A stretch of DNA of 64,000 nt, taken from the NCBI RefSeq assembly GCF_002251855.1, contig NZ_NOXW01000022.1, positions 372,001 to 436,000 on the forward strand. The letters are read 5' to 3'. Made by a program: the position numbers and the translations under genes. The notes below the pieces were generated by a model. The model was not told where the DNA came from. It searched no databases and was given only the letters and a program-made list of their open reading frames with translations. Of the stretch, positions 1 to 64,000 are shown in pieces. Each line of letters begins with the position of its first letter. The stretch's first letter is position 1. The DNA is from Rhodoferax sp. TH121. GTDB lineage: Bacteria; Pseudomonadota; Gammaproteobacteria; Burkholderiales; Burkholderiaceae_C.

Positions 1-662
1 TTGGCCGGCACCGCCTCGTCCATGCGGCGCGGGCGGGGAAGGTTCAGGCTCTCCATGATGGCGATGAACTCGCTCTGGGTCTTGCCCGCGATACGGGCAT
101 TGCCCATCTTTTCGGTGCCAATAGTGCTGCGGGTGCGGCCCTGGTAGTCATGGCCGGGCCAGACGGTCGTGGCATCGGGCAGGACAAACAGCACTTGGGT
201 GATGCTGCGGTACAAGTCTTCGGCGCTGCCCGATTGAAAATCGGTGCGGCCGCAGCCGCCAATCAGCAGCGTGTCGCCTGTGAAAACATGGTCGCGCCAG
301 GTGAAGCTCATGCTGCCGCTGGTATGGCCCGGGGTGTGCAGCGCGCGGATGGATTCGGCACCGAAGTCCAAGGTGTCGCCATCGTTCAACTGCACGGCAG
401 CGGTGCCAATGCCACAACCTGCCGGCGCGGCAGTTTGGGCTCCCGTGTGTTCGGCCAGCAGTGCTGCGCTGGTGATGTGGTCCGCATGGGCGTGCGTCTC
501 AACGGCCCAGCGCAGCGTGAGACCGTACTGGCGCAGCGTGGTCAGGTCGCGCTCCAGTTGCTCATCCACCGGATCTACGATCAGCGCGTCGCGGCTGGTT
601 TCGTCAAACAGGATATAGGTGTAGGTACTGGACGCCGGGTCGAAGAGCTGAATGGGTTGCAT
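1..662 (-). CDS. MBL-fold hydrolase, persulfide dioxygenase (ETHE1/Blh)-like, 3' end outside window
   Basis: The start codon is the ATG at 662 and the reading frame is still open at the window edge, so the C-terminus is missing (about 220 residues visible). The metallo-beta-lactamase signature HAHADH lies at residues 57-62, with further metal ligands His113 (PGHTSGS), Asp130 (TGDTLL) and His171 (PGHDY). The segment GGCGRTDFQ after Asp130 is typical of the ETHE1/Blh branch, which oxidises glutathione persulfide to sulfite with a mononuclear iron, rather than of glyoxalase II. There is no signal peptide, so it should be cytoplasmic. The family assignment is firm; the exact substrate is inferred from the motif. 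Confidence 0.85.
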   Translation of the reverse strand, partial: MQPIQLFDPASSTYTYILFDETSRDALIVDPVDEQLERDLTTLRQYGLTLRWAVETHAHADHITSAALLAEHTGAQTAAPAGCGIGTAAVQLNDGDTLDFGAESIRALHTPGHTSGSMSFTWRDHVFTGDTLLIGGCGRTDFQSGSAEDLYRSITQVLFVLPDATTVWPGHDYQGRTRSTIGTEKMGNARIAGKTQSEFIAIMESLNLPRPRRMDEAVPA

Positions 663-750
663 GGCGGGGCAGGTCCGTGGACAGGTAACAAGGCGTAACA
701 CACGCCTTGCCACTGTACTGGATTTGTCAGGCCCTACGCCATGCGGCAGG

Positions 751-1935
751 TCAAGCGCCAGCGGGCTCGCTCAGGGCGGTCCATTTCTGGGTGCTGCCTG
801 CGGAGGCCAGCACCTTTTCGATGAAATGCACCCCGCGTGCACCGTCTTCCACGCGCGGGTAGTCGGCGGCCAATGGGTCCGCGGTCACACCCTGCAAGCG
901 TGCGCGAATGTCGGCGACCACCCCCAAGTAGACGTTGGCAAAGGCCTCGATAAAGCCCTCGGGGTGACCTGAGGGCAGGCGCGACGCGCGCAGGGCCGAT
1001 TCGCACAAACCCGCTGAGGCGCGCGTCAGCGTGCGTGCCGGTCCGTCCAGTGGTGCGTGTAGCAGCTGGTTGGGGTTTTCCTGGCACCAGACCAGGCTGC
1101 CGGTGGTGCCGCTCACGCGCAGGCGCAGGTCGTTCTCGCTGCCGGTGCAGATTTGTGAGGCGATGAGCACGCCGCGTGCGCCGCCGGAGAGGCGCAGCAG
1201 CATGTTGCCGTCGTCGTCTAACGTACGGCCCGCGCCCATGGCGCTGAGGTCGGCGCAGAGGGATTCAATCGTCAGCCCGGTCACGGTGCTCAGCAGGTTT
1301 TCTGCGTGGGAGCCAATGTCTCCCATGGCGCCCGCTGCACCACTGAGCGCCGGGTCCACGCGCCAGGCAGCCTGCTTGCTGCCCGTGGCCTCTGCCGCGG
1401 TGGCCAGCCAGCCCTGGTGGTACTCCACCACCACCTTGCGCACCGTGCCAATGGCGCCGCTCTGCACCATGTGGCGCATCTGGCGCACCAGCGGGTAGCC
1501 GGTGTAGTTGTAGGTCACGCCAAACACCGTGCCCTGCTTGCGGACGGCTTCGACAAGGGCCTGTGCCTGCGTACCGGTATGCACCAGCGGCTTGTCGCAG
1601 ACCACATGGAAGCCCGCTTCCACAAAGGCCTGGGCCACCGGGTAGTGCACATGGTTAGGCGTGACGATGGAGACAAAGTCGATGCGTTCCTCGGGCGGGC
1701 GCTTCAGCTCGTCGGCTAGCAGATCCTGCCAGTTGCCGTGGTTGCGGTCGTCCGCCAGGAACAGGTCACGGCCCGATGCGCGTGCCTTCTCCGGGCTGCT
1801 GGAGAGGGCGCCGGCCACCAGTTCGATCTGGCCGTCCAGCGCGGCGGCCTTGCGGTGCACGGCGCCGATGAAGGCGTCGCGCCCGCCGCCCACCATGGCG
1901 TAGCGCAGACGGCGCGGGGGATGGCTCTGGGTCAT
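751..1935 (-). CDS. Gfo/Idh/MocA family oxidoreductase
   Basis: A 394-residue NAD(P)-dependent sugar or polyol dehydrogenase of the Gfo/Idh/MocA family. The N-terminal Rossmann fold shows the nucleotide-binding GGGRDAFIG near residue 17, the conserved VTPNHVHY strand, and CDKP, where the lysine is the family's catalytic residue. The [10 protein letters not shown] segment in the middle carries the Asp/His pair of the substrate site. It overlaps the upstream isomerase gene by 4 bp (ATGA), so the two are translationally coupled. It is the last gene of the ROK-ABC sugar operon and probably oxidises the imported sugar or a derivative. The substrate cannot be read from the sequence. Confidence 0.9.
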
Positions 1936-2945
1936 GTGGCTTGCTGGTCTTTGGCGAATACGGCGTCAAACGCGCCGACGGCCGGTTTGAAATCGAGGCG
2001 TTTGCAGAAGGCGGCGCTCTCGGTGGCACCGTGCTCGCGGTCCATGCGGCTGTCTTCCCACTCCACGCTCAGGGGGCCTTGGTAGCCCACGTCGTTGAGG
2101 GCGACGATGATGGATTCGAAATCAATCATGCCGCGACCCACACTGCGGAAGTCCCAAGTACGGCGGGCATCGCCAAAGCTGGTGTGGCCGCCAAAGGTGC
2201 CCACGGTGCCGTCGCCCTTACCCCACCAGGCATCTTTCATGTGCGCGTTGAAGATGCGCGGGCCAAAGGTGCGGATGAAGCGGATGTAGTCCACCCCCTG
2301 GTAGGCCAGGTGGCTGGGGTCGAAGTTGAAGCCGAAGCGCGGGTGCTGGTTCACTGCGGCCAGCGCGCGTTCGCTGGTGGCGATGTCAAACGCAATCTCG
2401 GTGGGGTGCACCTCCAGCGCAAAGTTCACGTCCACCTTGTCGAACACATCGAGGATGGGTGTGAAGCGCGCGCCAAAGTCGGCGAAGCCCGCATCCCAGT
2501 AGGCCTGGCTGGTGGGCGGGAAGGCGTAGATTGAGTGCCAGATGGAGGAGCCGGTGAAGCCGGTCACGGTCTTCACGCCAAACTTCCTGGCGGCGCGGGC
2601 GGTGTCCTGTAGTTCGGCGGCCGCGCGACGGCGCACGCCTTCGGGATTGCCATCGCCCCACACATGGGCGGGCAGGATGGACTGGTGGCGCTCGTCAATG
2701 CGGTCACACACAGCTTGGCCTACCAAGTGGTTGCCGATGGCTAGGCACTGCAGGCCGTGGCTGGCCAGTAGTGCACGCTTGTCTTGGATATAGGTGGCAG
2801 AGGCCAGCGCCTCCTGCACATTGAAATGGTCGCCCCAGCAGGCGAGCTCCAGGCCGTCGTAGCCCATGCGTTTGGCCATCGGGGCCAATTCGGCCAGCGG
2901 CAGGTCGGCCCATTGGCCGGTGAACAAGGTGACAGGTCTTGCCAT
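1932..2945 (-). CDS. Sugar phosphate isomerase/epimerase (AP endonuclease 2-like TIM barrel)
   Basis: A 337-residue protein of the xylose-isomerase-like TIM-barrel superfamily, which includes sugar epimerases, inosose dehydratases and hydroxypyruvate isomerases. Visible barrel motifs are [15 protein letters not shown] near the N-terminus, the metal-ligand glutamate in [26 protein letters not shown], and [15 protein letters not shown] near the C-terminus. The start ATG at 2945 has GGAG seven bases upstream. The gene sits between the periplasmic binding protein gene and the Gfo/Idh gene, an arrangement common in inositol and rare-sugar catabolic operons. Copy 1 of the 55-bp repeat lies in the 118-bp gap upstream. 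Confidence 0.88.
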
Positions 2946-2987
2946 GGAGACACTCCAAAGGAAAAGGGAGAGGGGACCTGTGGCTGA

Positions 2988-3042
2988 GCGCTATTGTTTT
3001 AATAGCTGCTTGCGCATATTCAATGGGCGCCACAGGCCTTTT
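2988..3042 (+). repeat. 55-bp dispersed hairpin repeat, copy 1
   Basis: One of eight gap-free alignable 55-bp elements in this window. It begins with a small hairpin (GCTATT, short loop, AATAGC), followed by the conserved block CTGCTTGCGCATATTC and a GGC-rich tail. This copy lies inside the sugar operon, between the binding-protein gene and the isomerase gene, and lengthens an otherwise compact gap. Confidence 0.85.
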
Positions 3043-3063
3043 TCTTATAAATCTACAGCTGGC

Positions 3064-4026
3064 TTAGAACGGAGAGTCCGGGAAGTAGAAGTTCTTGGCC
3101 GTGTCCTTGGTGATCAGCACCGACGGAATGATGGTGGTGGCGGGCAGCTTGGCGCCCTTGAGGCGGGCTTCGGCGGTCATCTTCACGGCGTCGTAGATGA
3201 ACTTGGGCGAATACGACACGTTGGCCTGGATACGGGCATCGCTGCCGTCCATCAGGGTCTTGATGGAACCCTTGGCACCGGCACCGCCGAACACCAGCTT
3301 GATGTCGGTGCGCTTGGCCTGGTCAATGGCTTTGAGCACGCCGACCGACATGTCGTCGTCAGCCGCCCAGACGGCGTCGATCTGCGGGAAGCGGGTGAGG
3401 TAGTCCTGCATGACCTTGAACGCATCATCGCGGTTCCAGTTGCCGTACTTGGCGTCCAGCACCTTGATGCCGGGGAAGGCTTTCAGACCTGCATTGAAGG
3501 CATCGTTGCGCTCGTTGTCCACGTTGGACGCAATGCCGCGCAGTACCACTACGTTGCCCTTGCCGCCCAGCGCCTTGCCTATGTAGGCCGCCGGTACTTC
3601 ACCGAAGGTGGTGTTGTTGGGGGCCACGTAAGCGTCCTGTGCGCTGGTGTCGGTCAGGCCGCGGTCCACCACGGTCACGTACACGCCCTTGCCCTTGAGC
3701 TGGGCCACGGGCTTGGTCAGGGCTGCGGATTCAAAGGGCAGCACCACCAAGGCGTTGATCTTGTTCACGGTCAGCAAGTCCTGCAGTTGGTTGGCCTGTT
3801 CGGGCGAGCCGCTGGCGGTTTTGACGATGACTTGCAGGCCGGGGTTGGCCTTCTCCAACTCGGCCTTGGCCTGGTTGGCCCAGAACACCACGCCCGCCAT
3901 GAAGCTGTGGGTGGCGGCCGGGATGGACACGCCCAGTACCACCTTCTCGGCGGCGAAGCTGGGAGCACCTCCCAGCGTAGCCAGGGCCACGGCGGTCAGT
4001 GCGAGTCTGCGGGTGATTTTTTTCAT
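3064..4026 (-). CDS. Sugar ABC transporter periplasmic substrate-binding protein
   Basis: A 320-residue protein of the periplasmic-binding type 1 family (RbsB-like, Peripla_BP_4). The N-terminal signal peptide ([20 protein letters not shown], then a cleavage site near SFA-AEK) is followed by [16 protein letters not shown], the usual first strand of this fold. Downstream it carries [16 protein letters not shown] and [14 protein letters not shown], typical of ribose/galactose-binding proteins. The start ATG at 4026 has GGAG nine bases upstream. It works with the permease and ATPase encoded upstream. It ends in DSPF; the stop lies 22 bp from repeat copy 1. Confidence 0.92.
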
Positions 4027-4104
4027 TTCAGTTGTCTCCGATTGCAGGTTGAGAAAAACAGCGCTTGCTGTGGTTGGGGGAAAACGTAGGACGTCCGCCG
4101 CCGG

Positions 4105-4170
4105 GCCGTCCCAAGGCGGGCAGCGCCCCCCTGGGGGGCAGCGACCCGCGTAGCGGTGGAGCGTGGGGGC
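4105..4170. repeat. GC-rich palindromic intergenic repeat (BIME-like)
   Basis: The gap between permease and binding-protein genes holds a strong GC-rich inverted repeat (GCGCCCCCCTGGGGGGCAGC at 4123-4142) followed by GACCCGCGTAGCGG. I recognise this type of element from memory as a frequent intergenic repeat in Comamonadaceae, but saw only this copy in the window. It could act as an mRNA-stabilising or attenuating hairpin, raising binding-protein level relative to permease level, or the reverse. Confidence 0.6.
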
Positions 4171-4171
4171 C

Positions 4172-5185
4172 TCATCTTTTCGAGCGCTGAAGAAAAGCGA
4201 CGGCGATGATCACGAAGCCCTGCACCGCAGCATTCAGGTACACGCTGATGATGCTGGTGAGGTTCAGGATGTTGCTAATGACGGACAGCAGCACCGCGCC
4301 CACCACCGTGCCGGTGATGGTGCCCGCGCCGCCCTTGAGAGCGGTGCCGCCCACAATGACCGCGGCAATGGCTTCCAGCTCCCAGAGCAGGCCGGTCGTG
4401 GGCGAGGCCGAACCCAGGCGCGGCACATACAGCAGCGTGGCAATACCGACGCATACGCCCAGCAACACGTAGGTGAGCAGCTTGACGCGGTCCACATCCA
4501 CGGCGGCATAGCGCGCCACCTGTTCGTTGGAGCCTATGGCCTGCACATAGCGGCCGTAGGTGGTGCGATTGAGCACCAGGCTGCCGACCAGCGCCACGGC
4601 CAGGAACACCCACACCGGGATGGGGATGCCCAGCAGGCTGCCGTAGTAAACCGGGCTGTAGACATCGGTGAGGTCGTTGTCCAGCGTGATGGCGCCGCCG
4701 TTGGAGAAGTAGGTGAGGTAGGCGCGGAAGATGCCCAGCGTGCCCAAGGTCACGATGAAGGGCTCGATGCGCCCCTTGGTGATGAGCAGGCCGTGTACCA
4801 GGCCAAACACGGCGCCCAGCACAATGGCCAGCAGCATCCCCAGTGCTACGGTGCCCACCAGCGAGCCCAGCAGCGGCGAGAGCCAGTTCATCGCCAGGAT
4901 GACGGCACCCGCGATCAGCGCGGCCATGGAGCCCACCGACAGGTCGATACCGCCGGAGACGATGACGAAGCACATGCCTACGGCAATGATGCCGATGAAG
5001 GCTGTGCGGGTGAGAACGTTGGTGATGTTGTCCAGTGTGGCGAAGTTGCCGTTGAGCAGCGTGCCCGCAATGCACAGCAGCACCAGGCCGATCACCGGGC
5101 CCATGCCGTGCAGCTTGCCAAGCCAGTGGCTGGCCGCGCCGGTGGTGGCGGTTTTAGTGGGTTCCATAGTGCGTTCCGGTTGCAT
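4172..5185 (-). CDS. Sugar ABC transporter permease (RbsC-like)
   Basis: A membrane protein of about 337 residues from the BPD_transp_2 family, with many hydrophobic segments and the family signature [16 protein letters not shown] about 100 residues in, plus [15 protein letters not shown] near the C-terminus. I place the start at 5185 because GAGGAG lies ten bases upstream; the ATG at 5167, six codons later, is a close alternative with a poor ribosome-binding site. Either start overlaps the end of the ATPase gene, so translation is coupled. Upstream in-frame codons are shadow sequence of the ATPase gene. The protein forms the membrane pore for the sugar importer. Confidence 0.9.
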
Positions 5186-6662
5186 GGGCGATGAGCTCCT
5201 CTTCGCTGAGTTGTTGGGATTCCAGCGTCGCCTGCAGGCGACCGGCGCGCATGACGGCGACGCGGTGGCACAGGCCAATGAGCTCCATGAGCTCGCTGGA
5301 GATGACGATCACGGCCAGCCCTTGTGCGGCCAGCTGCTGGATCAAAAGATAGATGTCGCGCTTGGCACCCACGTCCACGCCGCGCGTGGGTTCGTCCAAC
5401 ACCACGACCTTGGGGCCGGGGTGCAGCACCTTGGCCAGTGCCACCTTCTGCTGGTTGCCGCCCGACAGGCTGGAGGCCTTGATCTGCAGGCTGCCGGTGC
5501 GGATACCGAACTCGGTCACGGCCTTCGCCAGGGCCTGCTCTTCCTGGGCGCTTTGCAGCCAGGGCGTGGCATAGCGCTCCAGCGCCATCAGGGTGAGGTT
5601 CTCGCGCAGGCCGAAATGCACATGCAGGCCCTTGCCCTTGCGGTCTTCGCTGAGGTAGGTCAGGCCCAGGCGCACGGCGTCGCGCGGGTTGCGGATGGTG
5701 CGGGGCTGGCCGTCCATCTCCACCGTACCAGCGCTGCGCGGGCGCAGGCCCAGAATGCCTTCAAACAGCTCGGTACGGCCGGCGCCCACCAGGCCCGCAA
5801 AGCCCAGAATCTCGCCGGGCCGCACGGCAAAGCTCACGTCCTGCGCCCAGCCGGGCACGCTGAAGCCTTGCACGCGCAGGGCCGGTGTGGCGTCGGCGGG
5901 CGGCATGCTCTTGGGCGGGTAGAGGTCGGCCAGTTCGCGGCCCACCATGAGGTTGGCCATTTGCTGGCGGGTCAGCGTGGCGGTGGGTTGCTGGGCCACG
6001 CAGCGGCCGTCGCGCATCACCACCACCTGGTCGGTCATGCGCTCCACCTCGTCGAGCTTGTGCGAGATATAGACCAGGGTTACGCCTTCGCTTTTGAGCT
6101 GGCGCATCAGTCCAAATAGGCGTTCGGTTTCGGTGGGGGTGAGCGTGGCAGTGGGCTCGTCCATGATGAGCAGGCGCGCCTTGCGCAAGAGGGCGCGCGC
6201 AATTTCCACGAGCTGCTTTTCGGCCACGATGAGGTCTTTGACGCGCGTGTTCACATCGGCGGCCAGGCCCACCTGGGCCAGCGCCTGGCGCGCCTCGGCA
6301 CGCATAGCCTCGTCGTCCAGCAGCAGCTGGCCCCAGCCGCGTTTTTTCTCGTGGCCCAAAAACAGGTTCTGCGCAATCGTCAGATCTTCTGCCAGGCTGA
6401 ATTCCTGGTGGATCAGCACGATGCCTTGGGCCTCGGCATCGCGGGAGCTTGCAAAGGCCTGGGGTTCGCCATTGAGCAGCAGGCTGCCGCCCGTGGCCTG
6501 TTCAAAACCGGCCAGGATTTTCATCAGCGTGGATTTGCCCGCGCCGTTTTCCCCCAGCAGGCCCAGCACCTGGCCCGTGGGCAGGTGAAAGTCCACGCCG
6601 TGCAGCACCTGCACCGGGCCGAATGACTTGGTGGTGCCGCGGAACTCGATATTCAGACTCAT
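5154..6662 (-). CDS. Sugar ABC transporter ATP-binding protein, double nucleotide-binding domain (RbsA/XylG type)
   Basis: At 502 residues this has the usual length of the fused two-domain ATPases of carbohydrate ABC importers. The first domain carries Walker [10 protein letters not shown] near residue 38 and Walker [13 protein letters not shown]. The second has a degenerate P-loop (GLVGAGRTE), an intact signature LSGGNQQKV and Walker [19 protein letters not shown]. This asymmetry is normal for the family. Its ATG overlaps the ROK regulator's stop (ATGA) and its end overlaps the permease start. It powers sugar uptake from the cytoplasmic face. Confidence 0.95.
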
Positions 6663-7861
6663 GCTGCGGCCTTTCGGTGTTTCAGGGTTTCCTGCATGGC
6701 CAACACGCCTGCGCCTACCACGCCCGCGCGCTCAGCCAGCGGGGTGTACTGGATCTCCAGATGCCGTGTGGACAGCGCCAGGGAGCGTTGGTAGACGCTT
6801 TGTCGCACCGAGGCCAGCAGCTGCGGCCCTGTGCGCGTAAGCCCGCCGCCTATGAACACATGCGAGGGATTGAAGAAATTCACTACCGAGGCCAGCATCT
6901 GCCCGATGCGGTTGCCTGATTCCTGGATGATGCGGTTGGCGGCGGCGTCGCCATTGCGGCTGGCCTGGCCTACCAGTTCGGGGGTAATTACGCCGTTGGC
7001 TTCTAGTGAGGCGGCCAGCAGCGGGCTCTCGCCCGAGGTGGCGGCTTCGGTGGCAGACCGCACGATGGCGGGAGCCGCAGCCATCACCTCCACACAGCCC
7101 AGCTTGCCGCAATGGCAGCGCGGGCCGTCCACGTCCACACAGATATGACCCACATCGCCGGCAGATCCATTGGCGCCACGGTAGACCTCGCCGTGGCAGA
7201 CGATGCCGCAGCCAATGCCGGTGCCGACCTTGATGACCAGGAAGTTCTGCAATCCACCCTGCAAGCGCCACAGCTCGCCCAGCGCCATCAGGTTCACATC
7301 GTTGTCCACAAACACCGGAGCGCTGTATTCCTCGCGCAGGTAGTCACGAATGGAGAAGCTGTCCCACTCGGGCATTAGCGGCGGGTTGACCAACTGGGCG
7401 CTCTCGAAATCCACCGGGCCCGGTACGCCCAGACCAATCGCAATGACTCGCTTGGGCGTTACACCGCACTGGGTGAGCAGCTGGCGCAACAGCACACGCA
7501 GCCGCGCCAGCACTACGCCGGGGCCGCTGCGCACATCGGCCACTTCGGTGTGGCGGGCCAAGACGGTCAGGTCGGGGCGCAGCACGGCCACGTCCAGACT
7601 GGTGGCGCCCAGGTCCACGCCGATGAGAACGCCCAGCTCAGGGCTGAGTTTGATGGTTTCAGGGCGCCGACCGCCGGTGGAGCCACGCAAGCCGCTTTCC
7701 TCCAGCAGGCCCACGTCCAGCAGGCCTGCAATCAGGCTATTGGTCTTGCTCTTGGAAAACTCCAAGCGGTCGGACAAGGCGAAGCGCGAGCTGCCTTCCG
7801 ACCAGAAGATGGCCTGCAGCAAAGCGGTCTCGTCCAAAGACAAATCGTCCCAGGGTGCCAA
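6659..7861 (-). CDS. ROK family transcriptional regulator
   Basis: A 400-residue protein with an N-terminal winged helix-turn-helix (SDRLEFSKSKTNSLIAGL, about residues 30-50) and a C-terminal ROK sugar-kinase-like domain. The domain shows the phosphate-binding GVDLGATSLDVAVL, the zinc motif CHCGKLGCVE and GGGLTRTGPQL. It is the first gene of the sugar operon and overlaps the ATPase gene by 4 bp. It very likely represses the operon until the imported sugar binds. The start is a TTG at 7861; it is supported by AGGAG seven bases upstream and by the lack of a better codon nearby. Confidence 0.9.
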   Translation of the reverse strand: MAPWDDLSLDETALLQAIFWSEGSSRFALSDRLEFSKSKTNSLIAGLLDVGLLEESGLRGSTGGRRPETIKLSPELGVLIGVDLGATSLDVAVLRPDLTVLARHTEVADVRSGPGVVLARLRVLLRQLLTQCGVTPKRVIAIGLGVPGPVDFESAQLVNPPLMPEWDSFSIRDYLREEYSAPVFVDNDVNLMALGELWRLQGGLQNFLVIKVGTGIGCGIVCHGEVYRGANGSAGDVGHICVDVDGPRCHCGKLGCVEVMAAAPAIVRSATEAATSGESPLLAASLEANGVITPELVGQASRNGDAAANRIIQESGNRIGQMLASVVNFFNPSHVFIGGGLTRTGPQLLASVRQSVYQRSLALSTRHLEIQYTPLAERAGVVGAGVLAMQETLKHRKAAA

Positions 7862-8098
7862 AGTCTGTCTCCTGTATTTTTTTGGGTTCCGCCCACCGTC
7901 TGGCTCGGGGGGGTGGCGGAATCCTAGGGGGGGTGCTTTAGCCAGACAAGATCGAACTTAGACCATATTCAGGTCAAAGTCATGCGGTTTTAGACCGGGT
8001 AAATGCGTAAGCCCGCGTTGGGTTGGATGGTTTACAGTTGACGTTTACGTAAACGTCAATCTGGCCATTTCAGGCCTCTTTCTTCTTGCGAGTGCCCC
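7862..8098. promoter_or_regulatory. Divergent control region between sugar operon and icmF
   Basis: This 237-bp gap must hold the promoters for the minus-strand ROK-ABC operon and the plus-strand icmF gene. Near the ROK side is the ribosome-binding site (AGGAG on the minus strand). A short inverted pair GACC/GGTC flanks ATATTCA at about 7963-7977 and could be a weak ROK operator. The strongest element is the palindrome at 8038-8059, listed separately. Confidence 0.55.
8038..8059. promoter_or_regulatory. Perfect 22-bp palindrome, putative operator of icmF
   Basis: The half-site TTGACGTTTAC is followed directly by its exact reverse complement, giving a 22-bp perfect palindrome 39 bp before the icmF start. 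Inverted repeats built on TTTACGTAAA/GACGT resemble, from memory, the operators of the MerR-family regulator LiuR and its relatives, which control branched-chain amino acid and acyl-CoA catabolism in proteobacteria. That matches the gene behind it. No such regulator gene is in this window, so the pairing is inferred. Confidence 0.7.
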
Positions 8099-11000
8099 AT
8101 GACTGATTTGTCCGCCGACTTCAAGGCCTTGGCCAACTACCGCCCCACCCACAAGGTGCGTTTTGTCACGGCGGCCAGCTTGTTTGACGGTCACGACGCC
8201 GCCATCAACATCATGCGTCGCATCCTCCAGGGCATGGGCGCAGAGGTCATCCACCTGGGCCATAACCGCAGCGTGGACGAGGTGGTAACCGCCGCTTTGC
8301 AGGAAGACGTACAAGGCATCGCCATCAGCTCCTACCAGGGGGGCCACGTGGAGTACTTCAAGTACATGGTGGACCTGCTCAAAGCCCGGGGCGGCGCGCA
8401 CATCCAGGTGTTTGGCGGTGGCGGTGGCGTGATCGTGCCAGCCGAAATCCGCGAGTTGCATGCCTATGGCGTGGCCAGAATCTACAGCCCAGAAGACGGC
8501 CAGCGCATGGGCTTGCAGGGGATGATTGGCGAGATGGTGATGCGCTGCGACAAGGACATCACCAAGCTGGCGCCCACCGATCTTTCTGCTATCCAGGGCC
8601 ATACGGAAGCCAGCTGGCGCGCACTGGCCCAGCTGCTGACCGCCATCGAAGGATCCAAGCTCAATTCGGTCCTAGCCCAGGAGATACGTGCGCAAGCAGC
8701 TACTAAAAAGATAGCAACCATCGGCATCACCGGTACCGGTGGCGCCGGCAAGTCCAGCCTGACCGACGAGTTGATCCGCCGGCTGCGGCTGGACCAGAAC
8801 GACAGTCTGCGCGTGGCCGTCATCTCCATCGACCCCTCACGCCGCAAGAGTGGGGGAGCGCTGCTGGGCGACCGCATCCGCATGAATGCCATCAGCCCCT
8901 GGCAGCAAGGCAGTCGAGTGTTCATGCGCTCGCTGGCAACTCGCGACTTCGGGTCTGAGATTAGCGCCGCCCTGCCGGACGTGATTGCTGCCTGCAAGGT
9001 CGCGGGTTTCGACTTGGTGGTGGTGGAGACCTCGGGCATTGGCCAGGGCGACGCGGCCATCGTGCCCCACGTGGACGTGCCGCTGTATGTGATGACACCC
9101 GAGTTCGGTGCCGCCAGCCAGTTGGAGAAAATCGACATGCTCGACTTCGCCGAGTTCGTCGCCATCAACAAATTCGACCGCAAGGGTGCTAGCGATGCGC
9201 TGCGCGACGTGGCCAAGCAGGTACAGCGCAACAAGGAAGCTTGGACCACACCTACCGAGCAGATGCCGGTGTTTGGCACCATGGCTGCCCGCTTCAACGA
9301 CGACGGCGTGACCGCGCTGTACCAAGCGTTGGCGCCGCGTTTGCAGGCGCTTGGCGTTCCACTGAAAGAAGGCAGTCTGCCCAAGGTGGCCGTGCGCCAC
9401 AGCAGCAACCAGACCCCCGTAGTGCCGGCCGCGCGCACGCGCTACCTGGCCGAGATCAGCGATACCGTGCGCGGCTACAAAAAACGGGCTCGCGAGCAGG
9501 CCAAACTGGCTCGCGAAATTCAGCAGCTGCGTGAAAGCGGCCGCATGCTTTTGGAGGCCAACCCGGATAAGGTTCGTGCAGTCTCTGCCGTGCAAGACCT
9601 GGCCACCCAGCGCGAGGAGCGCATGGGCGCGGCCGAGCGCAAACTGCTGGCCCAGTGGCCCGAAATGCAAAAGGCCTATGCGGGCGATGACTACGTGGTG
9701 AAGATTCGTGACAAGGAAATCCGCACCGCACTCACCACCAGATCCTTGAGCGGCACCACCATCCGCAAGGTGGCCCTGCCGCAGTATGTGGACCATGGTG
9801 AAATTCTGAAGTGGCTCATGCTGGACAACGTGCCCGGCAGCTATCCCTATACCGCTGGCACCTTTGCCTTCAAACGCGAAGGCGAAGACCCGACCCGCAT
9901 GTTCGCAGGTGAGGGCGATTCTTTCCGCACCAACCGCCGCTTCAAGCTGCTGTCAGAAGGCATGCCGGCCAAGCGCCTGTCCACCGCCTTCGACTCGGTC
10001 ACGTTGTACGGAAACGACCCCGACCCGCGACCCGATATCTACGGCAAGGTGGGCAACAGCGGCGTGTCTATTGCCACGCTGGACGACATGAAGGTGCTGT
10101 ACGGTGGGTTTGACTTATGCAACCCCAGCACCAGCGTGTCCATGACCATCAACGGACCGGCGCCCAGCATCCTGGCCATGTTCATGAACACGGCCATTGA
10201 CCAGAACCTGGAAAAGTTCAAGGCCGACAACGGTCGCGAGCCCACCGAGACCGAAACCGCCAAGATCAAGGAGTGGGTGCTGGCCAATGTGCGCGGCACG
10301 GTGCAGGCCGACATCCTGAAAGAAGACCAGGGCCAGAACACCTGCATCTTCAGCACCGAGTTTTCCCTGAAGGTGATGGGTGACATTGCCGAGTACTTTG
10401 TGCACCACGACGTACGCAATTTCTACAGCGTGTCCATCAGCGGTTACCACATTGCCGAGGCGGGGGCCAACCCCATCAGCCAGTTGGCGTTCACCTTGTC
10501 CAACGGCTTCACCTTTGTGGAGGCGTACCTGGCGCGTGGCATGCACATCGATGACTTCGCGCCCAACCTGAGCTTTTTCTTTAGCAACGGCATGGACCCC
10601 GAATACACCGTGATGGGCCGCGTGGCGCGCCGCATCTGGGCCGTGGCCATGAAGGAGAAGTACGGTGCGAATGAACGCAGCCAGAAACTCAAGTACCACA
10701 TCCAGACCAGCGGCCGCAGCCTGCACGCACAGGAAATCCAGTTCAACGACATCCGCACCACGTTGCAGGCGCTGATTGCCATCTACGACAACTGCAATAG
10801 CCTGCACACCAATGCCTTCGACGAAGCTATCACCACGCCCACCGAAGACTCGGTGCGCCGCGCCATGGCCATTCAACTCATCATCAACCGGGAGTGGGGC
10901 CTGGCCAAAAACGAGAACCCCAACCAGGGCGCCTTCATCATCGAAGAGCTGACCGAGCTGGTGGAAGAAGCGGTGCTGGCCGAGTTTGAGCGCATTGCCG

Positions 11001-11392
11001 AACGGGGCGGCGTGTTGGGTGCGATGGAAACCGGCTATCAGCGCGGCAAGATCCAGGACGAGTCCATGCACTACGAGATGCTCAAGCACACCGGCGAGCT
11101 ACCCATCATCGGCGTCAACACCTTCCGCAACCCGCATGGCGACGCCGTGCTGGAAAAGCTCGAACTGGCGCGCAGCACCGACGACGAAAAGCAGAGCCAG
11201 CTCAAACGGCTGGCAGACTTCCACGCACGCCATGCAGAAGTGGCCCCTTCCATGCTCAAGAGGTTGCAGCAGGCCGTGATCGATAACCGGAACGTGTTTG
11301 ATGTGCTGATGGACGCCGTGCGCGTCTGCTCGCTGGGTCAAATCACCAGCGCGCTGTTCGAAGTGGGTGGGCAGTACCGCCGCAATATGTAG
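8099..11392 (+). CDS. icmF: Fused isobutyryl-CoA mutase IcmF
   Basis: A 1097-residue adenosylcobalamin enzyme with the domain order of IcmF. A B12-binding domain comes first (residues 1-150; DGHDAA at 30-35 supplies the cobalt-ligand His32). A G-protein chaperone domain follows (Walker A GTGGAGKS at 212-219), then the mutase TIM barrel (about 550 onwards). IcmF interconverts isobutyryl-CoA and n-butyryl-CoA; the GTPase domain loads and protects the cofactor. The barrel segment [14 protein letters not shown] carries Phe where methylmalonyl-CoA mutases have Tyr, supporting isobutyryl-CoA as substrate. The linker at residues 189-206 is encoded by an inserted copy of the 55-bp repeat. The upstream palindrome suggests acyl-CoA-linked regulation. 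Confidence 0.93.
8663..8717 (-). repeat. 55-bp dispersed hairpin repeat, copy 2, inside icmF
   Basis: On the minus strand this aligns without gaps over all 55 positions to the intergenic copy at 14626-14680. It shares the TTGCTAT start, the TAGCTG after the loop, GCGCA at the same offset, GGGCTAGG and a final AATT. It is read through in frame as icmF residues 189-206, in the linker between the B12 and GTPase domains. Confidence 0.8.
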
Positions 11393-11457
11393 AAGCGGCC
11401 CGCGCCAACTTGGTGCGTTTATTGCTTGGCGTGTTCCTTCGTTGGGAAGGACGCCGG

Positions 11458-14400
11458 ATGCTGTCAAAAATTCCGTTGTGGCTGGGCCGCTTGAGTGTGG
11501 GGCGCAAGCTCACCCTGATTTACCTGCTGGACCTGACTGCTGTGATCTATGTCTCGGGGATTTTGATCCACGAGAAGTACCTGGCCATTGACTTTGCCCG
11601 CAAGGAGATTGTGGGTGCCCACTACGCCGAGGTGGTACGCCGCAACCTGATGGGCGCCTTTCGGGTGCCGCCACCCACTCCACGGTCCGCGGCGTTTGCC
11701 GATGACCTGAAGGCGCTGGAGGCCATCCGTGACGCCCACGACACGCAGCTGCACACCACCGAGGCGTCGCAGCGGCTCTCGACCCTGTTGCAAACCCCTT
11801 CCAGCAAGGCCAACAAGACCGCCTTGTTGGCCCAGGGGCGGGATTTGCTCACCATTGTGGGCAACCAGTCCAACCTGATCCTGGACCCGGACCTAGACAG
11901 CTATTACGTCATGTCGCTCACGGTGCTGCGCTTTCCCGAGCTCTTGCAGGTGCTGTACGACACGCGCGACTTCATGCAGCACTGGGGCCAGACCTCGCAG
12001 GGGCAGCAACCCAGTGCTCAGTTGCTCACCCTGGTGGGGCGGCTCGATGCGGTGCTGCAGGGCATGGAATCGGACTACGAGCAGGCCTGGCTGGCCGGTT
12101 CACCCCAGCTCAAAGCAGGGCTGGGCGCCACGCGCACAGCCCTGCAGCAGCGGGCCCATGCCTTTTCGCGCACCGTGCAGGCCGCCTCGACGGACGGCTT
12201 GAGCGCCCAGGAGGCCGTGGCGCTGGATCAAGACTACCAGGCCGCATTGGCTGGACTGGATGAGGCTTGGCGCGTGGGGCTGGAGCAGATGCAGCAGCTG
12301 CTGGACGCGCGGGTGGATGGTCTGTTCCAGCGCATGTGGTTGCACCTGGGCACGGCGCTGCTATTGTTGGGCTGCATTCTGAGCCTGGTCTACCTGGTGG
12401 CCAGCCAGATCGCGCGGCCGCTGCAGGCGCTGGCGCGCGTGGCCGACAAGGTGCGCAAGACGGCGGACTACACGCACCGCGCCAGCTGGCATAGCCGCGA
12501 CGAGATTGGCCAGTTGTTCACCGCCTTCAACGGCATGCTGGCCCAGCTGGACCGTGACCGCCTGGCCCAGCAGGAGTTAGCAGCCAGCGCACGTGCTGCG
12601 GAGGCCCAGCTGGAATTGGTGGAGGCTTTCCCTATCCCCATGGTGGTGACTTCAGTGCCGGACCATGAGGTGCTGCATGCCAACGCCCCGGCCCAACCTT
12701 GGTTGGGCGGGCTCACGCTGGACCCTTGGCGCGTGGGACTGGACGCCAGCGTGCGCAGCCGCTTCTTCCAGCGCTTGTCGGACTTCGGGATAGTGGACGA
12801 GTTCGAGGTGCGCTGGCTCGGGGGCACGGCCCCCTCGTGGGCGGTGTTGTCGGCCCGGCGGCTCAAGTTCCAGGGGCGTGATGCCATCCTCACAGCGTTT
12901 GCGCCCATCAACAAGCTCAAGGTCATGGAGCAGCGCCTGGAGCTGTGGGCCAAGGTGTTCGAGGCATCCAGCGAGAGCATCATCATCATGGACGAGGCGC
13001 GCAAAATCATCAGCGTGAACCGCGCCTTCTGCCGCAGCACGGCCTATGACTTTTACGAGGTGATAGGCCAGGACCTGGCCTATGTGACAGACAGTCCGCA
13101 GGACATGCTCTGGTCTGAGCTGGAGGACAAGGACGCCTGGCAGGGCGAGGTGCGGATCCGCAAGCAGTCGGGCGAAAGCTACCCCGCCTGGCTCATGGTC
13201 TCTGCGGTGCACAAGAACGCCACCAGCGGCGAGGTGGTCAACTACATCGGCATCTCCATCGACATCACTGACCGCAAGGCCAAGGAGGAGCGTATTCGCT
13301 TCCTGGCCCAGCACGATGTGTTGACCGAGCTGCCCAATCGCTCGCTGTGCCAACAGCGCCTGGCCGAGGCGCTGGCGCAAGCCCGGCACACCGGCGAGCA
13401 GGTCGCGGTGCTGTTCATTGACCTGGATCGCTTCAAGTTTATCAACGATACGCTGGGCCACCATATAGGTGACGGCTTACTGCGTACCGTGGCGCGCCGC
13501 CTCACTGCTGCGGTGCGCGTGGACGACACCGTCAGTCGCCTGGGCGGAGACGAGTTTGTGGTGATCCTGCGCCATGTGGCCCACCGTGAAGAGCTGGCAG
13601 CCATGGTGAACCAGCGCCTCATCCCCGCACTGCGCCAAAGTGCCACCGTGGAGGGGCACAACTTGGCTGTCTCCTGCAGCGTGGGCGTCGCCCTGTACCC
13701 CGAGGACGCCACGGAGCAGGACGAACTGATGCGCCGCGCCGATGCAGCCATGTACGAGGCCAAAGCCGCAGGGCGTGACATGGCGCGCTTCTTTTCGCCC
13801 GAAACGGACCAGCGCGTGCAGGCCCGCCAGACCATGGAAGCCCAGCTTCGCCAGGCGCTCGACAACGAGGAGTTCAGCCTGCACTTCCAGCCACGCCTGA
13901 ATGCGCGCACACGCCGTGTGCAAGGTGCTGAGGCCTTGCTGCGCTGGAACAACCCTTTGCTGGGCCAAGTGGCGCCCAGCCACTTCATTCACTTGGCCGA
14001 GGAGACAGGGCTCATCAAGCCCATCGGACTGTGGGTGCTGCGTGAGGCCTGCGCCCAGTGGGTGGCGCTGCAGGCCCAGGGTCTGTGCAAGGGCATGGAG
14101 CTGTCGGTCAACCTGTCGGTAGCCCAGCTGGCTGACCCGGAGTTGGTGGAGCAGTTGCGCGGTGTGTTGCAGGCCTCGGGTCTGGAGCCTCACCTGCTGG
14201 AGCTAGAGCTGACCGAATCTACGCTGATGGACAATCCGGTGGCCGCGCAGGCACAGGTGCGTGCGCTCAAAGGACTGGGCGTGCAGATTGCCATCGATGA
14301 CTTTGGCACCGGCTATTCCAGCCTGGCCTACCTCAAGCGCTTCGAGATCGACAAGCTCAAGGTCGACCAGTCCTTTGTCTACGGCATGCTCGACGACAGC

Positions 14401-14622
14401 GCCGACGCGGCCATCGTGCACGCCGTGATTGCGCTGGGCCACACCCTGGGTCTCAAGGTTGTGGCCGAGGGGGTGGAGAACCTGCCCACCGCCCAAACCC
14501 TCACGGCGCTGGGCTGCGACGAGCTGCAGGGCTACTGCTTCAGCCGCCCGCTCCCCGTGGACGACTGGGTGGCCTGGCTGCAGGCCCAGGACGAGCGGCC
14601 CGAGCGTCGACGCGCACGCTGA
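11458..14622 (+). CDS. Membrane-bound PAS-GGDEF-EAL cyclic-di-GMP protein
   Basis: A protein of about 1054 residues. An N-terminal membrane segment (18-36), a periplasmic helical sensor region and a second membrane segment (about 293-314) precede a HAMP domain, two PAS-like regions (about 385-490 and 495-610), GGDEF and EAL. The cyclase motif GGDEF (696-700) is intact, as is the inhibitory I-site RVDD five residues before it. The phosphodiesterase motif EALLRW (from 825) and DDFGTGYSS are also intact, so both activities may be present. I chose the ATG at 11458, with AAGGA six bases upstream, over the upstream TTG at 11410. It likely tunes motility or biofilm; the signal sensed is unknown. Confidence 0.92.
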   Translation: MLSKIPLWLGRLSVGRKLTLIYLLDLTAVIYVSGILIHEKYLAIDFARKEIVGAHYAEVVRRNLMGAFRVPPPTPRSAAFADDLKALEAIRDAHDTQLHTTEASQRLSTLLQTPSSKANKTALLAQGRDLLTIVGNQSNLILDPDLDSYYVMSLTVLRFPELLQVLYDTRDFMQHWGQTSQGQQPSAQLLTLVGRLDAVLQGMESDYEQAWLAGSPQLKAGLGATRTALQQRAHAFSRTVQAASTDGLSAQEAVALDQDYQAALAGLDEAWRVGLEQMQQLLDARVDGLFQRMWLHLGTALLLLGCILSLVYLVASQIARPLQALARVADKVRKTADYTHRASWHSRDEIGQLFTAFNGMLAQLDRDRLAQQELAASARAAEAQLELVEAFPIPMVVTSVPDHEVLHANAPAQPWLGGLTLDPWRVGLDASVRSRFFQRLSDFGIVDEFEVRWLGGTAPSWAVLSARRLKFQGRDAILTAFAPINKLKVMEQRLELWAKVFEASSESIIIMDEARKIISVNRAFCRSTAYDFYEVIGQDLAYVTDSPQDMLWSELEDKDAWQGEVRIRKQSGESYPAWLMVSAVHKNATSGEVVNYIGISIDITDRKAKEERIRFLAQHDVLTELPNRSLCQQRLAEALAQARHTGEQVAVLFIDLDRFKFINDTLGHHIGDGLLRTVARRLTAAVRVDDTVSRLGGDEFVVILRHVAHREELAAMVNQRLIPALRQSATVEGHNLAVSCSVGVALYPEDATEQDELMRRADAAMYEAKAAGRDMARFFSPETDQRVQARQTMEAQLRQALDNEEFSLHFQPRLNARTRRVQGAEALLRWNNPLLGQVAPSHFIHLAEETGLIKPIGLWVLREACAQWVALQAQGLCKGMELSVNLSVAQLADPELVEQLRGVLQASGLEPHLLELELTESTLMDNPVAAQAQVRALKGLGVQIAIDDFGTGYSSLAYLKRFEIDKLKVDQSFVYGMLDDSADAAIVHAVIALGHTLGLKVVAEGVENLPTAQTLTALGCDELQGYCFSRPLPVDDWVAWLQAQDERPERRRAR

Positions 14623-14625
14623 CGT

Positions 14626-14680
14626 TTGCTATTGAATCAATAGCTGGCGGCGCATATTCCACCGGGGCTAGGTGCCAATT
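14626..14680 (+). repeat. 55-bp dispersed hairpin repeat, copy 3
   Basis: This copy has a perfect hairpin (GCTATTG, AAT, CAATAGC). It fills the 69-bp gap between two convergent genes, starting 3 bp after the stop of the GGDEF-EAL gene. In this position it could work as a bidirectional transcript end, although no T-run follows. Confidence 0.85.
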
Positions 14681-14691
14681 CGGCTTCGATT

Positions 14692-15555
14692 TCAGCTGCG
14701 CAGGCGTTCGACCAGCCACTGGGCCATGGGACTGTTGCGGTCCTCCAGGCCGTGGATCACCGTGAAGTGGTCGGCCCCTGGCACGGCGCGCAGCTCGGTC
14801 GGGTTGCCCAGAGCTTGTGCCGCCGCGTGGTAGCTGGCGGCCTGGCGTGCAAATTCGGTGCTCTCGGCACCACCCCAGGTCACCCAGGTGGGCGTGGGGC
14901 ACGCCCGCACATTCGCCGCCGGAGAGTAGTGGCGAATGGTGCCCTCATCGAGCTGGATCATGGGCTGCAGGTAGCTGTAGCGCAGCGGCTCCAGCTCGTG
15001 CAGGCCGCTGATCAGGAGCGCGGCCTTGAGCGGGTCGCGCGGCAGGCCGTAGTCGCTGTCCCAGGCGGTTTGCAGGCACATGGCGCTCAGGTGGCCGCCG
15101 GCCGAGTGGCCGCCCACGGCCACGCGTGTGGGGTCGCCGCCGTACTGGGCGATGTTGCGCAGCGTCCAAGCCACGGCCGCACGGCACTGGCGCGTAATCT
15201 CGGGGATGGTGACAACGGGGCACAGCGCGTAGTTCACCACTACGGTGGTGATGCCCAGCGGCTGCAGGCCCAGGGCTACGCCGCTGAACTCCTTGGATGA
15301 CAGGGCGCGCCAGTAGCCGCCGTGGATAAAGACGAACACCGGCGCGTTGGGTGTGTCGGCGGGAAAGATGTCCAGCGATTCGTGCACGGTGGGGCCAAAG
15401 GCAATGTCCAGGTGGTGTTTGAGCGTGCTGCGGGCCTGTTGGGCGGCGGCTGCGAAGTGTTTGCCTGGCGCGCTGGCATCGGCCAGCGCGAGGGAGGGGT
15501 TGTACTGCGCATCAATCTGCGCCTGGGTGTCAAAGTCGCGGTAGAGCTTGGGCAT
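14692..15555 (-). CDS. Alpha/beta hydrolase, arylformamidase (KynB)-like
   Basis: A protein of about 287 residues from the alpha/beta-hydrolase_3 group. The oxyanion-hole motif FIHGGYWRALS and the nucleophile motif GGHSAGGHLSA (Ser) are visible, and GADHFTVIHGL near the end holds the catalytic His. The HGGYW form and the length fit the arylformamidase/kynurenine-formamidase-like esterases. N-formylkynurenine hydrolysis would link to anthranilate production, fitting the aminobenzoate cluster beside it, but this is inference; other carboxylesterases look alike. The start at 15555 (MPKLYRDFDTQ) is preferred over an upstream ATG at 15600 because similarity begins there; its ribosome-binding site is weak. 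Confidence 0.75.
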   Translation of the reverse strand: MPKLYRDFDTQAQIDAQYNPSLALADASAPGKHFAAAAQQARSTLKHHLDIAFGPTVHESLDIFPADTPNAPVFVFIHGGYWRALSSKEFSGVALGLQPLGITTVVVNYALCPVVTIPEITRQCRAAVAWTLRNIAQYGGDPTRVAVGGHSAGGHLSAMCLQTAWDSDYGLPRDPLKAALLISGLHELEPLRYSYLQPMIQLDEGTIRHYSPAANVRACPTPTWVTWGGAESTEFARQAASYHAAAQALGNPTELRAVPGADHFTVIHGLEDRNSPMAQWLVERLRS

Positions 15556-15600
15556 GGTCGTAAAGGGTAGTGGTGGGAGGCAGTCTATAGCGGTGAGCAC

Positions 15601-15722
15601 ATCCGGTCTCAGGGAAAGTCTCTAGATGGCTGGCCCTCAAAGATACTTTACTTTTAAACTATTAATCACTAAAGTACCTCCGAGGCCCCTGCAAGGGCCA
15701 CGTTTTCGCAACGCAAGGAGAT
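15601..15722 (+). promoter_or_regulatory. Promoter/operator region of the aromatic-acid cluster
   Basis: The gap between the divergent hydrolase and the large catabolic cluster contains a short AT-rich patch that is unusual for this genome. Within it TACTTTA (15644-15650) and its reverse complement TAAAGTA (15670-15676) face each other across 19 bp. A symmetric AT-rich site at this place is a plausible target for the MarR protein encoded in the same operon. The AAGGAG ribosome-binding site of the first gene is at 15715-15720. Confidence 0.5.
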
Positions 15723-15725
15723 GTG

Positions 15726-18083
15726 ATGAAGATCGTGTGCATTGGCGGTGGCCCTTCCGGCCTGTACTTCGCGTTGCTGATGAAGCAGGCCCAGCCCGCG
15801 CACGACATCACCGTGGTGGAGCGCAACAAGCCCTACGACACCTTTGGCTGGGGCGTGGTGTTCTCGGATGCCACCATGGACAACATGCGCATCCACGACC
15901 CCCAGACGGCGGCGGAGATCCAGCACGCGTTCAATCACTGGGACGACATCGAGCTCGAAATCAAGGGCCAGCGCATCCGCTCGGGCGGCCACGGGTTTGT
16001 AGGCATTGGCCGCAAGAAGCTGCTCAACATCCTGCAAGCGCGCTGTGAGGAACTGGGCGTCAATCTGGTGTTCGAAACCGATGTGCAGGGTGACGAGGAC
16101 TACCCCGACGCCGACCTCATCATCGCTAGCGACGGTATCAACTCGCGCATCCGCACCAAATACCAGGATGTCTTCAAGCCCGACATCGTGGTGCGTCCCA
16201 ACCGCTACATCTGGCTGGGCACGCACAAGCTGTTCGACGCCTTCACCTTCGCCTTCGAGAAGACTGAACACGGCTGGTTCCAGTCCCACATCTACAAGTT
16301 CGACGAGAACACCACCACCTTCATCGTCGAGTGCCCTGAGCACGTCTGGCTGGCGCACGGCCTGGACAAGGCCGACCAAGACCAGAGCATTGCGTTTTGC
16401 GAGCAGCTGTTCGCCAAAACCCTGGGCGGTGCCAAGCTCATGACCAATGCGCGCCACCTGCGTGGCTCGGCGTGGCTGAACTTCCAGCGCGTCACGTGCG
16501 CGCAGTGGCACACCTTCAACGGCAACAGCCATGTGGTGCTGATGGGCGATGCGGTGCACACAGCCCACTTCGCCATCGGCTCGGGCACCAAGCTGGCGAT
16601 TGAAGACGCCATCGTGTTGGCCAATCTGTTTCGCGCCCAGGGCCAGACGGCCGACAAGATTCCTGCCGTGCTCCAGCAGTACCAGGCCGAGCGCAACATC
16701 GACGTGCTGCGTCTGCAGAACGCCGCCTGGAACGCCATGGAGTGGTTCGAGGTGTGTGGCGAGCGCTACTGCGACCAGCTCGAAGGCCCGCAGTTCATGT
16801 ATTCCATGCTCACCCGCAGCCAGCGCATCAGTCACGAAAACCTGCGCCTGCGCGATGCGCAGTGGCTGGGTGGCTTTGAACGCTGGTTTGCCGAGCAGGC
16901 GGGCATGGCCTTGCCGCCGGGACAGCCGGCGCCCCCGCCCATGTTCACCCCCTACAGCCTGCGTGGTACTACGCTAAAGAACCGTATCGTGGTCTCGCCC
17001 ATGGCGCAGTACTCGGCCGTGGACGGCGTGCCCTCGGACTACCACCTGGTTCACCTGGGGGCGCGTGCCATGGGCGGCGCTGGCCTGGTGTTTGCCGAGA
17101 TGGCCTGCGTCTCTGCGGAGGGGCGCATTACCCCTGGCTGCCCCGGCCTTTATACGCCCGAGCAGCAAGCGGGCTGGGCGCGTATTGTGGAGTGGATTCA
17201 TGCGCACACTGACGCCAAGTTTGCGCTGCAAATCGGCCACGCCGGTGCCAAGGCTTCGACCTGTGTGCCCTGGCAGGGCGGCGGCATTGACCAACCCTTG
17301 CCCAGCGGTAATTGGCCGCTGCTGGCGGCCTCCAGCTACCAGTACATCGAGGGCGTGAGCCAATCGGCAAAGGCCATGTCGCGCGCCGACATGGACATGG
17401 TCACCGCCCAGTTTGTCGCCGCTACGCGCATGGCTGCCGAGGTGGGCGCTGACTGGCTGGAGCTGCACTGCGCCCACGGCTACCTGCTGTCAAGCTTCAT
17501 TTCGCCGCTGACCAACACGCGTACGGACGAATACGGTGGCAGCCTGGAGAACCGCTTGCGCTACCCGCTGGAAGTGTTTGCTGCCGTGCGCGCCGCTTGG
17601 CCGGCAGACAGGCCCATCTCGGTGCGCATCTCGGCCCACGACTGGGTGGAGGGCGGCATTACGCCGGCGGATGCCGTGGACATTGCCAAGGCCTTCAAGG
17701 CCGCAGGCGCCGACATGATCGACTGCTCGTCAGGCCAGGTCAGCAAGAAGGAAAAGCCGGTCTACGGCCGCATGTTTCAGACGCCGTTTGCCGACCGTAT
17801 TCGCCAGGAGGCCGGCATTCCTACCATCGCCGTAGGAGCGATCAGCGAGGCCGACCATGCCAATAGCATTCTTGCGGCGGGCCGTGCCGACTTGTGTGCC
17901 GTAGCCCGCCCGCACCTGGCCAACCCGGCCTGGACGCTGACCGAAGCCGCCAAGATAGGTTACTCCCAGCAAGCCTGGCCCAAGCCCTACCGCGCCGGCA
18001 AGCAGCAGATGGAAGCCAACTTCGCCCGTGAGAAAGCGCAGGCTGCGATAGCCGCATCACCGGCGCGCGCGGCTGAAGCCTGA
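15726..18083 (+). CDS. Bifunctional 2-aminobenzoyl-CoA monooxygenase/reductase (salicylyl-CoA 5-hydroxylase type)
   Basis: A 785-residue fusion of two flavoenzymes. Residues 1-400 are a class A FAD monooxygenase (GGGPSG at 7-12, [14 protein letters not shown] as second FAD motif). From about residue 405 an old-yellow-enzyme domain begins ([20 protein letters not shown], then [15 protein letters not shown] and the FMN-site segments). This is the architecture of the Azoarcus evansii 2-aminobenzoyl-CoA monooxygenase/reductase, which hydroxylates and then reduces the ring; relatives are annotated as salicylyl-CoA 5-hydroxylase. The ATG at 15726 follows AAGGAG by five bases; the GTG one codon earlier is unlikely. 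It leads the operon. Neighbouring beta-oxidation genes and the lack of a gentisate dioxygenase favour aminobenzoate. Confidence 0.85.
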
Positions 18084-18094
18084 GCGACAACAAC

Positions 18095-18871
18095 ATGGCA
18101 GCCACAGACACCGCACCCCGCCACGCCCTTGTCACTGGGGGCGGCAGCGGCATAGGCGCAGCCATCGCACAGGCTTTGGTTGCCGCTGGCATGCGCGTCA
18201 CCATCACCGGGCGTCGCCCGGAAGTGTTGCAGGCGCTGGCGGCCCGCTATCCGGGACAGATGCAGGCCGTGGTGGCTGACGTCACGGATGAAGCGGCGAT
18301 TGCGCAGGCCTTTGCCCGGGCCAAGGCCGGCTTCGGGCCGGTGCAGGTGCTGGTAAACAACGCCGGCCAGGCACACAGCGCGCCCTTTCTCAAGACCGAT
18401 GCGGCGCTGTGGCAGCAGATGCTTTCGGTCAATCTGACCGGGACATTTCTCTGCACCCAGGCCGCCTTGCCCGACATGCTGGCCGCCAAGTGGGGCCGCA
18501 TCATCAATGTGGCCAGCACCGCGGGCCTGGTCGGCTATGCCTATGTGGCTGCCTATGTGGCCGCCAAGCATGGCGTGGTCGGTTTGACACGGGCGCTGGC
18601 CCTGGAGGTGGCGAAGAAAGGCATCACGGTCAACGCCGTGTGCCCCGGCTACACCGAGACTGACATCCTGCGCGAGAGCATTGCCAACGTGGTGGCCAAA
18701 ACCGGGCGCAGCGTGGACGAAGCGCGCGCCGAATTTGCATCGGGTAACCCACAGGGGCGCATCGTGCAACCCGAGGAAGTGGCCGATACCGTGCTGTGGC
18801 TCAGTGGCACGGGTGCCGCTTCGGTCACCGGCCAATCCATCGCCGTGAGCGGCGGTGAAGTGATGCACTGA
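18095..18871 (+). CDS. SDR family NAD(P)-dependent oxidoreductase (3-hydroxyacyl-CoA dehydrogenase-like)
   Basis: A 258-residue short-chain dehydrogenase. The cofactor motif TGGGSGIG lies at residues 14-21, NNAG follows, and the active-site Tyr and Lys are in YVAAKHG. Length and C-terminal VTGQSIAVSGGEVMH are classical for the FabG-like group. It lies 11 bp after the monooxygenase/reductase gene and before the MarR gene. In this cluster it probably oxidises the hydroxyl group formed after hydration of the ring product, taking the place of a 3-hydroxyacyl-CoA dehydrogenase; that role is inferred from position. Confidence 0.88.
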   Translation: MAATDTAPRHALVTGGGSGIGAAIAQALVAAGMRVTITGRRPEVLQALAARYPGQMQAVVADVTDEAAIAQAFARAKAGFGPVQVLVNNAGQAHSAPFLKTDAALWQQMLSVNLTGTFLCTQAALPDMLAAKWGRIINVASTAGLVGYAYVAAYVAAKHGVVGLTRALALEVAKKGITVNAVCPGYTETDILRESIANVVAKTGRSVDEARAEFASGNPQGRIVQPEEVADTVLWLSGTGAASVTGQSIAVSGGEVMH

Positions 18872-18878
18872 GAGACGC

Positions 18879-19424
18879 ATGAAAAAAGACACCAGCCTGG
18901 AATTGCTCAACGCGGCCGACGAGTTGGGTTTTGAGGCGCGCAGCGCCACAGGCGACCACGCGGCCCTCAAGCTGTGGTTGCGCATGCTCTCCTGCACCAA
19001 CCAGATCGAGGCCGAAATCCGCCGCCGCCTGCGGGTGCAGTTCGACACCAGCCTGCCGCGCTTTGACTACCTGGCACAGCTCTACCGCGAGCCCGAAGGC
19101 CTGCGCATGAAGGAACTTTCCAGTCACCTGATGGTGACGGGCGCCAACGTGACCGGCATTACCGATGAACTGGAGCGCGATGGCCTGGTGGTGCGCTCCA
19201 GCAGCCCGACCGACCGCCGCTCCTGGATCGTGCGGCTCACCCCCAAGGGGCGTTCGCATTTTGAAACCATGGCAGAAGCGCATGAGCAGTGGATTCTGGA
19301 GCTGTTCGCCTGCCTGGGCGCACCTGCGCTGGCGCAGCTCTACCAGCAGCTGGGCAGCCTGCGTGTGCATGTGTTGGACAAGCAGTCCTCGGCACTGGGT
19401 GGCGCACCCTTTGCCAAATCTTGA
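18879..19424 (+). CDS. MarR family transcriptional regulator of the catabolic cluster
   Basis: A 181-residue winged-helix protein with the MarR core: LPRFDYLAQLYREPEGLRMKELSSHLMVTGANVTGITDELERDGLV, followed by the wing RSSSPTDRRSWIVRLTPKG. The DxR pair in the wing is conserved. It lies inside the operon, 7 bp after the SDR gene and 22 bp before the enoyl-CoA hydratase gene. MarR proteins in aromatic-CoA clusters usually repress and are released by the CoA thioester, so this one likely senses the aminobenzoyl-CoA (or similar) and acts at the AT-rich site before 15726. The ligand is inferred. Confidence 0.9.
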   Translation: MKKDTSLELLNAADELGFEARSATGDHAALKLWLRMLSCTNQIEAEIRRRLRVQFDTSLPRFDYLAQLYREPEGLRMKELSSHLMVTGANVTGITDELERDGLVVRSSSPTDRRSWIVRLTPKGRSHFETMAEAHEQWILELFACLGAPALAQLYQQLGSLRVHVLDKQSSALGGAPFAKS

Positions 19425-19446
19425 TTTCCCCCACCGCGAGTGACCC

Positions 19447-20310
<864 letters not shown>

Positions 20311-20322
20311 ACGAGAATCTCC

Positions 20323-21504
20323 ATGAGCGACAGCACCTACCTCCAGTGGCCTTTTTTTGAAGCGCACCATGCCGAGCTGGCCCACACGCTCGATGCGTGG
20401 GCGGCCGCGCACGTGGCACACAGCCATGGCCCTGATGTGGACGCCGAGTGCCGCACCTTGGTGCGCCAGCTGGGGCAGGGTGGTTGGTTGCGCCATGCGG
20501 TGGGCGGTAAGGCCTACGGTGGTGCCGGCGATGCCATCGACACCCGCAGCATCTGCCTGATCCGTGAAACGCTGGGGCGTCACTCCGGCTTGGCTGACTT
20601 CGCCTTTGCCATGCAGGGTCTGGGCTCCGGAGCCATCAGCCTGGCCGGTACCGATGCACAGAAGAAAGCCTACCTGCCGCGTGTAGCGGCCGGCGAGGCG
20701 ATTGCCGCCTTTGCGCTCTCCGAGCCAGAGGCCGGCTCAGATGTGGCGGCCATGCAGTGCAGCGCCCGTATCGACGGAGACTACGCGGTCCTGCAGGGCA
20801 GCAAGACCTGGATTTCCAACGGTGGCATCGCCGACTTCTACGTGGTTTTTGCCCGCACCGGTGAGGCCGAAGGTGCGCGTGGCATCAGTGCTTTTATCGT
20901 CGATGCGGACACGCCCGGTTTTAGCGTCAGCGAACGCATCCATGTAATGGCGCCGCACCCACTGGGCACGCTGCAGTTTGACAACTGCCGCATCCCGCTT
21001 ACGCAGCGCGTGGGTGGTGCGGGCGAAGGCTTCAAGGTGGCCATGCGCACGCTCGATGTGTTCCGTACCTCGGTTGCGGCCGCTGCCTTGGGCTTTGCGC
21101 GCCGTGCGCTGGAAGAGGCACTACAGCGCGCCACCACACGCAAGATGTTCAAGCAGACGCTGGCCGACTTTCAGCTGACCCAAGCCAAGCTGGCCCAGAT
21201 GGCCACCACCATCGAAAGCTCGGCTTTGCTGGTGTACCGCGCCGCCTGGCAGCGGGACCAAGGGCGTACGGTGACCAAGGAAGCCGCCATGGCCAAGATG
21301 GTCAGCACCGAAGGTGCGCAGCAGGTCATCGATGCAGCCGTGCAACTCTGGGGTGGCATGGGCGTGGTGTCGGAGGTGCCGGTGGAGCGCCTGTACCGCG
21401 AGATCCGCGCCCTGCGCATCTACGAGGGGGCGACCGAGGTGCAGCAACTGATCATTGCCCGCGAGTTGCTCAAAGAAGTGGGCCACCCGGCTTCCCCGAA
21501 GTAA
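20323..21504 (+). CDS. Acyl-CoA dehydrogenase
   Basis: A 393-residue FAD-dependent acyl-CoA dehydrogenase. The FAD/substrate signature [36 protein letters not shown], and the C-terminal [18 protein letters not shown] with the catalytic-base region are present. The first 60 residues are less typical. It lies 12 bp downstream of the hydratase gene. In the Azoarcus aminobenzoate clusters an acyl-CoA dehydrogenase accompanies the hydratase and SDR; here it probably carries out a desaturation in the beta-oxidation-like steps after dearomatisation. Confidence 0.9.
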
Positions 21505-21549
21505 GCCCGCATCACCCAGGTTGCCACTGCCTCTCCCAGGAAGACGTCC

Positions 21550-23157
21550 ATGCCCACCGCCCACATCGACACCTTTGCACGCGACCACCTGCCCCCAGTG
21601 GAACAGCAGCCAGACTTTCTGTTCACCTTGCCAGAGCTGCAATTCCCGGAGCAGCTCAACTGCGCCACCGAGCTGCTGGACCGGCATGTGAGGGAAGGGC
21701 ATGGCGACCGAGCCTGTGTGCGCGGTCCCCGGGAACAATGGACCTACCGTGACCTATGGGAGCGCGCCAACCGCATTGCACATGTGCTGGTGCAGGACAT
21801 GGGGCTGGTGCCTGGCAACCGCGTGCTGCTGCATGCGCCCAACACGCCCATGATGGTGGCCTGCTGGTTCGGCATCGTGAAGGCCGGCGGCATTGTGGTG
21901 GCGACCATGCCGCTGCTGCGCGCCAAGGAGCTCAAACCGATTCTGGAGATTGGCCAGATCAGCCATGCTTTGTGTGATGCCAGCCTGGTGGAGGAAGTGC
22001 AGGGGGCAGCCCAGGCCGTACCCGGGTTGCGCGAAATTCGCTGCTTCAATGCCGCGGGCAGTGAGACGCTGGAAGCCGCCATGCAGGCGTATGCGCCGCT
22101 GTTTGATAACGTCGACACGGCGGCTGATGACACCTGCCTGATTGGCTTCACGAGCGGCACCACCGGCATTCCCAAGGCCACCATGCACTTCCATCGCGAT
22201 GTGATGGCCATCTGTGCCTGCTGGCCGCGTTCGGTGCTCAGGGCGACTGCGGATGACGTATTCATCGGCAGCCCGCCCTTGGGTTTCACCTTCGGCTTGG
22301 GCGGTCTGGTGTTGTTTCCCATGTCGATTGGTGCATCTACGGTCTTGCTGGAAAAAGCCGGGCCGCCGCAGCTGCTCGATGGCATTCGTGACTTTGGCGC
22401 TACGGTGGTATTCACCGCCCCCACGTCCTACCGCACGCTGGCTGCGCGTGGTGAGGAGTTGCGTGCCACGCGGCTGCGCAAATGTGTGTCTGCCGGTGAA
22501 GCCTTGCCCGCGTCCACCCGCACGCTGTGGCGTGAAGCCACTGGTATTGAGCTCATTGATGGCATTGGTGCCACAGAAATGCTGCACATCTTCATCTCGG
22601 CCGACGAGCAGAGTGCCCGTGCCGGTGCTACCGGCAAGGTAGTGCCGGGCTATGAGGCCTGTGTTGTGGACGATGACGGTCGCCCGCTGCCGCCCGGCAC
22701 GGTGGGCAAGCTCGCGGTGCGCGGCCCCACGGGCTGCCGCTACCTGAATGATGCGCGCCAGCAGGCCTATGTCAAGAATGGTTGGAACCTGACGGGCGAC
22801 GCCTATCTGATGGATGAGGACGGCTATTTCATCTACCAGTCGCGCACCGATGACATGATTATCTCGGCCGGCTACAACATCGCGGCACCCGAGGTGGAGG
22901 AGGGCCTGATGCTGCACCCCGCCGTGCTGGAGTGTGCGGTGATTGGCGTGCCCGACGCAGAGCGCGGGCAGATCGTCAAAGCCTTTGTGGTTCTGCGGCC
23001 CGGACACACTGAGGACGCCGCGATGGTCAAGACCTTGCAGGACTTTGTGAAGAAGACGATTGCCCCCTACAAATACCCGCGGGCGATTGAATTCTTCGAA
23101 AAACTGCCGCGCACCCAGTCTGGCAAGCTGCAGCGCTTTCGTTTACGTGAATCTTGA
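21550..23157 (+). CDS. Aryl-CoA ligase, 2-aminobenzoate-CoA ligase-like
   Basis: A 535-residue ANL-superfamily ligase. The phosphate-binding loop FTSGTTGIPKATMHF lies at about residues 200-215, the adenine motif IDGIGATEMLHIF follows, and the C-terminal SRTDDMIISAGYNIAAPEVEE hinge and SGKLQRFRLRES lysine motif are intact. The overall form (AMP-binding, GATEML rather than YGSTE) is that of the benzoate/2-aminobenzoate-CoA ligase branch. It would make the CoA thioester that the monooxygenase/reductase attacks, giving the entry step of the pathway. It lies just upstream of the importer genes. Confidence 0.88.
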   Translation: MPTAHIDTFARDHLPPVEQQPDFLFTLPELQFPEQLNCATELLDRHVREGHGDRACVRGPREQWTYRDLWERANRIAHVLVQDMGLVPGNRVLLHAPNTPMMVACWFGIVKAGGIVVATMPLLRAKELKPILEIGQISHALCDASLVEEVQGAAQAVPGLREIRCFNAAGSETLEAAMQAYAPLFDNVDTAADDTCLIGFTSGTTGIPKATMHFHRDVMAICACWPRSVLRATADDVFIGSPPLGFTFGLGGLVLFPMSIGASTVLLEKAGPPQLLDGIRDFGATVVFTAPTSYRTLAARGEELRATRLRKCVSAGEALPASTRTLWREATGIELIDGIGATEMLHIFISADEQSARAGATGKVVPGYEACVVDDDGRPLPPGTVGKLAVRGPTGCRYLNDARQQAYVKNGWNLTGDAYLMDEDGYFIYQSRTDDMIISAGYNIAAPEVEEGLMLHPAVLECAVIGVPDAERGQIVKAFVVLRPGHTEDAAMVKTLQDFVKKTIAPYKYPRAIEFFEKLPRTQSGKLQRFRLRES

Positions 23158-23210
23158 GGTCAGAATAGTTGGTCAGCTTGACGTTTTCTTTTCAACACAG
23201 AAAGGCACCC

Positions 23211-24404
23211 ATGTCTCTTGTATCTATGCATTCCTTACGCGGCACCCTGCTTGCTGTTTGTGCGGCGACGGCGTTGACGGCCATGGCACAGCCCGCTGAG
23301 CCGGTCAAAGTCGGCCTGCTCAGCACGCTTTCCGGCCCCGGTGCCGGCTTGGGGGTGGACATTCGGGACGGTTTCCAGCTCGCCGTCAAGCTGGCTGGCA
23401 ACAAGCTCGGCGGCCGCCCTGCCGAGGTGGTGGTGGCCGATGACCAGGCCAGCCCGGATGTGGGGCGCCAGACCGCAGACCGTCTGGTCAAGCGCGACAA
23501 AGTCGATTTCATGACCGGTATCGTGTTTTCCAACGTCATGCTGGCCGTGGGTGCGCCCACCTTTGCGGCCCAGACCTTCTATGTGAGCGCCAATGCCGGC
23601 CCCTCGCAGTACGCGGGTGAGCAGTGCAACCCCTACTTCTTCAGCGCTTCGTACCAGAACGACAACATGCACGAAGCCGCCGGACAGGTGGTGCAGGACA
23701 AGGGCTTCAAGCGTGTGGCCCTGATTGCCCCCAACTACCCCGCTGGCAAAGATGCCTTGACCGGCTTCAAGCGATTCTTCAAGGGTGAGGTTGCCTCTGA
23801 ATCGCTGCCTGCCCTGAACCAGCTGAATTTCGGTACCGAACTGTCCCAGCTGCGTGCTTCCAAGGCGGATGCGGTATACATCTTCCTGCCTGGGGGCATG
23901 GGCATCAACTTCATCAAGCAGTTTGTGGCCGCAGGCCTGTCCAAAGACATGACGCTGTTTGGCCCCGGCTTCTCGGGTGACGAAGACGTGATCAAGGCGG
24001 TGGGGGAGCCCATGCTCGGCATGTTCAACACCAGCCAATGGGCGCATGACATGGACAATGCGGCCAACAAAAAGTTCGTTGCCGAGTTTGAGAAAGAGTA
24101 CGGACGTTTGCCCACGCTGTACGCAGCCCAGGGGTATGACGCTGCACAGCTCATCAATGCAGCGGTGCGTGACACCAAGGGCAAACTGGATGACAAGGCC
24201 GCCGTGCGCAAGGCACTGGAAGCTGCCAAATTTGATTCGGTGCGTGGCGCCTTCAAGTTCAACACCAACCACTTCCCGATCCAGGACTACTACCTGCGCG
24301 TCATCACCAAAGACAGCAAAGGCCGTGTGACCAACCGTTTGATGGGCTCGGTGCTGAAGAAGCATGCGGATGCCTACGTGGCGCAGTGCAAGATGCCCGC
24401 CTGA
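23211..24404 (+). CDS. ABC transporter substrate-binding protein (branched-chain/aromatic acid type)
   Basis: A 397-residue periplasmic protein of the Leu/Ile/Val-binding family (Peripla_BP_6). A signal peptide ending near ALTAMA-QPAE precedes KVGLLSTLSGPGAGLGVDIRDGFQLAV, the usual first motif, and VVVADDQASPDVGRQTADRL. The ATG at 23211 has AAAGG five bases upstream; an earlier in-frame TTG is not needed. It is followed by two permease and two ATPase genes, forming a complete importer inside the catabolic cluster, so the ligand is probably the aromatic acid itself. Confidence 0.9.
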   Translation: MSLVSMHSLRGTLLAVCAATALTAMAQPAEPVKVGLLSTLSGPGAGLGVDIRDGFQLAVKLAGNKLGGRPAEVVVADDQASPDVGRQTADRLVKRDKVDFMTGIVFSNVMLAVGAPTFAAQTFYVSANAGPSQYAGEQCNPYFFSASYQNDNMHEAAGQVVQDKGFKRVALIAPNYPAGKDALTGFKRFFKGEVASESLPALNQLNFGTELSQLRASKADAVYIFLPGGMGINFIKQFVAAGLSKDMTLFGPGFSGDEDVIKAVGEPMLGMFNTSQWAHDMDNAANKKFVAEFEKEYGRLPTLYAAQGYDAAQLINAAVRDTKGKLDDKAAVRKALEAAKFDSVRGAFKFNTNHFPIQDYYLRVITKDSKGRVTNRLMGSVLKKHADAYVAQCKMPA

Positions 24405-24430
24405 CACCCTAGCGCAAAGAGCCACGCCCC

Positions 24431-25351
24431 ATGGATTCCATTCTCTTGCTGGAGCAGGCCTTCAATGGCCTGCAGTTTGGGTTGATGCTGTTCTTGCTGG
24501 CTGCCGGGTTGACCCTGGTGTTCGGCATCATGGACATGATCAACCTTGCCCACGGATCGCTGTACATGGTGGGCGCCTACCTGATTGCGGCCATCACAGC
24601 GGCGACTGGCAGCTATTGGTGGGGTCTTGCGGGCGGCGTCTTGGGGGCCGGGGTGTTTGGCGCGGTGCTGGAACTGAGCATCTTGCGCCACTTTTACCAG
24701 CGTGACCACCTCTCCCAGGTGCTGGGCACTTTTGCCATATTGTTGATGTGCAACGAGGGTGTGCGTCTCATCTGGGGGGCACAACCAGTTCCCCTCAATA
24801 CGCCAGAGAGCCTGTCGGGCCCTGTCGAGTTGCTGCCCGGCTTCTTCTACTCGTCATTCAGCCTGTTCATCATCGCTGTGGGTTTGTTGGTGGCCCTGCT
24901 GATGTACCTCTTGATCACGCGCACCCGGTTGGGCATGCAGGTGCGCGCGGGTGCTGCCAACCGCGAGATGGCCATGGTCATGGGCGTCAATGTGTCTCGC
25001 CTGTTCACTGCCATCTTCGCTCTGGGAGCTGCGTTGTGTGGTGTGGCGGGTGGCATGCTGGGTCCCGTGCTGGCCGTGCAGGTTGGCATGGGGGAGAGCA
25101 TTCTGATCGTGGCCTTTGTGGTCATCGTGATCGGGGGGATCGGCTCCATCCGTGGCGCTTTTCTGGGGGCTCTGATCGTGGGAGTGATCGATACGGCAGG
25201 GCGGACTTTCATGCCACTGTTGTTCACCCGACTCATGTCGCCGGAGGCTGCCGCCAACGCTGCACCCGCCGTTGCCTCCATCCTCATTTACCTGCTGATG
25301 GCTACTGTCTTGTTTTTCAAGCCCCGTGGCTTGTTCCCCACCCATGGCTAA
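24431..25351 (+). CDS. Branched-chain-type ABC transporter permease (LivH-like)
   Basis: A 306-residue integral membrane protein of the LivH group. About eight hydrophobic segments are visible, with the family features LVFGIMDMINLAHGSLYMVGAYL near the N-terminus and VVIGGIGSIRGAFLGALIVG near the C-terminus, which forms the coupling contact to the ATPase. It starts 27 bp after the binding-protein gene and its end overlaps the LivM-like gene by 8 bp. Confidence 0.93.
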   Translation: MDSILLLEQAFNGLQFGLMLFLLAAGLTLVFGIMDMINLAHGSLYMVGAYLIAAITAATGSYWWGLAGGVLGAGVFGAVLELSILRHFYQRDHLSQVLGTFAILLMCNEGVRLIWGAQPVPLNTPESLSGPVELLPGFFYSSFSLFIIAVGLLVALLMYLLITRTRLGMQVRAGAANREMAMVMGVNVSRLFTAIFALGAALCGVAGGMLGPVLAVQVGMGESILIVAFVVIVIGGIGSIRGAFLGALIVGVIDTAGRTFMPLLFTRLMSPEAAANAAPAVASILIYLLMATVLFFKPRGLFPTHG

Positions 25352-26321
25352 CCCTGCTCCGTCCAGCATCCTGGACCATTCCCTGCACGTCCGCTGGTCA
25401 TTGCCATTGTTGGCATTGCTGGTGGCTTTCCCCAGTATTGCAGTTGCCACAGGCGGTGATTTCTACATCACCCTGGCCAGCCGCATCCTGATCTTTGCGC
25501 TGGCAGCCACCAGCCTGAATCTCATCCTCGGCTTTGGCGGCATGGTCAGTTTTGGACATGCGGCCTTTATCGGCCTGGGGGCTTACACGGTGGCCATAGG
25601 CATGCAAGAGGGCCTCAGCAGCGCCTGGCTGGCCTGGCCCCTGGCCATGGCGGTGAGTGCCTTGTGTGCCTTGGTCATTGGCGCTATCAGCCTGCGCACC
25701 CAGGGCGTGTACTTCATCATGATCACCTTGGCATTTGCCCAGATGCTGTACTTTCTGGTGGTGTCGCTCAAGGCGTATGGGGGCGATGACGGATTGACCA
25801 TGGCGGCCCGCTCGGTACTCGCGCCGGGTATCGACCTCGGTGTGGATCGTCACTTCTACTATGTGACCTTGGCGCTGGTGGCCAGTGCACTGGTGTTGGT
25901 GGCGCGCCTGCTCAATGCACGCTTTGGCCACACGCTGCAGGCCATTCGCGAGAACGAAGGGCGCATGACCGCCATAGGTTTCCCGGTCTACCGCTACAAG
26001 CTGGTGGCCTTTACGTTGGCCGGTGCCTTGGCGGGCCTTGCTGGTGCGCTCATGGCCAACCTGGGGGGGTTCGTGAGTCCTTCGCTGATGCAATGGAGCC
26101 AGTCGGGCATGCTCATGATCATGGTGATCTTGGGTGGCGTGGGTTATTTGTATGGCGGCTTTGTCGGAGCGGTGTTCTTCTTGCTGCTCGAAGAGCTGCT
26201 CAGCCACTACACCATCCATTGGCAGTTGGGGCTGGGGGCGGTGCTTTTGCTGGTTGTGTTGGTGGCCCCCAATGGCCTGGCCAGCCTTGTCGCGCGCCGC
26301 AAAGGAGCGGTTCATGGCTGA
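25344..26321 (+). CDS. Branched-chain-type ABC transporter permease (LivM-like)
   Basis: A 325-residue membrane protein pairing with the LivH-like permease. The motif LNLILGFGGMVSFGHAAFIGLGAY is diagnostic of LivM proteins, as is the cytoplasmic loop RLLNARFGHTLQAIRENEGRMTAIGF. The ATG at 25344 lies inside the end of the previous gene (8-bp overlap), and the stop overlaps the next start by 8 bp, so translation of the three genes is tightly coupled. Confidence 0.92.
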   Translation: MANPAPSSILDHSLHVRWSLPLLALLVAFPSIAVATGGDFYITLASRILIFALAATSLNLILGFGGMVSFGHAAFIGLGAYTVAIGMQEGLSSAWLAWPLAMAVSALCALVIGAISLRTQGVYFIMITLAFAQMLYFLVVSLKAYGGDDGLTMAARSVLAPGIDLGVDRHFYYVTLALVASALVLVARLLNARFGHTLQAIRENEGRMTAIGFPVYRYKLVAFTLAGALAGLAGALMANLGGFVSPSLMQWSQSGMLMIMVILGGVGYLYGGFVGAVFFLLLEELLSHYTIHWQLGLGAVLLLVVLVAPNGLASLVARRKGAVHG

Positions 26322-27081
26322 AGTCCTCTTGCACATCGACAAGCTGGTCAAACGCTTTGGTGGCTTGGTCGCCACCAACCAGGCTGAGTTGAAGGTGGAG
26401 CGTGGAAGCATCCATGCCTTGATCGGCCCCAACGGTGCCGGCAAGACCACCTTGATCCACCAGATTTCCGGTGCCCTGCAGCCTGACGCCGGTGCAGTCC
26501 ACTTCGGTGGAAACAACATTACCCGCATGCCCATGCACCAGCGCGCACTGCAGGGCCTGGTGCGCTCTTACCAGATCACTAGCATCTTCAAGAAGCTTTC
26601 TGTACTGGACAACCTCGCCATGGCGGTGCAGGCGCGCAGTGGCGGCAGCATGCATTTCTGGATGCCCGCTCGCAAAGAAGCCGCCCGGTATGCCGAAGCA
26701 GCGGCTGTCGCAGAACGCATTGGGCTGGGTGCCAAGCTGCAATCCCTGGCGGGGGCACTGTCGCACGGGCAGCAGCGCCAGCTGGAACTCGGTTTGGCCT
26801 TGGCGTTGCAGCCCCAGCTGCTGCTGTTGGACGAGCCCATGGCTGGCATGGGGCCAGATGAATCGGAGAACATGGTCACGCTGCTGCAAAGCCTGCGCGG
26901 CGAGCACACCATCCTCTTGGTGGAACACGACATGGATGCCGTGTTCCGCCTGGCGGATCGCATCTCGACCCTGGTGTTCGGACGTGTCATCGCCACCGGC
27001 ACCGCCCAAGAAATCAAGGACAACCCGGAGGTCAGACAGGCCTACCTGGGGGACGACGCGGCCCAGGCCGCTGAGCACTGA
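26314..27081 (+). CDS. Branched-chain-type ABC transporter ATP-binding protein (LivG-like)
   Basis: A 255-residue ATPase. Walker A GPNGAGKTT, the Q-loop region QGLVRSYQITSIF, signature LSHGQQRQLELGLAL, Walker B LLLDEPMAGMG and the switch His in LLVEHDMDAVF are intact. The signature has LSHGQ rather than LSGGQ, which is common in LivG proteins. The ATG at 26314 has AAAGGAG (26301-26307) six bases upstream; longer upstream reading is shadow of the permease gene. Confidence 0.93.
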   Translation: MAEVLLHIDKLVKRFGGLVATNQAELKVERGSIHALIGPNGAGKTTLIHQISGALQPDAGAVHFGGNNITRMPMHQRALQGLVRSYQITSIFKKLSVLDNLAMAVQARSGGSMHFWMPARKEAARYAEAAAVAERIGLGAKLQSLAGALSHGQQRQLELGLALALQPQLLLLDEPMAGMGPDESENMVTLLQSLRGEHTILLVEHDMDAVFRLADRISTLVFGRVIATGTAQEIKDNPEVRQAYLGDDAAQAAEH

Positions 27082-27100
27082 CGCACGACGGGACACACTT

Positions 27101-27811
27101 GTGGACACATTGCTCGAAATTGACGATCTACAGACCGCATACGGCAGCAGCCAGGTCTTGTTTGGTGTGGGCTTCTCCATGCAGGCCGGTGCTGTGGCCA
27201 CTTTGCTGGGACGCAATGGCATGGGGAAGACCACCACCGTGCGCTCCATTGTGGGCTTGACGCGGCCAGGTGCGGGCTCCATCCGCTTTTTGGGGGAGCG
27301 TGTGGATGGCATGCGCCCCGACCGGATTGCCCGCATGGGCATGGCCGTGGTGCCCGAGGGGCGCATGATATTTGCCACGCTGTCCGTGCAGGAAAATCTG
27401 CTGGCTTTTGCAGGCAACCGCTGCCGCAGCCAGGAGCCTTGGACGCTGGAGCGTGTGTACCACCTCTTTCCGCGCCTGAAAGAGCGGGCGCGCAATATGG
27501 GCAATCAACTGTCGGGCGGTGAGCAGCAAATGCTGGCTATTGGCAGGGCATTGATGACCAATCCGCACTTACTGATCCTGGACGAAGCCACCGAAGGGCT
27601 GGCGCCGCTGATCCGCGAGGACATCTGGCATTGTCTGGCCACGCTCAAGGCCGCTGGCCAGAGCATTCTGGTGATCGACAAATACGTACAGCGCCTCGTC
27701 GCGCTGGCAGACCACCACACCATCCTGGAGCGCGGGCGCGTGGTGTGGCGGGGCGACTCTGCCACCTTGGCCGCACAGCCTGACATCTGGCACCGCTACA
27801 TCGGAGTCTGA
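27101..27811 (+). CDS. Branched-chain-type ABC transporter ATP-binding protein (LivF-like)
   Basis: A 236-residue ATPase, second of the importer pair. Walker A GRNGMGKTTT, signature LSGGEQQMLAIGRAL, Walker B LLILDEATEGLAPLI and the LivF-typical VPEGRMIFATLSVQENL are present. The switch residue that is His in most ABC ATPases reads as Lys here (ILVIDKYVQRL), a known variation in LivF proteins. The start is probably the GTG at 27101, 19 bp after the LivG stop, giving MDTLLEIDDLQTAYG; the ribosome-binding site is weak, so coupling to the previous gene is likely. Confidence 0.9.
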   Translation: MDTLLEIDDLQTAYGSSQVLFGVGFSMQAGAVATLLGRNGMGKTTTVRSIVGLTRPGAGSIRFLGERVDGMRPDRIARMGMAVVPEGRMIFATLSVQENLLAFAGNRCRSQEPWTLERVYHLFPRLKERARNMGNQLSGGEQQMLAIGRALMTNPHLLILDEATEGLAPLIREDIWHCLATLKAAGQSILVIDKYVQRLVALADHHTILERGRVVWRGDSATLAAQPDIWHRYIGV

Positions 27812-27813
27812 AC

Positions 27814-28281
27814 GTGAGTGCGCAACAGACACACGCCGGTGCAGAGCCGACATTCACCATCCAACGCATGGTGCGATTTTCGGATTGCGATCCGGCAGGC
27901 ATGGTGTTTTATCCCCAGTATTTCGTCATGCTCAATGCCTTGGTGGAAGACTGGTTCAGCCATGGCCTGCAGGTCAACTACGCCGAATTTCTTGGCACCC
28001 GGCAACTGGGCTTGCCCATGGCGTCCCTGCAATGTGATTTCAAAGCCCCCAGCCGCATGGGAGAGACGATTGCTTTGGCCTTGCGTCTTCGCAAGGTCGG
28101 CAAACGCTCTCTGACGCTGGACGTTGAGTGCACAGGAATGGAAACCCCGCCCGTCTTGCGCTGGCGCGCCCAGGCCGTCATCGTGACCACCGCACTGGCA
28201 CACGACCGCTCGATTCCGATACCCGACGATGTGCTCCAAGGCATCGCGCGGTGGCAACAACTACAAGGAGACTCAACATGA
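27814..28281 (+). CDS. Hotdog-fold acyl-CoA thioesterase (4-hydroxybenzoyl-CoA thioesterase family)
   Basis: A 155-residue single-hotdog protein. The segment RFSDCDPAGMVFYPQYFVMLN matches the 4-hydroxybenzoyl-CoA thioesterase signature, where the first Asp after Ser is the catalytic residue. It starts with a GTG two bases after the LivF stop. In aromatic CoA pathways such enzymes release stalled or dead-end CoA esters and recover free CoA; in a salicylate version it could release gentisate from gentisyl-CoA. Both readings remain open. Confidence 0.88.
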   Translation: MSAQQTHAGAEPTFTIQRMVRFSDCDPAGMVFYPQYFVMLNALVEDWFSHGLQVNYAEFLGTRQLGLPMASLQCDFKAPSRMGETIALALRLRKVGKRSLTLDVECTGMETPPVLRWRAQAVIVTTALAHDRSIPIPDDVLQGIARWQQLQGDST

Positions 28282-28673
28282 CCCAGATTCTTCAACCGGC
28301 CCACTGGGCCCGTCCGCGTGGCTACTCCAATGGCGTCATGGCACGCGGGCAAATGGTCTTTGTGGCCGGCATGATCGGCTGGGATGCGCAGTGTGTGTTT
28401 CACACCGATGACCTGGCGGGGCAGGTACGCCAAGCGCTCACCAATGTGGTGGAGGTGCTGCGCGAAGCCGGCGCCAAGCCGGAGCACATCACCCGCATGA
28501 CTTGGTATGTGACCGACAAACGCGAATACGTGGCCGCCTACCCCGAGATTGGCCGGGCCTTCCGCGAAATCATCGGCAGCTTCAATGCCGCCATGACGGC
28601 GGTGCAGGTGCAGGCGCTGGTGGAAGACCGCGCCAAGGTGGAGATCGAAGTCACGGCCGTGATCCCGGACTGA
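28278..28673 (+). CDS. Rid (YjgF/YER057c/UK114) family protein lacking the catalytic arginine
   Basis: A 131-residue protein of the Rid family, recognised by SNGVMARGQMVFVAGMIGWD, the helix VRQALTNVVEVLREAGAKPEHITRM and the end VEDRAKVEIEVTAVIP. In RidA the imine-hydrolysing Arg precedes this last strand; aligned here it is Thr107 (AAMTAVQVQALV), so it belongs to an arginine-less subgroup whose activity is not known to me. It starts at 28278 with AAGGAG seven bases upstream and overlaps the thioesterase stop by 4 bp. A Rid-like gene in a pathway that must remove an amino group from the ring is suggestive. Confidence 0.85.
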   Translation: MTQILQPAHWARPRGYSNGVMARGQMVFVAGMIGWDAQCVFHTDDLAGQVRQALTNVVEVLREAGAKPEHITRMTWYVTDKREYVAAYPEIGRAFREIIGSFNAAMTAVQVQALVEDRAKVEIEVTAVIPD

Positions 28674-28675
28674 GC

Positions 28676-29875
28676 ATGCTCAACGCCTACCTGTACGACG
28701 GCGCCCGCACCGCCTTTGGTCGCCATGCCGGCGCTTTGTCCTCTGTGCGCCCGGATGATCTGGCCGCCCATTTGCTGCGCACCCTGGCCGAGCGCTCGCC
28801 CATGGCGCGCGAAGCTGACGATGTGATCCTCGGCTGTACCTGCCAGGCGGGGGAAGACAGCCGCAACATCGCGCGCCATGCTGCGCTGCTGGCAGGCCTG
28901 GGGCCGCAGGTACCAGGGCAGACCGTCAACCGCCTGTGTGGCAGCGGCCTGGCTGCGCTGGTAGATGGCGCACGTGCCATCTCGGTGGGCGAGGGCAATG
29001 TGATGCTGGTGGGCGGCGTGGAGAGCATGAGCCGCGCCCCCTTTGTCATGGCCAAGGCCGAGTCGCCCTACAGCCGCGACCTGCGCGTGGCCGACTCCAC
29101 CATTGGCGCGCGTTTTCCCAACCCGCTGCTTGAGCAGGCCTTTGGCCGCCACACCATGCCCGAGACGGCCGATGCTGTGGCCGCCGAGCTGGGCCTGAGC
29201 CGCGAGGACTGCGATGCCTACGCCTTGCAGTCGCAGCAGCGTTTTGCCGCCGCGCAGACGGCGGGCATGTTTGCACCCGAGATTGCCCCCATCGAGGTGC
29301 CGCAAGGTCGCAAGGCGCCACCGCTGTCGTTTGCGGTGGACGAACACCCACGTGCCGACACCACGTTGGCTTCGCTGGAGAAGCTCAAACCCTTGTTTGC
29401 CGGTGGTGTGACCACGGCAGGCAATGCTTCCGGCATCAATGACGGTGCTGCCGCGCTACTGCTGGGCAGTCGCGCCGCTGGCGAGCGCCATGGCCAGGCG
29501 CCGCTGGCGCGTGTGTTGTCAGCTGCCGTGGTGGGCGTGGAGCCCCGCCTGATGGGGCTGGGCCCGGTGGGTGCCATCGAGCTCGCGCTGGCGCGTGCTG
29601 GCATCAGCTTGGCACAGGTCGATCTGCTGGAAATCAACGAAGCCTTTGCGGCGCAGGTGCTGGGCTGCCTGCACCGACTAGGCTTGCAGGCCAACGATAC
29701 ACGCGTCAACCCGAATGGCGGCGCGATTGCGGTGGGCCACCCGCTGGGTGCCTCCGGCACCCGCCTGGCCCTGAGCGCCGCCCACGAGTTACGCAGGCGC
29801 CAAGGGCGCTACGCCGTGGTGAGCCTCTGCATCGGCGTGGGCCAGGGTATTGCGGTGGTGCTGGAGCGCGCCTGA
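28676..29875 (+). CDS. Acetyl-CoA acyltransferase (3-oxoadipyl-CoA thiolase-like)
   Basis: A 399-residue thiolase. The acyl-enzyme cysteine is in [16 protein letters not shown], the His in [16 protein letters not shown], and the second Cys in [22 protein letters not shown] is also present. All catalytic residues are therefore intact. The start ATG at 28676 lies two bases after the Rid-like stop. It would carry out the final thiolytic cleavage of the ring-derived 3-oxoacyl-CoA to acetyl-CoA plus a shortened CoA ester. Confidence 0.9.
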
Positions 29876-29924
29876 CCCCGCCACCTCCCTTATTAATTCA
29901 CGAACCCTACACGAAGGAAACCCC

Positions 29925-31103
29925 ATGGCCTCCAACAACACATTCCAATGGAACGACGCGTTGCTGCTCGACAGCCAGCTCACCGACGACGAACGCCAGG
30001 TGCGGGACGCCGCCCACAGCTACTGCCAGGAGCGCCTGCTGCCGCGCGTCCAAGACAACTTCCGCCACGAGAAAACCGACGCCAGCATCTTCCGCGAGAT
30101 GGGCGAGTTGGGCCTGCTGGGCGCCACGATTCCTGAGCAATATGGCGGCGCTGGCCTCAATTACGTCTGCTACGGCCTGGTGGCCCGCGAAGTGGAGCGC
30201 GTGGACTCGGGCTACCGCTCCATGATGAGTGTGCAGTCGTCCTTGGTGATGGTGCCTATCAATGAATTTGGCACTGAGGCGCAGAAGCAAAAGTACCTTC
30301 CCAAGCTGGCCACAGGCGAGTGGATTGGCTGCTTCGGCCTGACCGAGCCCAACCACGGCTCCGACCCCGGCAGCATGATCACACGCGCCAAGGCCGTGCC
30401 CGGTGGCTACAGCCTCTCGGGCGCCAAGATGTGGATCACCAACAGCCCGATTGCCGATGTGTTCGTGGTCTGGGCCAAGGACGATGGCGGCAAGATCCGC
30501 GGCTTTATCTTGGAGAAGGGCTGGAAAGGCCTGAGCGCCCCCGCCATCCACGGCAAGGTGGGCCTGCGCGCCAGCATTACCGGTGAGATCGTCATGGACG
30601 AGGTGTTCTGCCCCGAAGAAAACGCCTTCCCTGACGTGCGCGGCCTCAAGGGGCCGTTCACTTGCCTCAACAGTGCGCGCTACGGCATCGCCTGGGGTGC
30701 GCTGGGTGCGGCGGAGGATTGCTACACGCGGGCGCGCCAGTACACCATGGACCGCAAGCAATTCGACAAGCCGCTGGCGGCCAACCAGCTGATCCAGAAA
30801 AAGCTGGCCGACATGCTGACCGAGATTTCATTGGGGCTGCAAGGCTGCCTGCAAGTGGGCCGCCTCAAAGACAGCGGGCAGGCTGCTGTGGAGATGACGT
30901 CCATCATCAAGCGCAACAGCTGTGGCAAGGCCTTGGACATTGCGCGCCTGGCGCGCGACATGATGGGCGGCAACGGCATCAGCGACGAGTTTGGCGTCGC
31001 CCGCCACCTGGTGAACCTGGAGGTGGTGAACACCTACGAGGGAACGCATGACATCCATGCACTGATCCTGGGCCGTGCCATCACCGGCATCGCGGCGTTC
31101 TGA
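29925..31103 (+). CDS. gcdH: Glutaryl-CoA dehydrogenase
   Basis: A 392-residue decarboxylating acyl-CoA dehydrogenase. The subgroup features are clear: [54 protein letters not shown], and the C-terminal [20 protein letters not shown], whose Glu is the catalytic base. The enzyme converts glutaryl-CoA to crotonyl-CoA and CO2. It follows the thiolase gene by 49 bp with a good ribosome-binding site (GAAGGAAA). Glutaryl-CoA is a reasonable product once a C7 dicarboxyl-CoA chain from the opened ring loses acetyl-CoA, so it may finish this pathway. Confidence 0.93.
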
Positions 31104-31116
31104 CAGGCCCCGGGGT

Positions 31117-31142
31117 GTGCGTGTGCGGGCGGTGGCACGCAC
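31117..31142. terminator. Possible bidirectional terminator hairpin
   Basis: GTGCGTG (31117-31123) pairs with CACGCAC (31136-31142) across a 12-base loop, in the 43-bp gap between two convergent genes. The location fits a terminator; there is no clear T-run. Confidence 0.4.
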
Positions 31143-31146
31143 CGCA

Positions 31147-31383
31147 TCAGTTCAGCAGGTAGCTGTCGGCCTGGTCTTCAAAGTCTTCGGCGTCGATAGC
31201 GGCGTCGTAGGCCGCGCGCGCGGCAATGGCTTCCTTGGTGTAGGGGATCAGTGGTTTGTCCAGCGGGCGCAGCTTGTGGCGACGCAGGCCACGCAGTTGC
31301 TGGGAGCGTTCCATGGTCTGCAAGACCAGCTCGGGCTCCATCATCAGGCTGAAGGGGTTGAGGGCGGCAGTGGTGTTTTTCAT
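31147..31383 (-). CDS. Small hypothetical protein (78 residues)
   Basis: I do not recognise this protein. The start ATG at 31383 has GGAG seven bases upstream, giving 78 residues beginning MKNTTAALNPFSLMMEPE; a longer in-frame reading to 31446 has no good ribosome-binding site. The middle is basic (LRGLRRHKLRPLDKP) and the C-terminus acidic and Ala-rich (AYDAAIDAEDFEDQADSYL). No signal peptide or membrane segment is seen. It lies 116 bp downstream of dbpA on the same strand. Confidence 0.65.
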   Translation of the reverse strand: MKNTTAALNPFSLMMEPELVLQTMERSQQLRGLRRHKLRPLDKPLIPYTKEAIAARAAYDAAIDAEDFEDQADSYLLN

Positions 31384-31499
31384 GGCAGTTCTCCGGTAAG
31401 CAACACGCCAGGCAAAGACTCTGGCGCTTGGATGAACTGTAGTCACGCCCCCGGGGAACTGGAGTCCGACACGCGCTGTAAGTCGTGTAGGAAAAAGCC

Positions 31500-32882
31500 T
31501 TACAACAACCGCGCTCGCACGCTCTTGCCCTTGACGCGTCCGGCGTTGAGCTTGGCGCAGGCGTCCTTGGCGATATTGCGGTCCACCGCCACAAAGCTAC
31601 AGAACTCGGTGACCTGAATCTTGCCAATCTGCTCGCGGGTGTAGGCGGGGCCCCCTTCGGTGCTGGTCAGTGCGCCCAGCACATCGCCGGGGCGGATCTT
31701 TTCTTTGCGGCCGCCAGCAATCTGCACGGTCACCATGGGGGGCAGCAAACGCCCGCTACCCGTGGCAGTGAGCTCCTCGCGCTTGAACCAGACCGAGGCA
31801 GCGTTCTGGTACTGCTCAATCTTGCCCACAGCCCCCATCTCGTTCATGGTGGCCAGGCTCACGGCCAGGCCCGACTGCCCCGCGCGCCCGGTACGGCCAA
31901 TGCGATGCACATGCACTTCAGGGTCCGGCGTGATGTCCACGTTGATCACCAGGTCCAGCTCCTTCACATCCAACCCGCGCGAGGCCACATCGGTGGCCAC
32001 CAGCACCGAGCAGCTGCGGTTGGCAAACTGCGCCAGCACCTGGTCACGGTCGCGCTGTTCCAGGTCGCCATGCAGGGCCTGGGCCACAAAGCCCTGGGCT
32101 TGCAGCAACGTCACCAAGTCATTGCACTGGGCCTTGGTGTTGCAGAACGCGATGGTGCTGGTGGGGCGGAAGTGGTTGACCAGCAGGCTCACCGTTTCCA
32201 GTTTGTTGCTGCGCTCCACCTCGTAAAAGCGCTGCTCGATGGTGCTTTCTGCGACGGGCGCCTTGACGGTGATTTGCTGCGGGTCGCGCATGAACTGCTT
32301 GGCCAGCTTCTCAATGCCCTCGGGGTAGGTGGCCGAGAACAGCAGGGTCTGGCGTTCCTTGGGTGTTTGTTTCACCACCGTGGCAATGTCGTCAAAGAAG
32401 CCCATGTCCAGCATGCGGTCGGCTTCGTCCAGTACCAGCGTGTTCAGGTTTTCCAGCGACAGGTATTCACGCTCCAGCAAGTCCATGATGCGGCCTGGCG
32501 TGCCCACCACAATGTGCGCGCCATTCTCCAAGCTGGCACGCTGGCCACGTGTGGCCACACCACCGCACAGCGTCACCACTTTGATGTTTTCTTCGGCCCG
32601 CGCCAGGCGGCGAATTTCCACCGTCACCTGGTCCGCCAGCTCGCGCGTGGGGCACAGCACCATGGCCTGCACGGCAAACCAGCGCGGGTTCAGCTTGGCC
32701 AGGAGCGCCAGCGCAAAGGCCGCCGTCTTGCCGCTGCCGGTTTTGGCCTGGGCAATCAGGTCTTGGCCGGCCAGTGCCACGGGCAGGCTGGCAGCCTGGA
32801 TGGGCGTCATGGACTCGTAGCCCAGTTGTTGCAGGTTGGCCAGGGTGGCGGGGGAGAGGGGGAGAGAGGAGAAAGCAGTCAT
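31500..32882 (-). CDS. dbpA: ATP-dependent RNA helicase DbpA
   Basis: A 460-residue DEAD-box helicase with all core motifs: Q-motif (GYESMTPIQAASLP), I (AKTGSGKT), Ia (PTRELADQ), II (LDEADRML), III (SATYP), V (ATDVASRGLDV) and VI (HRIGRTGRAG). The C-terminal 75 residues (EKIRPGDVLGALTSTEGG, then a short beta/alpha domain ending KGKSVRARLL) form the DbpA RNA-binding domain that recognises hairpin 92 of 23S rRNA. It therefore acts late in 50S ribosome assembly. Repeat copy 4 lies 50 bp upstream. Confidence 0.95.
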   Translation of the reverse strand: MTAFSSLPLSPATLANLQQLGYESMTPIQAASLPVALAGQDLIAQAKTGSGKTAAFALALLAKLNPRWFAVQAMVLCPTRELADQVTVEIRRLARAEENIKVVTLCGGVATRGQRASLENGAHIVVGTPGRIMDLLEREYLSLENLNTLVLDEADRMLDMGFFDDIATVVKQTPKERQTLLFSATYPEGIEKLAKQFMRDPQQITVKAPVAESTIEQRFYEVERSNKLETVSLLVNHFRPTSTIAFCNTKAQCNDLVTLLQAQGFVAQALHGDLEQRDRDQVLAQFANRSCSVLVATDVASRGLDVKELDLVINVDITPDPEVHVHRIGRTGRAGQSGLAVSLATMNEMGAVGKIEQYQNAASVWFKREELTATGSGRLLPPMVTVQIAGGRKEKIRPGDVLGALTSTEGGPAYTREQIGKIQVTEFCSFVAVDRNIAKDACAKLNAGRVKGKSVRARLL

Positions 32883-32932
32883 GCCCCGATTATCGGCGGC
32901 TGGGGTTAGTCATGGTTGGCTGGCGCGCCTAG

Positions 32933-32987
32933 ATGCTATGGTTTTAGTAGCTGTTTGCGCATATTCCACGGGGGCTAGAGGTTTGTT
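32933..32987 (+). repeat. 55-bp dispersed hairpin repeat, copy 4
   Basis: This copy (ATGCTATGGTTTTAGTAGCT start, then GTTTGCGCATATTCCACGGG) lies 50 bp upstream of the dbpA start codon, in the dbpA promoter region. Confidence 0.85.
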
Positions 32988-33018
32988 TTATATGTAAATG
33001 CCTCTTGCTGGGTCTTGG

Positions 33019-33172
33019 CTTGCGCACGGCGGGCGGCGTGGCCCGCGTTCTCCGGCTCGCGTCGCGGGTGGCTGTATCTGGTGGGTTGGGGTTACTGCGT
33101 TAACGCCGTGGCTGGCGCGCATGCGCTGTGGCAACCGCGAGTGCGGCCTGCGCCCGCGGGCCCCACCACCCG
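33019..33172 (+). repeat. Second dispersed repeat family, copy A (left flank of island 1)
   Basis: About 150 bp of non-coding GC-rich DNA. The first 36 bases (CTTGCGCACGGC... to CGCGTTCTCCGGCTC) are almost identical to copy C at 56727. Later blocks (GCGGGTGGCTG, TGCGTTAACGC, GGCAACCGCGAGT, GGCCTGCGCCCG) recur in copies B and D in reverse orientation. With repeat copy 4 it accounts for most of the 388-bp gene-free stretch 32883-33270; I see no gene there. Confidence 0.7.
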
Positions 33173-33270
33173 CCTGGGTTAGTGGGCTTGGATGCGATTT
33201 GGAACTTCGTCTTTAGGCTGAATGCAGTCATCCAATCCAACTGTGGGCGCGAACAAAGTCTAGGGTTTGC

Positions 33271-34725
33271 TTAGTGGGTCATGGGACGAATGCTAGGCAA
33301 AACCAGCTGATATGTTTGCCTGCCTTCCACGACACCGCCTTGATTGGCAGTACCTGTATAAGAGTAACTTGCAATATCAAAAGTCAATCGACCTCGTGCA
33401 GCATTAACCCCCCAAAGATTACCCCACCCATTGCCAGAAATCACATTCCCGACTTCTGGCAGAAGGACCCTCGTAACATCAATCACCTCACCGGCATAAC
33501 TGAATCGATGAATGATTAGACTATCTCTGTCAGACCGAGCTATTGCATAAATCGTCCCTGCATCGCAAGTGACAGTCTGTAATTGCGTTCCAGCCGCTGC
33601 AAATGTCTTAACTTTCTCGGGAATAGGAATTCTTCGTTTATCTAAAGTGACTAGTGTGAAGCCTTTTAAATTCCTCTTCCCATCTTGTTCATCGTATTCG
33701 TATTTACGGATTTGGTAAATCCATTGAACTATTTCTTTGCACGCTGCTGACAGATATCCACTTCCAGTCCACTCCCCCATACCAGCACGGTACTCGGAAG
33801 CTGATATTGGTTCAGACGCTGTTACCGTTCTTGCAATTGATGCAGTAACGGACTGTGCTGAAACTTGCGCAGCGAAACTACTTTCAATAGCAGCCTCAAA
33901 GTGGGCGTCAGGAGGTGGAGCTTTTGGCGCTAGGCGACAATCACCAAATTGACGTGAAAACCGAGCTTCGTAAGAAGCATACCAGTCGCCATAGGTTCTT
34001 GGTATTTTTCTAGGTAGAACTCCCCCAGACTGACCTTCTGCCTCGGCAATGAGCCGCGCAACTTTTTCTGTACTGAAATGAGCCCCTTCCCATCCACTCC
34101 AAACAGAGTGAATGGAAATGTTTGCGTCCACGATTTCTGGCGGAACGGTTTCTACTGAAACCGGCTTCCATTGAAAGCCTGTATAGCTAAGGTATATGAA
34201 TGGTAATTCCGGACATCCATAGGTCTGGGCGGTTTCCTTATTCGGTCGTCCACGAATGACCAAAAATGGGACACTGCCAACAAAATCCAAAATTACCGGG
34301 GAGAAATAACGCAGTCCTTCCCAAGAAATTCGTTCGTTGGTATCTGGGTGACGAAATTCTAGTCGATAGGTATCTAAAGAGCTTTTTCGAAAGTCAAAAT
34401 ATCCAGGCCATGGCATCGAGGCGTCAATTCGATTTGTTGCACTTAACTTAACTTCGACAATTCTTCCATCTCGAAGTTGAACATCTTCAATCCAATCTAC
34501 TTTATCGAGCGCACTCGCCTGTGCGGATACAAAACATAGCAAAAAGGCAATCAACCATTCGGCATACCGAAGGGTGGACTGGAATGAAAAAAAAGGCGAA
34601 AAGTCATTAATCAACACCTCTGTAGTGAATGAATTGGGTGGTCGAAAAGCCTTCGAGCATTGATTCTTGCGATGTGCTCCAGTGGCTCCGCATTTGAATG
34701 ACAGCTTTCGCCGCATTGTGTCCAT
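33271..34725 (-). CDS. Hypothetical secreted protein with uncertain 5' end
   Basis: I do not recognise the family. As read, the frame runs from 34776; the ATG at 34725 has AGGTGA seven bases upstream and gives 484 residues. A typical signal peptide (WLIAFLLCFVSAQASA) appears only some 55-70 residues in. A better start exists in another frame: ATG at 34607, with GAGGTG seven bases upstream, just before a run of eight T (minus strand; A-run 34587-34594). One extra T would join it to the signal peptide as MTFRLFFSFQSTLRYAEWL. The mature part is rich in Trp/Tyr/Ser and has Cys pairs (YGCPELP, GDCRLA, AACKE, TCDAG), fitting a periplasmic or exported protein. Base composition is lower in GC than its neighbours. 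Confidence 0.6.
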   Translation of the reverse strand: MDTMRRKLSFKCGATGAHRKNQCSKAFRPPNSFTTEVLINDFSPFFSFQSTLRYAEWLIAFLLCFVSAQASALDKVDWIEDVQLRDGRIVEVKLSATNRIDASMPWPGYFDFRKSSLDTYRLEFRHPDTNERISWEGLRYFSPVILDFVGSVPFLVIRGRPNKETAQTYGCPELPFIYLSYTGFQWKPVSVETVPPEIVDANISIHSVWSGWEGAHFSTEKVARLIAEAEGQSGGVLPRKIPRTYGDWYASYEARFSRQFGDCRLAPKAPPPDAHFEAAIESSFAAQVSAQSVTASIARTVTASEPISASEYRAGMGEWTGSGYLSAACKEIVQWIYQIRKYEYDEQDGKRNLKGFTLVTLDKRRIPIPEKVKTFAAAGTQLQTVTCDAGTIYAIARSDRDSLIIHRFSYAGEVIDVTRVLLPEVGNVISGNGWGNLWGVNAARGRLTFDIASYSYTGTANQGGVVEGRQTYQLVLPSIRPMTH

Positions 34726-34799
34726 TTGCTGTTCACCTGAACATCCCCTGTTCGGGTGATTCTTCCCGTGCCCCATTTTTCAGATACGCCACGTCAGGC

Positions 34800-34945
34800 A
34801 GGTAGCCCGTGTACCCGGGCGCAGGCCCCACTCGCGCTTGCCACAGAGCAAGTGTGCCAACCACGGTGTTGATGCAGGACCCTTTGCCAACAAAAACAGC
34901 CGCCCGCGACGAGGCCGGAGAACGGGTGCACGGGCTGCATGCCCC
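34800..34945 (-). repeat. Second dispersed repeat family, copy B (right flank of island 1)
   Basis: On the minus strand this reads CGTTCTCCGGCC, GCGGGCGGCTG, GGCAAGCGCGAGTGGGGCC and TGCGCCCGGGT in the same order as copies A, C and D. It most resembles copy D, also a right-hand flank. It occupies most of the 261-bp gap before the M48 peptidase gene. Just after it, TAAAAT at about 35004 could be a -10 box for that gene. Confidence 0.7.
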
Positions 34946-35037
34946 CCCAAACCCGTAGCCCCAAAGGGGAGTCCGCGGGGAAGCCCCAAACCCCAGCCTT
35001 CCCTAAAATGCAAGCATCGCCACCGACATGCAAGCCC

Positions 35038-36534
35038 ATGAAGCTCAAACTCCCCAGCCTCCTGCTCACCGCCCTCTTGCTCGCCAGCTGCGGCACCACC
35101 ATGGTCAACCCGGTGACCGGGCAGGCCGAGCGTTCGGTGATGAGCGAAGAGGACGAAGTGGCCGAGGGGGCCAAGGCGCATGCGGAGGTGTTGAAGGAAT
35201 ACGGCGCCTACAACAACGCCGCGGTGCAGCGTTATGTGAATAACCTGGGCCAGGCGCTGGCGGCGCAAAGCCACCGCAACCAGCTGCAGTGGCACTTCAC
35301 CGTGCTCGATAGCCCCGAGATCAACGCCTTTGCGCTGCCCGGTGGCTATGTGTACGTGACGCGCGGCATCATGGCCTATATGGACAGCGAGGCCGATCTG
35401 GCGGGCGTGATTGGGCATGAGATTGGCCACGTGACGGCCCGCCATGGTGCGCAGCGCGCCACGCGCCAGCAAAACGCCGGACTGGGTGTTTTGGCCGCCA
35501 GCGTGCTGGGTGCAGTGCTGGAGAGCCAGGGCTTTGGCGGCGCTGGGCAGCTAGCCAGCCAGGCCTCGCAAAGTGTGGCGGCGGGCTACATCGCGTCGTA
35601 TGGGCGCGAGCAGGAGTTGCAGGCAGATGGGCTGGGTGCCGAGTACCTCTCGCGCACGCGCTACGACCCGCGCAACATGGTGGACGTGATCAACGTGCTG
35701 AAGAACCAGGAGCGTTTTGCCGCCGACCAGGCCAAGGCAGAAGGCCGCCCGGTGCCCAGTGGCAGTGATTGGCTGGCCTCGCACCCCAGCAACGACCAGC
35801 GCTTGCAGTCCATCACGGCGCTAGCCGCGCAGTACAAAAACCAGGCGGGCTACAACGACGAAGGGCGAGAGCGCTACCTCAAGCTCATCAGCGGCATGAC
35901 CTTTGGCGACAGCCCGGCCCAAGGCCTGACGCGCGGGCGCAACTTTTATCACGAGCCCCTGGGCATTGCGCTCACCGCGCCCACGGGCTGGTACATCCAG
36001 AACGACGCGGACCAGCTTGCCCTGCTGAACACCGCACGCGACGCGGCCGTGGTGGTGCGCGTGGCGCCAGCGCAAGCGGGCAAGACACACACAGAGGTGA
36101 TTCGCTCTCTGCTCAAGCCCACGCAGGGCCGCACGGAGGCCACTACGCTCAACGGGCTGCAGGCCACGCGGTTTGCTGGCGCGCGCACCGCCAGCAATGG
36201 CCAGACGCAGGCGCTGGAGGCCACGGTGATTACCGGCCCGGGCAACACCATGTATCTGCTGCAAACCAGTGCCAAAGATGCCAACGCCTTGCAGCGCGCC
36301 CGCGCCCAGGTGCGCGAGGTGGAGGGCAGCTTCCGCGCCCTTACGGCCCAAGACCGTGCCGCGGCACGGCCCTGGGGCATCAAGACGGTGGCCTACCCCA
36401 AGGGCGGGTTTGCCGAGTTGGCCAAAAACTCCCCCATTGCGCGGCCCGAGCAGCAGTTGCGCCTGATCAACGGCTACTACGGGGGCGGTGAGCCCAAGCT
36501 GGGGCAGTTGGTCAAAGTGGTGGATTCTCTTTAA
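35038..36534 (+). CDS. M48 family zinc metallopeptidase, outer-membrane lipoprotein (BepA/LoiP-like)
   Basis: A 498-residue protein starting at 35038, which gives a lipoprotein signal (MKLKLPSLLLTALLLASC; Cys18 is the lipidation site). The catalytic zinc motif HEIGH is in GVIGHEIGHVTARHG, and the third ligand Glu is in YGREQELQADGLGAEYL. The next segment SDWLASHPSNDQRLQSI is typical of M48 periplasmic peptidases that degrade or refold misassembled outer-membrane proteins. A C-terminal extension of about 200 residues has no motif I can name. Position 17 is Ser, so outer-membrane rather than inner-membrane retention is expected. Confidence 0.9.
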   Translation: MKLKLPSLLLTALLLASCGTTMVNPVTGQAERSVMSEEDEVAEGAKAHAEVLKEYGAYNNAAVQRYVNNLGQALAAQSHRNQLQWHFTVLDSPEINAFALPGGYVYVTRGIMAYMDSEADLAGVIGHEIGHVTARHGAQRATRQQNAGLGVLAASVLGAVLESQGFGGAGQLASQASQSVAAGYIASYGREQELQADGLGAEYLSRTRYDPRNMVDVINVLKNQERFAADQAKAEGRPVPSGSDWLASHPSNDQRLQSITALAAQYKNQAGYNDEGRERYLKLISGMTFGDSPAQGLTRGRNFYHEPLGIALTAPTGWYIQNDADQLALLNTARDAAVVVRVAPAQAGKTHTEVIRSLLKPTQGRTEATTLNGLQATRFAGARTASNGQTQALEATVITGPGNTMYLLQTSAKDANALQRARAQVREVEGSFRALTAQDRAAARPWGIKTVAYPKGGFAELAKNSPIARPEQQLRLINGYYGGGEPKLGQLVKVVDSL

Positions 36535-36589
36535 TTGCTATTAAAACAGGAGCTGCTCGCGCAATAAGCGTGGGCGCTAGAGGCCAATT
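36535..36589 (+). repeat. 55-bp dispersed hairpin repeat, copy 5
   Basis: This copy begins at the base directly after the M48 gene's stop codon and ends two bases before the M14 gene's start codon, filling the whole gap. Its tail (GCTAGAGGCCAATTT) places GAGG eight bases before that ATG, so the repeat supplies the ribosome-binding site. Confidence 0.85.
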
Positions 36590-36591
36590 TC

Positions 36592-37734
36592 ATGCATAAA
36601 CTGCACATTTCCACCCAGTTCGACTCCGGCGCCATTGAGGTGGTGCAACTGGACCGGGCCGACGATATCCAGCTGCGCATCCGCAAGGACAGCGCGGCGG
36701 ACTTTGCCCAGTGGTTCCACTTTTGCCTGCATGGGGCGGCTTTTCAGCCGGTGACGCTGCGCTTCTTGAATGCAGGTGATAGCGCTTACCCCAAGGGCTG
36801 GGACGGCTATCAGGTGGTGGCCAGCTACGACCGCCAGGAGTGGACGCGCATCGACACGCAGTTTGATGGCCAAGAGATGACCGCGCGTCTCACGCCCATG
36901 GCGCAGGCGGTGTACTTTGCCTACTTCGAGCCCTATTCCTATGAGCAGCACCTGGACTTGCTGGCCTCGGCCGCCACCTCGCACTGGGTCACGCAGCAAC
37001 GACTGGGCAGCACGGTGCAGGGCCGCGACATGACGCTGCTGCGCATCACCGACGAGGCGGGCACCACCCCCATCGAGCAGAAAAAGAAGGTCTGGATGAT
37101 TGCGCGCCAGCACCCCGGCGAGACCATGGCCGAATGGTTTGTGGAGGGTTTTCTGGAACGCCTGCTGGATGCCGACGATGCCGTGGCCCGTGTGCTGCGC
37201 GACCGCTGTGTCTTCTATGTGGTGCCGCACATGAACCCGGACGGCGCGGTGCTGGGCAACCTGCGCACCAACGCCGCCGGCGCCAACCTGAACCGCGAAT
37301 GGGCAGAGCCAACGGCGGAGCGCTCGCCCGAGGTGCTGCTGGTGCGCCAAGCCATGCTCGACATTGGCGTGGACCTGAACCTGGATATTCACGGCGACGA
37401 GGGTCTGCCCTACAACTTTGTGGTGGGCTCCGAGGGAACGCCGGGTTACAGCCCGCGCATTGCCGCGCTGGAGGACGCGTTCAAGGTGGCTTGGGCCGCC
37501 AGCTGCCCCGACTTCCAGGACCGCCACAACTACGGCAAGACGGCGCCCGGCCAAGCCAATTTGACATTGGCCACCAACTGGATTGCCCAGCAGTTTGGCT
37601 GCCTGGCCTTCACCATCGAGATGCCGTTCAAAGACAACGCCGACCTGCCCGACCCCCTGGTGGGCTGGAGCGGCGAGCGCTCCAAGAAACTCGGCGCCAG
37701 CGTGCTGCAGCCGCTGCTGCAGTGGAGTGCTTAG
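36592..37734 (+). CDS. M14 family zinc carboxypeptidase (cytosolic carboxypeptidase-like)
   Basis: A 380-residue protein. The N-terminal 120 residues form a beta domain (FAQWFHFCLHGAAFQPVTLRFLN) typical of the cytosolic carboxypeptidase-like M14D group. The catalytic domain shows zinc ligands His174 and Glu177 (ARQHPGETMAEW) and His267 (LDIHGDEGLPYN), plus VVPHMNPDGAVLGNLRTNAAGANLNREW with the substrate-binding Asn/Arg. There is no signal peptide, so it acts in the cytoplasm. Its natural substrate is unknown to me. The last 4 bp overlap the convergent PEP-CTERM gene. Confidence 0.9.
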   Translation: MHKLHISTQFDSGAIEVVQLDRADDIQLRIRKDSAADFAQWFHFCLHGAAFQPVTLRFLNAGDSAYPKGWDGYQVVASYDRQEWTRIDTQFDGQEMTARLTPMAQAVYFAYFEPYSYEQHLDLLASAATSHWVTQQRLGSTVQGRDMTLLRITDEAGTTPIEQKKKVWMIARQHPGETMAEWFVEGFLERLLDADDAVARVLRDRCVFYVVPHMNPDGAVLGNLRTNAAGANLNREWAEPTAERSPEVLLVRQAMLDIGVDLNLDIHGDEGLPYNFVVGSEGTPGYSPRIAALEDAFKVAWAASCPDFQDRHNYGKTAPGQANLTLATNWIAQQFGCLAFTIEMPFKDNADLPDPLVGWSGERSKKLGASVLQPLLQWSA

Positions 37735-38558
37735 GCGGCTTTGACCGCCTTGCGCTTGCGCGCCACTGCCCCTACCAGCCCCAGCCCAGCCAGCAGCAGG
37801 GCGTAGGTTTCGGGTTCGGGGACAGCGGAGATGGGGGGGATGTAGCTATTTGCTTCACGGATGCGTGTGATATCGATACCAAAATTCACGCGTCCGGACT
37901 CGGTTCCCTGTCCGAGCCCATAGTGCGTGAAAAAGAAGGCGCTAGCGTTACTGCTGCGAGAAAACCTGCTTAGGTCAGAAGGGCTGATCTCATTGGGTCC
38001 CAGCATGTCCGGCGAAGCAAAGAGTCCGGCACCGCCGGCGAACAAAGAGAAAGATATCGATACGGAGGTCGCGATCGGGATGCCGCCGATCACGGTGCCC
38101 GCACCTGGCAGGGTGCTGCTGACCTGGGTGTTCAATGCAGCCGACTGAACAAACCCGGTTCGAAGGCCGTAAAGATCGAAGCCAACGCCAAATTGGTCAT
38201 TGGCCAGGTCTACGTAGCAATCAAAAGCCAAGTTCACGCAGGAGTTGTTGATCGCGGAGAAGGAGAACCCGTTTGAAGCGGCCGACGTGCTGCGGACCGC
38301 ATGGGTGTAGCGGCCCTTGTCCAACGCGGGGTCTGTATCTGGGGTGCTGAAGTCCAAATCGAACGACAGCGAAAACGCTTGCCCGTCTAGCGCATCGACG
38401 ATGCTGCTGCGCGTGGTCGTATTGCCGGACCCCTCGTTCAAGGTGCGGATCGTGCCTTCAACGTTGAAGTGGCGAATGGTTTCGGCCATGGCGGGTGCGC
38501 ACAACGTCACAGCCACAATGCCTGACACAACAGCTTTTTGAATGGCGGACATGGACAT
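37731..38558 (-). CDS. PEP-CTERM sorting domain protein
   Basis: A 275-residue exported protein. A signal peptide (MSMSAIQKAVVSGIVAVTLCAPAMA) starts it and a PEP-CTERM tripartite tail ends it: VPEPETYALLLAGLGLVG followed by AVARKRKAVKAA. Such tails are cut by an exosortase (EpsH type) and mark proteins for the outer surface or extracellular matrix; no exosortase is in this window. The central region is Ser/Asn/Phe-rich with a Cys pair (NNSCVNLAFDCYVD). It is the fourth gene of the minus-strand fibre-like operon, 23 bp after the CsgG-like gene, and ends overlapping the M14 gene by 4 bp. Confidence 0.85.
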   Translation of the reverse strand: MSMSAIQKAVVSGIVAVTLCAPAMAETIRHFNVEGTIRTLNEGSGNTTTRSSIVDALDGQAFSLSFDLDFSTPDTDPALDKGRYTHAVRSTSAASNGFSFSAINNSCVNLAFDCYVDLANDQFGVGFDLYGLRTGFVQSAALNTQVSSTLPGAGTVIGGIPIATSVSISFSLFAGGAGLFASPDMLGPNEISPSDLSRFSRSSNASAFFFTHYGLGQGTESGRVNFGIDITRIREANSYIPPISAVPEPETYALLLAGLGLVGAVARKRKAVKAA

Positions 38559-38581
38559 AGGTTTTCCTTTGGTTGGTGTTC

Positions 38582-40075
38582 TTACTTGAGTACTGCGTTA
38601 GCCGAAGCCACGGACTCCTTGGCCACGCTCTCCAGCAGTTTTTGAATGTCGCCAAATCCTCCGATGGCGTTCAGGTCCTGAAAGTCGCCCCAGCGCAGGG
38701 CGGCCGGAATGTCTTTGTAAATTTCTCGCGGTGCGGCGAAGCAGGCCACGGGCACACTGCCGCTCTCGCCAGGCAAGAGCTTGAAGCCTTGTTGGCCAGG
38801 CAATAGCAAGGGCTTTGTTGGTTCCACCATCGGATCATCGACAAAGCGGTTGGGGAAGATGCGCTGCAGTTTTCCGCCCGCGGTTTGTGCATAGCAATAC
38901 ACATAGGCTGGCGCGGTGGTTTGAACAGCGAATGACAGTCCTTCATTGGCCCCGCCGGGTGCGGGTGCAATCTTCAGCCCAATCCGTGCCGCTTCTGGGC
39001 TGGCCGCAGGCGGCGCGGCGGCGACATCACGAAATGGCTGCGCCGGTGGGGGTGGGAACGGGCTGCTCAAGAAACGGGTAAAGAAGGGCAGATCCACTAG
39101 CGCCTTGTCGCCCATGCCTGTGGCAGACCGGTAGGCCGATACCGCTTGCAGCAGAGCGGGGGTCACATTGCCGTTGGCCGGACCGTCAAAGTAGCCGCGG
39201 TTGCGCAGCTGGGTTTGAAAGTAGGCGGTGAGTTCGCCACCCCGCTCCATGCCAATGAACCAGTCTTCAATCTCGTTGGCAATCTCGGGGTTGCGGGCAT
39301 CGGTATTGAGGCAACTCCAATACGGCAGCTTGAGCAAGCGCCCAAACAGCTCCACCGACGACAGCTCCACCATGTTGCGCAGGGCCTGCGCGGTCCCGTC
39401 CGAGCGTTGCAGCGAGGTGCTGAAGTTAATGCCCACCTTCGTGAAGGTGGCCTGCGCGTCCAGGGCGTCTCCTTCTTTGGTGATGGTGGTGAGGTTTTTG
39501 GAAACCACACCCGGGATCAAGGATAGGCGGGCTGTATCGGCCATCGCCACATCCAGCCCCATCACATTGAATTGCTTGCTGGTGGAGGCGCCGGCCCCAA
39601 ACAAGCTGCCAAACGAGAATCCACCATCGGTCTGGCGCTTGATGACGCCCTCATCGAGCTGGGAAATCGAGCCGCGCAGATTGAAACGCGGCACCACCGC
39701 AAAAGCGCTGCGCTTCTGTGCGTTGGCCATGAAGGCCACGGCATTGTTGGCATCTTGCCCAAAGACGATCACTTCAATGGCCCGGCTACGCCGGCTCTGT
39801 TCCGAGATGGCGGACATCATCATGTCGCGCGTGCCAGCGCTGACTTTCTTGGTCGCGTCAGACAGGTCTTCCAGCACCACACTGACATCGCGTACCGCAT
39901 AGTCTATGTAGAGCTTGTCCATGCAGCGCATGGTGTCTGAGAAGTTGGTCACATTGCGTTGCAGCGCGCCGGTGGGCGACTTCAAGGCCGTCTGGGCATC
40001 CGCCGCTTTGGGCGGCAAGGGTGCGCAGGCGGTGACAACGAGCGTTGCCAATAGAACTAAACGTGACTGGGTCAT
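38582..40075 (-). CDS. CsgG-like outer-membrane lipoprotein with peptidoglycan-binding and DUF4384 domains
   Basis: A 497-residue protein starting at 40075, giving the lipoprotein signal MTQSRLVLLATLVVTAC (Cys17). Residues 35-255 follow the plan of CsgG/HfaB secretion-pore proteins: VSAGTRDMMMSAISEQ, a transmembrane-hairpin-like stretch (RGSISQLDEG ... STSKQFNVMGLDVAMADT), and the end MVELSSVELFGRLLKLPYW. Residues 275-335 look like a peptidoglycan-binding_1 domain (LTAYFQTQLRNRGYFDG, then TPALLQAVSAYR) and 375-455 like DUF4384 (FAVQTTAPAYVYCYAQTAGG, QRIFPNRF). It probably forms the export channel for the two repeat proteins encoded upstream. The domain calls are by eye; the role is inferred. 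Confidence 0.72.
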   Translation of the reverse strand: MTQSRLVLLATLVVTACAPLPPKAADAQTALKSPTGALQRNVTNFSDTMRCMDKLYIDYAVRDVSVVLEDLSDATKKVSAGTRDMMMSAISEQSRRSRAIEVIVFGQDANNAVAFMANAQKRSAFAVVPRFNLRGSISQLDEGVIKRQTDGGFSFGSLFGAGASTSKQFNVMGLDVAMADTARLSLIPGVVSKNLTTITKEGDALDAQATFTKVGINFSTSLQRSDGTAQALRNMVELSSVELFGRLLKLPYWSCLNTDARNPEIANEIEDWFIGMERGGELTAYFQTQLRNRGYFDGPANGNVTPALLQAVSAYRSATGMGDKALVDLPFFTRFLSSPFPPPPAQPFRDVAAAPPAASPEAARIGLKIAPAPGGANEGLSFAVQTTAPAYVYCYAQTAGGKLQRIFPNRFVDDPMVEPTKPLLLPGQQGFKLLPGESGSVPVACFAAPREIYKDIPAALRWGDFQDLNAIGGFGDIQKLLESVAKESVASANAVLK

Positions 40076-40091
40076 GGTGGTTGTGTGTTGC

Positions 40092-40433
40092 TTAGCGGCA
40101 GTTGTTGCCCGCCTGGATGATGTCGCCGGTGACGATGACCGTGGTTTCGCGGCGGGCAGAGGTCCCGATCTTTTTGTCATCTTCAAACACGTTGCCGATG
40201 GCAATGGTGCAGCCGTCACCCAAGGTCTTGATCGCTGAGCCTGTAGAGCTGGGCTCACCGTCAGCGAGCTTGGCGCTCGCGCGTTCGGCGGCGCGCGCTG
40301 CCTGCTCGCTTTTGGCCCGGGCAATGCGTGCGTTGATGTTGTCGCCTATCTCGGCGGAGCCAGCTTGGGCCGATGTGATGGCCGCAAATAAAACTGTAAC
40401 GCCCAGAGTGAATTGGATTCGACAAGTGCGCAT
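40092..40433 (-). CDS. Small secreted protein with one fibre-type repeat unit
   Basis: A 113-residue protein with signal peptide (FTLGVTVLFAAITSAQA), a charged Ala-rich helix (RIARAKSEQAARAAERASAK) and a C-terminal segment CTIAIGNV ... TVIVTGDIIQAGNNC. That segment repeats the two motifs of the 435-residue neighbour (QxIxIGSV and xIxGxIxQ), once each, and is framed by two cysteines. It starts one base... after the large repeat gene's stop and precedes the CsgG-like gene by 16 bp. By analogy with curli it could be a minor subunit or nucleator; that is inference. I do not recognise the family. Confidence 0.7.
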   Translation of the reverse strand: MRTCRIQFTLGVTVLFAAITSAQAGSAEIGDNINARIARAKSEQAARAAERASAKLADGEPSSTGSAIKTLGDGCTIAIGNVFEDDKKIGTSARRETTVIVTGDIIQAGNNCR

Positions 40434-40434
40434 T

Positions 40435-41742
40435 TCAACGTCCCTCGACGCCGCCGACGATCACTGTTTGCCGTTGGCTGCTACCACTGGTTTGCTGGTT
40501 GATGTCTCCGCTGATTTGGACATCAGTCGCAACTCTTCCGCTGGAGGTCCCGCGCACACTGCCCAGGTTAATAGTCTGCGTGATGTCGTCGCCGGCTGCA
40601 GCACTTTGGGTTAGGCGGCCGCTCACCAAAGCTTTCGTACTCACCACTGCACTCGTCTCTTGACTACTACCAACGCTGATGGTTTGTGTGATTCTTTCTC
40701 CAGACTTCGCTTCTTGGGAGATGGCGTTCGTGGTGAAGGCTTCAGTGGTCACTTGGTTGCCAGAGCGCTCTACAGTCCCAATTGCAATCTTCTGATTGGA
40801 GTTCGCTGTGTTTCTCTGAACTTGAGAGATCGTTCCTGAACTACCCGCTGAAGTGGCAGTATTGCCCCTGGAGTCCACCACGCTGCCTATTTGAATGGTC
40901 TGGGTTGAATCCGAGGCCGCTCCTGCGTCCTGGGTAGCCGTGCCATTCAGCGTTGCATTTGTTCTCGCATTGGTCGGACTGCCGCCAATGACGCTTCCGA
41001 CGTCCAGGGTCTGGGTCTGGTTGTTTGTCGTGGTCTTGACTTGATTGACGGCTGCATTGATGGTGCCATTGGTAGACACTTGTCCTGCAGCATCTACACG
41101 ATTCACGGCACCTGCGGTGATCGACTGAATGCCGCCAGATGAGCTCCGTTGGTCTTGTGTGATGCTTCCATTGATCAAGCCACGCGTGTTGATGCTGGAA
41201 GCCTGGCTGCCGCTGATGTTTGCTACACCAACGGACTGTCCACCACCATTGAACTCGCCGATTCTTCCTCCACCACCATCGCTAATTTGGGTCACGCCGG
41301 GGCCGCTGATCGTGCCATTGGTGTTTGCGGAGCCGACACTGGAGCCCGTCAAACTTCCAACTCCGATAGTTTGCTGGTTGCTGCCTGCTCCTCGTTGAAT
41401 TTGACTAACCGGTGCCGTAACTACGCCTGTTAGCGAAACATTTCCACCACTAGTTGCATCATTCTGGCCCGCAATAGAGAGGGTTTGGCTTGCTGATCGG
41501 ATGGTATTGCTTGACTGCGTAACGTTACCGGTGAGTGTGCCGCGGGTGGTTAAGTTCGAAATGCCCGGGCCGGAGGAGGCTGTCGCTTGGGTTGGCGTAG
41601 CGTTGCGATCAGCCGAGTTCTTTTCTGGAAACTCCACGGTGTCGGTTTTCCCGTCGGTCGCAGCAGTTTGCTGCGCCAGTACCGGGGAAATCGGCAAGCT
41701 GAAGAGTGCCACCAAAGCAAAGCAAGAACAAGGTTTGTTCAT
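40435..41742 (-). CDS. Secreted ten-repeat fibre-like protein (curlin-like architecture)
   Basis: A 435-residue exported protein (signal peptide ending SPVLA-QQ). From residue 66 to the end it consists of ten units of 32-45 residues. Each unit has a first strand of the form TNGTIxGxVTQ and a second of the form QTIxVGSV. The first-strand Gln falls at 76, 114, 152, 196, 234, 271, 308, 343, 379 and 416; the second-strand Gln at 86, 124, 169, 206, 244, 281, 317, 353, 389 and 425. Such regular Gln ladders on short beta strands occur in curlins and beta-solenoids. The only cysteines are in the signal peptide. AAGGAG precedes the start by eight bases. Composition is lower in GC than the neighbours. 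No known family is recognised. Confidence 0.75.
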   Translation of the reverse strand: MNKPCSCFALVALFSLPISPVLAQQTAATDGKTDTVEFPEKNSADRNATPTQATASSGPGISNLTTRGTLTGNVTQSSNTIRSASQTLSIAGQNDATSGGNVSLTGVVTAPVSQIQRGAGSNQQTIGVGSLTGSSVGSANTNGTISGPGVTQISDGGGGRIGEFNGGGQSVGVANISGSQASSINTRGLINGSITQDQRSSSGGIQSITAGAVNRVDAAGQVSTNGTINAAVNQVKTTTNNQTQTLDVGSVIGGSPTNARTNATLNGTATQDAGAASDSTQTIQIGSVVDSRGNTATSAGSSGTISQVQRNTANSNQKIAIGTVERSGNQVTTEAFTTNAISQEAKSGERITQTISVGSSQETSAVVSTKALVSGRLTQSAAAGDDITQTINLGSVRGTSSGRVATDVQISGDINQQTSGSSQRQTVIVGGVEGR

Positions 41743-41905
41743 TTCAATGTCTCCTTAGAAGTTGTTCGTTGAACCTGTTGTGATGGCTGTCGCTCTCCGT
41801 TCGCTGTTGGTCCCGGGGCTTCTACATTGGGTGGAAGTGGCCATGCCCAAGTCATCGTTCTTGCCATGTGCACAGTAGAGGTGAGCGAACGAGATTCAAC
41901 GACCG
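41743..41905 (-). promoter_or_regulatory. Upstream region of the fibre-like operon
   Basis: This 163-bp gap precedes the ten-repeat gene and must hold the promoter of the four-gene operon, unless it is read through from the COG4315 gene. Apart from the AAGGAG ribosome-binding site at its low end I see no clear operator. An open frame here (41739-41960) has no coding support. Confidence 0.45.
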
Positions 41906-42292
41906 TCAGTAGCTTCCAGTCGTTGCGGATACCTTGGCAGCACCCCCCACGGTGTGCCACACGCCGCCGCTGCCTTCGCCATTGCGGTCACCGGGTTTGG
42001 TGTCGCCCACAAAGTAGTACAGCGGCTTTCCTTTGACGGCCCACTGCTTGGCACCGTTGCTGTCGATCAGCGTGAAGTCGCCTGCGGGCGCCGCACCCTC
42101 TTTGGCTACAAATGCAGGCCAAGCCGTCAGGCAGCCGCCACTGCAGTTGCTCTTGCCGGGCGTGTCTTTGTCAAAGATGTACACCGTGCGGCCCGCTGCG
42201 TCGGCCAGCACGCCGTCGCGTACGACAGGTTGGGCCTGTGCGGTGGCGGTTAGCACAGTGAGAAGGGCGAGGGAGAGGAAGTGTTTGGTCAT
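41906..42292 (-). CDS. COG4315-type secreted protein (YxFxxD repeats)
   Basis: A 128-residue exported protein with signal peptide (MTKHFLSLALLTVLTATAQA-QP). It carries the two copies of the Yx(F/W/Y)xxD-type motif that define COG4315: GRTVYIFDKDTPGKSNCSGG and GKPLYYFVGDTKPGD, plus CLTAWPAF between them. These small periplasmic or surface proteins are widespread but have no agreed function. The start ATG at 42292 is chosen because the signal peptide begins there; longer upstream frame has no support. It lies between the two PEP-CTERM/fibre units on the same strand. Confidence 0.88.
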   Translation of the reverse strand: MTKHFLSLALLTVLTATAQAQPVVRDGVLADAAGRTVYIFDKDTPGKSNCSGGCLTAWPAFVAKEGAAPAGDFTLIDSNGAKQWAVKGKPLYYFVGDTKPGDRNGEGSGGVWHTVGGAAKVSATTGSY

Positions 42293-42317
42293 GGGTTGTC
42301 TCTTCCGATGGCGATAT

Positions 42318-43049
42318 TCACACGGCTGCCTTGGCACTGCGGCGTCGCACCACGGCTCCCATCAGCCCCAACCCGGCCAACAGCATGGCGTAGGTTTCGG
42401 GTTCGGGGACTGGCGCCAAGGCTGCCGAATACACCACGTTGTCCATGGCGTAGCTGCTCATGCAACAGCCCGCACCCTCGAAGACGATGCGGTTGAACGC
42501 CTGGGTGGATGTGAAGCCGATGAATCGCAAGGTGCCGCCTGCCGTGGTGGGCGGCAGGTATTCGCCCACGTGGCTGTACGAGCCATAGCCGGCAAGGCTA
42601 TTCGCGTCGACGCTGATGAGGGAATAGGGCCTGTTGGTGGGGTTGATTCCTGCGAACCATGCACCGAATGCCATCAGCCCTTGGTCAAACTGAAAATCAC
42701 CCCATCCACCATAGTCTGTGTTGAGATGCAGGTTGGTACTGCCATCGGTGTAATAGGTCTGGCTCGGTGCGTCCAACGTGAAATGACCGCGCGCTGTAAA
42801 GGCACCGAAATCCAGGTTGTTGGCCGACACGTCTGCGGTATAGCCATTGAAGTTGGTGCTCTGAACTGCGCCGGTAGCCGCCAAAAAGCTGGTTGGGTCT
42901 GTGTACACCGTGAAGCTGGCGCTTGCCGGCAACGCTGCGAGTGCGAGGGTGCCGGCCAATGCGGCATGGCCCAAAGCCTTGCGCCGGCTAGTCCGGGGTT
43001 GACCGGGCGCATTGAAGACCGTGGTCCAACGTGGGTTGCGGATATGCAT
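42318..43049 (-). CDS. PEP-CTERM sorting domain protein, second copy
   Basis: A 243-residue exported protein. The start ATG at 43049 has GGGAG six bases upstream. A long signal region (RKALGHAALAGTLALAALPASAS) is followed by a beta-rich domain (FNGYTADVSANNLDFG, HVGEYLPPTTAGGTLRFIGF, IVFEGAGCCMSSYAMDNV) resembling the jelly-roll PEP-CTERM proteins. It ends with VPEPETYAMLLAGLGLMGAV and RRRSAKAAV. The tail is close to that of the protein at 37731-38558 (VPEPETYALLLAGLGLVGAV), so both are probably processed by the same exosortase, encoded outside the window. Confidence 0.88.
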   Translation of the reverse strand: MHIRNPRWTTVFNAPGQPRTSRRKALGHAALAGTLALAALPASASFTVYTDPTSFLAATGAVQSTNFNGYTADVSANNLDFGAFTARGHFTLDAPSQTYYTDGSTNLHLNTDYGGWGDFQFDQGLMAFGAWFAGINPTNRPYSLISVDANSLAGYGSYSHVGEYLPPTTAGGTLRFIGFTSTQAFNRIVFEGAGCCMSSYAMDNVVYSAALAPVPEPETYAMLLAGLGLMGAVVRRRSAKAAV

Positions 43050-43165
43050 AGAAAACTCCCTGAAGTGTGGGTGGTGTGCCCGGTGGCGAAGTTCGAAAAC
43101 TTCAAGGGAGAGGCTAAAACTCCAAGGGGCAAGCCGCAATGCGTCTGAGTGCGTAGGCGGCAGCA

Positions 43166-43193
43166 GTTTTCTACGCAGTTCTGCGTAGAAAAC
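43166..43193. terminator. Perfect inverted repeat, terminator-like
   Basis: GTTTTCTACGCAG (43166-43178) and its exact reverse complement (43181-43193) are separated by TT. It lies 18 bp beyond the end of the minus-strand hydrolase gene and upstream of the PEP-CTERM gene. It most likely ends the hydrolase transcript, although the two-base loop also fits a protein-binding operator. Confidence 0.6.
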
Positions 43194-43211
43194 ACTGCTT
43201 TGGCACCGGCA

Positions 43212-44387
43212 TTAGTCCGTCCAGACTACGCTGTCATCCACCGCATAGAGCTTGCAGGCGGTCTTGGCGGTTTGGGCGCAGCGCTCCAGGCTGCGCTGGA
43301 TGACGTTGTCACCCGAGAAGAACGCCCATTCACCTTTGGGGCCGATAGCCATGGCGCGGGGCAGGTCGGTGGTCAGGAAGCGGAGGTAGCCGCTGTCCTT
43401 GACGTCTTGCTTCACTTTGGGGAGTTTGCTGGCGTCATCGATAGCGGCATATCCGCTGGCAGGCGGGGCCCCCGCAGCTTTGGGGGGCGCGATGCCCAGC
43501 TTGGCGACGAACTGGTCCAGCACCGGGCGCCACAGCGGCAGGCCCTTGGACAGCAGGCTGTGCCCGTCGGTGCTGACGGGGCCGAAGGCCGCAAACTCTG
43601 CCTTGCCACCCGCGCTGGTGTAGGCCTCGTGCCACTTGCGTGGAATGTCGGCGCCCCAGAACAGATCGTTCTCGGCATACAGCCACAGCATGGGGGTGCT
43701 GCCACCATTGGCCTTACCGGCCTTCTCAAAAGTGTTGGCCAAGCGGTGGTAGCCGCAAGGATTGGCTTTCCGGTTCACGGGGTCTCCGCCGCCGCCGCCG
43801 GCGAAGTTGATGCCAGCGATGACAGATGGATGCTTGGCACCCATGGCCACCACGGTGGCAAAGCCGCCCATGGATTGACCCATCACCAGCACCTTGTTGG
43901 GCAGTACCCAAGGCTGCTTGGTGGCAAAGTCAATCGCTGCCAAGGTTTGTACATTGGTAGCCGCAGCGGCCACGTCGTAGTTCTTCTTGTCACAGTCGCC
44001 CGTGAACTCAGGGTCCACCGCCATGCCGCTGTCCCCATAGCCCACGCGGGTGGGTACAAACACCGCCACACCGCGCCGTGTCCAGTAGCGCGCCACATCG
44101 GTGTAGCGGTAGCGCGCCGGTGTGGCGCGCTGGGTGCCGTCGCGGCCATGCTGCATGACGACGGCAGGAAAGGGACCGTCACCCGGCGGCTTGAAGTGGG
44201 TAAGCACCATCTCACCTTGGTGCGGTCCGCCGTACAGGGGCTGCACGGTCACAGGCAGTTTGACGACGGTTTCAAACAGCTCGGCCACCAGCGCAGGAGG
44301 CGCGGGGCCGTCTTCGGGGGCTGCGGGTGCTTGTGCCCAGGCGTGGGCACATAGCATGAGGCTCACACATACAAGGCGATGCATCAT
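43212..44387 (-). CDS. Secreted alpha/beta hydrolase (dienelactone hydrolase-like)
   Basis: A 391-residue exported hydrolase. A signal peptide (LVCVSLMLCAHAWA-QA) precedes the fold; the nucleophile motif GQSMGG (VLVMGQSMGGFATVV) and an Asp/His pair in YAENDLFWGAD and TDGHSLLSKG complete a catalytic triad. PFPAVVMQHGRDG marks the oxyanion region. The C-terminal 100 residues contain a Cys pair (ERCAQTAKTACKLYAVDDSVVW) resembling a DUF4154/PPC-like tail, which I cannot name. The substrate is unknown. It lies 15 bp downstream of the FecR-like gene. Confidence 0.82.
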   Translation of the reverse strand: MMHRLVCVSLMLCAHAWAQAPAAPEDGPAPPALVAELFETVVKLPVTVQPLYGGPHQGEMVLTHFKPPGDGPFPAVVMQHGRDGTQRATPARYRYTDVARYWTRRGVAVFVPTRVGYGDSGMAVDPEFTGDCDKKNYDVAAAATNVQTLAAIDFATKQPWVLPNKVLVMGQSMGGFATVVAMGAKHPSVIAGINFAGGGGGDPVNRKANPCGYHRLANTFEKAGKANGGSTPMLWLYAENDLFWGADIPRKWHEAYTSAGGKAEFAAFGPVSTDGHSLLSKGLPLWRPVLDQFVAKLGIAPPKAAGAPPASGYAAIDDASKLPKVKQDVKDSGYLRFLTTDLPRAMAIGPKGEWAFFSGDNVIQRSLERCAQTAKTACKLYAVDDSVVWTD

Positions 44388-44402
44388 GGCAGTGGTGGCG
44401 GC

Positions 44403-45050
44403 TTAGTAGCTGAAACTTTCCTGGCCCGCAAAGGGCGGGCGGCGGCCCACCAGGGCTTCGAGCATGGTGAGTTCGTGGTCGCGGTGGTTGATGACCGGGG
44501 CAGCCTTCAGCAAGGGCGCTGATGCGTCCATGCCCACAAAAAAAGGCGAGTCGTGGTAACGGGTGGTCACGGTTCGCGCCTGGCTTGGGTCCGCAGCCGG
44601 TGTCAGGTCGGCGGTGCCGTAGCAGAGGCAAAAGTAGGTTTGGGTGTCGGTGGTTTCAATGTAGCAGGCCGTGCCGCGGATGCCGGCCGTCATGGTGGGC
44701 ATGACGATGCGCTTGTTGCCCGGGCCAAACACCGCAAGCACCTTGCCAGTGACCAGTCGCAGAATGCCGGTGACCCCCTCGCTGGCGAACTGCACTTGGC
44801 TGTCTTCACGCATGAGGTAGGCGTTGTTGCCCATCACGTACACCACTTCGCTGGCTTTGCCGGTGGTAATTGTGTCGCCCGTCAGCACCAGCTGGCCTTC
44901 CTTGGCAGGGCTGCCATTGATCTGCACAGAGCCTTTGAGCCTTCGGATGCCAGGCGCCAGCGGATGTGTGCCCATGGCCATCAGTTGCACCATGTAGGAG
45001 GACAGGCTGGCAGCGCCCAGAGCCTGAAGAATGCTGCGACGGTGAGACAT
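44403..45050 (-). CDS. FecR-like domain protein
   Basis: A 215-residue protein. The start ATG at 45050 has AGGAAAG upstream; its N-terminus (SHRRSILQALGAASLSS) resembles a twin-arginine-type export signal. The core has the FecR fold pattern: IRRLKGSVQINGSPAKEGQLVLTGDTITTG, then VQFASEGVTGILRLVTGKVLAVFG and IRGTACYIET. In FecR proteins this domain relays envelope signals or binds surface polymers; no sigma/anti-sigma pair is next to it here. A Cys cluster (TYFCLCYGTADL) is unusual. It could serve the two-component system encoded just upstream, but that is only proximity. Confidence 0.75.
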   Translation of the reverse strand: MSHRRSILQALGAASLSSYMVQLMAMGTHPLAPGIRRLKGSVQINGSPAKEGQLVLTGDTITTGKASEVVYVMGNNAYLMREDSQVQFASEGVTGILRLVTGKVLAVFGPGNKRIVMPTMTAGIRGTACYIETTDTQTYFCLCYGTADLTPAADPSQARTVTTRYHDSPFFVGMDASAPLLKAAPVINHRDHELTMLEALVGRRPPFAGQESFSY

Positions 45051-45191
45051 GGGGTGCTTTCCTGGAGTGGGGCGCGTGCGGTGGCAACGTCGCGGAGCTT
45101 CAGGCGATGCTACCCACAAACAAGTCCGGCGCGCAATACGCACTCGGGCGTAGGCCGGGCCGATGGTTTGCGCGGTAGGGCCTGTGGCCGT

Positions 45192-45839
45192 TTACAGCGG
45201 TCCTGGTACCGTGTTGCCGCCCTCAGCCCGTATGGCGTAGGCCGCCATTTCGGCGCTGTTGCGCAGGCCCAGTTTGCTGCGGATGTTCTCGCGGTGTTTG
45301 CGGGCAGTGGCTTCGCTGATGCCCAGCTTGGCACCCATCTCCTTGCTGGTCAGGCCTTCGCCCACCAGTTTCAGGATCACGGTTTCACTGTGGGTGAGTT
45401 TGGTCTCAGGCCCGGGCGCCGCAGGTTCCTGGATAAACAGGGCCGCAATTTCGTTGCTGACGTACCGTCGTCCCTGGGCAATGCGCCGGATGGCCTGCAG
45501 CAATTCGTGGCTGCTTTCATTTTTGGGCACGTACCCCGCAGCACCCAGTGCCAGCGCAGCCCGCACCGATGCCGCGTCCATGCGGGCTGTCACCACCAGG
45601 GTGCGGGTGGGGCATTGGGCTGTGCGCAACGCCTGCATGACGGCCAGGCCATCCAGCTGGGGCAGACCCAAGTCCAGCAGCAATACGTCGGGTTGCAGCT
45701 CCTGCACCAGGGCAAGCGCCTGCGCGCCATCGCGTGCAATCCCCGCGCACTGCAGGTCCGCCTGCGTGCCCAATAGCAACTCCAGGGCATCGGCGAGCAG
45801 GGCATGGTCTTCGGCAATGAGCACTTGAATGGATGGCAT
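45192..45839 (-). CDS. NarL/LuxR-family response regulator
   Basis: A 215-residue two-domain regulator. The receiver domain shows acidic residues at 10-11 (IAEDH), the phosphorylation site Asp56 (LLLDLGLPQLDG), Thr in VVTARMD and Lys in YVPKNESS. The C-terminal GerE-type helix-turn-helix (LTHSETVILKLVGEGLTSKEMGAKLGISEATARKHRENIRSKLG) binds DNA. It is divergently transcribed from a hybrid-free sensor kinase gene with only 33 bp between the two start codons, so the pair is almost certainly a two-component system. Confidence 0.93.
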   Translation of the reverse strand: MPSIQVLIAEDHALLADALELLLGTQADLQCAGIARDGAQALALVQELQPDVLLLDLGLPQLDGLAVMQALRTAQCPTRTLVVTARMDAASVRAALALGAAGYVPKNESSHELLQAIRRIAQGRRYVSNEIAALFIQEPAAPGPETKLTHSETVILKLVGEGLTSKEMGAKLGISEATARKHRENIRSKLGLRNSAEMAAYAIRAEGGNTVPGPL

Positions 45840-45872
45840 AGTCGCGCATTATGGAGTTGTAGAGTCTGCCCC

Positions 45873-47234
45873 ATGCCCACGAAGAGCGAACGCACCCCCC
45901 TCGCGCAGTATGAACAGCGCGCATTTGCCCACTACTTTGTCTTCGACCTGCATTTCCCCCTGGCGGCGGTAAGTTTTTTGACCGTTGTGTGCGCGTGGCT
46001 GATGCATGGGCATGTGCCCAATGCCCTGCTTGCTGCGTGGGTGGGCTTTGCCGTGGTGGCGAACTTGGCGCGGGAGCTGTACATGTGGCACTCGCGCCCC
46101 CACATGGAAGAGCCATATCGCCAGGCCACCGTGCTGCAGGTCTATACCTGGTCGTCCCTGGCGTCCGGGCTGACATGGGGCGCGTTTGGCGCGATGTATA
46201 TCGACACCCATCAACCCACGGCGCAGTTGCTGGTAGGGTCCATTTTTGCAGGGCTGATTGGTGTGGCCGTCACGCCCTTGGCGGTTCATCTTCCTGCGTT
46301 CTATGCATTCGTGCTTCCCATCCTCCTGCCTTATTTGTGGATCATGGTGCAAGCGGGGGGAACAGAGCAACTGCTGCTGGCCGGCATGACCGTGGTGTTC
46401 CTGAGCGTTATTTCCAGGTATGCCCATGACTCCCATCGCATGCACCGCGAGACTGTGCGCCTGCGCTTCGAAAACCAGCAGCTGATTGCCGACCTCGGGG
46501 AACGCAAGGTCGCGGCAGAGGGGGCATCCCAGACCAAATCGCTGTTTTTGGCCGGAGTCAGCCACGACCTGAAGCAACCCATTCGCGCCATGGGCCTGTA
46601 CCTGGGGGTGTTGCAACACACCGAACCCGCAGCCCACTCTGCGGCCTTGTCCAATGTGGTTCCCAAAATGGAAAAGGCGTTGTCCGAATTGCACGGGCAG
46701 GTGTCCCGCTTGTTGGAGCTCTCACGCTTGGAGTCCGGGGCCCTGCAATTGCGCATGGAACAGGTGGCCCTGCAATCGGTATTTGCGGATTTGCACGGAT
46801 TGTTTAGCGAGCAGGCGCGCAGCAAAGGCATCCGTTTGCATTTCGCCGACATCAGCCAGCGCCGCCATGTGACCGTGTGGACCGACCGGCGTTTGCTCGA
46901 GTCCATTCTGCAGAACCTGGTCAGCAATGCCCTCAAGCACACACCATCCGGGGCCGTGTATGTGGGTACTCGTTGGCGCATGGACTACCCCGCAGGCCGC
47001 CAGCTCTGCATGGAGGTGCGCGACAGTGGCACGGGCATTGCCAGCCATCTGCAGCCCCAATTGTTTGAGGCCTACCGCAGTTTTGACGACCGGCAGGCCA
47101 GCGAAAGCCATGGCTTGGGCCTGGCGATTGCCAAGGCCCAGGCCACCTATCTGGGTTGCGATATCCGCTTGCGATCCGAAGAGGGGAAAGGCTCGACCTT
47201 TACCTTGTGCGGGCTCGCACAGGCCCCGTTCTGA
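45873..47234 (+). CDS. Sensor histidine kinase, partner of the adjacent response regulator
   Basis: A 453-residue membrane kinase. About five to six hydrophobic segments (residues 25-200, for example AAVSFLTVVCAWLMHG and VGSIFAGLIGVAVTPLAVH) form the input region. The H-box is GVSHDLKQPIRAMGLYL (His near 231), followed by N-box ILQNLVSNALKHTPSG, G1 VRDSGTGI and G2 SHGLGLAIAKA. The HDLKQPI form is common in kinases paired with NarL-type regulators in beta-proteobacteria. The start ATG at 45873 is chosen over an upstream frame that overlaps the regulator gene. The signal is unknown. Confidence 0.92.
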   Translation: MPTKSERTPLAQYEQRAFAHYFVFDLHFPLAAVSFLTVVCAWLMHGHVPNALLAAWVGFAVVANLARELYMWHSRPHMEEPYRQATVLQVYTWSSLASGLTWGAFGAMYIDTHQPTAQLLVGSIFAGLIGVAVTPLAVHLPAFYAFVLPILLPYLWIMVQAGGTEQLLLAGMTVVFLSVISRYAHDSHRMHRETVRLRFENQQLIADLGERKVAAEGASQTKSLFLAGVSHDLKQPIRAMGLYLGVLQHTEPAAHSAALSNVVPKMEKALSELHGQVSRLLELSRLESGALQLRMEQVALQSVFADLHGLFSEQARSKGIRLHFADISQRRHVTVWTDRRLLESILQNLVSNALKHTPSGAVYVGTRWRMDYPAGRQLCMEVRDSGTGIASHLQPQLFEAYRSFDDRQASESHGLGLAIAKAQATYLGCDIRLRSEEGKGSTFTLCGLAQAPF

Positions 47235-47243
47235 GGCACGGGT

Positions 47244-47702
47244 TTACTTGCCGTTGATGCCCAGCAGTTCCACCTCGAACAGCAGCGTGGCATTGGGCGG
47301 GATCACGCCGCCGGCACCGCGCTCTCCATAGGCGATTTGCGGTGGGCAGGTGAGCTTGGCTTTGCCACCCAGCTTCATGCGCTGCACGCCTTCGGTCCAA
47401 CAGGCGATCACGCGGTTGAGCGGGAACTCGGCGGGCTCGCCGCGCTTGTAGGAGCTGTCGAACTCCTTGCCGTCCGGCAAGGTGCCGCGGTAGTGCACCT
47501 TCACGGTGTCGGTGGCCTTGGGGCTGGCGCCGCTGCCTTCTTTCAGGGGGCGGTAGACCAGCCCCGTGCTGCTGACCACGGCGCCCTCTTCTTTGGCGGA
47601 AGCGGTGGTGGTGGCGTTCTGTGCCCAGCTGCTGGCACAGGCCAGGGCCAGGGTGAGGGCGGTAATGCGAGAAAAGGTTGGCATGGTGGAGTGCTCGGAC
47701 AT
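47244..47702 (-). CDS. Periplasmic FKBP-type peptidyl-prolyl isomerase
   Basis: A 152-residue exported FKBP. The ATG at 47702 has AAGG five bases upstream and keeps the signal peptide (TFSRITALTLALACASSWA-QN); the ATG at 47684 is possible too. The FKBP core is complete: VKVHYRGTLPDGKEFDSSYKRGEPAEFPLNRVI, CWTEGVQRMKLGGKAKLTCP, IAYGERGAGGVIPPNATLLFEVELLGI. It speeds proline isomerisation during folding of exported proteins. Its start overlaps, on the opposite strand, the 5' end of the HD-GYP gene region without overlap of coding sequence. Confidence 0.92.
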   Translation of the reverse strand: MSEHSTMPTFSRITALTLALACASSWAQNATTTASAKEEGAVVSSTGLVYRPLKEGSGASPKATDTVKVHYRGTLPDGKEFDSSYKRGEPAEFPLNRVIACWTEGVQRMKLGGKAKLTCPPQIAYGERGAGGVIPPNATLLFEVELLGINGK

Positions 47703-47749
47703 AGGAGCCTTGGATTGTCGCAGCCGTTTGGCCGTGGTCCAATCCTGCC

Positions 47750-48901
47750 ATGCCAGCGTTGACAGATTCCAGTTCGATTCACCCACAGTACCACGGCATG
47801 GGGGCGGTGGCCCACAGCCTTTCCGAGCAATTGCGCGCAGTTCACAGCCTGATCAGCGCACGTTACACCTTCATCGATCGCGTTGCGGTGGTGCTCTACG
47901 ACCCTGCCACCGATTTGCTCAAGACTTTTGTCAGCAGCAACAAAGACGACACCTTGCTCAAGCAGTACGAAGTGCCACTGAGTGATGTGCCTTCGCTGGC
48001 TGAACTGGCTCGCACCCGACAGCACCGCCTGGTGGGTGATATTGCGGAGACGTTCCGTTCCAACAGTCTGCACACCAGCTGGCTGAAGGCGCAAGACTAT
48101 CGCTCCAGCTACACCACACCCGTCTACCAAGACGGTGCCTTGGCCGCGTTCCTGTTTTACGACTCCAAGGAAGCGCAGGCATTTGACGAGGACGCGGCGC
48201 GGTTTTTGGATCTTTTCTCCGACCTGATCGCGCAGCTCTACCTGCTGCAAAAGCGCTTGGTGCACGGTCTGGTGGGCACGATCCAGGTGGCGGTGGATCT
48301 GGCCCGCATTCGCGATTTTGAAACCGGCCAGCACCTGGAGCGCATTGCGTACTACTCACGCATCATGGCGCGTGCGCTGGCCGACAAGTACGGGCTGACG
48401 GATGAATTCATCGAGTACCTGCAGCTCTTTGCGTCCTTGCATGACATTGGCAAGGTCGGCATCCCGGACCACATCCTGCTCAAGCCCGGGCGGCTGGATG
48501 CGCAGGAGTATGAAGTCATCAAGCGCCATGTCACCCTTGGCGAAGGCATCATCGACCGCATTGCCCGTGATATGGGCATGCAAGACAGTTTGCCCGCCCG
48601 CATCATGCGCAACATCGTGGCCACCCACCACGAGCGCGGTGATGGCTCTGGGTACCCGCGCGGGCTCACCATGGAGGAAATTCCTCTGGAAGGCCGCATT
48701 GTGGCAGTGGCTGATGTGTACGACGCACTGACCAACCGGCGCACCTACAAAGATTCATGGGATGACGCCGCAGTAGCCCAAGAACTGCAACGCGAGGTTG
48801 ATGCTGGCCAGCTGGACGGCGACTGTGTGGCCGCCCTGATGGCTGCCCGTGAGGCCCGCGCCGCCATCAAGCTGCGCTTTGCAGACCAGCGCCAGGCCTG
48901 A
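47750..48901 (+). CDS. GAF-HD-GYP cyclic-di-GMP phosphodiesterase
   Basis: A 383-residue protein. Residues 20-165 look like a GAF-type sensor (YTFIDRVAVVLYDPATDLLKTF, VYQDGALAAFLFYDSKEA). The rest is an HD-GYP domain with ETGQHLERIAYYSR, the HD pair in SLHDIGKVGIPDHILLKPG, and HHERGDGSGYPRGLTMEEIPLEGRIVAVADVYDALTNRRTYK holding the GYP motif. All metal ligands appear intact, so it should hydrolyse cyclic-di-GMP. The GGDEF-EAL protein at 11458 is the other such enzyme in this window. Confidence 0.93.
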   Translation: MPALTDSSSIHPQYHGMGAVAHSLSEQLRAVHSLISARYTFIDRVAVVLYDPATDLLKTFVSSNKDDTLLKQYEVPLSDVPSLAELARTRQHRLVGDIAETFRSNSLHTSWLKAQDYRSSYTTPVYQDGALAAFLFYDSKEAQAFDEDAARFLDLFSDLIAQLYLLQKRLVHGLVGTIQVAVDLARIRDFETGQHLERIAYYSRIMARALADKYGLTDEFIEYLQLFASLHDIGKVGIPDHILLKPGRLDAQEYEVIKRHVTLGEGIIDRIARDMGMQDSLPARIMRNIVATHHERGDGSGYPRGLTMEEIPLEGRIVAVADVYDALTNRRTYKDSWDDAAVAQELQREVDAGQLDGDCVAALMAAREARAAIKLRFADQRQA

Positions 48902-48914
48902 GTCGGTGTGGCTC

Positions 48915-49523
48915 ATGCGTCCGGCCATGCGAGTGCTAGTGAACTCCAAACATCGTCGAAGGTTGGCTGTGGCGCCTTCCCGGAGGGCGCTCTTACTGGG
49001 TTTTTGTGTGGCACTGGGGGTGGGCATGGCTGGCGCGGAGTTGCCGTCCCCCGCGTTGCAAGCTGGGCGTGTCGTGCTGGTGCGCCATGCCCAAGCGCCC
49101 GGTGTCGGCGATCCCGCCGGTTTTGACTTGCGCGATTGCCGGACCCAACGCAATTTGAGCGAAGAAGGTCGGCAGCAAGCACTGCGCATGGGCGAGTTCT
49201 TCCGGCAGCAGCGCGTGCCGGTGGACGCGGTGTGGTCCTCGCAGTGGTGCCGCACACGCGAAACCGCTGACCTGGCATTTCCCGGACAACGGGTAGACCA
49301 AGCCGCGTTCAATTCCTTCTTCGGGGAGCCCGATAGCGCCCCGGTTCAAACCCGCGAAGCCTGGGCGCTGCTGGATGGCTGGCAAGGCAGCGGTTTGCTG
49401 GTTGTGGTGACCCACCAGGTCAACATCACAGCCCTGACAGGTGTGGTTCCGGCTTCCGCAGAGGCTGTGGTAATGGCGCGGCAGGCTGGCCGGTGGGCCG
49501 TCGTCGGGCGTCTTACCCCCTGA
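48915..49523 (+). CDS. Secreted histidine phosphatase family protein
   Basis: A protein of about 202 residues with an N-terminal export signal (SRRALLLGFCVALGVGMAGA). The phosphohistidine motif RHA is in VVLVRHAQAPGVGDP, and LSEEGRQQALRMGEFF, WSSQWCRTRETA and the second His in VVVTHQVNITAL complete the catalytic core. It resembles periplasmic phosphoglycerate-mutase-like phosphatases and has no close functional assignment. The start is uncertain: ATG at 48915 or 48927, both with weak ribosome-binding sites; coupling to the HD-GYP gene 13 bp upstream is likely. Confidence 0.85.
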   Translation: MRPAMRVLVNSKHRRRLAVAPSRRALLLGFCVALGVGMAGAELPSPALQAGRVVLVRHAQAPGVGDPAGFDLRDCRTQRNLSEEGRQQALRMGEFFRQQRVPVDAVWSSQWCRTRETADLAFPGQRVDQAAFNSFFGEPDSAPVQTREAWALLDGWQGSGLLVVVTHQVNITALTGVVPASAEAVVMARQAGRWAVVGRLTP

Positions 49524-49553
49524 AGTGGATGCGTTCTCGGTGCCGCCGCGTGC

Positions 49554-50420
49554 TCACGGCAGTGGGCTTGCCAGCTGGCGCTCCAGCCGGGCACGGAAAG
49601 GCTGGACCAGATACGACGGCAGCCACCGCTCGTAGGAGTCCAGTAGGGTATTGTCCTTGCGCATGGACAAGGCCAGCCGGTTCAAGTCTTCAAAACTGCG
49701 ATCGGTTTGCGCGCTCTTGGTGCAGCTGAAGCGCCCGGCCAGCAGATCGCTATTGCCGGCAATGGGGTAGAAGTGCAAGTTGGCAACGGGGCTGTCATAG
49801 AACGCAGCTTCCCCTGGGTAGGAGAGCGTGTAGTCAAACCGTTTTTTCTTCAGCATGCCAATCAGCGATTTGGTGGAGTTGTCCTGGTGGACCGTAAACA
49901 CCTGGCGCGCACCGGACTGCAACAGAGGCCCGAGCATGCTATCGATCTTGGCCCCATAGGTTCTCTGTCCTGCCACCCCGATGCGCAGCTCTGTGGTGCG
50001 CAGCAGATCGTGCAGGCGCAACTCTCCATCAGGGTTCACGAAGCGGCTGAACAGTCCTTTGTCTTGCAGCCTGGCCACCACGCCGACCGGGTACACATAG
50101 CCATAGGGTACGGTGAAGCGTAAGAACTCTTCACGCTCCGGGGTGTGGGCTGCCATGGCGGTGCAATACGGTCCACCGCTTTGCGCCAGAAACAGTACCC
50201 GAGGCCAGGGGAGCACCTCTTCTGCAAACTGGTGCTGGGGCAGCTTGTTCCGCACCTGTTGCAGCAGTTTGTCCATATAGCCCTTTTGCGCCGGGCTGGC
50301 CCCTGGCATGGCCAACGGCGGGAAGTCGGAACTTAGCCAGGTGATGTTCTCTGCCTGCACCGGCGTGAGCGCAAGCCATCCACCCATCAAGCATCCGATT
50401 GCCCAATGTCGCGTATTCAT
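49554..50420 (-). CDS. Periplasmic substrate-binding domain protein (SBP_bac_3-like)
   Basis: A protein of about 288 residues starting at 50420, where a signal peptide begins (MNTRHWAIGCLMGGWLALTPVQA-EN). The body follows the two-lobe fold of amino-acid-binding proteins: ITWLSSDFPPLAMPG, then GYMDKLLQQVRNKLPQHQF, LRIGVAGQRTYGAKID and IGMLKKKRFDYTLSYPGEAAF. No transporter genes adjoin it. Orphan proteins like this are often annotated as TIGR02285-type and have no known ligand. Confidence 0.78.
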   Translation of the reverse strand: MNTRHWAIGCLMGGWLALTPVQAENITWLSSDFPPLAMPGASPAQKGYMDKLLQQVRNKLPQHQFAEEVLPWPRVLFLAQSGGPYCTAMAAHTPEREEFLRFTVPYGYVYPVGVVARLQDKGLFSRFVNPDGELRLHDLLRTTELRIGVAGQRTYGAKIDSMLGPLLQSGARQVFTVHQDNSTKSLIGMLKKKRFDYTLSYPGEAAFYDSPVANLHFYPIAGNSDLLAGRFSCTKSAQTDRSFEDLNRLALSMRKDNTLLDSYERWLPSYLVQPFRARLERQLASPLP

Positions 50421-50508
50421 AGAGGTACCACAGTTCATGTCCACGTAGATGGCGAGCATAGTCCAGCGAGTCAGGGTGGTGGACGTCGCGCGCCGGATGC
50501 GCCGGTAC

Positions 50509-50542
50509 AAAAAAGCCCCAAACGCCAGGTGGCGGTGGGGCT
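50509..50542 (-). terminator. Rho-independent terminator of htpG
   Basis: On the minus strand AGCCCC pairs with GGGGCT around an inner GCC/GGC stem, followed by six T (A-run 50509-50514 on the plus strand). It ends the htpG transcript. Repeat copy 6 lies between the htpG stop codon and this hairpin. Confidence 0.8.
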
Positions 50543-50553
50543 CATTCTGATGG

Positions 50554-50608
50554 TTGCTACAAATTTAATAGCTTTTTACGCAGTATCCATAGGGGTTTTC
50601 GGTCAATT
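50554..50608 (+). repeat. 55-bp dispersed hairpin repeat, copy 6
   Basis: The most diverged copy (TTGCTACAAATTTAATAGCT, then ACGCAGTATCCATAGGGG and TCAATT at the end), yet it aligns without gaps. It lies within the htpG 3' untranslated region, before the terminator. Confidence 0.75.
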
Positions 50609-50631
50609 TGATGCCTATTTCGCCTCTGCCA

Positions 50632-52626
50632 TCACACCAGCAGGGCATTCACCCGCTTCACATACGCGGCAGGGTCGGCCGGCAGGCCGCCTTCGGCCAA
50701 CAGGGCCTGGTCAAACAGGATGTGGGCCAAGTCGTGGAAGTGCACACTGCCATCGAGCTTTTTCACCAGCGCGTGGTCGGCGTTCACCTCCAGCACGGGT
50801 TTCACATCGGGTGCGGCCTGGCCGGCTTGCTTGAGCATGCGGGCCAACTGGGTGCTCATACCGTCATCTTGCACCACCAGGCATGCCGGGCTGTCGACCA
50901 GGCGGGTGGTCACGCGCACGTCATCGGCCTTCTCCTTGAGTGCTTCCTTGAGCTTGGCCAGCACGGGCTTGAAAGCTTCGGCGGCCTCTTCGGCGGCCTT
51001 CTTCTCGGCTTCGTCTTGCAGCTTACCCAGGTCCACGGCGCCCTTGGCCACGCTTTGCAGCGGTGTGCCGTCAAAGTCGTGCAGGTAGCTCAGGGCCCAC
51101 TCGTCCACGCGGTCGGTCATCAGCAACACTTCGATGCCCTTCTTCTTGAAGACCTCGAGTTGCGGGCTGTTCTTGGCGGCGGCCAGCGTGTCGGCTGTGA
51201 TGTAGTAGATCGCTTCTTGACCTTCCTTCATGCGGGCCTTGTAGTCGGCCAGGCTCACGCTCACGGTGTCACTGGTGCTGCTGGCAAAGCGCAGCAGCTT
51301 GGCGATGCGTTCCTTGTTGCTGAAGTCCTCGCCCAAGCCTTCCTTGAGTACGGCACCGAACTCGGCATAGAACTTGGTGTACTTGCCCGCGTTGGCGTCT
51401 TGTTCTGCCTTTTCTTCGGCGCTGAGCACGTCGGTCACGCCATCGGCGCCAGCTTCAGGCACTTTGTCTTGCTTCGCCAGGGTTTCCAGCATGGAGAGCA
51501 CGCGCTTGGTGTTGCCTTCGCGGATGGCCTTCACATCGCGGCTTTCCTGCAGCAGCTCGCGGCTCACGTTCAGGGGCAGGTCAGCGCTATCGACCACGCC
51601 CTTGATGAAGCGCAGGTAGCCGGGCAGCAGGGCTTCGGCATCGTCCATGATGAAGACGCGCTTCACATACAGCTTCAGACCGCCCTTGCGGTCGCGGTTG
51701 TACAGGTCCATGGGCGCTTTGCCGGGCACATACAGCAGCTGGGTGTATTCGGTACTGCCTTCCACGCGGTTGTGCGTGTGGGCCAAGGGCGCCTCGAAGT
51801 CGTGGCTGATCTGCTTGTAGAAGTCGTCATACTGCTCTTGCGTAACGTCCTTCTTGGCGCGGCTCCAGATGGCATTGGCCTTGTTGACGGTTTCCCACTC
51901 GCCAGTCTTGACCATGCCACCGGGCTGGCGGCCGCCGTTCTCGTCGCTGGGGTTGATCAACTCGCCGTCTTTCCACTCTTCCTTTTCCATCATGATGGGC
52001 AGGCTGATGTGGTCGGAGTACTTGCTGATGATGCCCTTGACCTTCCAGGTCTGCAGGTAGTCGGATGCGTCCTCGCGCAGGTGCAGGATGACGCTGGTGC
52101 CGCGCGCTTCACGGGTGATGCTCTCTACTTCGAACGCGCCGCCACCGCTGGCGCCGCCATCGCTCACCCAGCGCACCGCTTCATCCGCCTTGAGGCCAGC
52201 GCGGCGGGATTCGACGGTGATCTTGTCGGCCACGATGAAGCCGGAGTAGAAGCCCACGCCAAACTGGCCAATGAGGTTGCTATCGGCCTTCTGGTCGCCT
52301 GTGAGTTTGCTCACAAAGTCTTTGGTGCCGCTCTTTGCAATCGTGCCCAGGTTGTCGATAGCTTCTTGCTGTGACAAGCCGATGCCGTTGTCGGTGATGG
52401 TGAGCGTCTTGGCGTCCTTGTCGAAAGTGACCTTGACCTTGAGTTCAGGGTCGTTCTCGTACAGGCCGCTGTTGTTGATGGCCTCAAAGCGCAGCTTGTC
52501 GCAGGCGTCGGATGCGTTGGAGATCAGCTCGCGCAGGAAGATTTCCTTGTTGGAGTACAGCGAGTGCGTCACCAGGTGCAGCAGCTGGGCCACTTCGGCC
52601 TGGAAATTCATGGTTTGCTTGGTCAT
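50632..52626 (-). CDS. htpG: Molecular chaperone HtpG (Hsp90)
   Basis: A 664-residue bacterial Hsp90. The GHKL ATP site is clear: [38 protein letters not shown] and [17 protein letters not shown]. The middle domain has the catalytic-loop Arg in [17 protein letters not shown] and the dimerisation domain fills the C-terminus. It is about 40 residues longer than the E. coli protein, partly through an insert near [10 protein letters not shown] and a charged stretch [15 protein letters not shown]. The start ATG at 52626 begins [16 protein letters not shown]. It is monocistronic, with its own terminator. Confidence 0.97.
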
Positions 52627-52752
52627 AAGTCAGTCTCTGAGTCTCAAAAAACGATGTGCACCGCCAGACATGGCGCCTGCGGCGCGGGCAACCCGCAATT
52701 ATGGGCGAGGGGCTGGGTTTCAAGAGCGCAGCATTCTGGCTACATTGACGCC

Positions 52753-53043
52753 ATGCAGACCGCCAACGCCATTGCCTCCTTGCCCAATCTGGGCCCCAAG
52801 TCCCAGCAGATGCTGGCGCGTGCGGGTATTCACACGCTGGCCGATCTGAAGGCGCTGGGCGCGGTGGCGGCCTATGTGCGGATCAAGCGTTCCGGTGCGC
52901 ATGTCAGCCTGAATCTGTTGTGGGCCCTGGAAGGAGCGATTTCCGGCCTGCATTGGCAAGACGTTGCCCGGGACCACCGCACCAGCCTGCTGCTGGCGCT
53001 GGAGGATTGCGAGCGGAGTTCCCGCTTGGCTAAAGAAGAGTAG
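52753..53043 (+). CDS. TfoX C-terminal domain protein
   Basis: A 96-residue protein starting at 52753. The sequence LPNLGPKSQQMLARAGIHTLADLKALGAVAAY and LNLLWALEGAISGLHWQDV is the TfoX_C helix-hairpin-helix domain, here without the N-terminal domain of the competence regulator TfoX/Sxy. Free-standing copies are common in beta-proteobacteria; a role in DNA binding is likely, in competence possible. It is divergent from htpG. Confidence 0.87.
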   Translation: MQTANAIASLPNLGPKSQQMLARAGIHTLADLKALGAVAAYVRIKRSGAHVSLNLLWALEGAISGLHWQDVARDHRTSLLLALEDCERSSRLAKEE

Positions 53044-53124
53044 CGCCGAGGGGCTTGCGCGTACCCCTTCCCCTGCGTGAGCGTTCGCGCTACATTGCAA
53101 AAAAGCCTCAGGGAAGCCCAACGC

Positions 53125-53391
53125 ATGAAACCGCAACCGCCCCTGCCGCCCTCCGACAAGCGGGCGGCCACACCCTCCCAAACTCCCAAGCCATACGACG
53201 GTTTGCTGGACCCTTTGCCAGTGCCTGAGGTTTCCGAGAGTGACACCGATACCGCATGGGGCTTGTGGGAGGCCAGCGTGGGTGGGCTGCTGCAGGACGG
53301 AAAAGCGGCGCCGGAGGCGCCCCCGCAGGGCTATGAACCCACCCAGCCCGCAGGGCTGGATGGGGAACCGATCCCCAAAAACAAAGTTTAG
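53125..53391 (+). CDS. Small proline-rich hypothetical protein
   Basis: An 88-residue protein starting at 53125 after a GGGAAG-type ribosome-binding site. It is rich in Pro, Gln and Glu (MKPQPPLPPSDKRAATPSQT) and has a short conserved-looking patch TDTAWGLWEASVGGL. No signal peptide or membrane segment is visible; most of it is probably disordered. It overlaps the convergent hydrolase gene by 4 bp. I do not recognise a family. Confidence 0.65.
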   Translation: MKPQPPLPPSDKRAATPSQTPKPYDGLLDPLPVPEVSESDTDTAWGLWEASVGGLLQDGKAAPEAPPQGYEPTQPAGLDGEPIPKNKV

Positions 53392-54653
53392 TCAGCGGGC
53401 GTGTGCGGCGCCAGCCAGGCCAGCAACTGCGCCGCCACTTCGGGCCGGTGCAGCAACTCCATGTGGTTCATGCGGTAGGCAATGCACTGGCTGGGTTTGG
53501 CAAACACCAGCCTGCGTTTCGCGTCGTCATGCTGGCCCAGCGCGCTGCGCAGCGGCACCAGGCCATCGCCCAGCAGCCGGTCGGCCAGGGCGCCGCGCCG
53601 GCTGGCGGTGGTGGCGGCCACGGTGTAGCAGGCCACGCCCTCGGGCAGCGGCACGGGCACCCGGCGGTCCGGTCCCTTTTGGAAGCGGTCGCGGCCCTGC
53701 CAGTCTTCTGGGCTGACATGGCCATAGCGCAGGTCGGTAATGCCGGCACTGCGCAGCTGCCCCAGCTTGGCAAAGGGGCGCGCGTAGGGTGTGGCGCCCA
53801 AAACCACGTCCACCCAGTTGCCCGCGCGTTCCAGCGGTGCGCCGTGGTGCGGCGTGCCCAGAAAGATGATGTTTTTAAGCGCCTGCCGCCACGCTGCGGC
53901 GGGCACGGACTGCAGCACCGCGCTGCGCGTGACCAGCCCGCCCATGCTATGCGCCAGCACCGTGATTTCTGTCACCGGCACGGGCCAATGGGCCACCAAC
54001 TGGGCCAGCTCCGCCGCCAGGTGCGCACCGTTGTCGGAGGTGTGCAGGCCGGTGTTGTAGCGCACATTGACCGGGGTGTAGCCCAGCGCGGCCAGGGCGG
54101 TGGCGTGGCTGCGCATCTCGCCGCCAGCGGTGGTGTGCGTCCACTGCAAGTCGTTCATGCACAGGCCGTGGATGACGACCAGCAGCTTGCCGCCCACGGT
54201 GGTGTTGGCTGGCAGCGTGGACGGGGTGGCCCAGTCCAGGCGCTGGCCCGCGTGGCGCAGCTGCATGCGCGTGGCCAGCGGGTTGCCGCTGGCGGCCAGG
54301 CGGTCGCCCAGCACGCCGTTGAGCGCAGCCAGCACCGCCTCGCGCTGCGGGGTGTCGGGCGCTTGCGCATCCGCCGCGTCCAGCAGTGGCTGCAACCGGG
54401 TCAGGATGGCATCGGCACCGCTGCCTACCAGTTGGGTCACACCCTGCACGGTTTGGTAAATGAGCCCGGTCAGCCCGCGTGTGGTGCCCTCAGCCTTGCC
54501 GCCGGGCACGCCCAGGCTGCCCCAGACCGACTGGTGCACCCCCTCGGCCATGCGGGCCACGCCGCGGGTGGCCTGGGTGGCCAACTGCACCACGCCGCGC
54601 AAGTCAGCCGCGCGGAAGTGCTGCAAGGCCTTGGGGCGCGAGGGCAGGGGCAT
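53388..54653 (-). CDS. Alpha/beta hydrolase, PGAP1-like esterase/lipase
   Basis: A 421-residue protein. An Ala-rich helical N-terminus (about 125 residues) leads to a hydrolase domain with GGKLLVVIHGLCMNDLQW (oxyanion), the nucleophile in ITVLAHSMGGLVTRSA and IIFLGTPHHGAPLERAGNW, as in lipases and the PGAP1 group; the His is probably in RMNHMELLHRPEV. There is no clear signal peptide. Related bacterial proteins are annotated as permease-like or triacylglycerol lipases; the substrate is not known. Confidence 0.82.
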   Translation of the reverse strand: MPLPSRPKALQHFRAADLRGVVQLATQATRGVARMAEGVHQSVWGSLGVPGGKAEGTTRGLTGLIYQTVQGVTQLVGSGADAILTRLQPLLDAADAQAPDTPQREAVLAALNGVLGDRLAASGNPLATRMQLRHAGQRLDWATPSTLPANTTVGGKLLVVIHGLCMNDLQWTHTTAGGEMRSHATALAALGYTPVNVRYNTGLHTSDNGAHLAAELAQLVAHWPVPVTEITVLAHSMGGLVTRSAVLQSVPAAAWRQALKNIIFLGTPHHGAPLERAGNWVDVVLGATPYARPFAKLGQLRSAGITDLRYGHVSPEDWQGRDRFQKGPDRRVPVPLPEGVACYTVAATTASRRGALADRLLGDGLVPLRSALGQHDDAKRRLVFAKPSQCIAYRMNHMELLHRPEVAAQLLAWLAPHTPAD

Positions 54654-54672
54654 GGATGCTTTTGGAAAGACG

Positions 54673-55677
54673 TTAGAACTTTTCGTGCGGCTGCAAATAG
54701 CGCCACTGGCCCACCGGCAGGTTGCCCAGCATGACCTTGCCCACGCGCACGCGCTTGAGGCCCACCACGCGCAGGCCCACCAACTCGCACATGCGGCGGA
54801 TCTGGCGCTTCTTGCCCTCGGTCAGCACAAAGCGCAGCTGCTCGGGGTTTTGCCACTCCACCTTGGCGGGTTTGAGCGGCTGGTCGTCCAAGCGCAGGCC
54901 GTGGCGCAGCAGTTGGAGTTTGTCCGCCGGAAAGACGGACTGCACATCGCTGGTGACGGGGTCGTCATCGTCCAGGCGGATTAGCTGTTGCGCCTTGCCA
55001 CCGTAGGTGGCTGCAGGCGAGTTGGCAGCGGCGGGATTGGCGACGCCGGTGTAGGCCACGCGCACCAGATATTCCTTCTCCATCACCGAGTCTTCGCCAA
55101 TCAGTTGGCGGGCCACGCGGCCGTCCTGCGTCAGCACCAAGAGGCCGGTGGAGTCAATGTCCAGGCGGCCGGCCGGCACCAAGCTCTTGAGCTGGCTGCC
55201 GTGGAAGAAGAAGCGCGCGTTGTCGTCGGCCCAGCGGTTTTGCGGCTGGATCAGCTTGATGGCGGGCTCGTGACCGTCTTCGGCTTGGCCACTGACGATG
55301 CCGATGGGCTTGTGCAGCAGGATGGTGACCTGGTTGGCCTGTTGGCCTTGGGCCTGCTTGTCGATTTCGATGCGCACGCCGGGCAGCACTTGCATGCCCA
55401 TCTCAGCTACTTTGCCGTTCACCTTCACCCAGCCCTTGGCGATCCAGTCGTCGGCCTCGCGGCGCGAGGCCAGGCCCAGCTCGGCCATGCGCTTGTTCAG
55501 GCGCACCGTGCCGCCCGCGCCCTGGGCGGCGGTGTTGGTCTGGCCGGCCGGAATGGCGCGGTTGCCGGAGGGGCGGGCGGGCGGTGGCGCACGGCGCACA
55601 CCCGCCGGGCTGGCGGCGGCGCTGGGCGGCGCGGGCGCGCGGCGCAGGGTGGGGCGGGGAGGAGTCTGGTCGGTCAT
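54673..55677 (-). CDS. Pseudouridine synthase, RsuA/RluF family
   Basis: A 334-residue enzyme starting at 55677 (MTDQTPPRPTLRR). A disordered Pro/Ala/Arg-rich leader of about 70 residues is followed by an S4 RNA-binding domain (RLNKRMAELGLASRREADDWI, WVKVNGK) and the catalytic domain, whose aspartate is in VPAGRLDIDSTGLLVLTQDG. The C-terminal TEGKKRQIRRMCELVGLRVVGLKRVRVG matches the RluF/RluB type acting on 23S rRNA. Repeat copy 7 begins two bases upstream of the start codon, so the apparent 21-residue N-terminal extension in that frame is repeat DNA. Confidence 0.9.
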   Translation of the reverse strand: MTDQTPPRPTLRRAPAPPSAAASPAGVRRAPPPARPSGNRAIPAGQTNTAAQGAGGTVRLNKRMAELGLASRREADDWIAKGWVKVNGKVAEMGMQVLPGVRIEIDKQAQGQQANQVTILLHKPIGIVSGQAEDGHEPAIKLIQPQNRWADDNARFFFHGSQLKSLVPAGRLDIDSTGLLVLTQDGRVARQLIGEDSVMEKEYLVRVAYTGVANPAAANSPAATYGGKAQQLIRLDDDDPVTSDVQSVFPADKLQLLRHGLRLDDQPLKPAKVEWQNPEQLRFVLTEGKKRQIRRMCELVGLRVVGLKRVRVGKVMLGNLPVGQWRYLQPHEKF

Positions 55678-55679
55678 GG

Positions 55680-55734
55680 TTGCTATATTTTTAGGAGCTG
55701 CTTGCGCATATTTTACGAGGGCTGGGTGCCAATT
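55680..55734 (+). repeat. 55-bp dispersed hairpin repeat, copy 7
   Basis: This copy (TTGCTATATTTTTAGGAGCT, then CTTGCGCATATTTTACGAGG) ends, in the gene's direction, two bases before the ATG of the pseudouridine synthase gene and makes up its whole 5' leader. It offers no clear ribosome-binding site in this orientation. Confidence 0.85.
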
Positions 55735-55775
55735 TAGCACTTAATTGCAAGTTCTCCCGCCGGCCCCGCAGCGCC

Positions 55776-56513
55776 TCAGCCCAAGGGTGCCTGGGGCGCG
55801 GCCACCCGCAAAATCGCGGCGCTGAGCGCCACCGGCTGGCAGAAATACGCCGAGTGGCTGGCCTCAATGTGCTGCACCGACGCGCAGGGCGACTGCGCCA
55901 CCATGCGGCGTTGCAGCGCGGGGGTGATGGCGCAGTCCTGCGTCAGTTCGATGTAATGCCGCGGTATGCGGCCGTAGCGCTTGTCCGTCAGCCGCAGCCG
56001 GGTCAGCGCGGGCAAAGAGGGTTCGGGCGTCAGCAGGCTCTGCGCCAGCGCCACATCCGCTGCATCGCAGTCAGCATACAGCGTGGCCTGCCGCGCGGCC
56101 GGCGGCAGCGCATCGGTCAGCGTGCTGCGGCTGATCTGGATGTGGCGGCGCACCAGGGAGTCTTTGTCTTGGCGAAAGTAGTCCGCTACCCGCTCACCAT
56201 CCCGCAGCAAATAGGCCGCCAGGTACACACAGCCCGCCACCTTGTCGGACCGCATCTCGGCCACGGTAGACGCCACAATGCCACCCCGGCTGTGCGCCAC
56301 CAGCAGCGCGGGTTCTGGCAGCGTGTCCAGCAGGTTGCATACGGCACGTGCCATGTGGTGAAGCGTGGTGCGTCCGCGCAGCCAGCGCCACTGCGTACCG
56401 TGCGCTGGCAAGTCCGGCACCAGCACCCGGTGCCCAGCGGCTTCCAGCCGCGGCACCACCTTGTGCCAGCACCACGCGCCATGCCAGCTGCCATGCAAAA
56501 GAACCATGTCCAT
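55776..56513 (-). CDS. Alpha/beta hydrolase, EstC/methylesterase-like
   Basis: A 245-residue hydrolase of the group containing plant methylesterases and hydroxynitrile lyases. VLLHGSWHGAWCWHKVVPRL gives the oxyanion site, LLVAHSRGGIVAST the nucleophile Ser, and IEASHSAYFCQPVALSAAI the catalytic His. The HGSWHGAWCW form is characteristic. The start ATG at 56513 has GGGGAG six bases upstream. The substrate is unknown. No partner genes adjoin it; repeat copy C lies upstream. Confidence 0.85.
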   Translation of the reverse strand: MDMVLLHGSWHGAWCWHKVVPRLEAAGHRVLVPDLPAHGTQWRWLRGRTTLHHMARAVCNLLDTLPEPALLVAHSRGGIVASTVAEMRSDKVAGCVYLAAYLLRDGERVADYFRQDKDSLVRRHIQISRSTLTDALPPAARQATLYADCDAADVALAQSLLTPEPSLPALTRLRLTDKRYGRIPRHYIELTQDCAITPALQRRMVAQSPCASVQHIEASHSAYFCQPVALSAAILRVAAPQAPLG

Positions 56514-56726
56514 GTGTCACTCCCCTTGTGTGCGCGGCCGAGATGGCGCGCTGGGGGGAACGGTACGGTGGATGTGAAGCGCTGTCTGGCCGCATTCGGA
56601 CATGTGTATGCGCGGGTGCAGCGGCTAGAGCCATGCATGGCGGCGCTTGCGCAAAACATCTTGTCTGAAACGCTTACGCCGCTGCGCCTGGGGCGGGAGT
56701 GAGGGGTGCCGGGGGAGAATACATCG

Positions 56727-56846
56727 CTTGCGCACGGCCGCCGGCGTGGCGCGCGTTCTCCGGCTCACCTTGTGGGCGGCTGCTTTTGGTGTGCTGGCTC
56801 TGTGGCAACCGCAAATGAAGCCTGCGTCCGCGGCACCCACCACTGG
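56727..56846 (+). repeat. Second dispersed repeat family, copy C (left flank of island 2)
   Basis: It shares its first 36 bases nearly exactly with copy A and then GCGGCTGCTTTTGG, CTGTGGCAACCGCAA and GCCTGCGTCCGCGG; the central part seen in A and D is missing. A trailing patch at 56887 (CAGGCTGAACGCGGACTTCC) also has a counterpart after copy A (33213). Together these account for the 436-bp gene-free stretch 56514-56949, in which I see no gene. Confidence 0.7.
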
Positions 56847-56949
56847 CCTTGTGTTCAACGCATGCGTTCGGCATGAGAGTCAGATTCAGGCTGAACGCGG
56901 ACTTCCGACTTGTTCCGAAGCAGTCGTTGCGCCCGTGTGGGCCGACCAG

Positions 56950-57246
56950 TCATGTTTCATTGGACCGTATAGAACGCAGAGCCTCGCGAGCGGACACCGC
57001 GACACTCGAATTGCCGGACTCAACCATCTCAATGAGAATCTCTTTCTCGATTGAGATCGAGCTCTCCCCAAGGATATAGGCCAGATGTACTTGCCGCATC
57101 ACAGGCCACGACTGCCATTGGTGGCGGATCTGCGAAAGAAGCATGGCTGGGCTCAGGTCTATAAGTGCGCGAGCATCGCAGCTGCCTACATCTGCCCAGT
57201 AGTCAGCATCTGGTAGGTCTAGCAAATTTATGAGTCGCTCAAGCAT
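56950..57246 (-). CDS. Small hypothetical protein (98 residues), possibly HEAT-repeat-like
   Basis: I do not recognise a named family. The protein is acidic and helical (MLERLINLLDLPDADYWADV, ALIDLSPAMLLSQIRHQWQ, ILIEMVESGNSSVAVSAREALRSI); the last part has the spacing of a HEAT-type repeat (VAVSAREALRSIR). AAGGA lies nine bases before the ATG at 57246. It follows the small membrane-protein gene by 12 bp, so the two form one unit. Size and island setting recall immunity or accessory proteins, but nothing proves this. Confidence 0.6.
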   Translation of the reverse strand: MLERLINLLDLPDADYWADVGSCDARALIDLSPAMLLSQIRHQWQSWPVMRQVHLAYILGESSISIEKEILIEMVESGNSSVAVSAREALRSIRSNET

Positions 57247-57258
57247 TGAAGGAATTCC

Positions 57259-57624
57259 TTAATTGCCCCCAAGGAATGCTCTATTGAAGTAAATTGGCAT
57301 AAGAACTTGCAGAGCCGCCAACAAGCCGAAAGCACTTACCATTAACGTTACGGTCTTGCAATGAATGGGTTGGAACGGCAGTATCAGTAACCCGAGCACA
57401 GATATCAGAAGAAATCCGTGAGCGGCTACGAAGGAACCAAAAAAGAAACCGTAGTAAAGCAAGGCGGCAAAGGCAACCCATTGGGAGTTCAATTCGCTCC
57501 CCACAGCGCTCATGATCAGCATTGATAGGGAAATAACGGTGCCCAAGAGCACTGTGCCTCCGACAATCCAGCCAAAAACTGACCGCTGAAGTACAACTGT
57601 CCAAGAGTGCTCGGCGGAACTCAT
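57259..57624 (-). CDS. Small membrane protein of unknown function (121 residues)
   Basis: No family is recognised. Three hydrophobic segments are visible: residues 14-36 (IVGGTVLLGTVISLSMLIM), about 47-80 (FAALLYYGFFFGSFVAAHGF and LLISVLGLLIL) and about 90-110 (VTLMVSAFGLLAALQVLMP). It should sit in the inner membrane. The ATG at 57624 has a weak ribosome-binding site. It is the first of two small genes in low-GC island 2. Confidence 0.6.
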   Translation of the reverse strand: MSSAEHSWTVVLQRSVFGWIVGGTVLLGTVISLSMLIMSAVGSELNSQWVAFAALLYYGFFFGSFVAAHGFLLISVLGLLILPFQPIHCKTVTLMVSAFGLLAALQVLMPIYFNRAFLGGN

Positions 57625-57714
57625 GCTATTGAATCTGAAGAAGAGACGACCAGATTGCGTTGCGGCGAAACCGTTTTGTGTCGTTGTACGGCGGCAACCA
57701 ACACCTTATGGTAG

Positions 57715-57733
57715 CGAGGATTGGCAATCCTCG
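57715..57733. terminator. Short perfect hairpin
   Basis: CGAGGATT and AATCCTCG pair around GGC. It lies upstream of the small membrane-protein gene, between it and repeat D. No T-run follows; it may be a boundary hairpin or an operator. Confidence 0.45.
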
Positions 57734-57786
57734 ATTCGGGTGACTTGACTAACGTTGGCTTCCGCCCCGCAAAACGGACTATTGGG

Positions 57787-57935
57787 TAGGTGGTCTGGGT
57801 GTCCGGGCGCAGGCCAAAACTTGCGGTTGCCGCAGAGACCGCGCGCCAAACAACGCGTTAACGCAACAACGCGGGCCCACCAAAAGCAGCCGCCCGCAAC
57901 AAGGCCGGAGAACGGATGCCCGGGCCGCCTGCCCC
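57787..57935 (-). repeat. Second dispersed repeat family, copy D (right flank of island 2)
   Basis: On the minus strand it reads CCGTTCTCCGGCC, TGCGGGCGGCTGCTTTTGG, TTGCGTTAACGCG, GGCAACCGCAAG and GCCTGCGCCCGGA, in the same order as A-C. With repeat copy 8 and the short hairpin it accounts for the gene-free stretch 57625-58017. Confidence 0.7.
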
Positions 57936-57975
57936 GCCCACACGGTGGCGCGAAACCTCCAGTAAACCAATCAAA

Positions 57976-58030
57976 GCACTATAAAAACAATAGCTGCTCG
58001 CGCAGATTCCATAAGCGCTAAGACGCAATT
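57976..58030 (+). repeat. 55-bp dispersed hairpin repeat, copy 8
   Basis: This copy (ACTATAAAAACAATAGCTGC, then TCGCGCAGATTCCATAAGCG) overlaps the 3' end of the Crp/Fnr gene by 13 bp. The stop codon and the last residues (IAS and part of Gln) come from the repeat. Confidence 0.8.
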
Positions 58031-58743
58031 TGACGTGTAAACACCCGTGACCGAAGTGCCTGCAGGTCCAGCACCCGCAGGCCCCCATATTCCACGCGAA
58101 TGAAGTTCTGCGCTTCCAGTGCGTTTAGCGCTTCGTTCACGCGTTGGCGTGACAGGCCCACCAGGTAGGCCAGCTCCTGCTGGGTGATGCGCAGCACTTC
58201 GCCCACGCCAGGGTAGAGCACGGGGTTGAAGAGGGAGGCGAGGCTGCGTGCGACGCGGATGTCGGGGTTGGTCATGCGGTCGATCTCGCGCGCGGCGATG
58301 AACTGGCCCAGGCGTTCGTTGAGCTGGTTCATCACAAAGCGGTTGAAGCCAATCGAGTGGTCCAGCAGCCAGTGGAAGGTGTCTACATGCAGGCCGGCCA
58401 CATGGCTCTTGCGCAGGGCCTGGATGTTGTAGCGGTAGGGCTCGCGCTTGAGGGCCGTGCCTTCGCCAAACCAGCCGCCCGGTGGCACGCCGGTGAAGGT
58501 CATGGTTTGGCCCTCGGCGTTGTCGCTGCTCATCTTCAACAAGCCATCCACCACGCCAAACCAATAGGTCACCGGGCGGCCCATGCGGCACAGGTATTCG
58601 CCGGGTGCGGCCTCGGCAATGCGCAGGTCGTCTATAGCACGCTGACGCTCGTCGGGCAGCAGCAATTGCAGCCAGGGAATGGCGGCCAACTCGGCCTCGG
58701 TGAGCGGGCGGCGGCGCTGGTGCAGGCTGGGGTCGGCGGTCAT
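58018..58743 (-). CDS. Crp/Fnr family transcriptional regulator
   Basis: A 241-residue regulator. The N-terminal cyclic-nucleotide-binding-type beta-roll spans about residues 25-140 (EAAPGEYLCRMGRPVTYWFGVVDGLLKM, FTGVPPGGWFGEGTALK) and the C-terminal helix-turn-helix is QQELAYLVGLSRQRVNEALNALEAQNFI. No Fnr-type cysteine cluster is present, so it does not bind an iron-sulfur cluster. It is divergent from the acyl-CoA ligase gene, and a symmetric site lies between them, suggesting it controls that operon and itself. Repeat copy 8 forms its last codons. Confidence 0.9.
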   Translation of the reverse strand: MTADPSLHQRRRPLTEAELAAIPWLQLLLPDERQRAIDDLRIAEAAPGEYLCRMGRPVTYWFGVVDGLLKMSSDNAEGQTMTFTGVPPGGWFGEGTALKREPYRYNIQALRKSHVAGLHVDTFHWLLDHSIGFNRFVMNQLNERLGQFIAAREIDRMTNPDIRVARSLASLFNPVLYPGVGEVLRITQQELAYLVGLSRQRVNEALNALEAQNFIRVEYGGLRVLDLQALRSRVFTRQIAS

Positions 58744-58803
58744 GGGCAGGCCTTGTAAGTTGCCAATAAGTGAAGGGAAAACACCTACCGAGAAATGCGC
58801 AAA

Positions 58804-58821
58804 TTGTCATTCAAACGACAA
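58804..58821. promoter_or_regulatory. Putative Crp/Fnr-type operator
   Basis: TTGTC and GACAA face each other over 18 bp with a TT..AA core (14 of 18 positions symmetric). The spacing and TTGNC form are those of Crp/Fnr-family sites. It lies in the 161-bp gap between the regulator gene and the acyl-CoA ligase gene. Confidence 0.6.
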
Positions 58822-58904
58822 CTTGGCGTCAAATGCAGTCCTACCATTCGCCCCATACCAAAGCCCATGGGCGCATGCCTTGGGCCATAACGAGGTGACA
58901 CGCA

Positions 58905-60857
58905 ATGGGTACGCACACGACATTTCCGCAGCTGCTGCTGCAGCACGCCAGCCAGCGCCCGCAGGCGCCGGCCATGCGTGAGAAGGAGTATGGAATTTGG
59001 CAGGCGCTCACTTGGGGCGACTTGGTGCAGATGGTGGAGCAGATTGCCGCCGGCCTGCACCAAGCGGGGCTGCGCCGTGGTGACCACATGGTGGTGGTGG
59101 GCGCCAACCGACCCCGCCTGTACGCCACCATGCTGGCAGCCCAAAGTCTGGGTGCCATTCCCATTCCGCTGTACCAAGATGCGGCGGCGCCCGAGTGTGT
59201 GTTCCCCATCAACAACGCCGAAGTGCGCTTCGCGTTTGCCGAAGACCAAGAGCAGGTCGACAAGTTGCTGGAAGTGCGGGAGCAGTGCCCGCAGTTGGCC
59301 CATATCTACTTTGATGACCCGCGTGGTCTGCGCAACTACGATGAGCCCGGCCTGGCCGCGCTGGACGAACTGCAGGCTGCCGGCAAGGCGTTTGTAGCGC
59401 TGCACACCGGGTTCTTCAAAGACGAAGTGGCGAAGATTGCACACACCGATGTGGCTGCGATGTTCTTTACTTCCGGCACCACGGGCAACCCCAAAGGTGT
59501 GGTGCACACCCACGACTCGCTGTTGAACCGTGCCCGTGCCGGGGCCGAGTTCGACCGCCTGACCAGCGACGAAGATGTGTTGGCCTACATGCCCCCGGCG
59601 TGGATTGGACAAAACATCTTCAGCTACGCGCAGTGGCTGTCGTGCGGCTATGTGGTGAACTGCCCGGAAAGCAGCGCAACCGCCAGCATTGACCTGAAAG
59701 AAATCGGCCCCACCTACTACTTTGCGCCGCCCCGCGTGTTCGAGGGCATGCTCACCACGGTGATGATCCGCATGGAGGATGCGGGTGCAATCAAGCGCAA
59801 GATGTTCCATTACTTCATGGGTGTGGCCCGGAAGGTGGGGCCCGCGCTAATGGACGGTCTGCCTGTGTCTGCGGGTGATCGCGCCCTGTACGCGCTGGGC
59901 AATGTGCTGGTGTATGGCCCGTTGCGCAACACCCTGGGCTTCAGTCGGGTGCGCGTCGCTTACACGGCGGGCGAGGCCATTGGCCCCGACCTGTTTACTT
60001 TCTACCGCTCCATTGGCATCAACCTCAAGCAGCTCTACGGTTCCACCGAGACCGCCGTGTTCGTCTGCCTGCAGCCCGACAACCAGGCCCGCGCCGACAC
60101 CGTGGGCGTGCCCTGCGAAGGGGTGGAGATCAAGGTCGCGGACAACGGCGAGATTCTGGTCAAGTCGCCCGGCCTGCTCAAGGAGTACTACAAGAACCCC
60201 GCTGCCACGGCCGAAGTGTTGACCACCGACGGCTGGTACCACACCAGCGATGCTGGCTTTATTGATGCGCACGGTCATCTCAAGATCATCGACCGTGTCA
60301 AGGATGTGGGCCGCATCAAGGGCGGTGCCTTCGACGCCGCCATGTTTGCCCCCAAGTACGTGGAGAACAAGCTCAAGTTCTTCCAGCACATCAAGGAAGT
60401 GGTGGCCTATGGCGATGGCCGCGAAAAAGTGTGCGTGTTCATCAATATCGACTTTGATGCTGTGGGCAACTGGGCCGAACGGCGCAACCTGCCGTACGCC
60501 GGCTACACCGACCTGGCGCAAAAGCCCGAGGTCTACCAGCTCATCAAGGAGTGTGTGGAGAAGGTGAACGCCGACTTGAGCGCGGACGCGCTGCTGGCGG
60601 GTAGCCAGGTCAGCCGTTTTCTGGTGTTGCACAAGGAGCTGGACGCCGATGACGGTGAACTGACCCGAACCAACAAGGTGCGCCGCGGCTTTATTGCCGA
60701 GAAGTACCAAGTGCTGGTGGACGCGCTGTACGAAGGCAAGACCAGCCAGTTCATCGAAACCCAGGTGAAGTTTGAAGATGGGCGGACCGGCAGCGTGAGC
60801 GCCACGCTGAAGATCGACGACGCCAAGACATTCGCACCCGTGAAGGCAGCGGCATGA
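58905..60857 (+). CDS. AMP-binding acyl-CoA synthetase, long-chain type
   Basis: A 650-residue ANL-superfamily ligase. The phosphate loop is FFTSGTTGNPKGVVHTHDS (near residue 190), the adenine motif QLYGSTETAVF and the hinge IDRVKDVGRIKGG are intact. Size and the RMEDAGAIKRKMFHYFM segment place it with long-chain fatty-acid or aryl-alkanoate ligases. GAGGTG lies seven bases before the ATG at 58905. It heads an operon with a branched-chain-type importer, so its substrate is probably the imported acid; the identity is unknown. Confidence 0.9.
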   Translation: MGTHTTFPQLLLQHASQRPQAPAMREKEYGIWQALTWGDLVQMVEQIAAGLHQAGLRRGDHMVVVGANRPRLYATMLAAQSLGAIPIPLYQDAAAPECVFPINNAEVRFAFAEDQEQVDKLLEVREQCPQLAHIYFDDPRGLRNYDEPGLAALDELQAAGKAFVALHTGFFKDEVAKIAHTDVAAMFFTSGTTGNPKGVVHTHDSLLNRARAGAEFDRLTSDEDVLAYMPPAWIGQNIFSYAQWLSCGYVVNCPESSATASIDLKEIGPTYYFAPPRVFEGMLTTVMIRMEDAGAIKRKMFHYFMGVARKVGPALMDGLPVSAGDRALYALGNVLVYGPLRNTLGFSRVRVAYTAGEAIGPDLFTFYRSIGINLKQLYGSTETAVFVCLQPDNQARADTVGVPCEGVEIKVADNGEILVKSPGLLKEYYKNPAATAEVLTTDGWYHTSDAGFIDAHGHLKIIDRVKDVGRIKGGAFDAAMFAPKYVENKLKFFQHIKEVVAYGDGREKVCVFINIDFDAVGNWAERRNLPYAGYTDLAQKPEVYQLIKECVEKVNADLSADALLAGSQVSRFLVLHKELDADDGELTRTNKVRRGFIAEKYQVLVDALYEGKTSQFIETQVKFEDGRTGSVSATLKIDDAKTFAPVKAAA

Positions 60858-60918
60858 GCGCCGCGCAGGGCCGCCCCAAGCAAGCTCGCACCGCAGTGCG
60901 CAGCACGGAGGTTATGTA

Positions 60919-61701
60919 GTGAGCAAGAAAATCGGTGACGTCATCCTCGATGTCAAAAACATCTCCCTGCGTTTTGGCGGCGTGAAGGCGCTGACCGACA
61001 TCAGCTTCGATGTGCGTGAGCACGAGATCCGCGCCATCATCGGCCCCAACGGTGCGGGCAAGAGCTCCATGCTCAACTGCATCAACGGCGTGTATGCACC
61101 GCAGGACGGTGCCATCACCTTCCGTGGCCAGTCCTTCAAACACATGGACAGCCACCAGGTTGCCACCATGGGCATAGGCCGTACCTTCCAGAACCTGGCC
61201 TTGTTCAAGGGCATGAGCGTGCTCGACAACATCATGTCCGGGCGCAACCTCAAGATCAAAAGCAACATCCTGCTCCAAGCCCTGCGCTGGGGACCGGCCG
61301 AGCGCGAAGAGATCCAGCACCGCGAGTACGTGGAGCACATCATCGACTTTCTGGAGATCCAGGCCTACCGCAAGACGCCTGTGGGCCAGCTGCCCTACGG
61401 CCTGCAAAAGCGCGTGGACCTGGGGCGCGCCCTGGCCATGGAGCCGCAGGTGCTGCTGCTGGACGAGCCCATGGCTGGCATGAACGTGGAAGAGAAGCAG
61501 GACATGTGCCGCTTTGTGCTGGACGTGAACGACGAATTCGGCACCACGGTGGTCTTGATCGAGCACGACATGGGCGTGGTGATGGACATCAGCGACCGGG
61601 TGGTGGTGCTGGACTATGGCAAGAAGATTGGCGATGGCACACCCGATGACGTCCGCAACAACCCGGACGTGATCAGCGCCTACCTCGGCACCAGCCACTA
61701 A
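60919..61701 (+). CDS. Branched-chain-type ABC transporter ATP-binding protein (LivG-like)
   Basis: A 260-residue ATPase starting with a GTG at 60919, seven bases after GGAGG. Walker A GPNGAGKSSM, Q-loop RTFQNLALFKGMSV, signature-region LPYGLQKRVDLGRAL, Walker B LLLDEPMAGMN and the switch His in VLIEHDMGVVM are present. The signature LPYGLQK is degenerate, as in several LivG proteins linked to acyl-CoA ligases. It is followed directly by two permease genes and a binding-protein gene. The LivF partner is not seen; it may follow beyond the window. Confidence 0.93.
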   Translation: MSKKIGDVILDVKNISLRFGGVKALTDISFDVREHEIRAIIGPNGAGKSSMLNCINGVYAPQDGAITFRGQSFKHMDSHQVATMGIGRTFQNLALFKGMSVLDNIMSGRNLKIKSNILLQALRWGPAEREEIQHREYVEHIIDFLEIQAYRKTPVGQLPYGLQKRVDLGRALAMEPQVLLLDEPMAGMNVEEKQDMCRFVLDVNDEFGTTVVLIEHDMGVVMDISDRVVVLDYGKKIGDGTPDDVRNNPDVISAYLGTSH

Positions 61702-61713
61702 GGATTTCTCACT

Positions 61714-62643
61714 ATGGCTTTCTTTCTCGAAACTTTACTTGGCGGCCTGATGGCGGGCATGCTGTATTCGCTGGTGGCGCTGGGTTTTGTGCTGATCTTC
61801 AAGGCATCAGGTGTCTTCAACTTTGCGCAGGGTGCCATGGTGCTGTTTGCGGCTTTGGCCATGGCGCGCTTTGCAGAATGGATTCCGCTGCACCTGGGTA
61901 TCAGCGACCCTATCGCCGCCAATGTCTTGGCTTTTGTGGGGGCGGGCGTGGTCATGTTTGTGGTGGCCTGGATCATCGAACGCCTGGTGCTGCGCCACCT
62001 GGTCAACCAGGAAGGCACCACACTGCTGATGGCCACACTGGGCATCACCTATTTCATGGAAGGCCTGGGCCAAACCATCTTTGGCAGCAACATTTACAAG
62101 ATCGACATTGGCATGCCCAAGGACCCGGTGATGATTTTGGAGAGCGCGTTTGAGGGCGGCATCCTGATCAACAAGGAAGACTTTTATGCCGCTCTGATCG
62201 CCGCCGCGCTGGTGGCGCTGCTCAGCGTCTTCTTCCAGAAAACCGCAACGGGCCGTGCCCTGCGCGCTGTGGCAGATGACCACCAGGCGGCACAAAGCAT
62301 TGGTATTCCGCTCAACCGCATCTGGGTCATCGTCTGGTGTGTGGCGGGTGTGGTGGCGCTGGTGGCCGGCATGATCTGGGGCAGCAAGCTGGGGGTGCAG
62401 TTTTCGCTGACCACTGTGGCCTTGCGTGCCTTGCCCGTGGTGATTTTGGGCGGCCTGACATCTGTGCCCGGCGCCATTGTGGGCGGCTTGATCATCGGCG
62501 TGGGCGAGAAGCTCTCCGAGGTGTACCTCGGTCCCTATGTGGGTGGCGGTATCGAAATCTGGTTCGCCTATGTGTTGGCGCTTGGCTTCCTGCTGATCCG
62601 CCCCCAGGGCCTGTTCGGCGAAAAAATCATCGACCGCGTGTAA
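61714..62643 (+). CDS. Branched-chain-type ABC transporter permease (LivH-like)
   Basis: A 309-residue membrane protein. LVALGFVLIFKASGVFNFAQGAMVLFAALA is the LivH N-terminal signature, and VILGGLTSVPGAIVGGLIIGVGEKL its C-terminal coupling region. AAGGA lies eight bases before the ATG at 61714. It is 12 bp after the ATPase gene and 9 bp before the LivM-like gene. Confidence 0.93.
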   Translation: MAFFLETLLGGLMAGMLYSLVALGFVLIFKASGVFNFAQGAMVLFAALAMARFAEWIPLHLGISDPIAANVLAFVGAGVVMFVVAWIIERLVLRHLVNQEGTTLLMATLGITYFMEGLGQTIFGSNIYKIDIGMPKDPVMILESAFEGGILINKEDFYAALIAAALVALLSVFFQKTATGRALRAVADDHQAAQSIGIPLNRIWVIVWCVAGVVALVAGMIWGSKLGVQFSLTTVALRALPVVILGGLTSVPGAIVGGLIIGVGEKLSEVYLGPYVGGGIEIWFAYVLALGFLLIRPQGLFGEKIIDRV

Positions 62644-62652
62644 GGGGACGAC

Positions 62653-63729
62653 ATGTTTTATAGAGAAAACGGCCAATTCAAAACCACGTACCGCGCGGAC
62701 CAGCAGATTTTCCCCATCGCGCAGGACCGCATGGCCATCTTGGCCCTGCTGGTGGTGGGCTTTGCCGCAGTGCCCTTGCTGGCCAGTGACTACATGTTTC
62801 GCGCCATCCTGATCCCCTTCCTCATCTTCTCGCTGGCGGCCGTTGGCGTGAACATCTTGGTGGGGTTTTGCGGGCAGATTTCGCTGGGGTCAGGCGCCTT
62901 CATGGCGGTGGGGGCGTATGCGGCCTACAACTTCTTCGTGCGCATTGACGGCATGCCGCTGATCGTGGCTCTGTTGCTGGGCGGGGTGTGCTCCATGCTG
63001 TTTGGCATGGTGTTTGGCTTGCCCAGCTTGCGGGTCAAGGGGCTATATCTGGCAGTGGCCACGCTGGCGGCGCAGTTTTTTGCAGATTGGATGTTCCTGC
63101 GGATTCAATGGTTTACGAACCATTCCCCGTCAGGTTCGGTCTCGGTATCCAACCTGCAGGTGTTTGGCCTGTCGTTGGAAAGCCCGGTGGCCAAGTACCT
63201 GTTTTGCCTCACCTTGCTGGCCATCATTGCCTTGTTGGCCAAAAACCTGGTGCGCGGGGCGGTGGGGCGGGAGTGGATGGCCATCCGCGACATGGATGTG
63301 GCGGCCGCGGTGATTGGCATTCGCCCCATGTACGCCAAGCTCAGCGCGTTTGCGGTCAGCTCCTTCATTGTGGGCGTGGCCGGTGCATTGTGGGGCTTTA
63401 TCTACCTGGGTGCCTGGGAGCCAGCGGCCTTCTCGGTGGACCAGTCCTTCCGTCTGCTGTTCATGGTGATTATTGGCGGCATGGGTTCCATCATGGGCAG
63501 CTTCTTTGGTGCTGCCTTTATTGTGGTGCTGCCTATTTTTCTGAGCCAGGTTTTGCCCGTGTTGGCCAGCCTGTTCGGGATCGAGATTTCCACCGCTGGC
63601 ATTTCCCATGCTGAGCTGATGATCTTTGGCGGCCTGATTGTGTGGTTCCTGATTGTGGAGCCGCATGGTCTGGCCAAGCTGTGGTCGATTGGAAAACAGA
63701 AATTGCGTTTGTGGCCTTTCCCTCACTAA
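62653..63729 (+). CDS. Branched-chain-type ABC transporter permease (LivM-like)
   Basis: A 358-residue membrane protein. It starts with a 30-residue soluble stretch (MFYRENGQFKTTYRADQQIF), then shows NILVGFCGQISLGSGAFMAVGAYAAYN and the LivM loop GREWMAIRDMDVAAAVIGIRPMYAKLSAF. The C-terminus has the coupling region IIGGMGSIMGSFFGAAFIV. It completes the membrane part of the second importer. Confidence 0.92.
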   Translation: MFYRENGQFKTTYRADQQIFPIAQDRMAILALLVVGFAAVPLLASDYMFRAILIPFLIFSLAAVGVNILVGFCGQISLGSGAFMAVGAYAAYNFFVRIDGMPLIVALLLGGVCSMLFGMVFGLPSLRVKGLYLAVATLAAQFFADWMFLRIQWFTNHSPSGSVSVSNLQVFGLSLESPVAKYLFCLTLLAIIALLAKNLVRGAVGREWMAIRDMDVAAAVIGIRPMYAKLSAFAVSSFIVGVAGALWGFIYLGAWEPAAFSVDQSFRLLFMVIIGGMGSIMGSFFGAAFIVVLPIFLSQVLPVLASLFGIEISTAGISHAELMIFGGLIVWFLIVEPHGLAKLWSIGKQKLRLWPFPH

Positions 63730-63789
63730 GACAGAAAAGCCTGGTTCCGCGTTCCCCCGTGCTTCAACACTTAATTACAGGAGAGACAA

Positions 63790-64000
63790 ATGAAGCTTTC
63801 TAAACTCGTTCTCGCAACCGTCGCGCTGGCCTCCGGGCTGGCGGCTGGCCAAGCCATCGCCCAGGCCAAGGAGCAGTTCATTCCGGTGCTGTCCTACCGC
63901 ACCGGGCCCTACGCGCCCAACGGCGTGCCATGGGCCAACGGCTATGTGGACTACATCAAGCTCACCAATGCGCGCGGTGGCATCAATGGCGTGAAGTTCA
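63790..64000 (+). CDS. ABC transporter substrate-binding protein, 3' end outside window
   Basis: The first 70 residues of a periplasmic binding protein. The signal peptide (MKLSKLVLATVALASGLAAG, then QAIA-QAKE) is followed by FIPVLSYRTGPYAPNGVPWA and GYVDYIKLTNARGGINGVKF, the N-terminal motifs of the Peripla_BP_6 family. AGGAGAGA precedes the ATG at 63790. It follows the LivM-like gene by 60 bp and completes the importer of the acyl-CoA ligase operon. Confidence 0.85.
   Translation, partial: MKLSKLVLATVALASGLAAGQAIAQAKEQFIPVLSYRTGPYAPNGVPWANGYVDYIKLTNARGGINGVKF

What the first reader, a model, noticed from the sequence alone, without database searches (positions are those of the whole stretch)
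37731..41742. Undescribed curli-like fibre and secretion operon
Four tightly spaced minus-strand genes encode a secreted ten-repeat protein, a small secreted protein with one copy of the same two motifs, a CsgG-like outer-membrane lipoprotein fused to peptidoglycan-binding and DUF4384-like domains, and a PEP-CTERM protein. The gaps between them are 1, 16 and 23 bp. Curli systems have the same logic (major subunit, nucleator, CsgG pore), but the repeat here (TNGTIxGxVTQ ... QTIxVGSV) is not a curlin repeat and no CsgE/F is seen. Seen: repeats, signal peptides, gene order. Inferred: export of the repeat proteins through the CsgG-like pore to form fibres.
Basis: partly seen in the sequence, partly recalled or inferred. 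Interest (0 to 1): 0.8.

Follow-up and report, generated by a model that had tools for sequence, protein, structure and literature searches.

The report
Curli-like export operon, HfaB-type pore
A bacterium carries a small gene set that looks like an uncharacterised relative of the curli and holdfast-anchor export machines: a pore-like protein with a predicted cell-wall hook, a small partner, and a ten-repeat protein that it probably exports to the surface.

Summary
Three minus-strand genes (window 38582-41742) encode a secreted ten-repeat protein, a small secreted two-cysteine protein, and a lipoprotein whose N-terminal domain is CsgG/HfaB-like: profile-profile P 7e-13 to HfaB and 8e-8 to CsgG, an AlphaFold model whose best PDB matches are CsgG, and a cysteine pair shared with HfaB but not CsgG. 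A peptidoglycan-binding-like domain and DUF4384 follow. The parts travel together: of 399 genomes of the order, 13 carry the small protein, all among the 19 with the lipoprotein, and all 14 hits lie within 2.7 kb of it. Relatives occur in Alpha-, Beta- and Gammaproteobacteria. CsgE, CsgF and Pfam curlin models find nothing in this genome. The PEP-CTERM gene is not part of the system (2 of 80 loci). The repeat gene is a divergent allele relative to the nearest relative (48-66% DNA identity against mostly 77-95% in the adjoining genes), as expected of a surface part. Best reading: a wall-anchored CsgG-superfamily pore exporting beta-solenoid subunits, working like curli or HfaABD. Homology and linkage are shown; pore activity, export and fibre formation are inferred. 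New variant of a known kind.

The parts
40435..41742 (-). P0001, secreted repeat protein, 435 aa; predicted beta-solenoid subunit, the presumed exported subunit
   Evidence: ORF; ten repeat units; all-beta AlphaFold model, pLDDT 81.8
41605..41673 (-). Leader of mature P0001 (residues 24-46): predicted disordered, yet Q24, G31 and T35 (and A23 just before) are the same in 7 of 7 orthologues; candidate export signal (inferred)
40441..41604 (-). Ten repeat units of P0001 (residues 47-434, with a terminal half unit), consensus QTIxVGSV...GxVxT....GxITQ, about 36-38 residues apart in the C-terminal part
40092..40433 (-). P0002, small secreted protein, 113 aa, two cysteines (75, 112); conserved partner of the pore gene
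40095..40214 (-). Conserved C-terminal motif of P0002 (residues 74-113: C..[IV]xIGNV...TVI.TGDIIQ...C)
   Evidence: 37 of 79 related loci carry it at the very C-terminus; 0 in 145,533 bases of control loci
38582..40075 (-). P0003, outer-membrane lipoprotein, 497 aa; presumed pore
40025..40036 (-). Lipobox of P0003 (VTAC, residues 14-17; Ala at +2)
   Evidence: sequence; lipobox-like motif in 54 of 79 relatives by a crude test
39290..39970 (-). CsgG/HfaB-like domain of P0003 (residues 36-262) with the invariant pair Cys51 and Cys255
39059..39289 (-). Peptidoglycan-binding-like domain of P0003 (about residues 263-339)
   Evidence: family profile against PDB, E 6e-4; helices with pLDDT mostly above 90
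38732..38944 (-). DUF4384 of P0003 (residues 378-448)
   Evidence: Pfam E 1.9e-10, over cut-off
41743..41905 (-). Region upstream of the operon; diverged together with the repeat gene in the nearest relative
   Evidence: no sigma-70-like match
37731..38558 (-). P0004, PEP-CTERM protein: neighbour, judged NOT part of the system
   Evidence: beside the pore gene in the window and L012 only, 2 of 80 loci

Best explanation
An export operon of the CsgG superfamily that works like curli or the Caulobacter HfaABD anchor. P0003 is lipidated, reaches the outer membrane, oligomerises through its CsgG/HfaB-like domain into a pore, and holds on to the wall through its peptidoglycan-binding-like domain, with DUF4384 as a further periplasmic platform. 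P0001 crosses the inner membrane by its signal peptide, passes the pore unfolded guided by its conserved disordered leader, and folds outside into a rod-like beta-solenoid that stacks into a surface fibre. P0002 acts at the pore as gate, chaperone or nucleator; its two C-terminal cysteines probably pair. Shown: reading frames, repeats, lipobox, CsgG/HfaB homology and predicted fold, linkage of the parts across genomes, a divergent allele of the repeat gene. Inferred: pore formation, export, polymerisation, role of P0002, wall anchoring.
For: CsgG/HfaB homology: P 7e-13 (HfaB) and 8.2e-8 (CsgG) against 0.039-0.86 for 11 other families and 10 column-shuffled controls. Predicted fold: the 14 best PDB rows are CsgG, E 1.1e-6 to 6.2e-5. 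Cys51 and Cys255 in 64 of 64 rows, matching two cysteines in 17 of 17 HfaB. Linkage: small protein in 37 of 79 loci by profile, 0 in controls; in 13 of 399 genomes, all among the 19 with the lipoprotein. Secreted repeat protein in 39 of 79 loci, with the small protein in 37 of these. Regular all-beta model. The repeat unit is recognised in repeat proteins of four gammaproteobacterial loci. Divergent allele of the repeat gene in L012.
Against: No Pfam or NCBIfam CsgG, HfaB, CsgE, CsgF or curlin model reaches its cut-off here (PF03783 and NF037935 none in the genome). TM-scores to CsgG are modest (0.38-0.50 by CsgG length in the first 14 rows, rmsd 7-15 A) and both predicted hairpin tips have pLDDT under 50. 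A check for alternating hydrophobicity in the hairpin strands was weak (0.80, 0.74, -0.38, -0.56). 38 of 79 loci with the lipoprotein have neither partner, so the pore may serve other cargo or purposes. Most Rhodocyclaceae-type relatives show no lipobox. No fibre, amyloid or export data exist.
Confidence: 0.57

Rival explanations
1. Holdfast-anchor reading: pore, repeat and small protein form a compact surface anchor that ties an exopolysaccharide to the wall, as HfaABD does, and no long fibre is built.
For: Nearest pore profile is HfaB with the same cysteine pair; HfaA and HfaD need HfaB to reach the surface and the complex holds a polysaccharide (PMC6707917, passages); wall-binding-like domain.
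Against: P0001 and P0002 are not detectably HfaD or HfaA by profile (0.1% and 3%). No search for holdfast polysaccharide (hfs) genes was made.
Confidence: 0.23
2. The repeat protein is exported through the pore but stays a soluble or monomeric surface solenoid (an adhesin or receptor), not a polymer.
For: The AlphaFold monomer is a complete regular solenoid; ten imperfect repeats; divergent allele as in variable adhesins. Weak Foldseek matches are mostly beta-helical adhesins and enzymes, none significant.
Against: Curlin-like motif in repeat proteins at related loci; open-ended repeats would favour stacking (inference).
Confidence: 0.12
3. P0003 is a ring-forming lipoprotein of the PelC, FlgT or HpaA kind that does not pass proteins, and P0001 leaves by another route.
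For: FlgT, HpaA and PelC also match the model at E 7.8e-5 to 7.9e-4.
Against: CsgG ranks first; the profile meets CsgG structures over P0003 residues 147-197, though at E 0.25; CsgG and HfaB profiles match over 180-211 columns; strict linkage to small secreted proteins.
Confidence: 0.06
4. Chance neighbours without common function.
For: The fourth gene (PEP-CTERM) is such a neighbour.
Against: Small protein beside the lipoprotein gene in 13 of 13 genomes of the order sample that carry it; small and repeat proteins together in 37 of 79 loci.
Confidence: 0.02

Closest known systems
HfaABD holdfast anchor of Caulobacter (HfaB, NCBIfam NF037935)
   Same: CsgG-type pore lipoprotein (profile P 7e-13) with the same two extra cysteines; a small and a large secreted repeat-type protein next to it
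   Different: P0003 adds peptidoglycan-binding-like and DUF4384 domains; scores 13.6 bits where NF037935 needs 300; P0001 and P0002 not recognisable as HfaD and HfaA
Curli, Csg system (CsgG PF03783, CsgA/B PF07012, CsgE PF10627, CsgF PF10614)
   Same: Pore domain fold and profile (P 8e-8); exported beta-repeat protein plus small partner; relatives of the repeat protein at two loci carry QxGxxN
   Different: No CsgE, CsgF or curlin-repeat match in the genome; P0001 repeats are about 36-38 residues apart with no QxGxxN; extra C-terminal domains on the pore
'DUF4384 domain-containing protein' (public name of relatives, e.g. Azospirillum plasmid records)
   Same: Same lipoprotein family, about 31% identical over 88% and 57% of P0003 in the two plasmid records
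   Different: The name misses the CsgG/HfaB-like domain; no small or repeat protein was found in the Azospirillum loci except L075 (a repeat-like protein, judged by eye)
PelC, FlgT and HpaA-type lipoproteins
   Same: Weaker fold matches to the same domain
   Different: Rank below CsgG

Membership tests
CsgG superfamily | CsgG-type domain by profile and fold | tested here: met
   P 8.2e-8 to CsgG, 7e-13 to HfaB; best PDB matches CsgG. Pfam PF03783 itself finds nothing in the genome.
Curli (Csg) | CsgA/B with curlin repeats (QxGxxN, PF07012) | tested here: not met
   0 QxGxxN in P0001; PF07012 none in the genome. Two proteins at related loci have 4 and 5 QxGxxN, 0 of 1000 shuffles each.
Curli (Csg) | CsgE and CsgF | tested here: not met
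   PF10627 and PF10614 find nothing in the genome; both ring in the E. coli control.
Curli (Csg) | Extracellular amyloid fibres | not testable with these tools
   Needs microscopy and dye binding.
HfaABD | HfaB by the NCBI equivalog cut-off | tested here: not met
   13.6 bits against a cut-off of 300; related by profile only.
HfaABD | Cysteine pair of HfaB | tested here: met
   Cys51 and Cys255 in 64 of 64 rows; HfaB 17 of 17. That the pair is defining for HfaB is my inference.
HfaABD | HfaA and HfaD homologues | tested here: not met
   Profile comparison 3% (P0002 family with HfaA) and 0.1% (P0001 family with HfaD).
HfaABD | Holdfast polysaccharide genes in the genome | not tested
   No search for hfs genes was made.
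CsgG superfamily | Oligomeric outer-membrane pore | not testable with these tools
   No multimer prediction available; hydrophobicity alternation in the predicted hairpins was weak.

The most novel reading that the evidence does not exclude
A third branch of CsgG-superfamily export beside curli and HfaABD, spread over Alpha-, Beta- and Gammaproteobacteria: a wall-anchored HfaB-like pore with a dedicated two-cysteine partner that gates or nucleates, and swappable solenoid subunits that range from curlin-like to quite different repeats and are exchanged between lineages as cassettes.
Probability: 0.42. Interest if true: 0.75.

Novelty: new variant of a known kind. Interest (0 to 1): 0.6.

Why it matters
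It would add an uncharacterised and widespread protein-export pathway to the two CsgG-type ones with known biology, explain a family now named only by DUF4384, and join curlin-like repeats to a different solenoid repeat through relatives. It makes testable how a CsgG-type pore works without recognisable CsgE and CsgF, and whether such pores are tethered to the wall. It could bear on attachment and flocs of water and sludge bacteria (Rhodoferax, Accumulibacter and Azoarcus entries are among the relatives).

Tried and rejected
Rejected: PEP-CTERM as a fourth part (by a crude sorting-motif pattern it lies beside the pore gene only in the window and L012, 2 of 80). Rejected by profile comparison: P0002 as HfaA relative, P0001 as HfaD relative; a likeness of AIGN...NTVIV in HfaA to P0002, seen by eye, was not confirmed. 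Not established: P0002 carrying one copy of the P0001 unit (9 of 200 shuffles as high for P0002; 3 to 153 of 200 over the 22 family members; hhalign P 0.011). No sigma-70-like promoter (0 found, 1.3 expected) and terminator-like sites at chance level (7 against 6.2). PDB sequence searches: P0003 alone none; P0001 family one hit, E 0.033, a chain named Azi13; one gammaproteobacterial repeat protein, one hit at E 0.32: none used. Foldseek of the P0001 model: none under E 0.1; a curli CsgA entry (8c50) is at E 0.42, which I do not use. Hydrophobicity alternation in the predicted membrane hairpins: weak, inconclusive. Fast evolution as sole cause of the P0001 divergence from L012 is unlikely because synonymous sites are saturated as well; misaligned repeats could inflate this, though 427 of 435 residues align.

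Papers (open-licence library only): DUF4384 with CsgG 0; DUF4384 alone 5, listing only; CsgG with HfaB 4; CsgG, HfaB and holdfast 2; HfaA with HfaD 4; CsgG-like with amyloid, secretion and betaproteobacteria 0; CsgG with Accumulibacter 0; CsgG with Azospirillum 4, listing only; 'CsgG family' with peptidoglycan-binding 1, listing only; a curli diversity search 23, ten listed. Passages were read in PMC6707917, PMC3521004, PMC10192328 and PMC12822426.
Full report
What is there. On the minus strand, 41742 to 38582, three genes follow each other with gaps of 1 and 16 bp: P0001 (435 aa), P0002 (113 aa) and P0003 (497 aa from the ATG at 40075). A fourth co-directional gene, P0004 (275 aa, PEP-CTERM), starts 23 bp later. 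The window lies in a genome of 3.99 Mb in 22 contigs, rated 100% complete. The nearest named relatives of P0003 are a Curvibacter MAG (L012, 96%) and a Rhodoferax MAG (L006, 81%).

Repeats. From the P0001 orthologues of seven species I cut 54 repeat units. A model of 40 units that excludes P0001 and L012 scores P0001 281 bits; the best of 500 shuffles is 35.4. It places ten units reading QTIxVGSV...GxVxT....GxITQ (two at the N-terminal end are partial) and a terminal half unit. A plain self-similarity test peaks at lags 36 and 37, with weaker peaks at 19 and 72, but the lag-36 peak (z 4.8) barely passes the highest shuffle value (4.74). The AlphaFold model is all-beta and regular (mean pLDDT 81.8, pTM 0.80, mostly above 90 from residue 171 on). 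Residues 5-59 are under pLDDT 50, although A23, Q24, G31 and T35 are the same in 7 of 7 orthologues. Pfam and NCBIfam give nothing; Foldseek against the PDB gives nothing under E 0.1.

The pore candidate. Pfam sees only DUF4384 above cut-off; NCBIfam gives a trace of HfaB (13.6 bits, cut-off 300); the CsgG and HfaB models find nothing in the genome. With a 64-row family alignment (P0003 and 63 of the 79 loci), residues 36-262 match an HfaB profile (17 sequences of 20 loci) at P 7e-13 and a CsgG profile (15 of 20 loci) at P 8.2e-8; HfaB against CsgG gives 1.5e-25. Eleven neighbour families and ten column-shuffled controls give P 0.039 to 0.86. The AlphaFold model (mean pLDDT 78.6, pTM 0.75) matches CsgG first in the PDB (4uv2, E 1.1e-6; the 14 best rows are CsgG), ahead of FlgT, HpaA and PelC. 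The superposition is loose: TM-scores of 0.38-0.50 by CsgG length and rmsd of 7-15 A in those rows, and the tips of both predicted hairpins have pLDDT under 50. The family profile also meets CsgG structures over what corresponds to P0003 residues 147-197, at E 0.25, weak by itself. Hydrophobicity alternation in the hairpin strands is weak. Cysteines 51 and 255 are in 64 of 64 rows and align with the two non-lipobox cysteines of HfaB (17 of 17); CsgG has only its lipobox cysteine (13 of 15). So the domain is CsgG-superfamily and nearer to HfaB. Behind it lie a peptidoglycan-binding-like domain (E 6e-4 to a chain named L,D-transpeptidase family protein, about residues 270-339) and DUF4384 with two more invariant cysteines. 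A crude test sees a lipobox in 54 of 79 relatives (L067 and L079 doubtful; at least five of the others look lipobox-like by eye); most Rhodocyclaceae-type proteins show none.

The set travels together. A scan of 84,980 species genomes gave 79 loci with relatives of P0003 (81 candidates, best 80 kept; a lower bound, as it needs one of two conserved peptides), with titles from Beta-, Gamma- and Alphaproteobacteria and one 'Deltaproteobacteria' MAG; many are MAGs, so single placements may be wrong. In the six closest loci with upstream sequence (L006, L007, L009-L012; L008 is cut off by its contig end) repeat and small proteins precede P0003. Over all 79 loci a profile of the small protein's C-terminus finds it in 37, of which 26 were not seeds; it ends at or one residue before the stop codon in all 37, and there are 0 hits in 145,533 bases of CsgG and HfaB control loci. 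Two more are seen otherwise (L052, cluster; L081), making 39 of 79. A secreted repeat protein is recognisable in 39 of 79 (33 by clustering; six judged by eye). Both occur in 37; each alone in 2 (Fisher 1e-17, not corrected for shared descent or for judgement by eye). The other 38 loci have neither: an Azospirillum-Rhodopila group, a group with a secreted protein of about 240 aa (9 loci), and cut-off contigs; a family that includes sigma-factor-like proteins is in 14 loci and an apparent partner in 12. So the pore can occur without these partners.

Sample of whole genomes. In 399 genomes of the order, 45 match the P0003 profile; by my reading of the table, 19 of them match the CsgG-like part (E at most 4.6e-23) and 26 only the columns of the PG-binding and DUF4384 domains. 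The small protein is found in 13 of the 399, all 13 among the 19; all 14 hits lie on the same contig within 2.7 kb of the lipoprotein gene (Fisher 3e-20). None was found in the other 380, with the limit that at most 12 first-look candidates per genome were scored. The window-type repeat protein is in 2 of 399, both times at the operon (at most 4 candidates scored). Each part occurs once in the own genome. Of 101 near relatives, 5 have a match to P0003: the operon is rare and patchy.

Relation to curlin. P0001 has none of the published minimal motif QxGxxN (motif from PMC3521004, passages). PF07012, CsgE and CsgF find nothing in the genome, while each rings in the E. coli control. But the window-type unit model, trained on the seven close orthologues only, recognises the repeat proteins of four gammaproteobacterial loci (61-74 bits against at most 27.2 in 200 shuffles each), whose repeats add QxxxGxxN (4-9 per protein, 0 of 1000 shuffles each). 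Two proteins at related betaproteobacterial loci (L021, L081) have 4 and 5 QxGxxN (0 of 1000 shuffles each); a second one at L081 has 2, not above chance (108 of 1000). The only BLAST link from the window type to these other repeat proteins is one pair at E 2e-7. Pfam and NCBIfam curlin models do not recognise ten such relatives. So the window repeat is not curlin, yet sits in a range of repeats that comes close to it.

Surface-type evolution. Between window and L012, P0003 is 95.8% identical and the M14 and M48 peptidases 93.7% and 96.0%; P0002, P0004, the Lipoprotein_15 and FecR-like neighbours are 77-88%; P0001 is 54.3%. Its synonymous distance is saturated (2.5 against 0.38-0.73 in the seven others). 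DNA identity falls to 48-66% per 100 bases from about 41,900 to 40,400 (upstream region and repeat gene), then climbs through P0002 (77-92%) to P0003 (82-95%); on the other side the Lipoprotein_15 gene is at 82-92%. One lineage seems to have taken a distant allele of the repeat gene. This is what one expects of an exposed part; it is not proof of exposure, and the PEP-CTERM gene at 42318-43139 shows a similar drop.

What does not belong. PEP-CTERM genes beside the pore: 2 of 80 loci. Exosortase genes are elsewhere in the genome (two matches).

Mechanism. Lipoprotein pore in the outer membrane, tied to the wall by its periplasmic domains; repeat protein exported unfolded with its disordered leader as signal; folding outside into a solenoid that stacks; small two-cysteine protein as gate, chaperone or nucleator. 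The precedent: HfaB is CsgG-like, HfaA and HfaD depend on it to reach the outer membrane, HfaA forms resistant multimers (PMC6707917, passages). Curlin subunits are predicted solenoids, in E. coli with a disordered leader that serves as secretion signal (PMC10192328, passages). Pore, export, fibre and roles are inferred. My confidence is 0.57 for pore plus export plus fibre, and about 0.95 each (my estimate) for CsgG-superfamily membership and for the first three genes being one functional unit.

Novelty. No paper found joins these parts (open-licence library only). The annotated plasmid relatives are named 'DUF4384 domain-containing protein'. I rate it a new variant of a known kind.

Noticed in passing
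window 42318-43139 and L012 2975-3775: A second PEP-CTERM gene upstream of the operon is also replaced by a divergent one between window and nearest relative (46-61% DNA identity in most of it).
   Followed up: partly
L016-L020, L023, L025, L026, L031, upstream of the lipoprotein gene: A subfamily of the lipoprotein is preceded by a secreted protein of about 240 aa instead of repeat and small proteins (9 loci).
   Followed up: partly
L007 7500-8063, L009 7497-8063, L002 3033-3611: Sigma-factor-like genes directly downstream of the lipoprotein gene, a possible dedicated regulator; the cluster has 14 loci.
   Followed up: partly
L056 and L066, downstream of the lipoprotein gene: A longer operon type: lipoprotein, a protein of about 210-230 aa ending in a cysteine motif, a 300-aa protein, several 100-aa repeat proteins, the small two-cysteine protein and an OmpA-like protein.
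   Followed up: partly
L030 3769-4149, L041 7887-8189, L033 8504-8848: Further small secreted proteins with a CWQxG motif near the pore gene; possible CsgE/F-like accessory, untested.
   Followed up: no
L005 1288-3237 (genome G076): A shorter HfaB/CsgG-like lipoprotein (373 aa) preceded by two small secreted repeat-like proteins; looks like a related export unit.
   Followed up: no
genome C17:863460-864221 and C13:53746-54480 (L157, L158): Two exosortase genes, so PEP-CTERM proteins of the window can be processed by machinery elsewhere.
   Followed up: no
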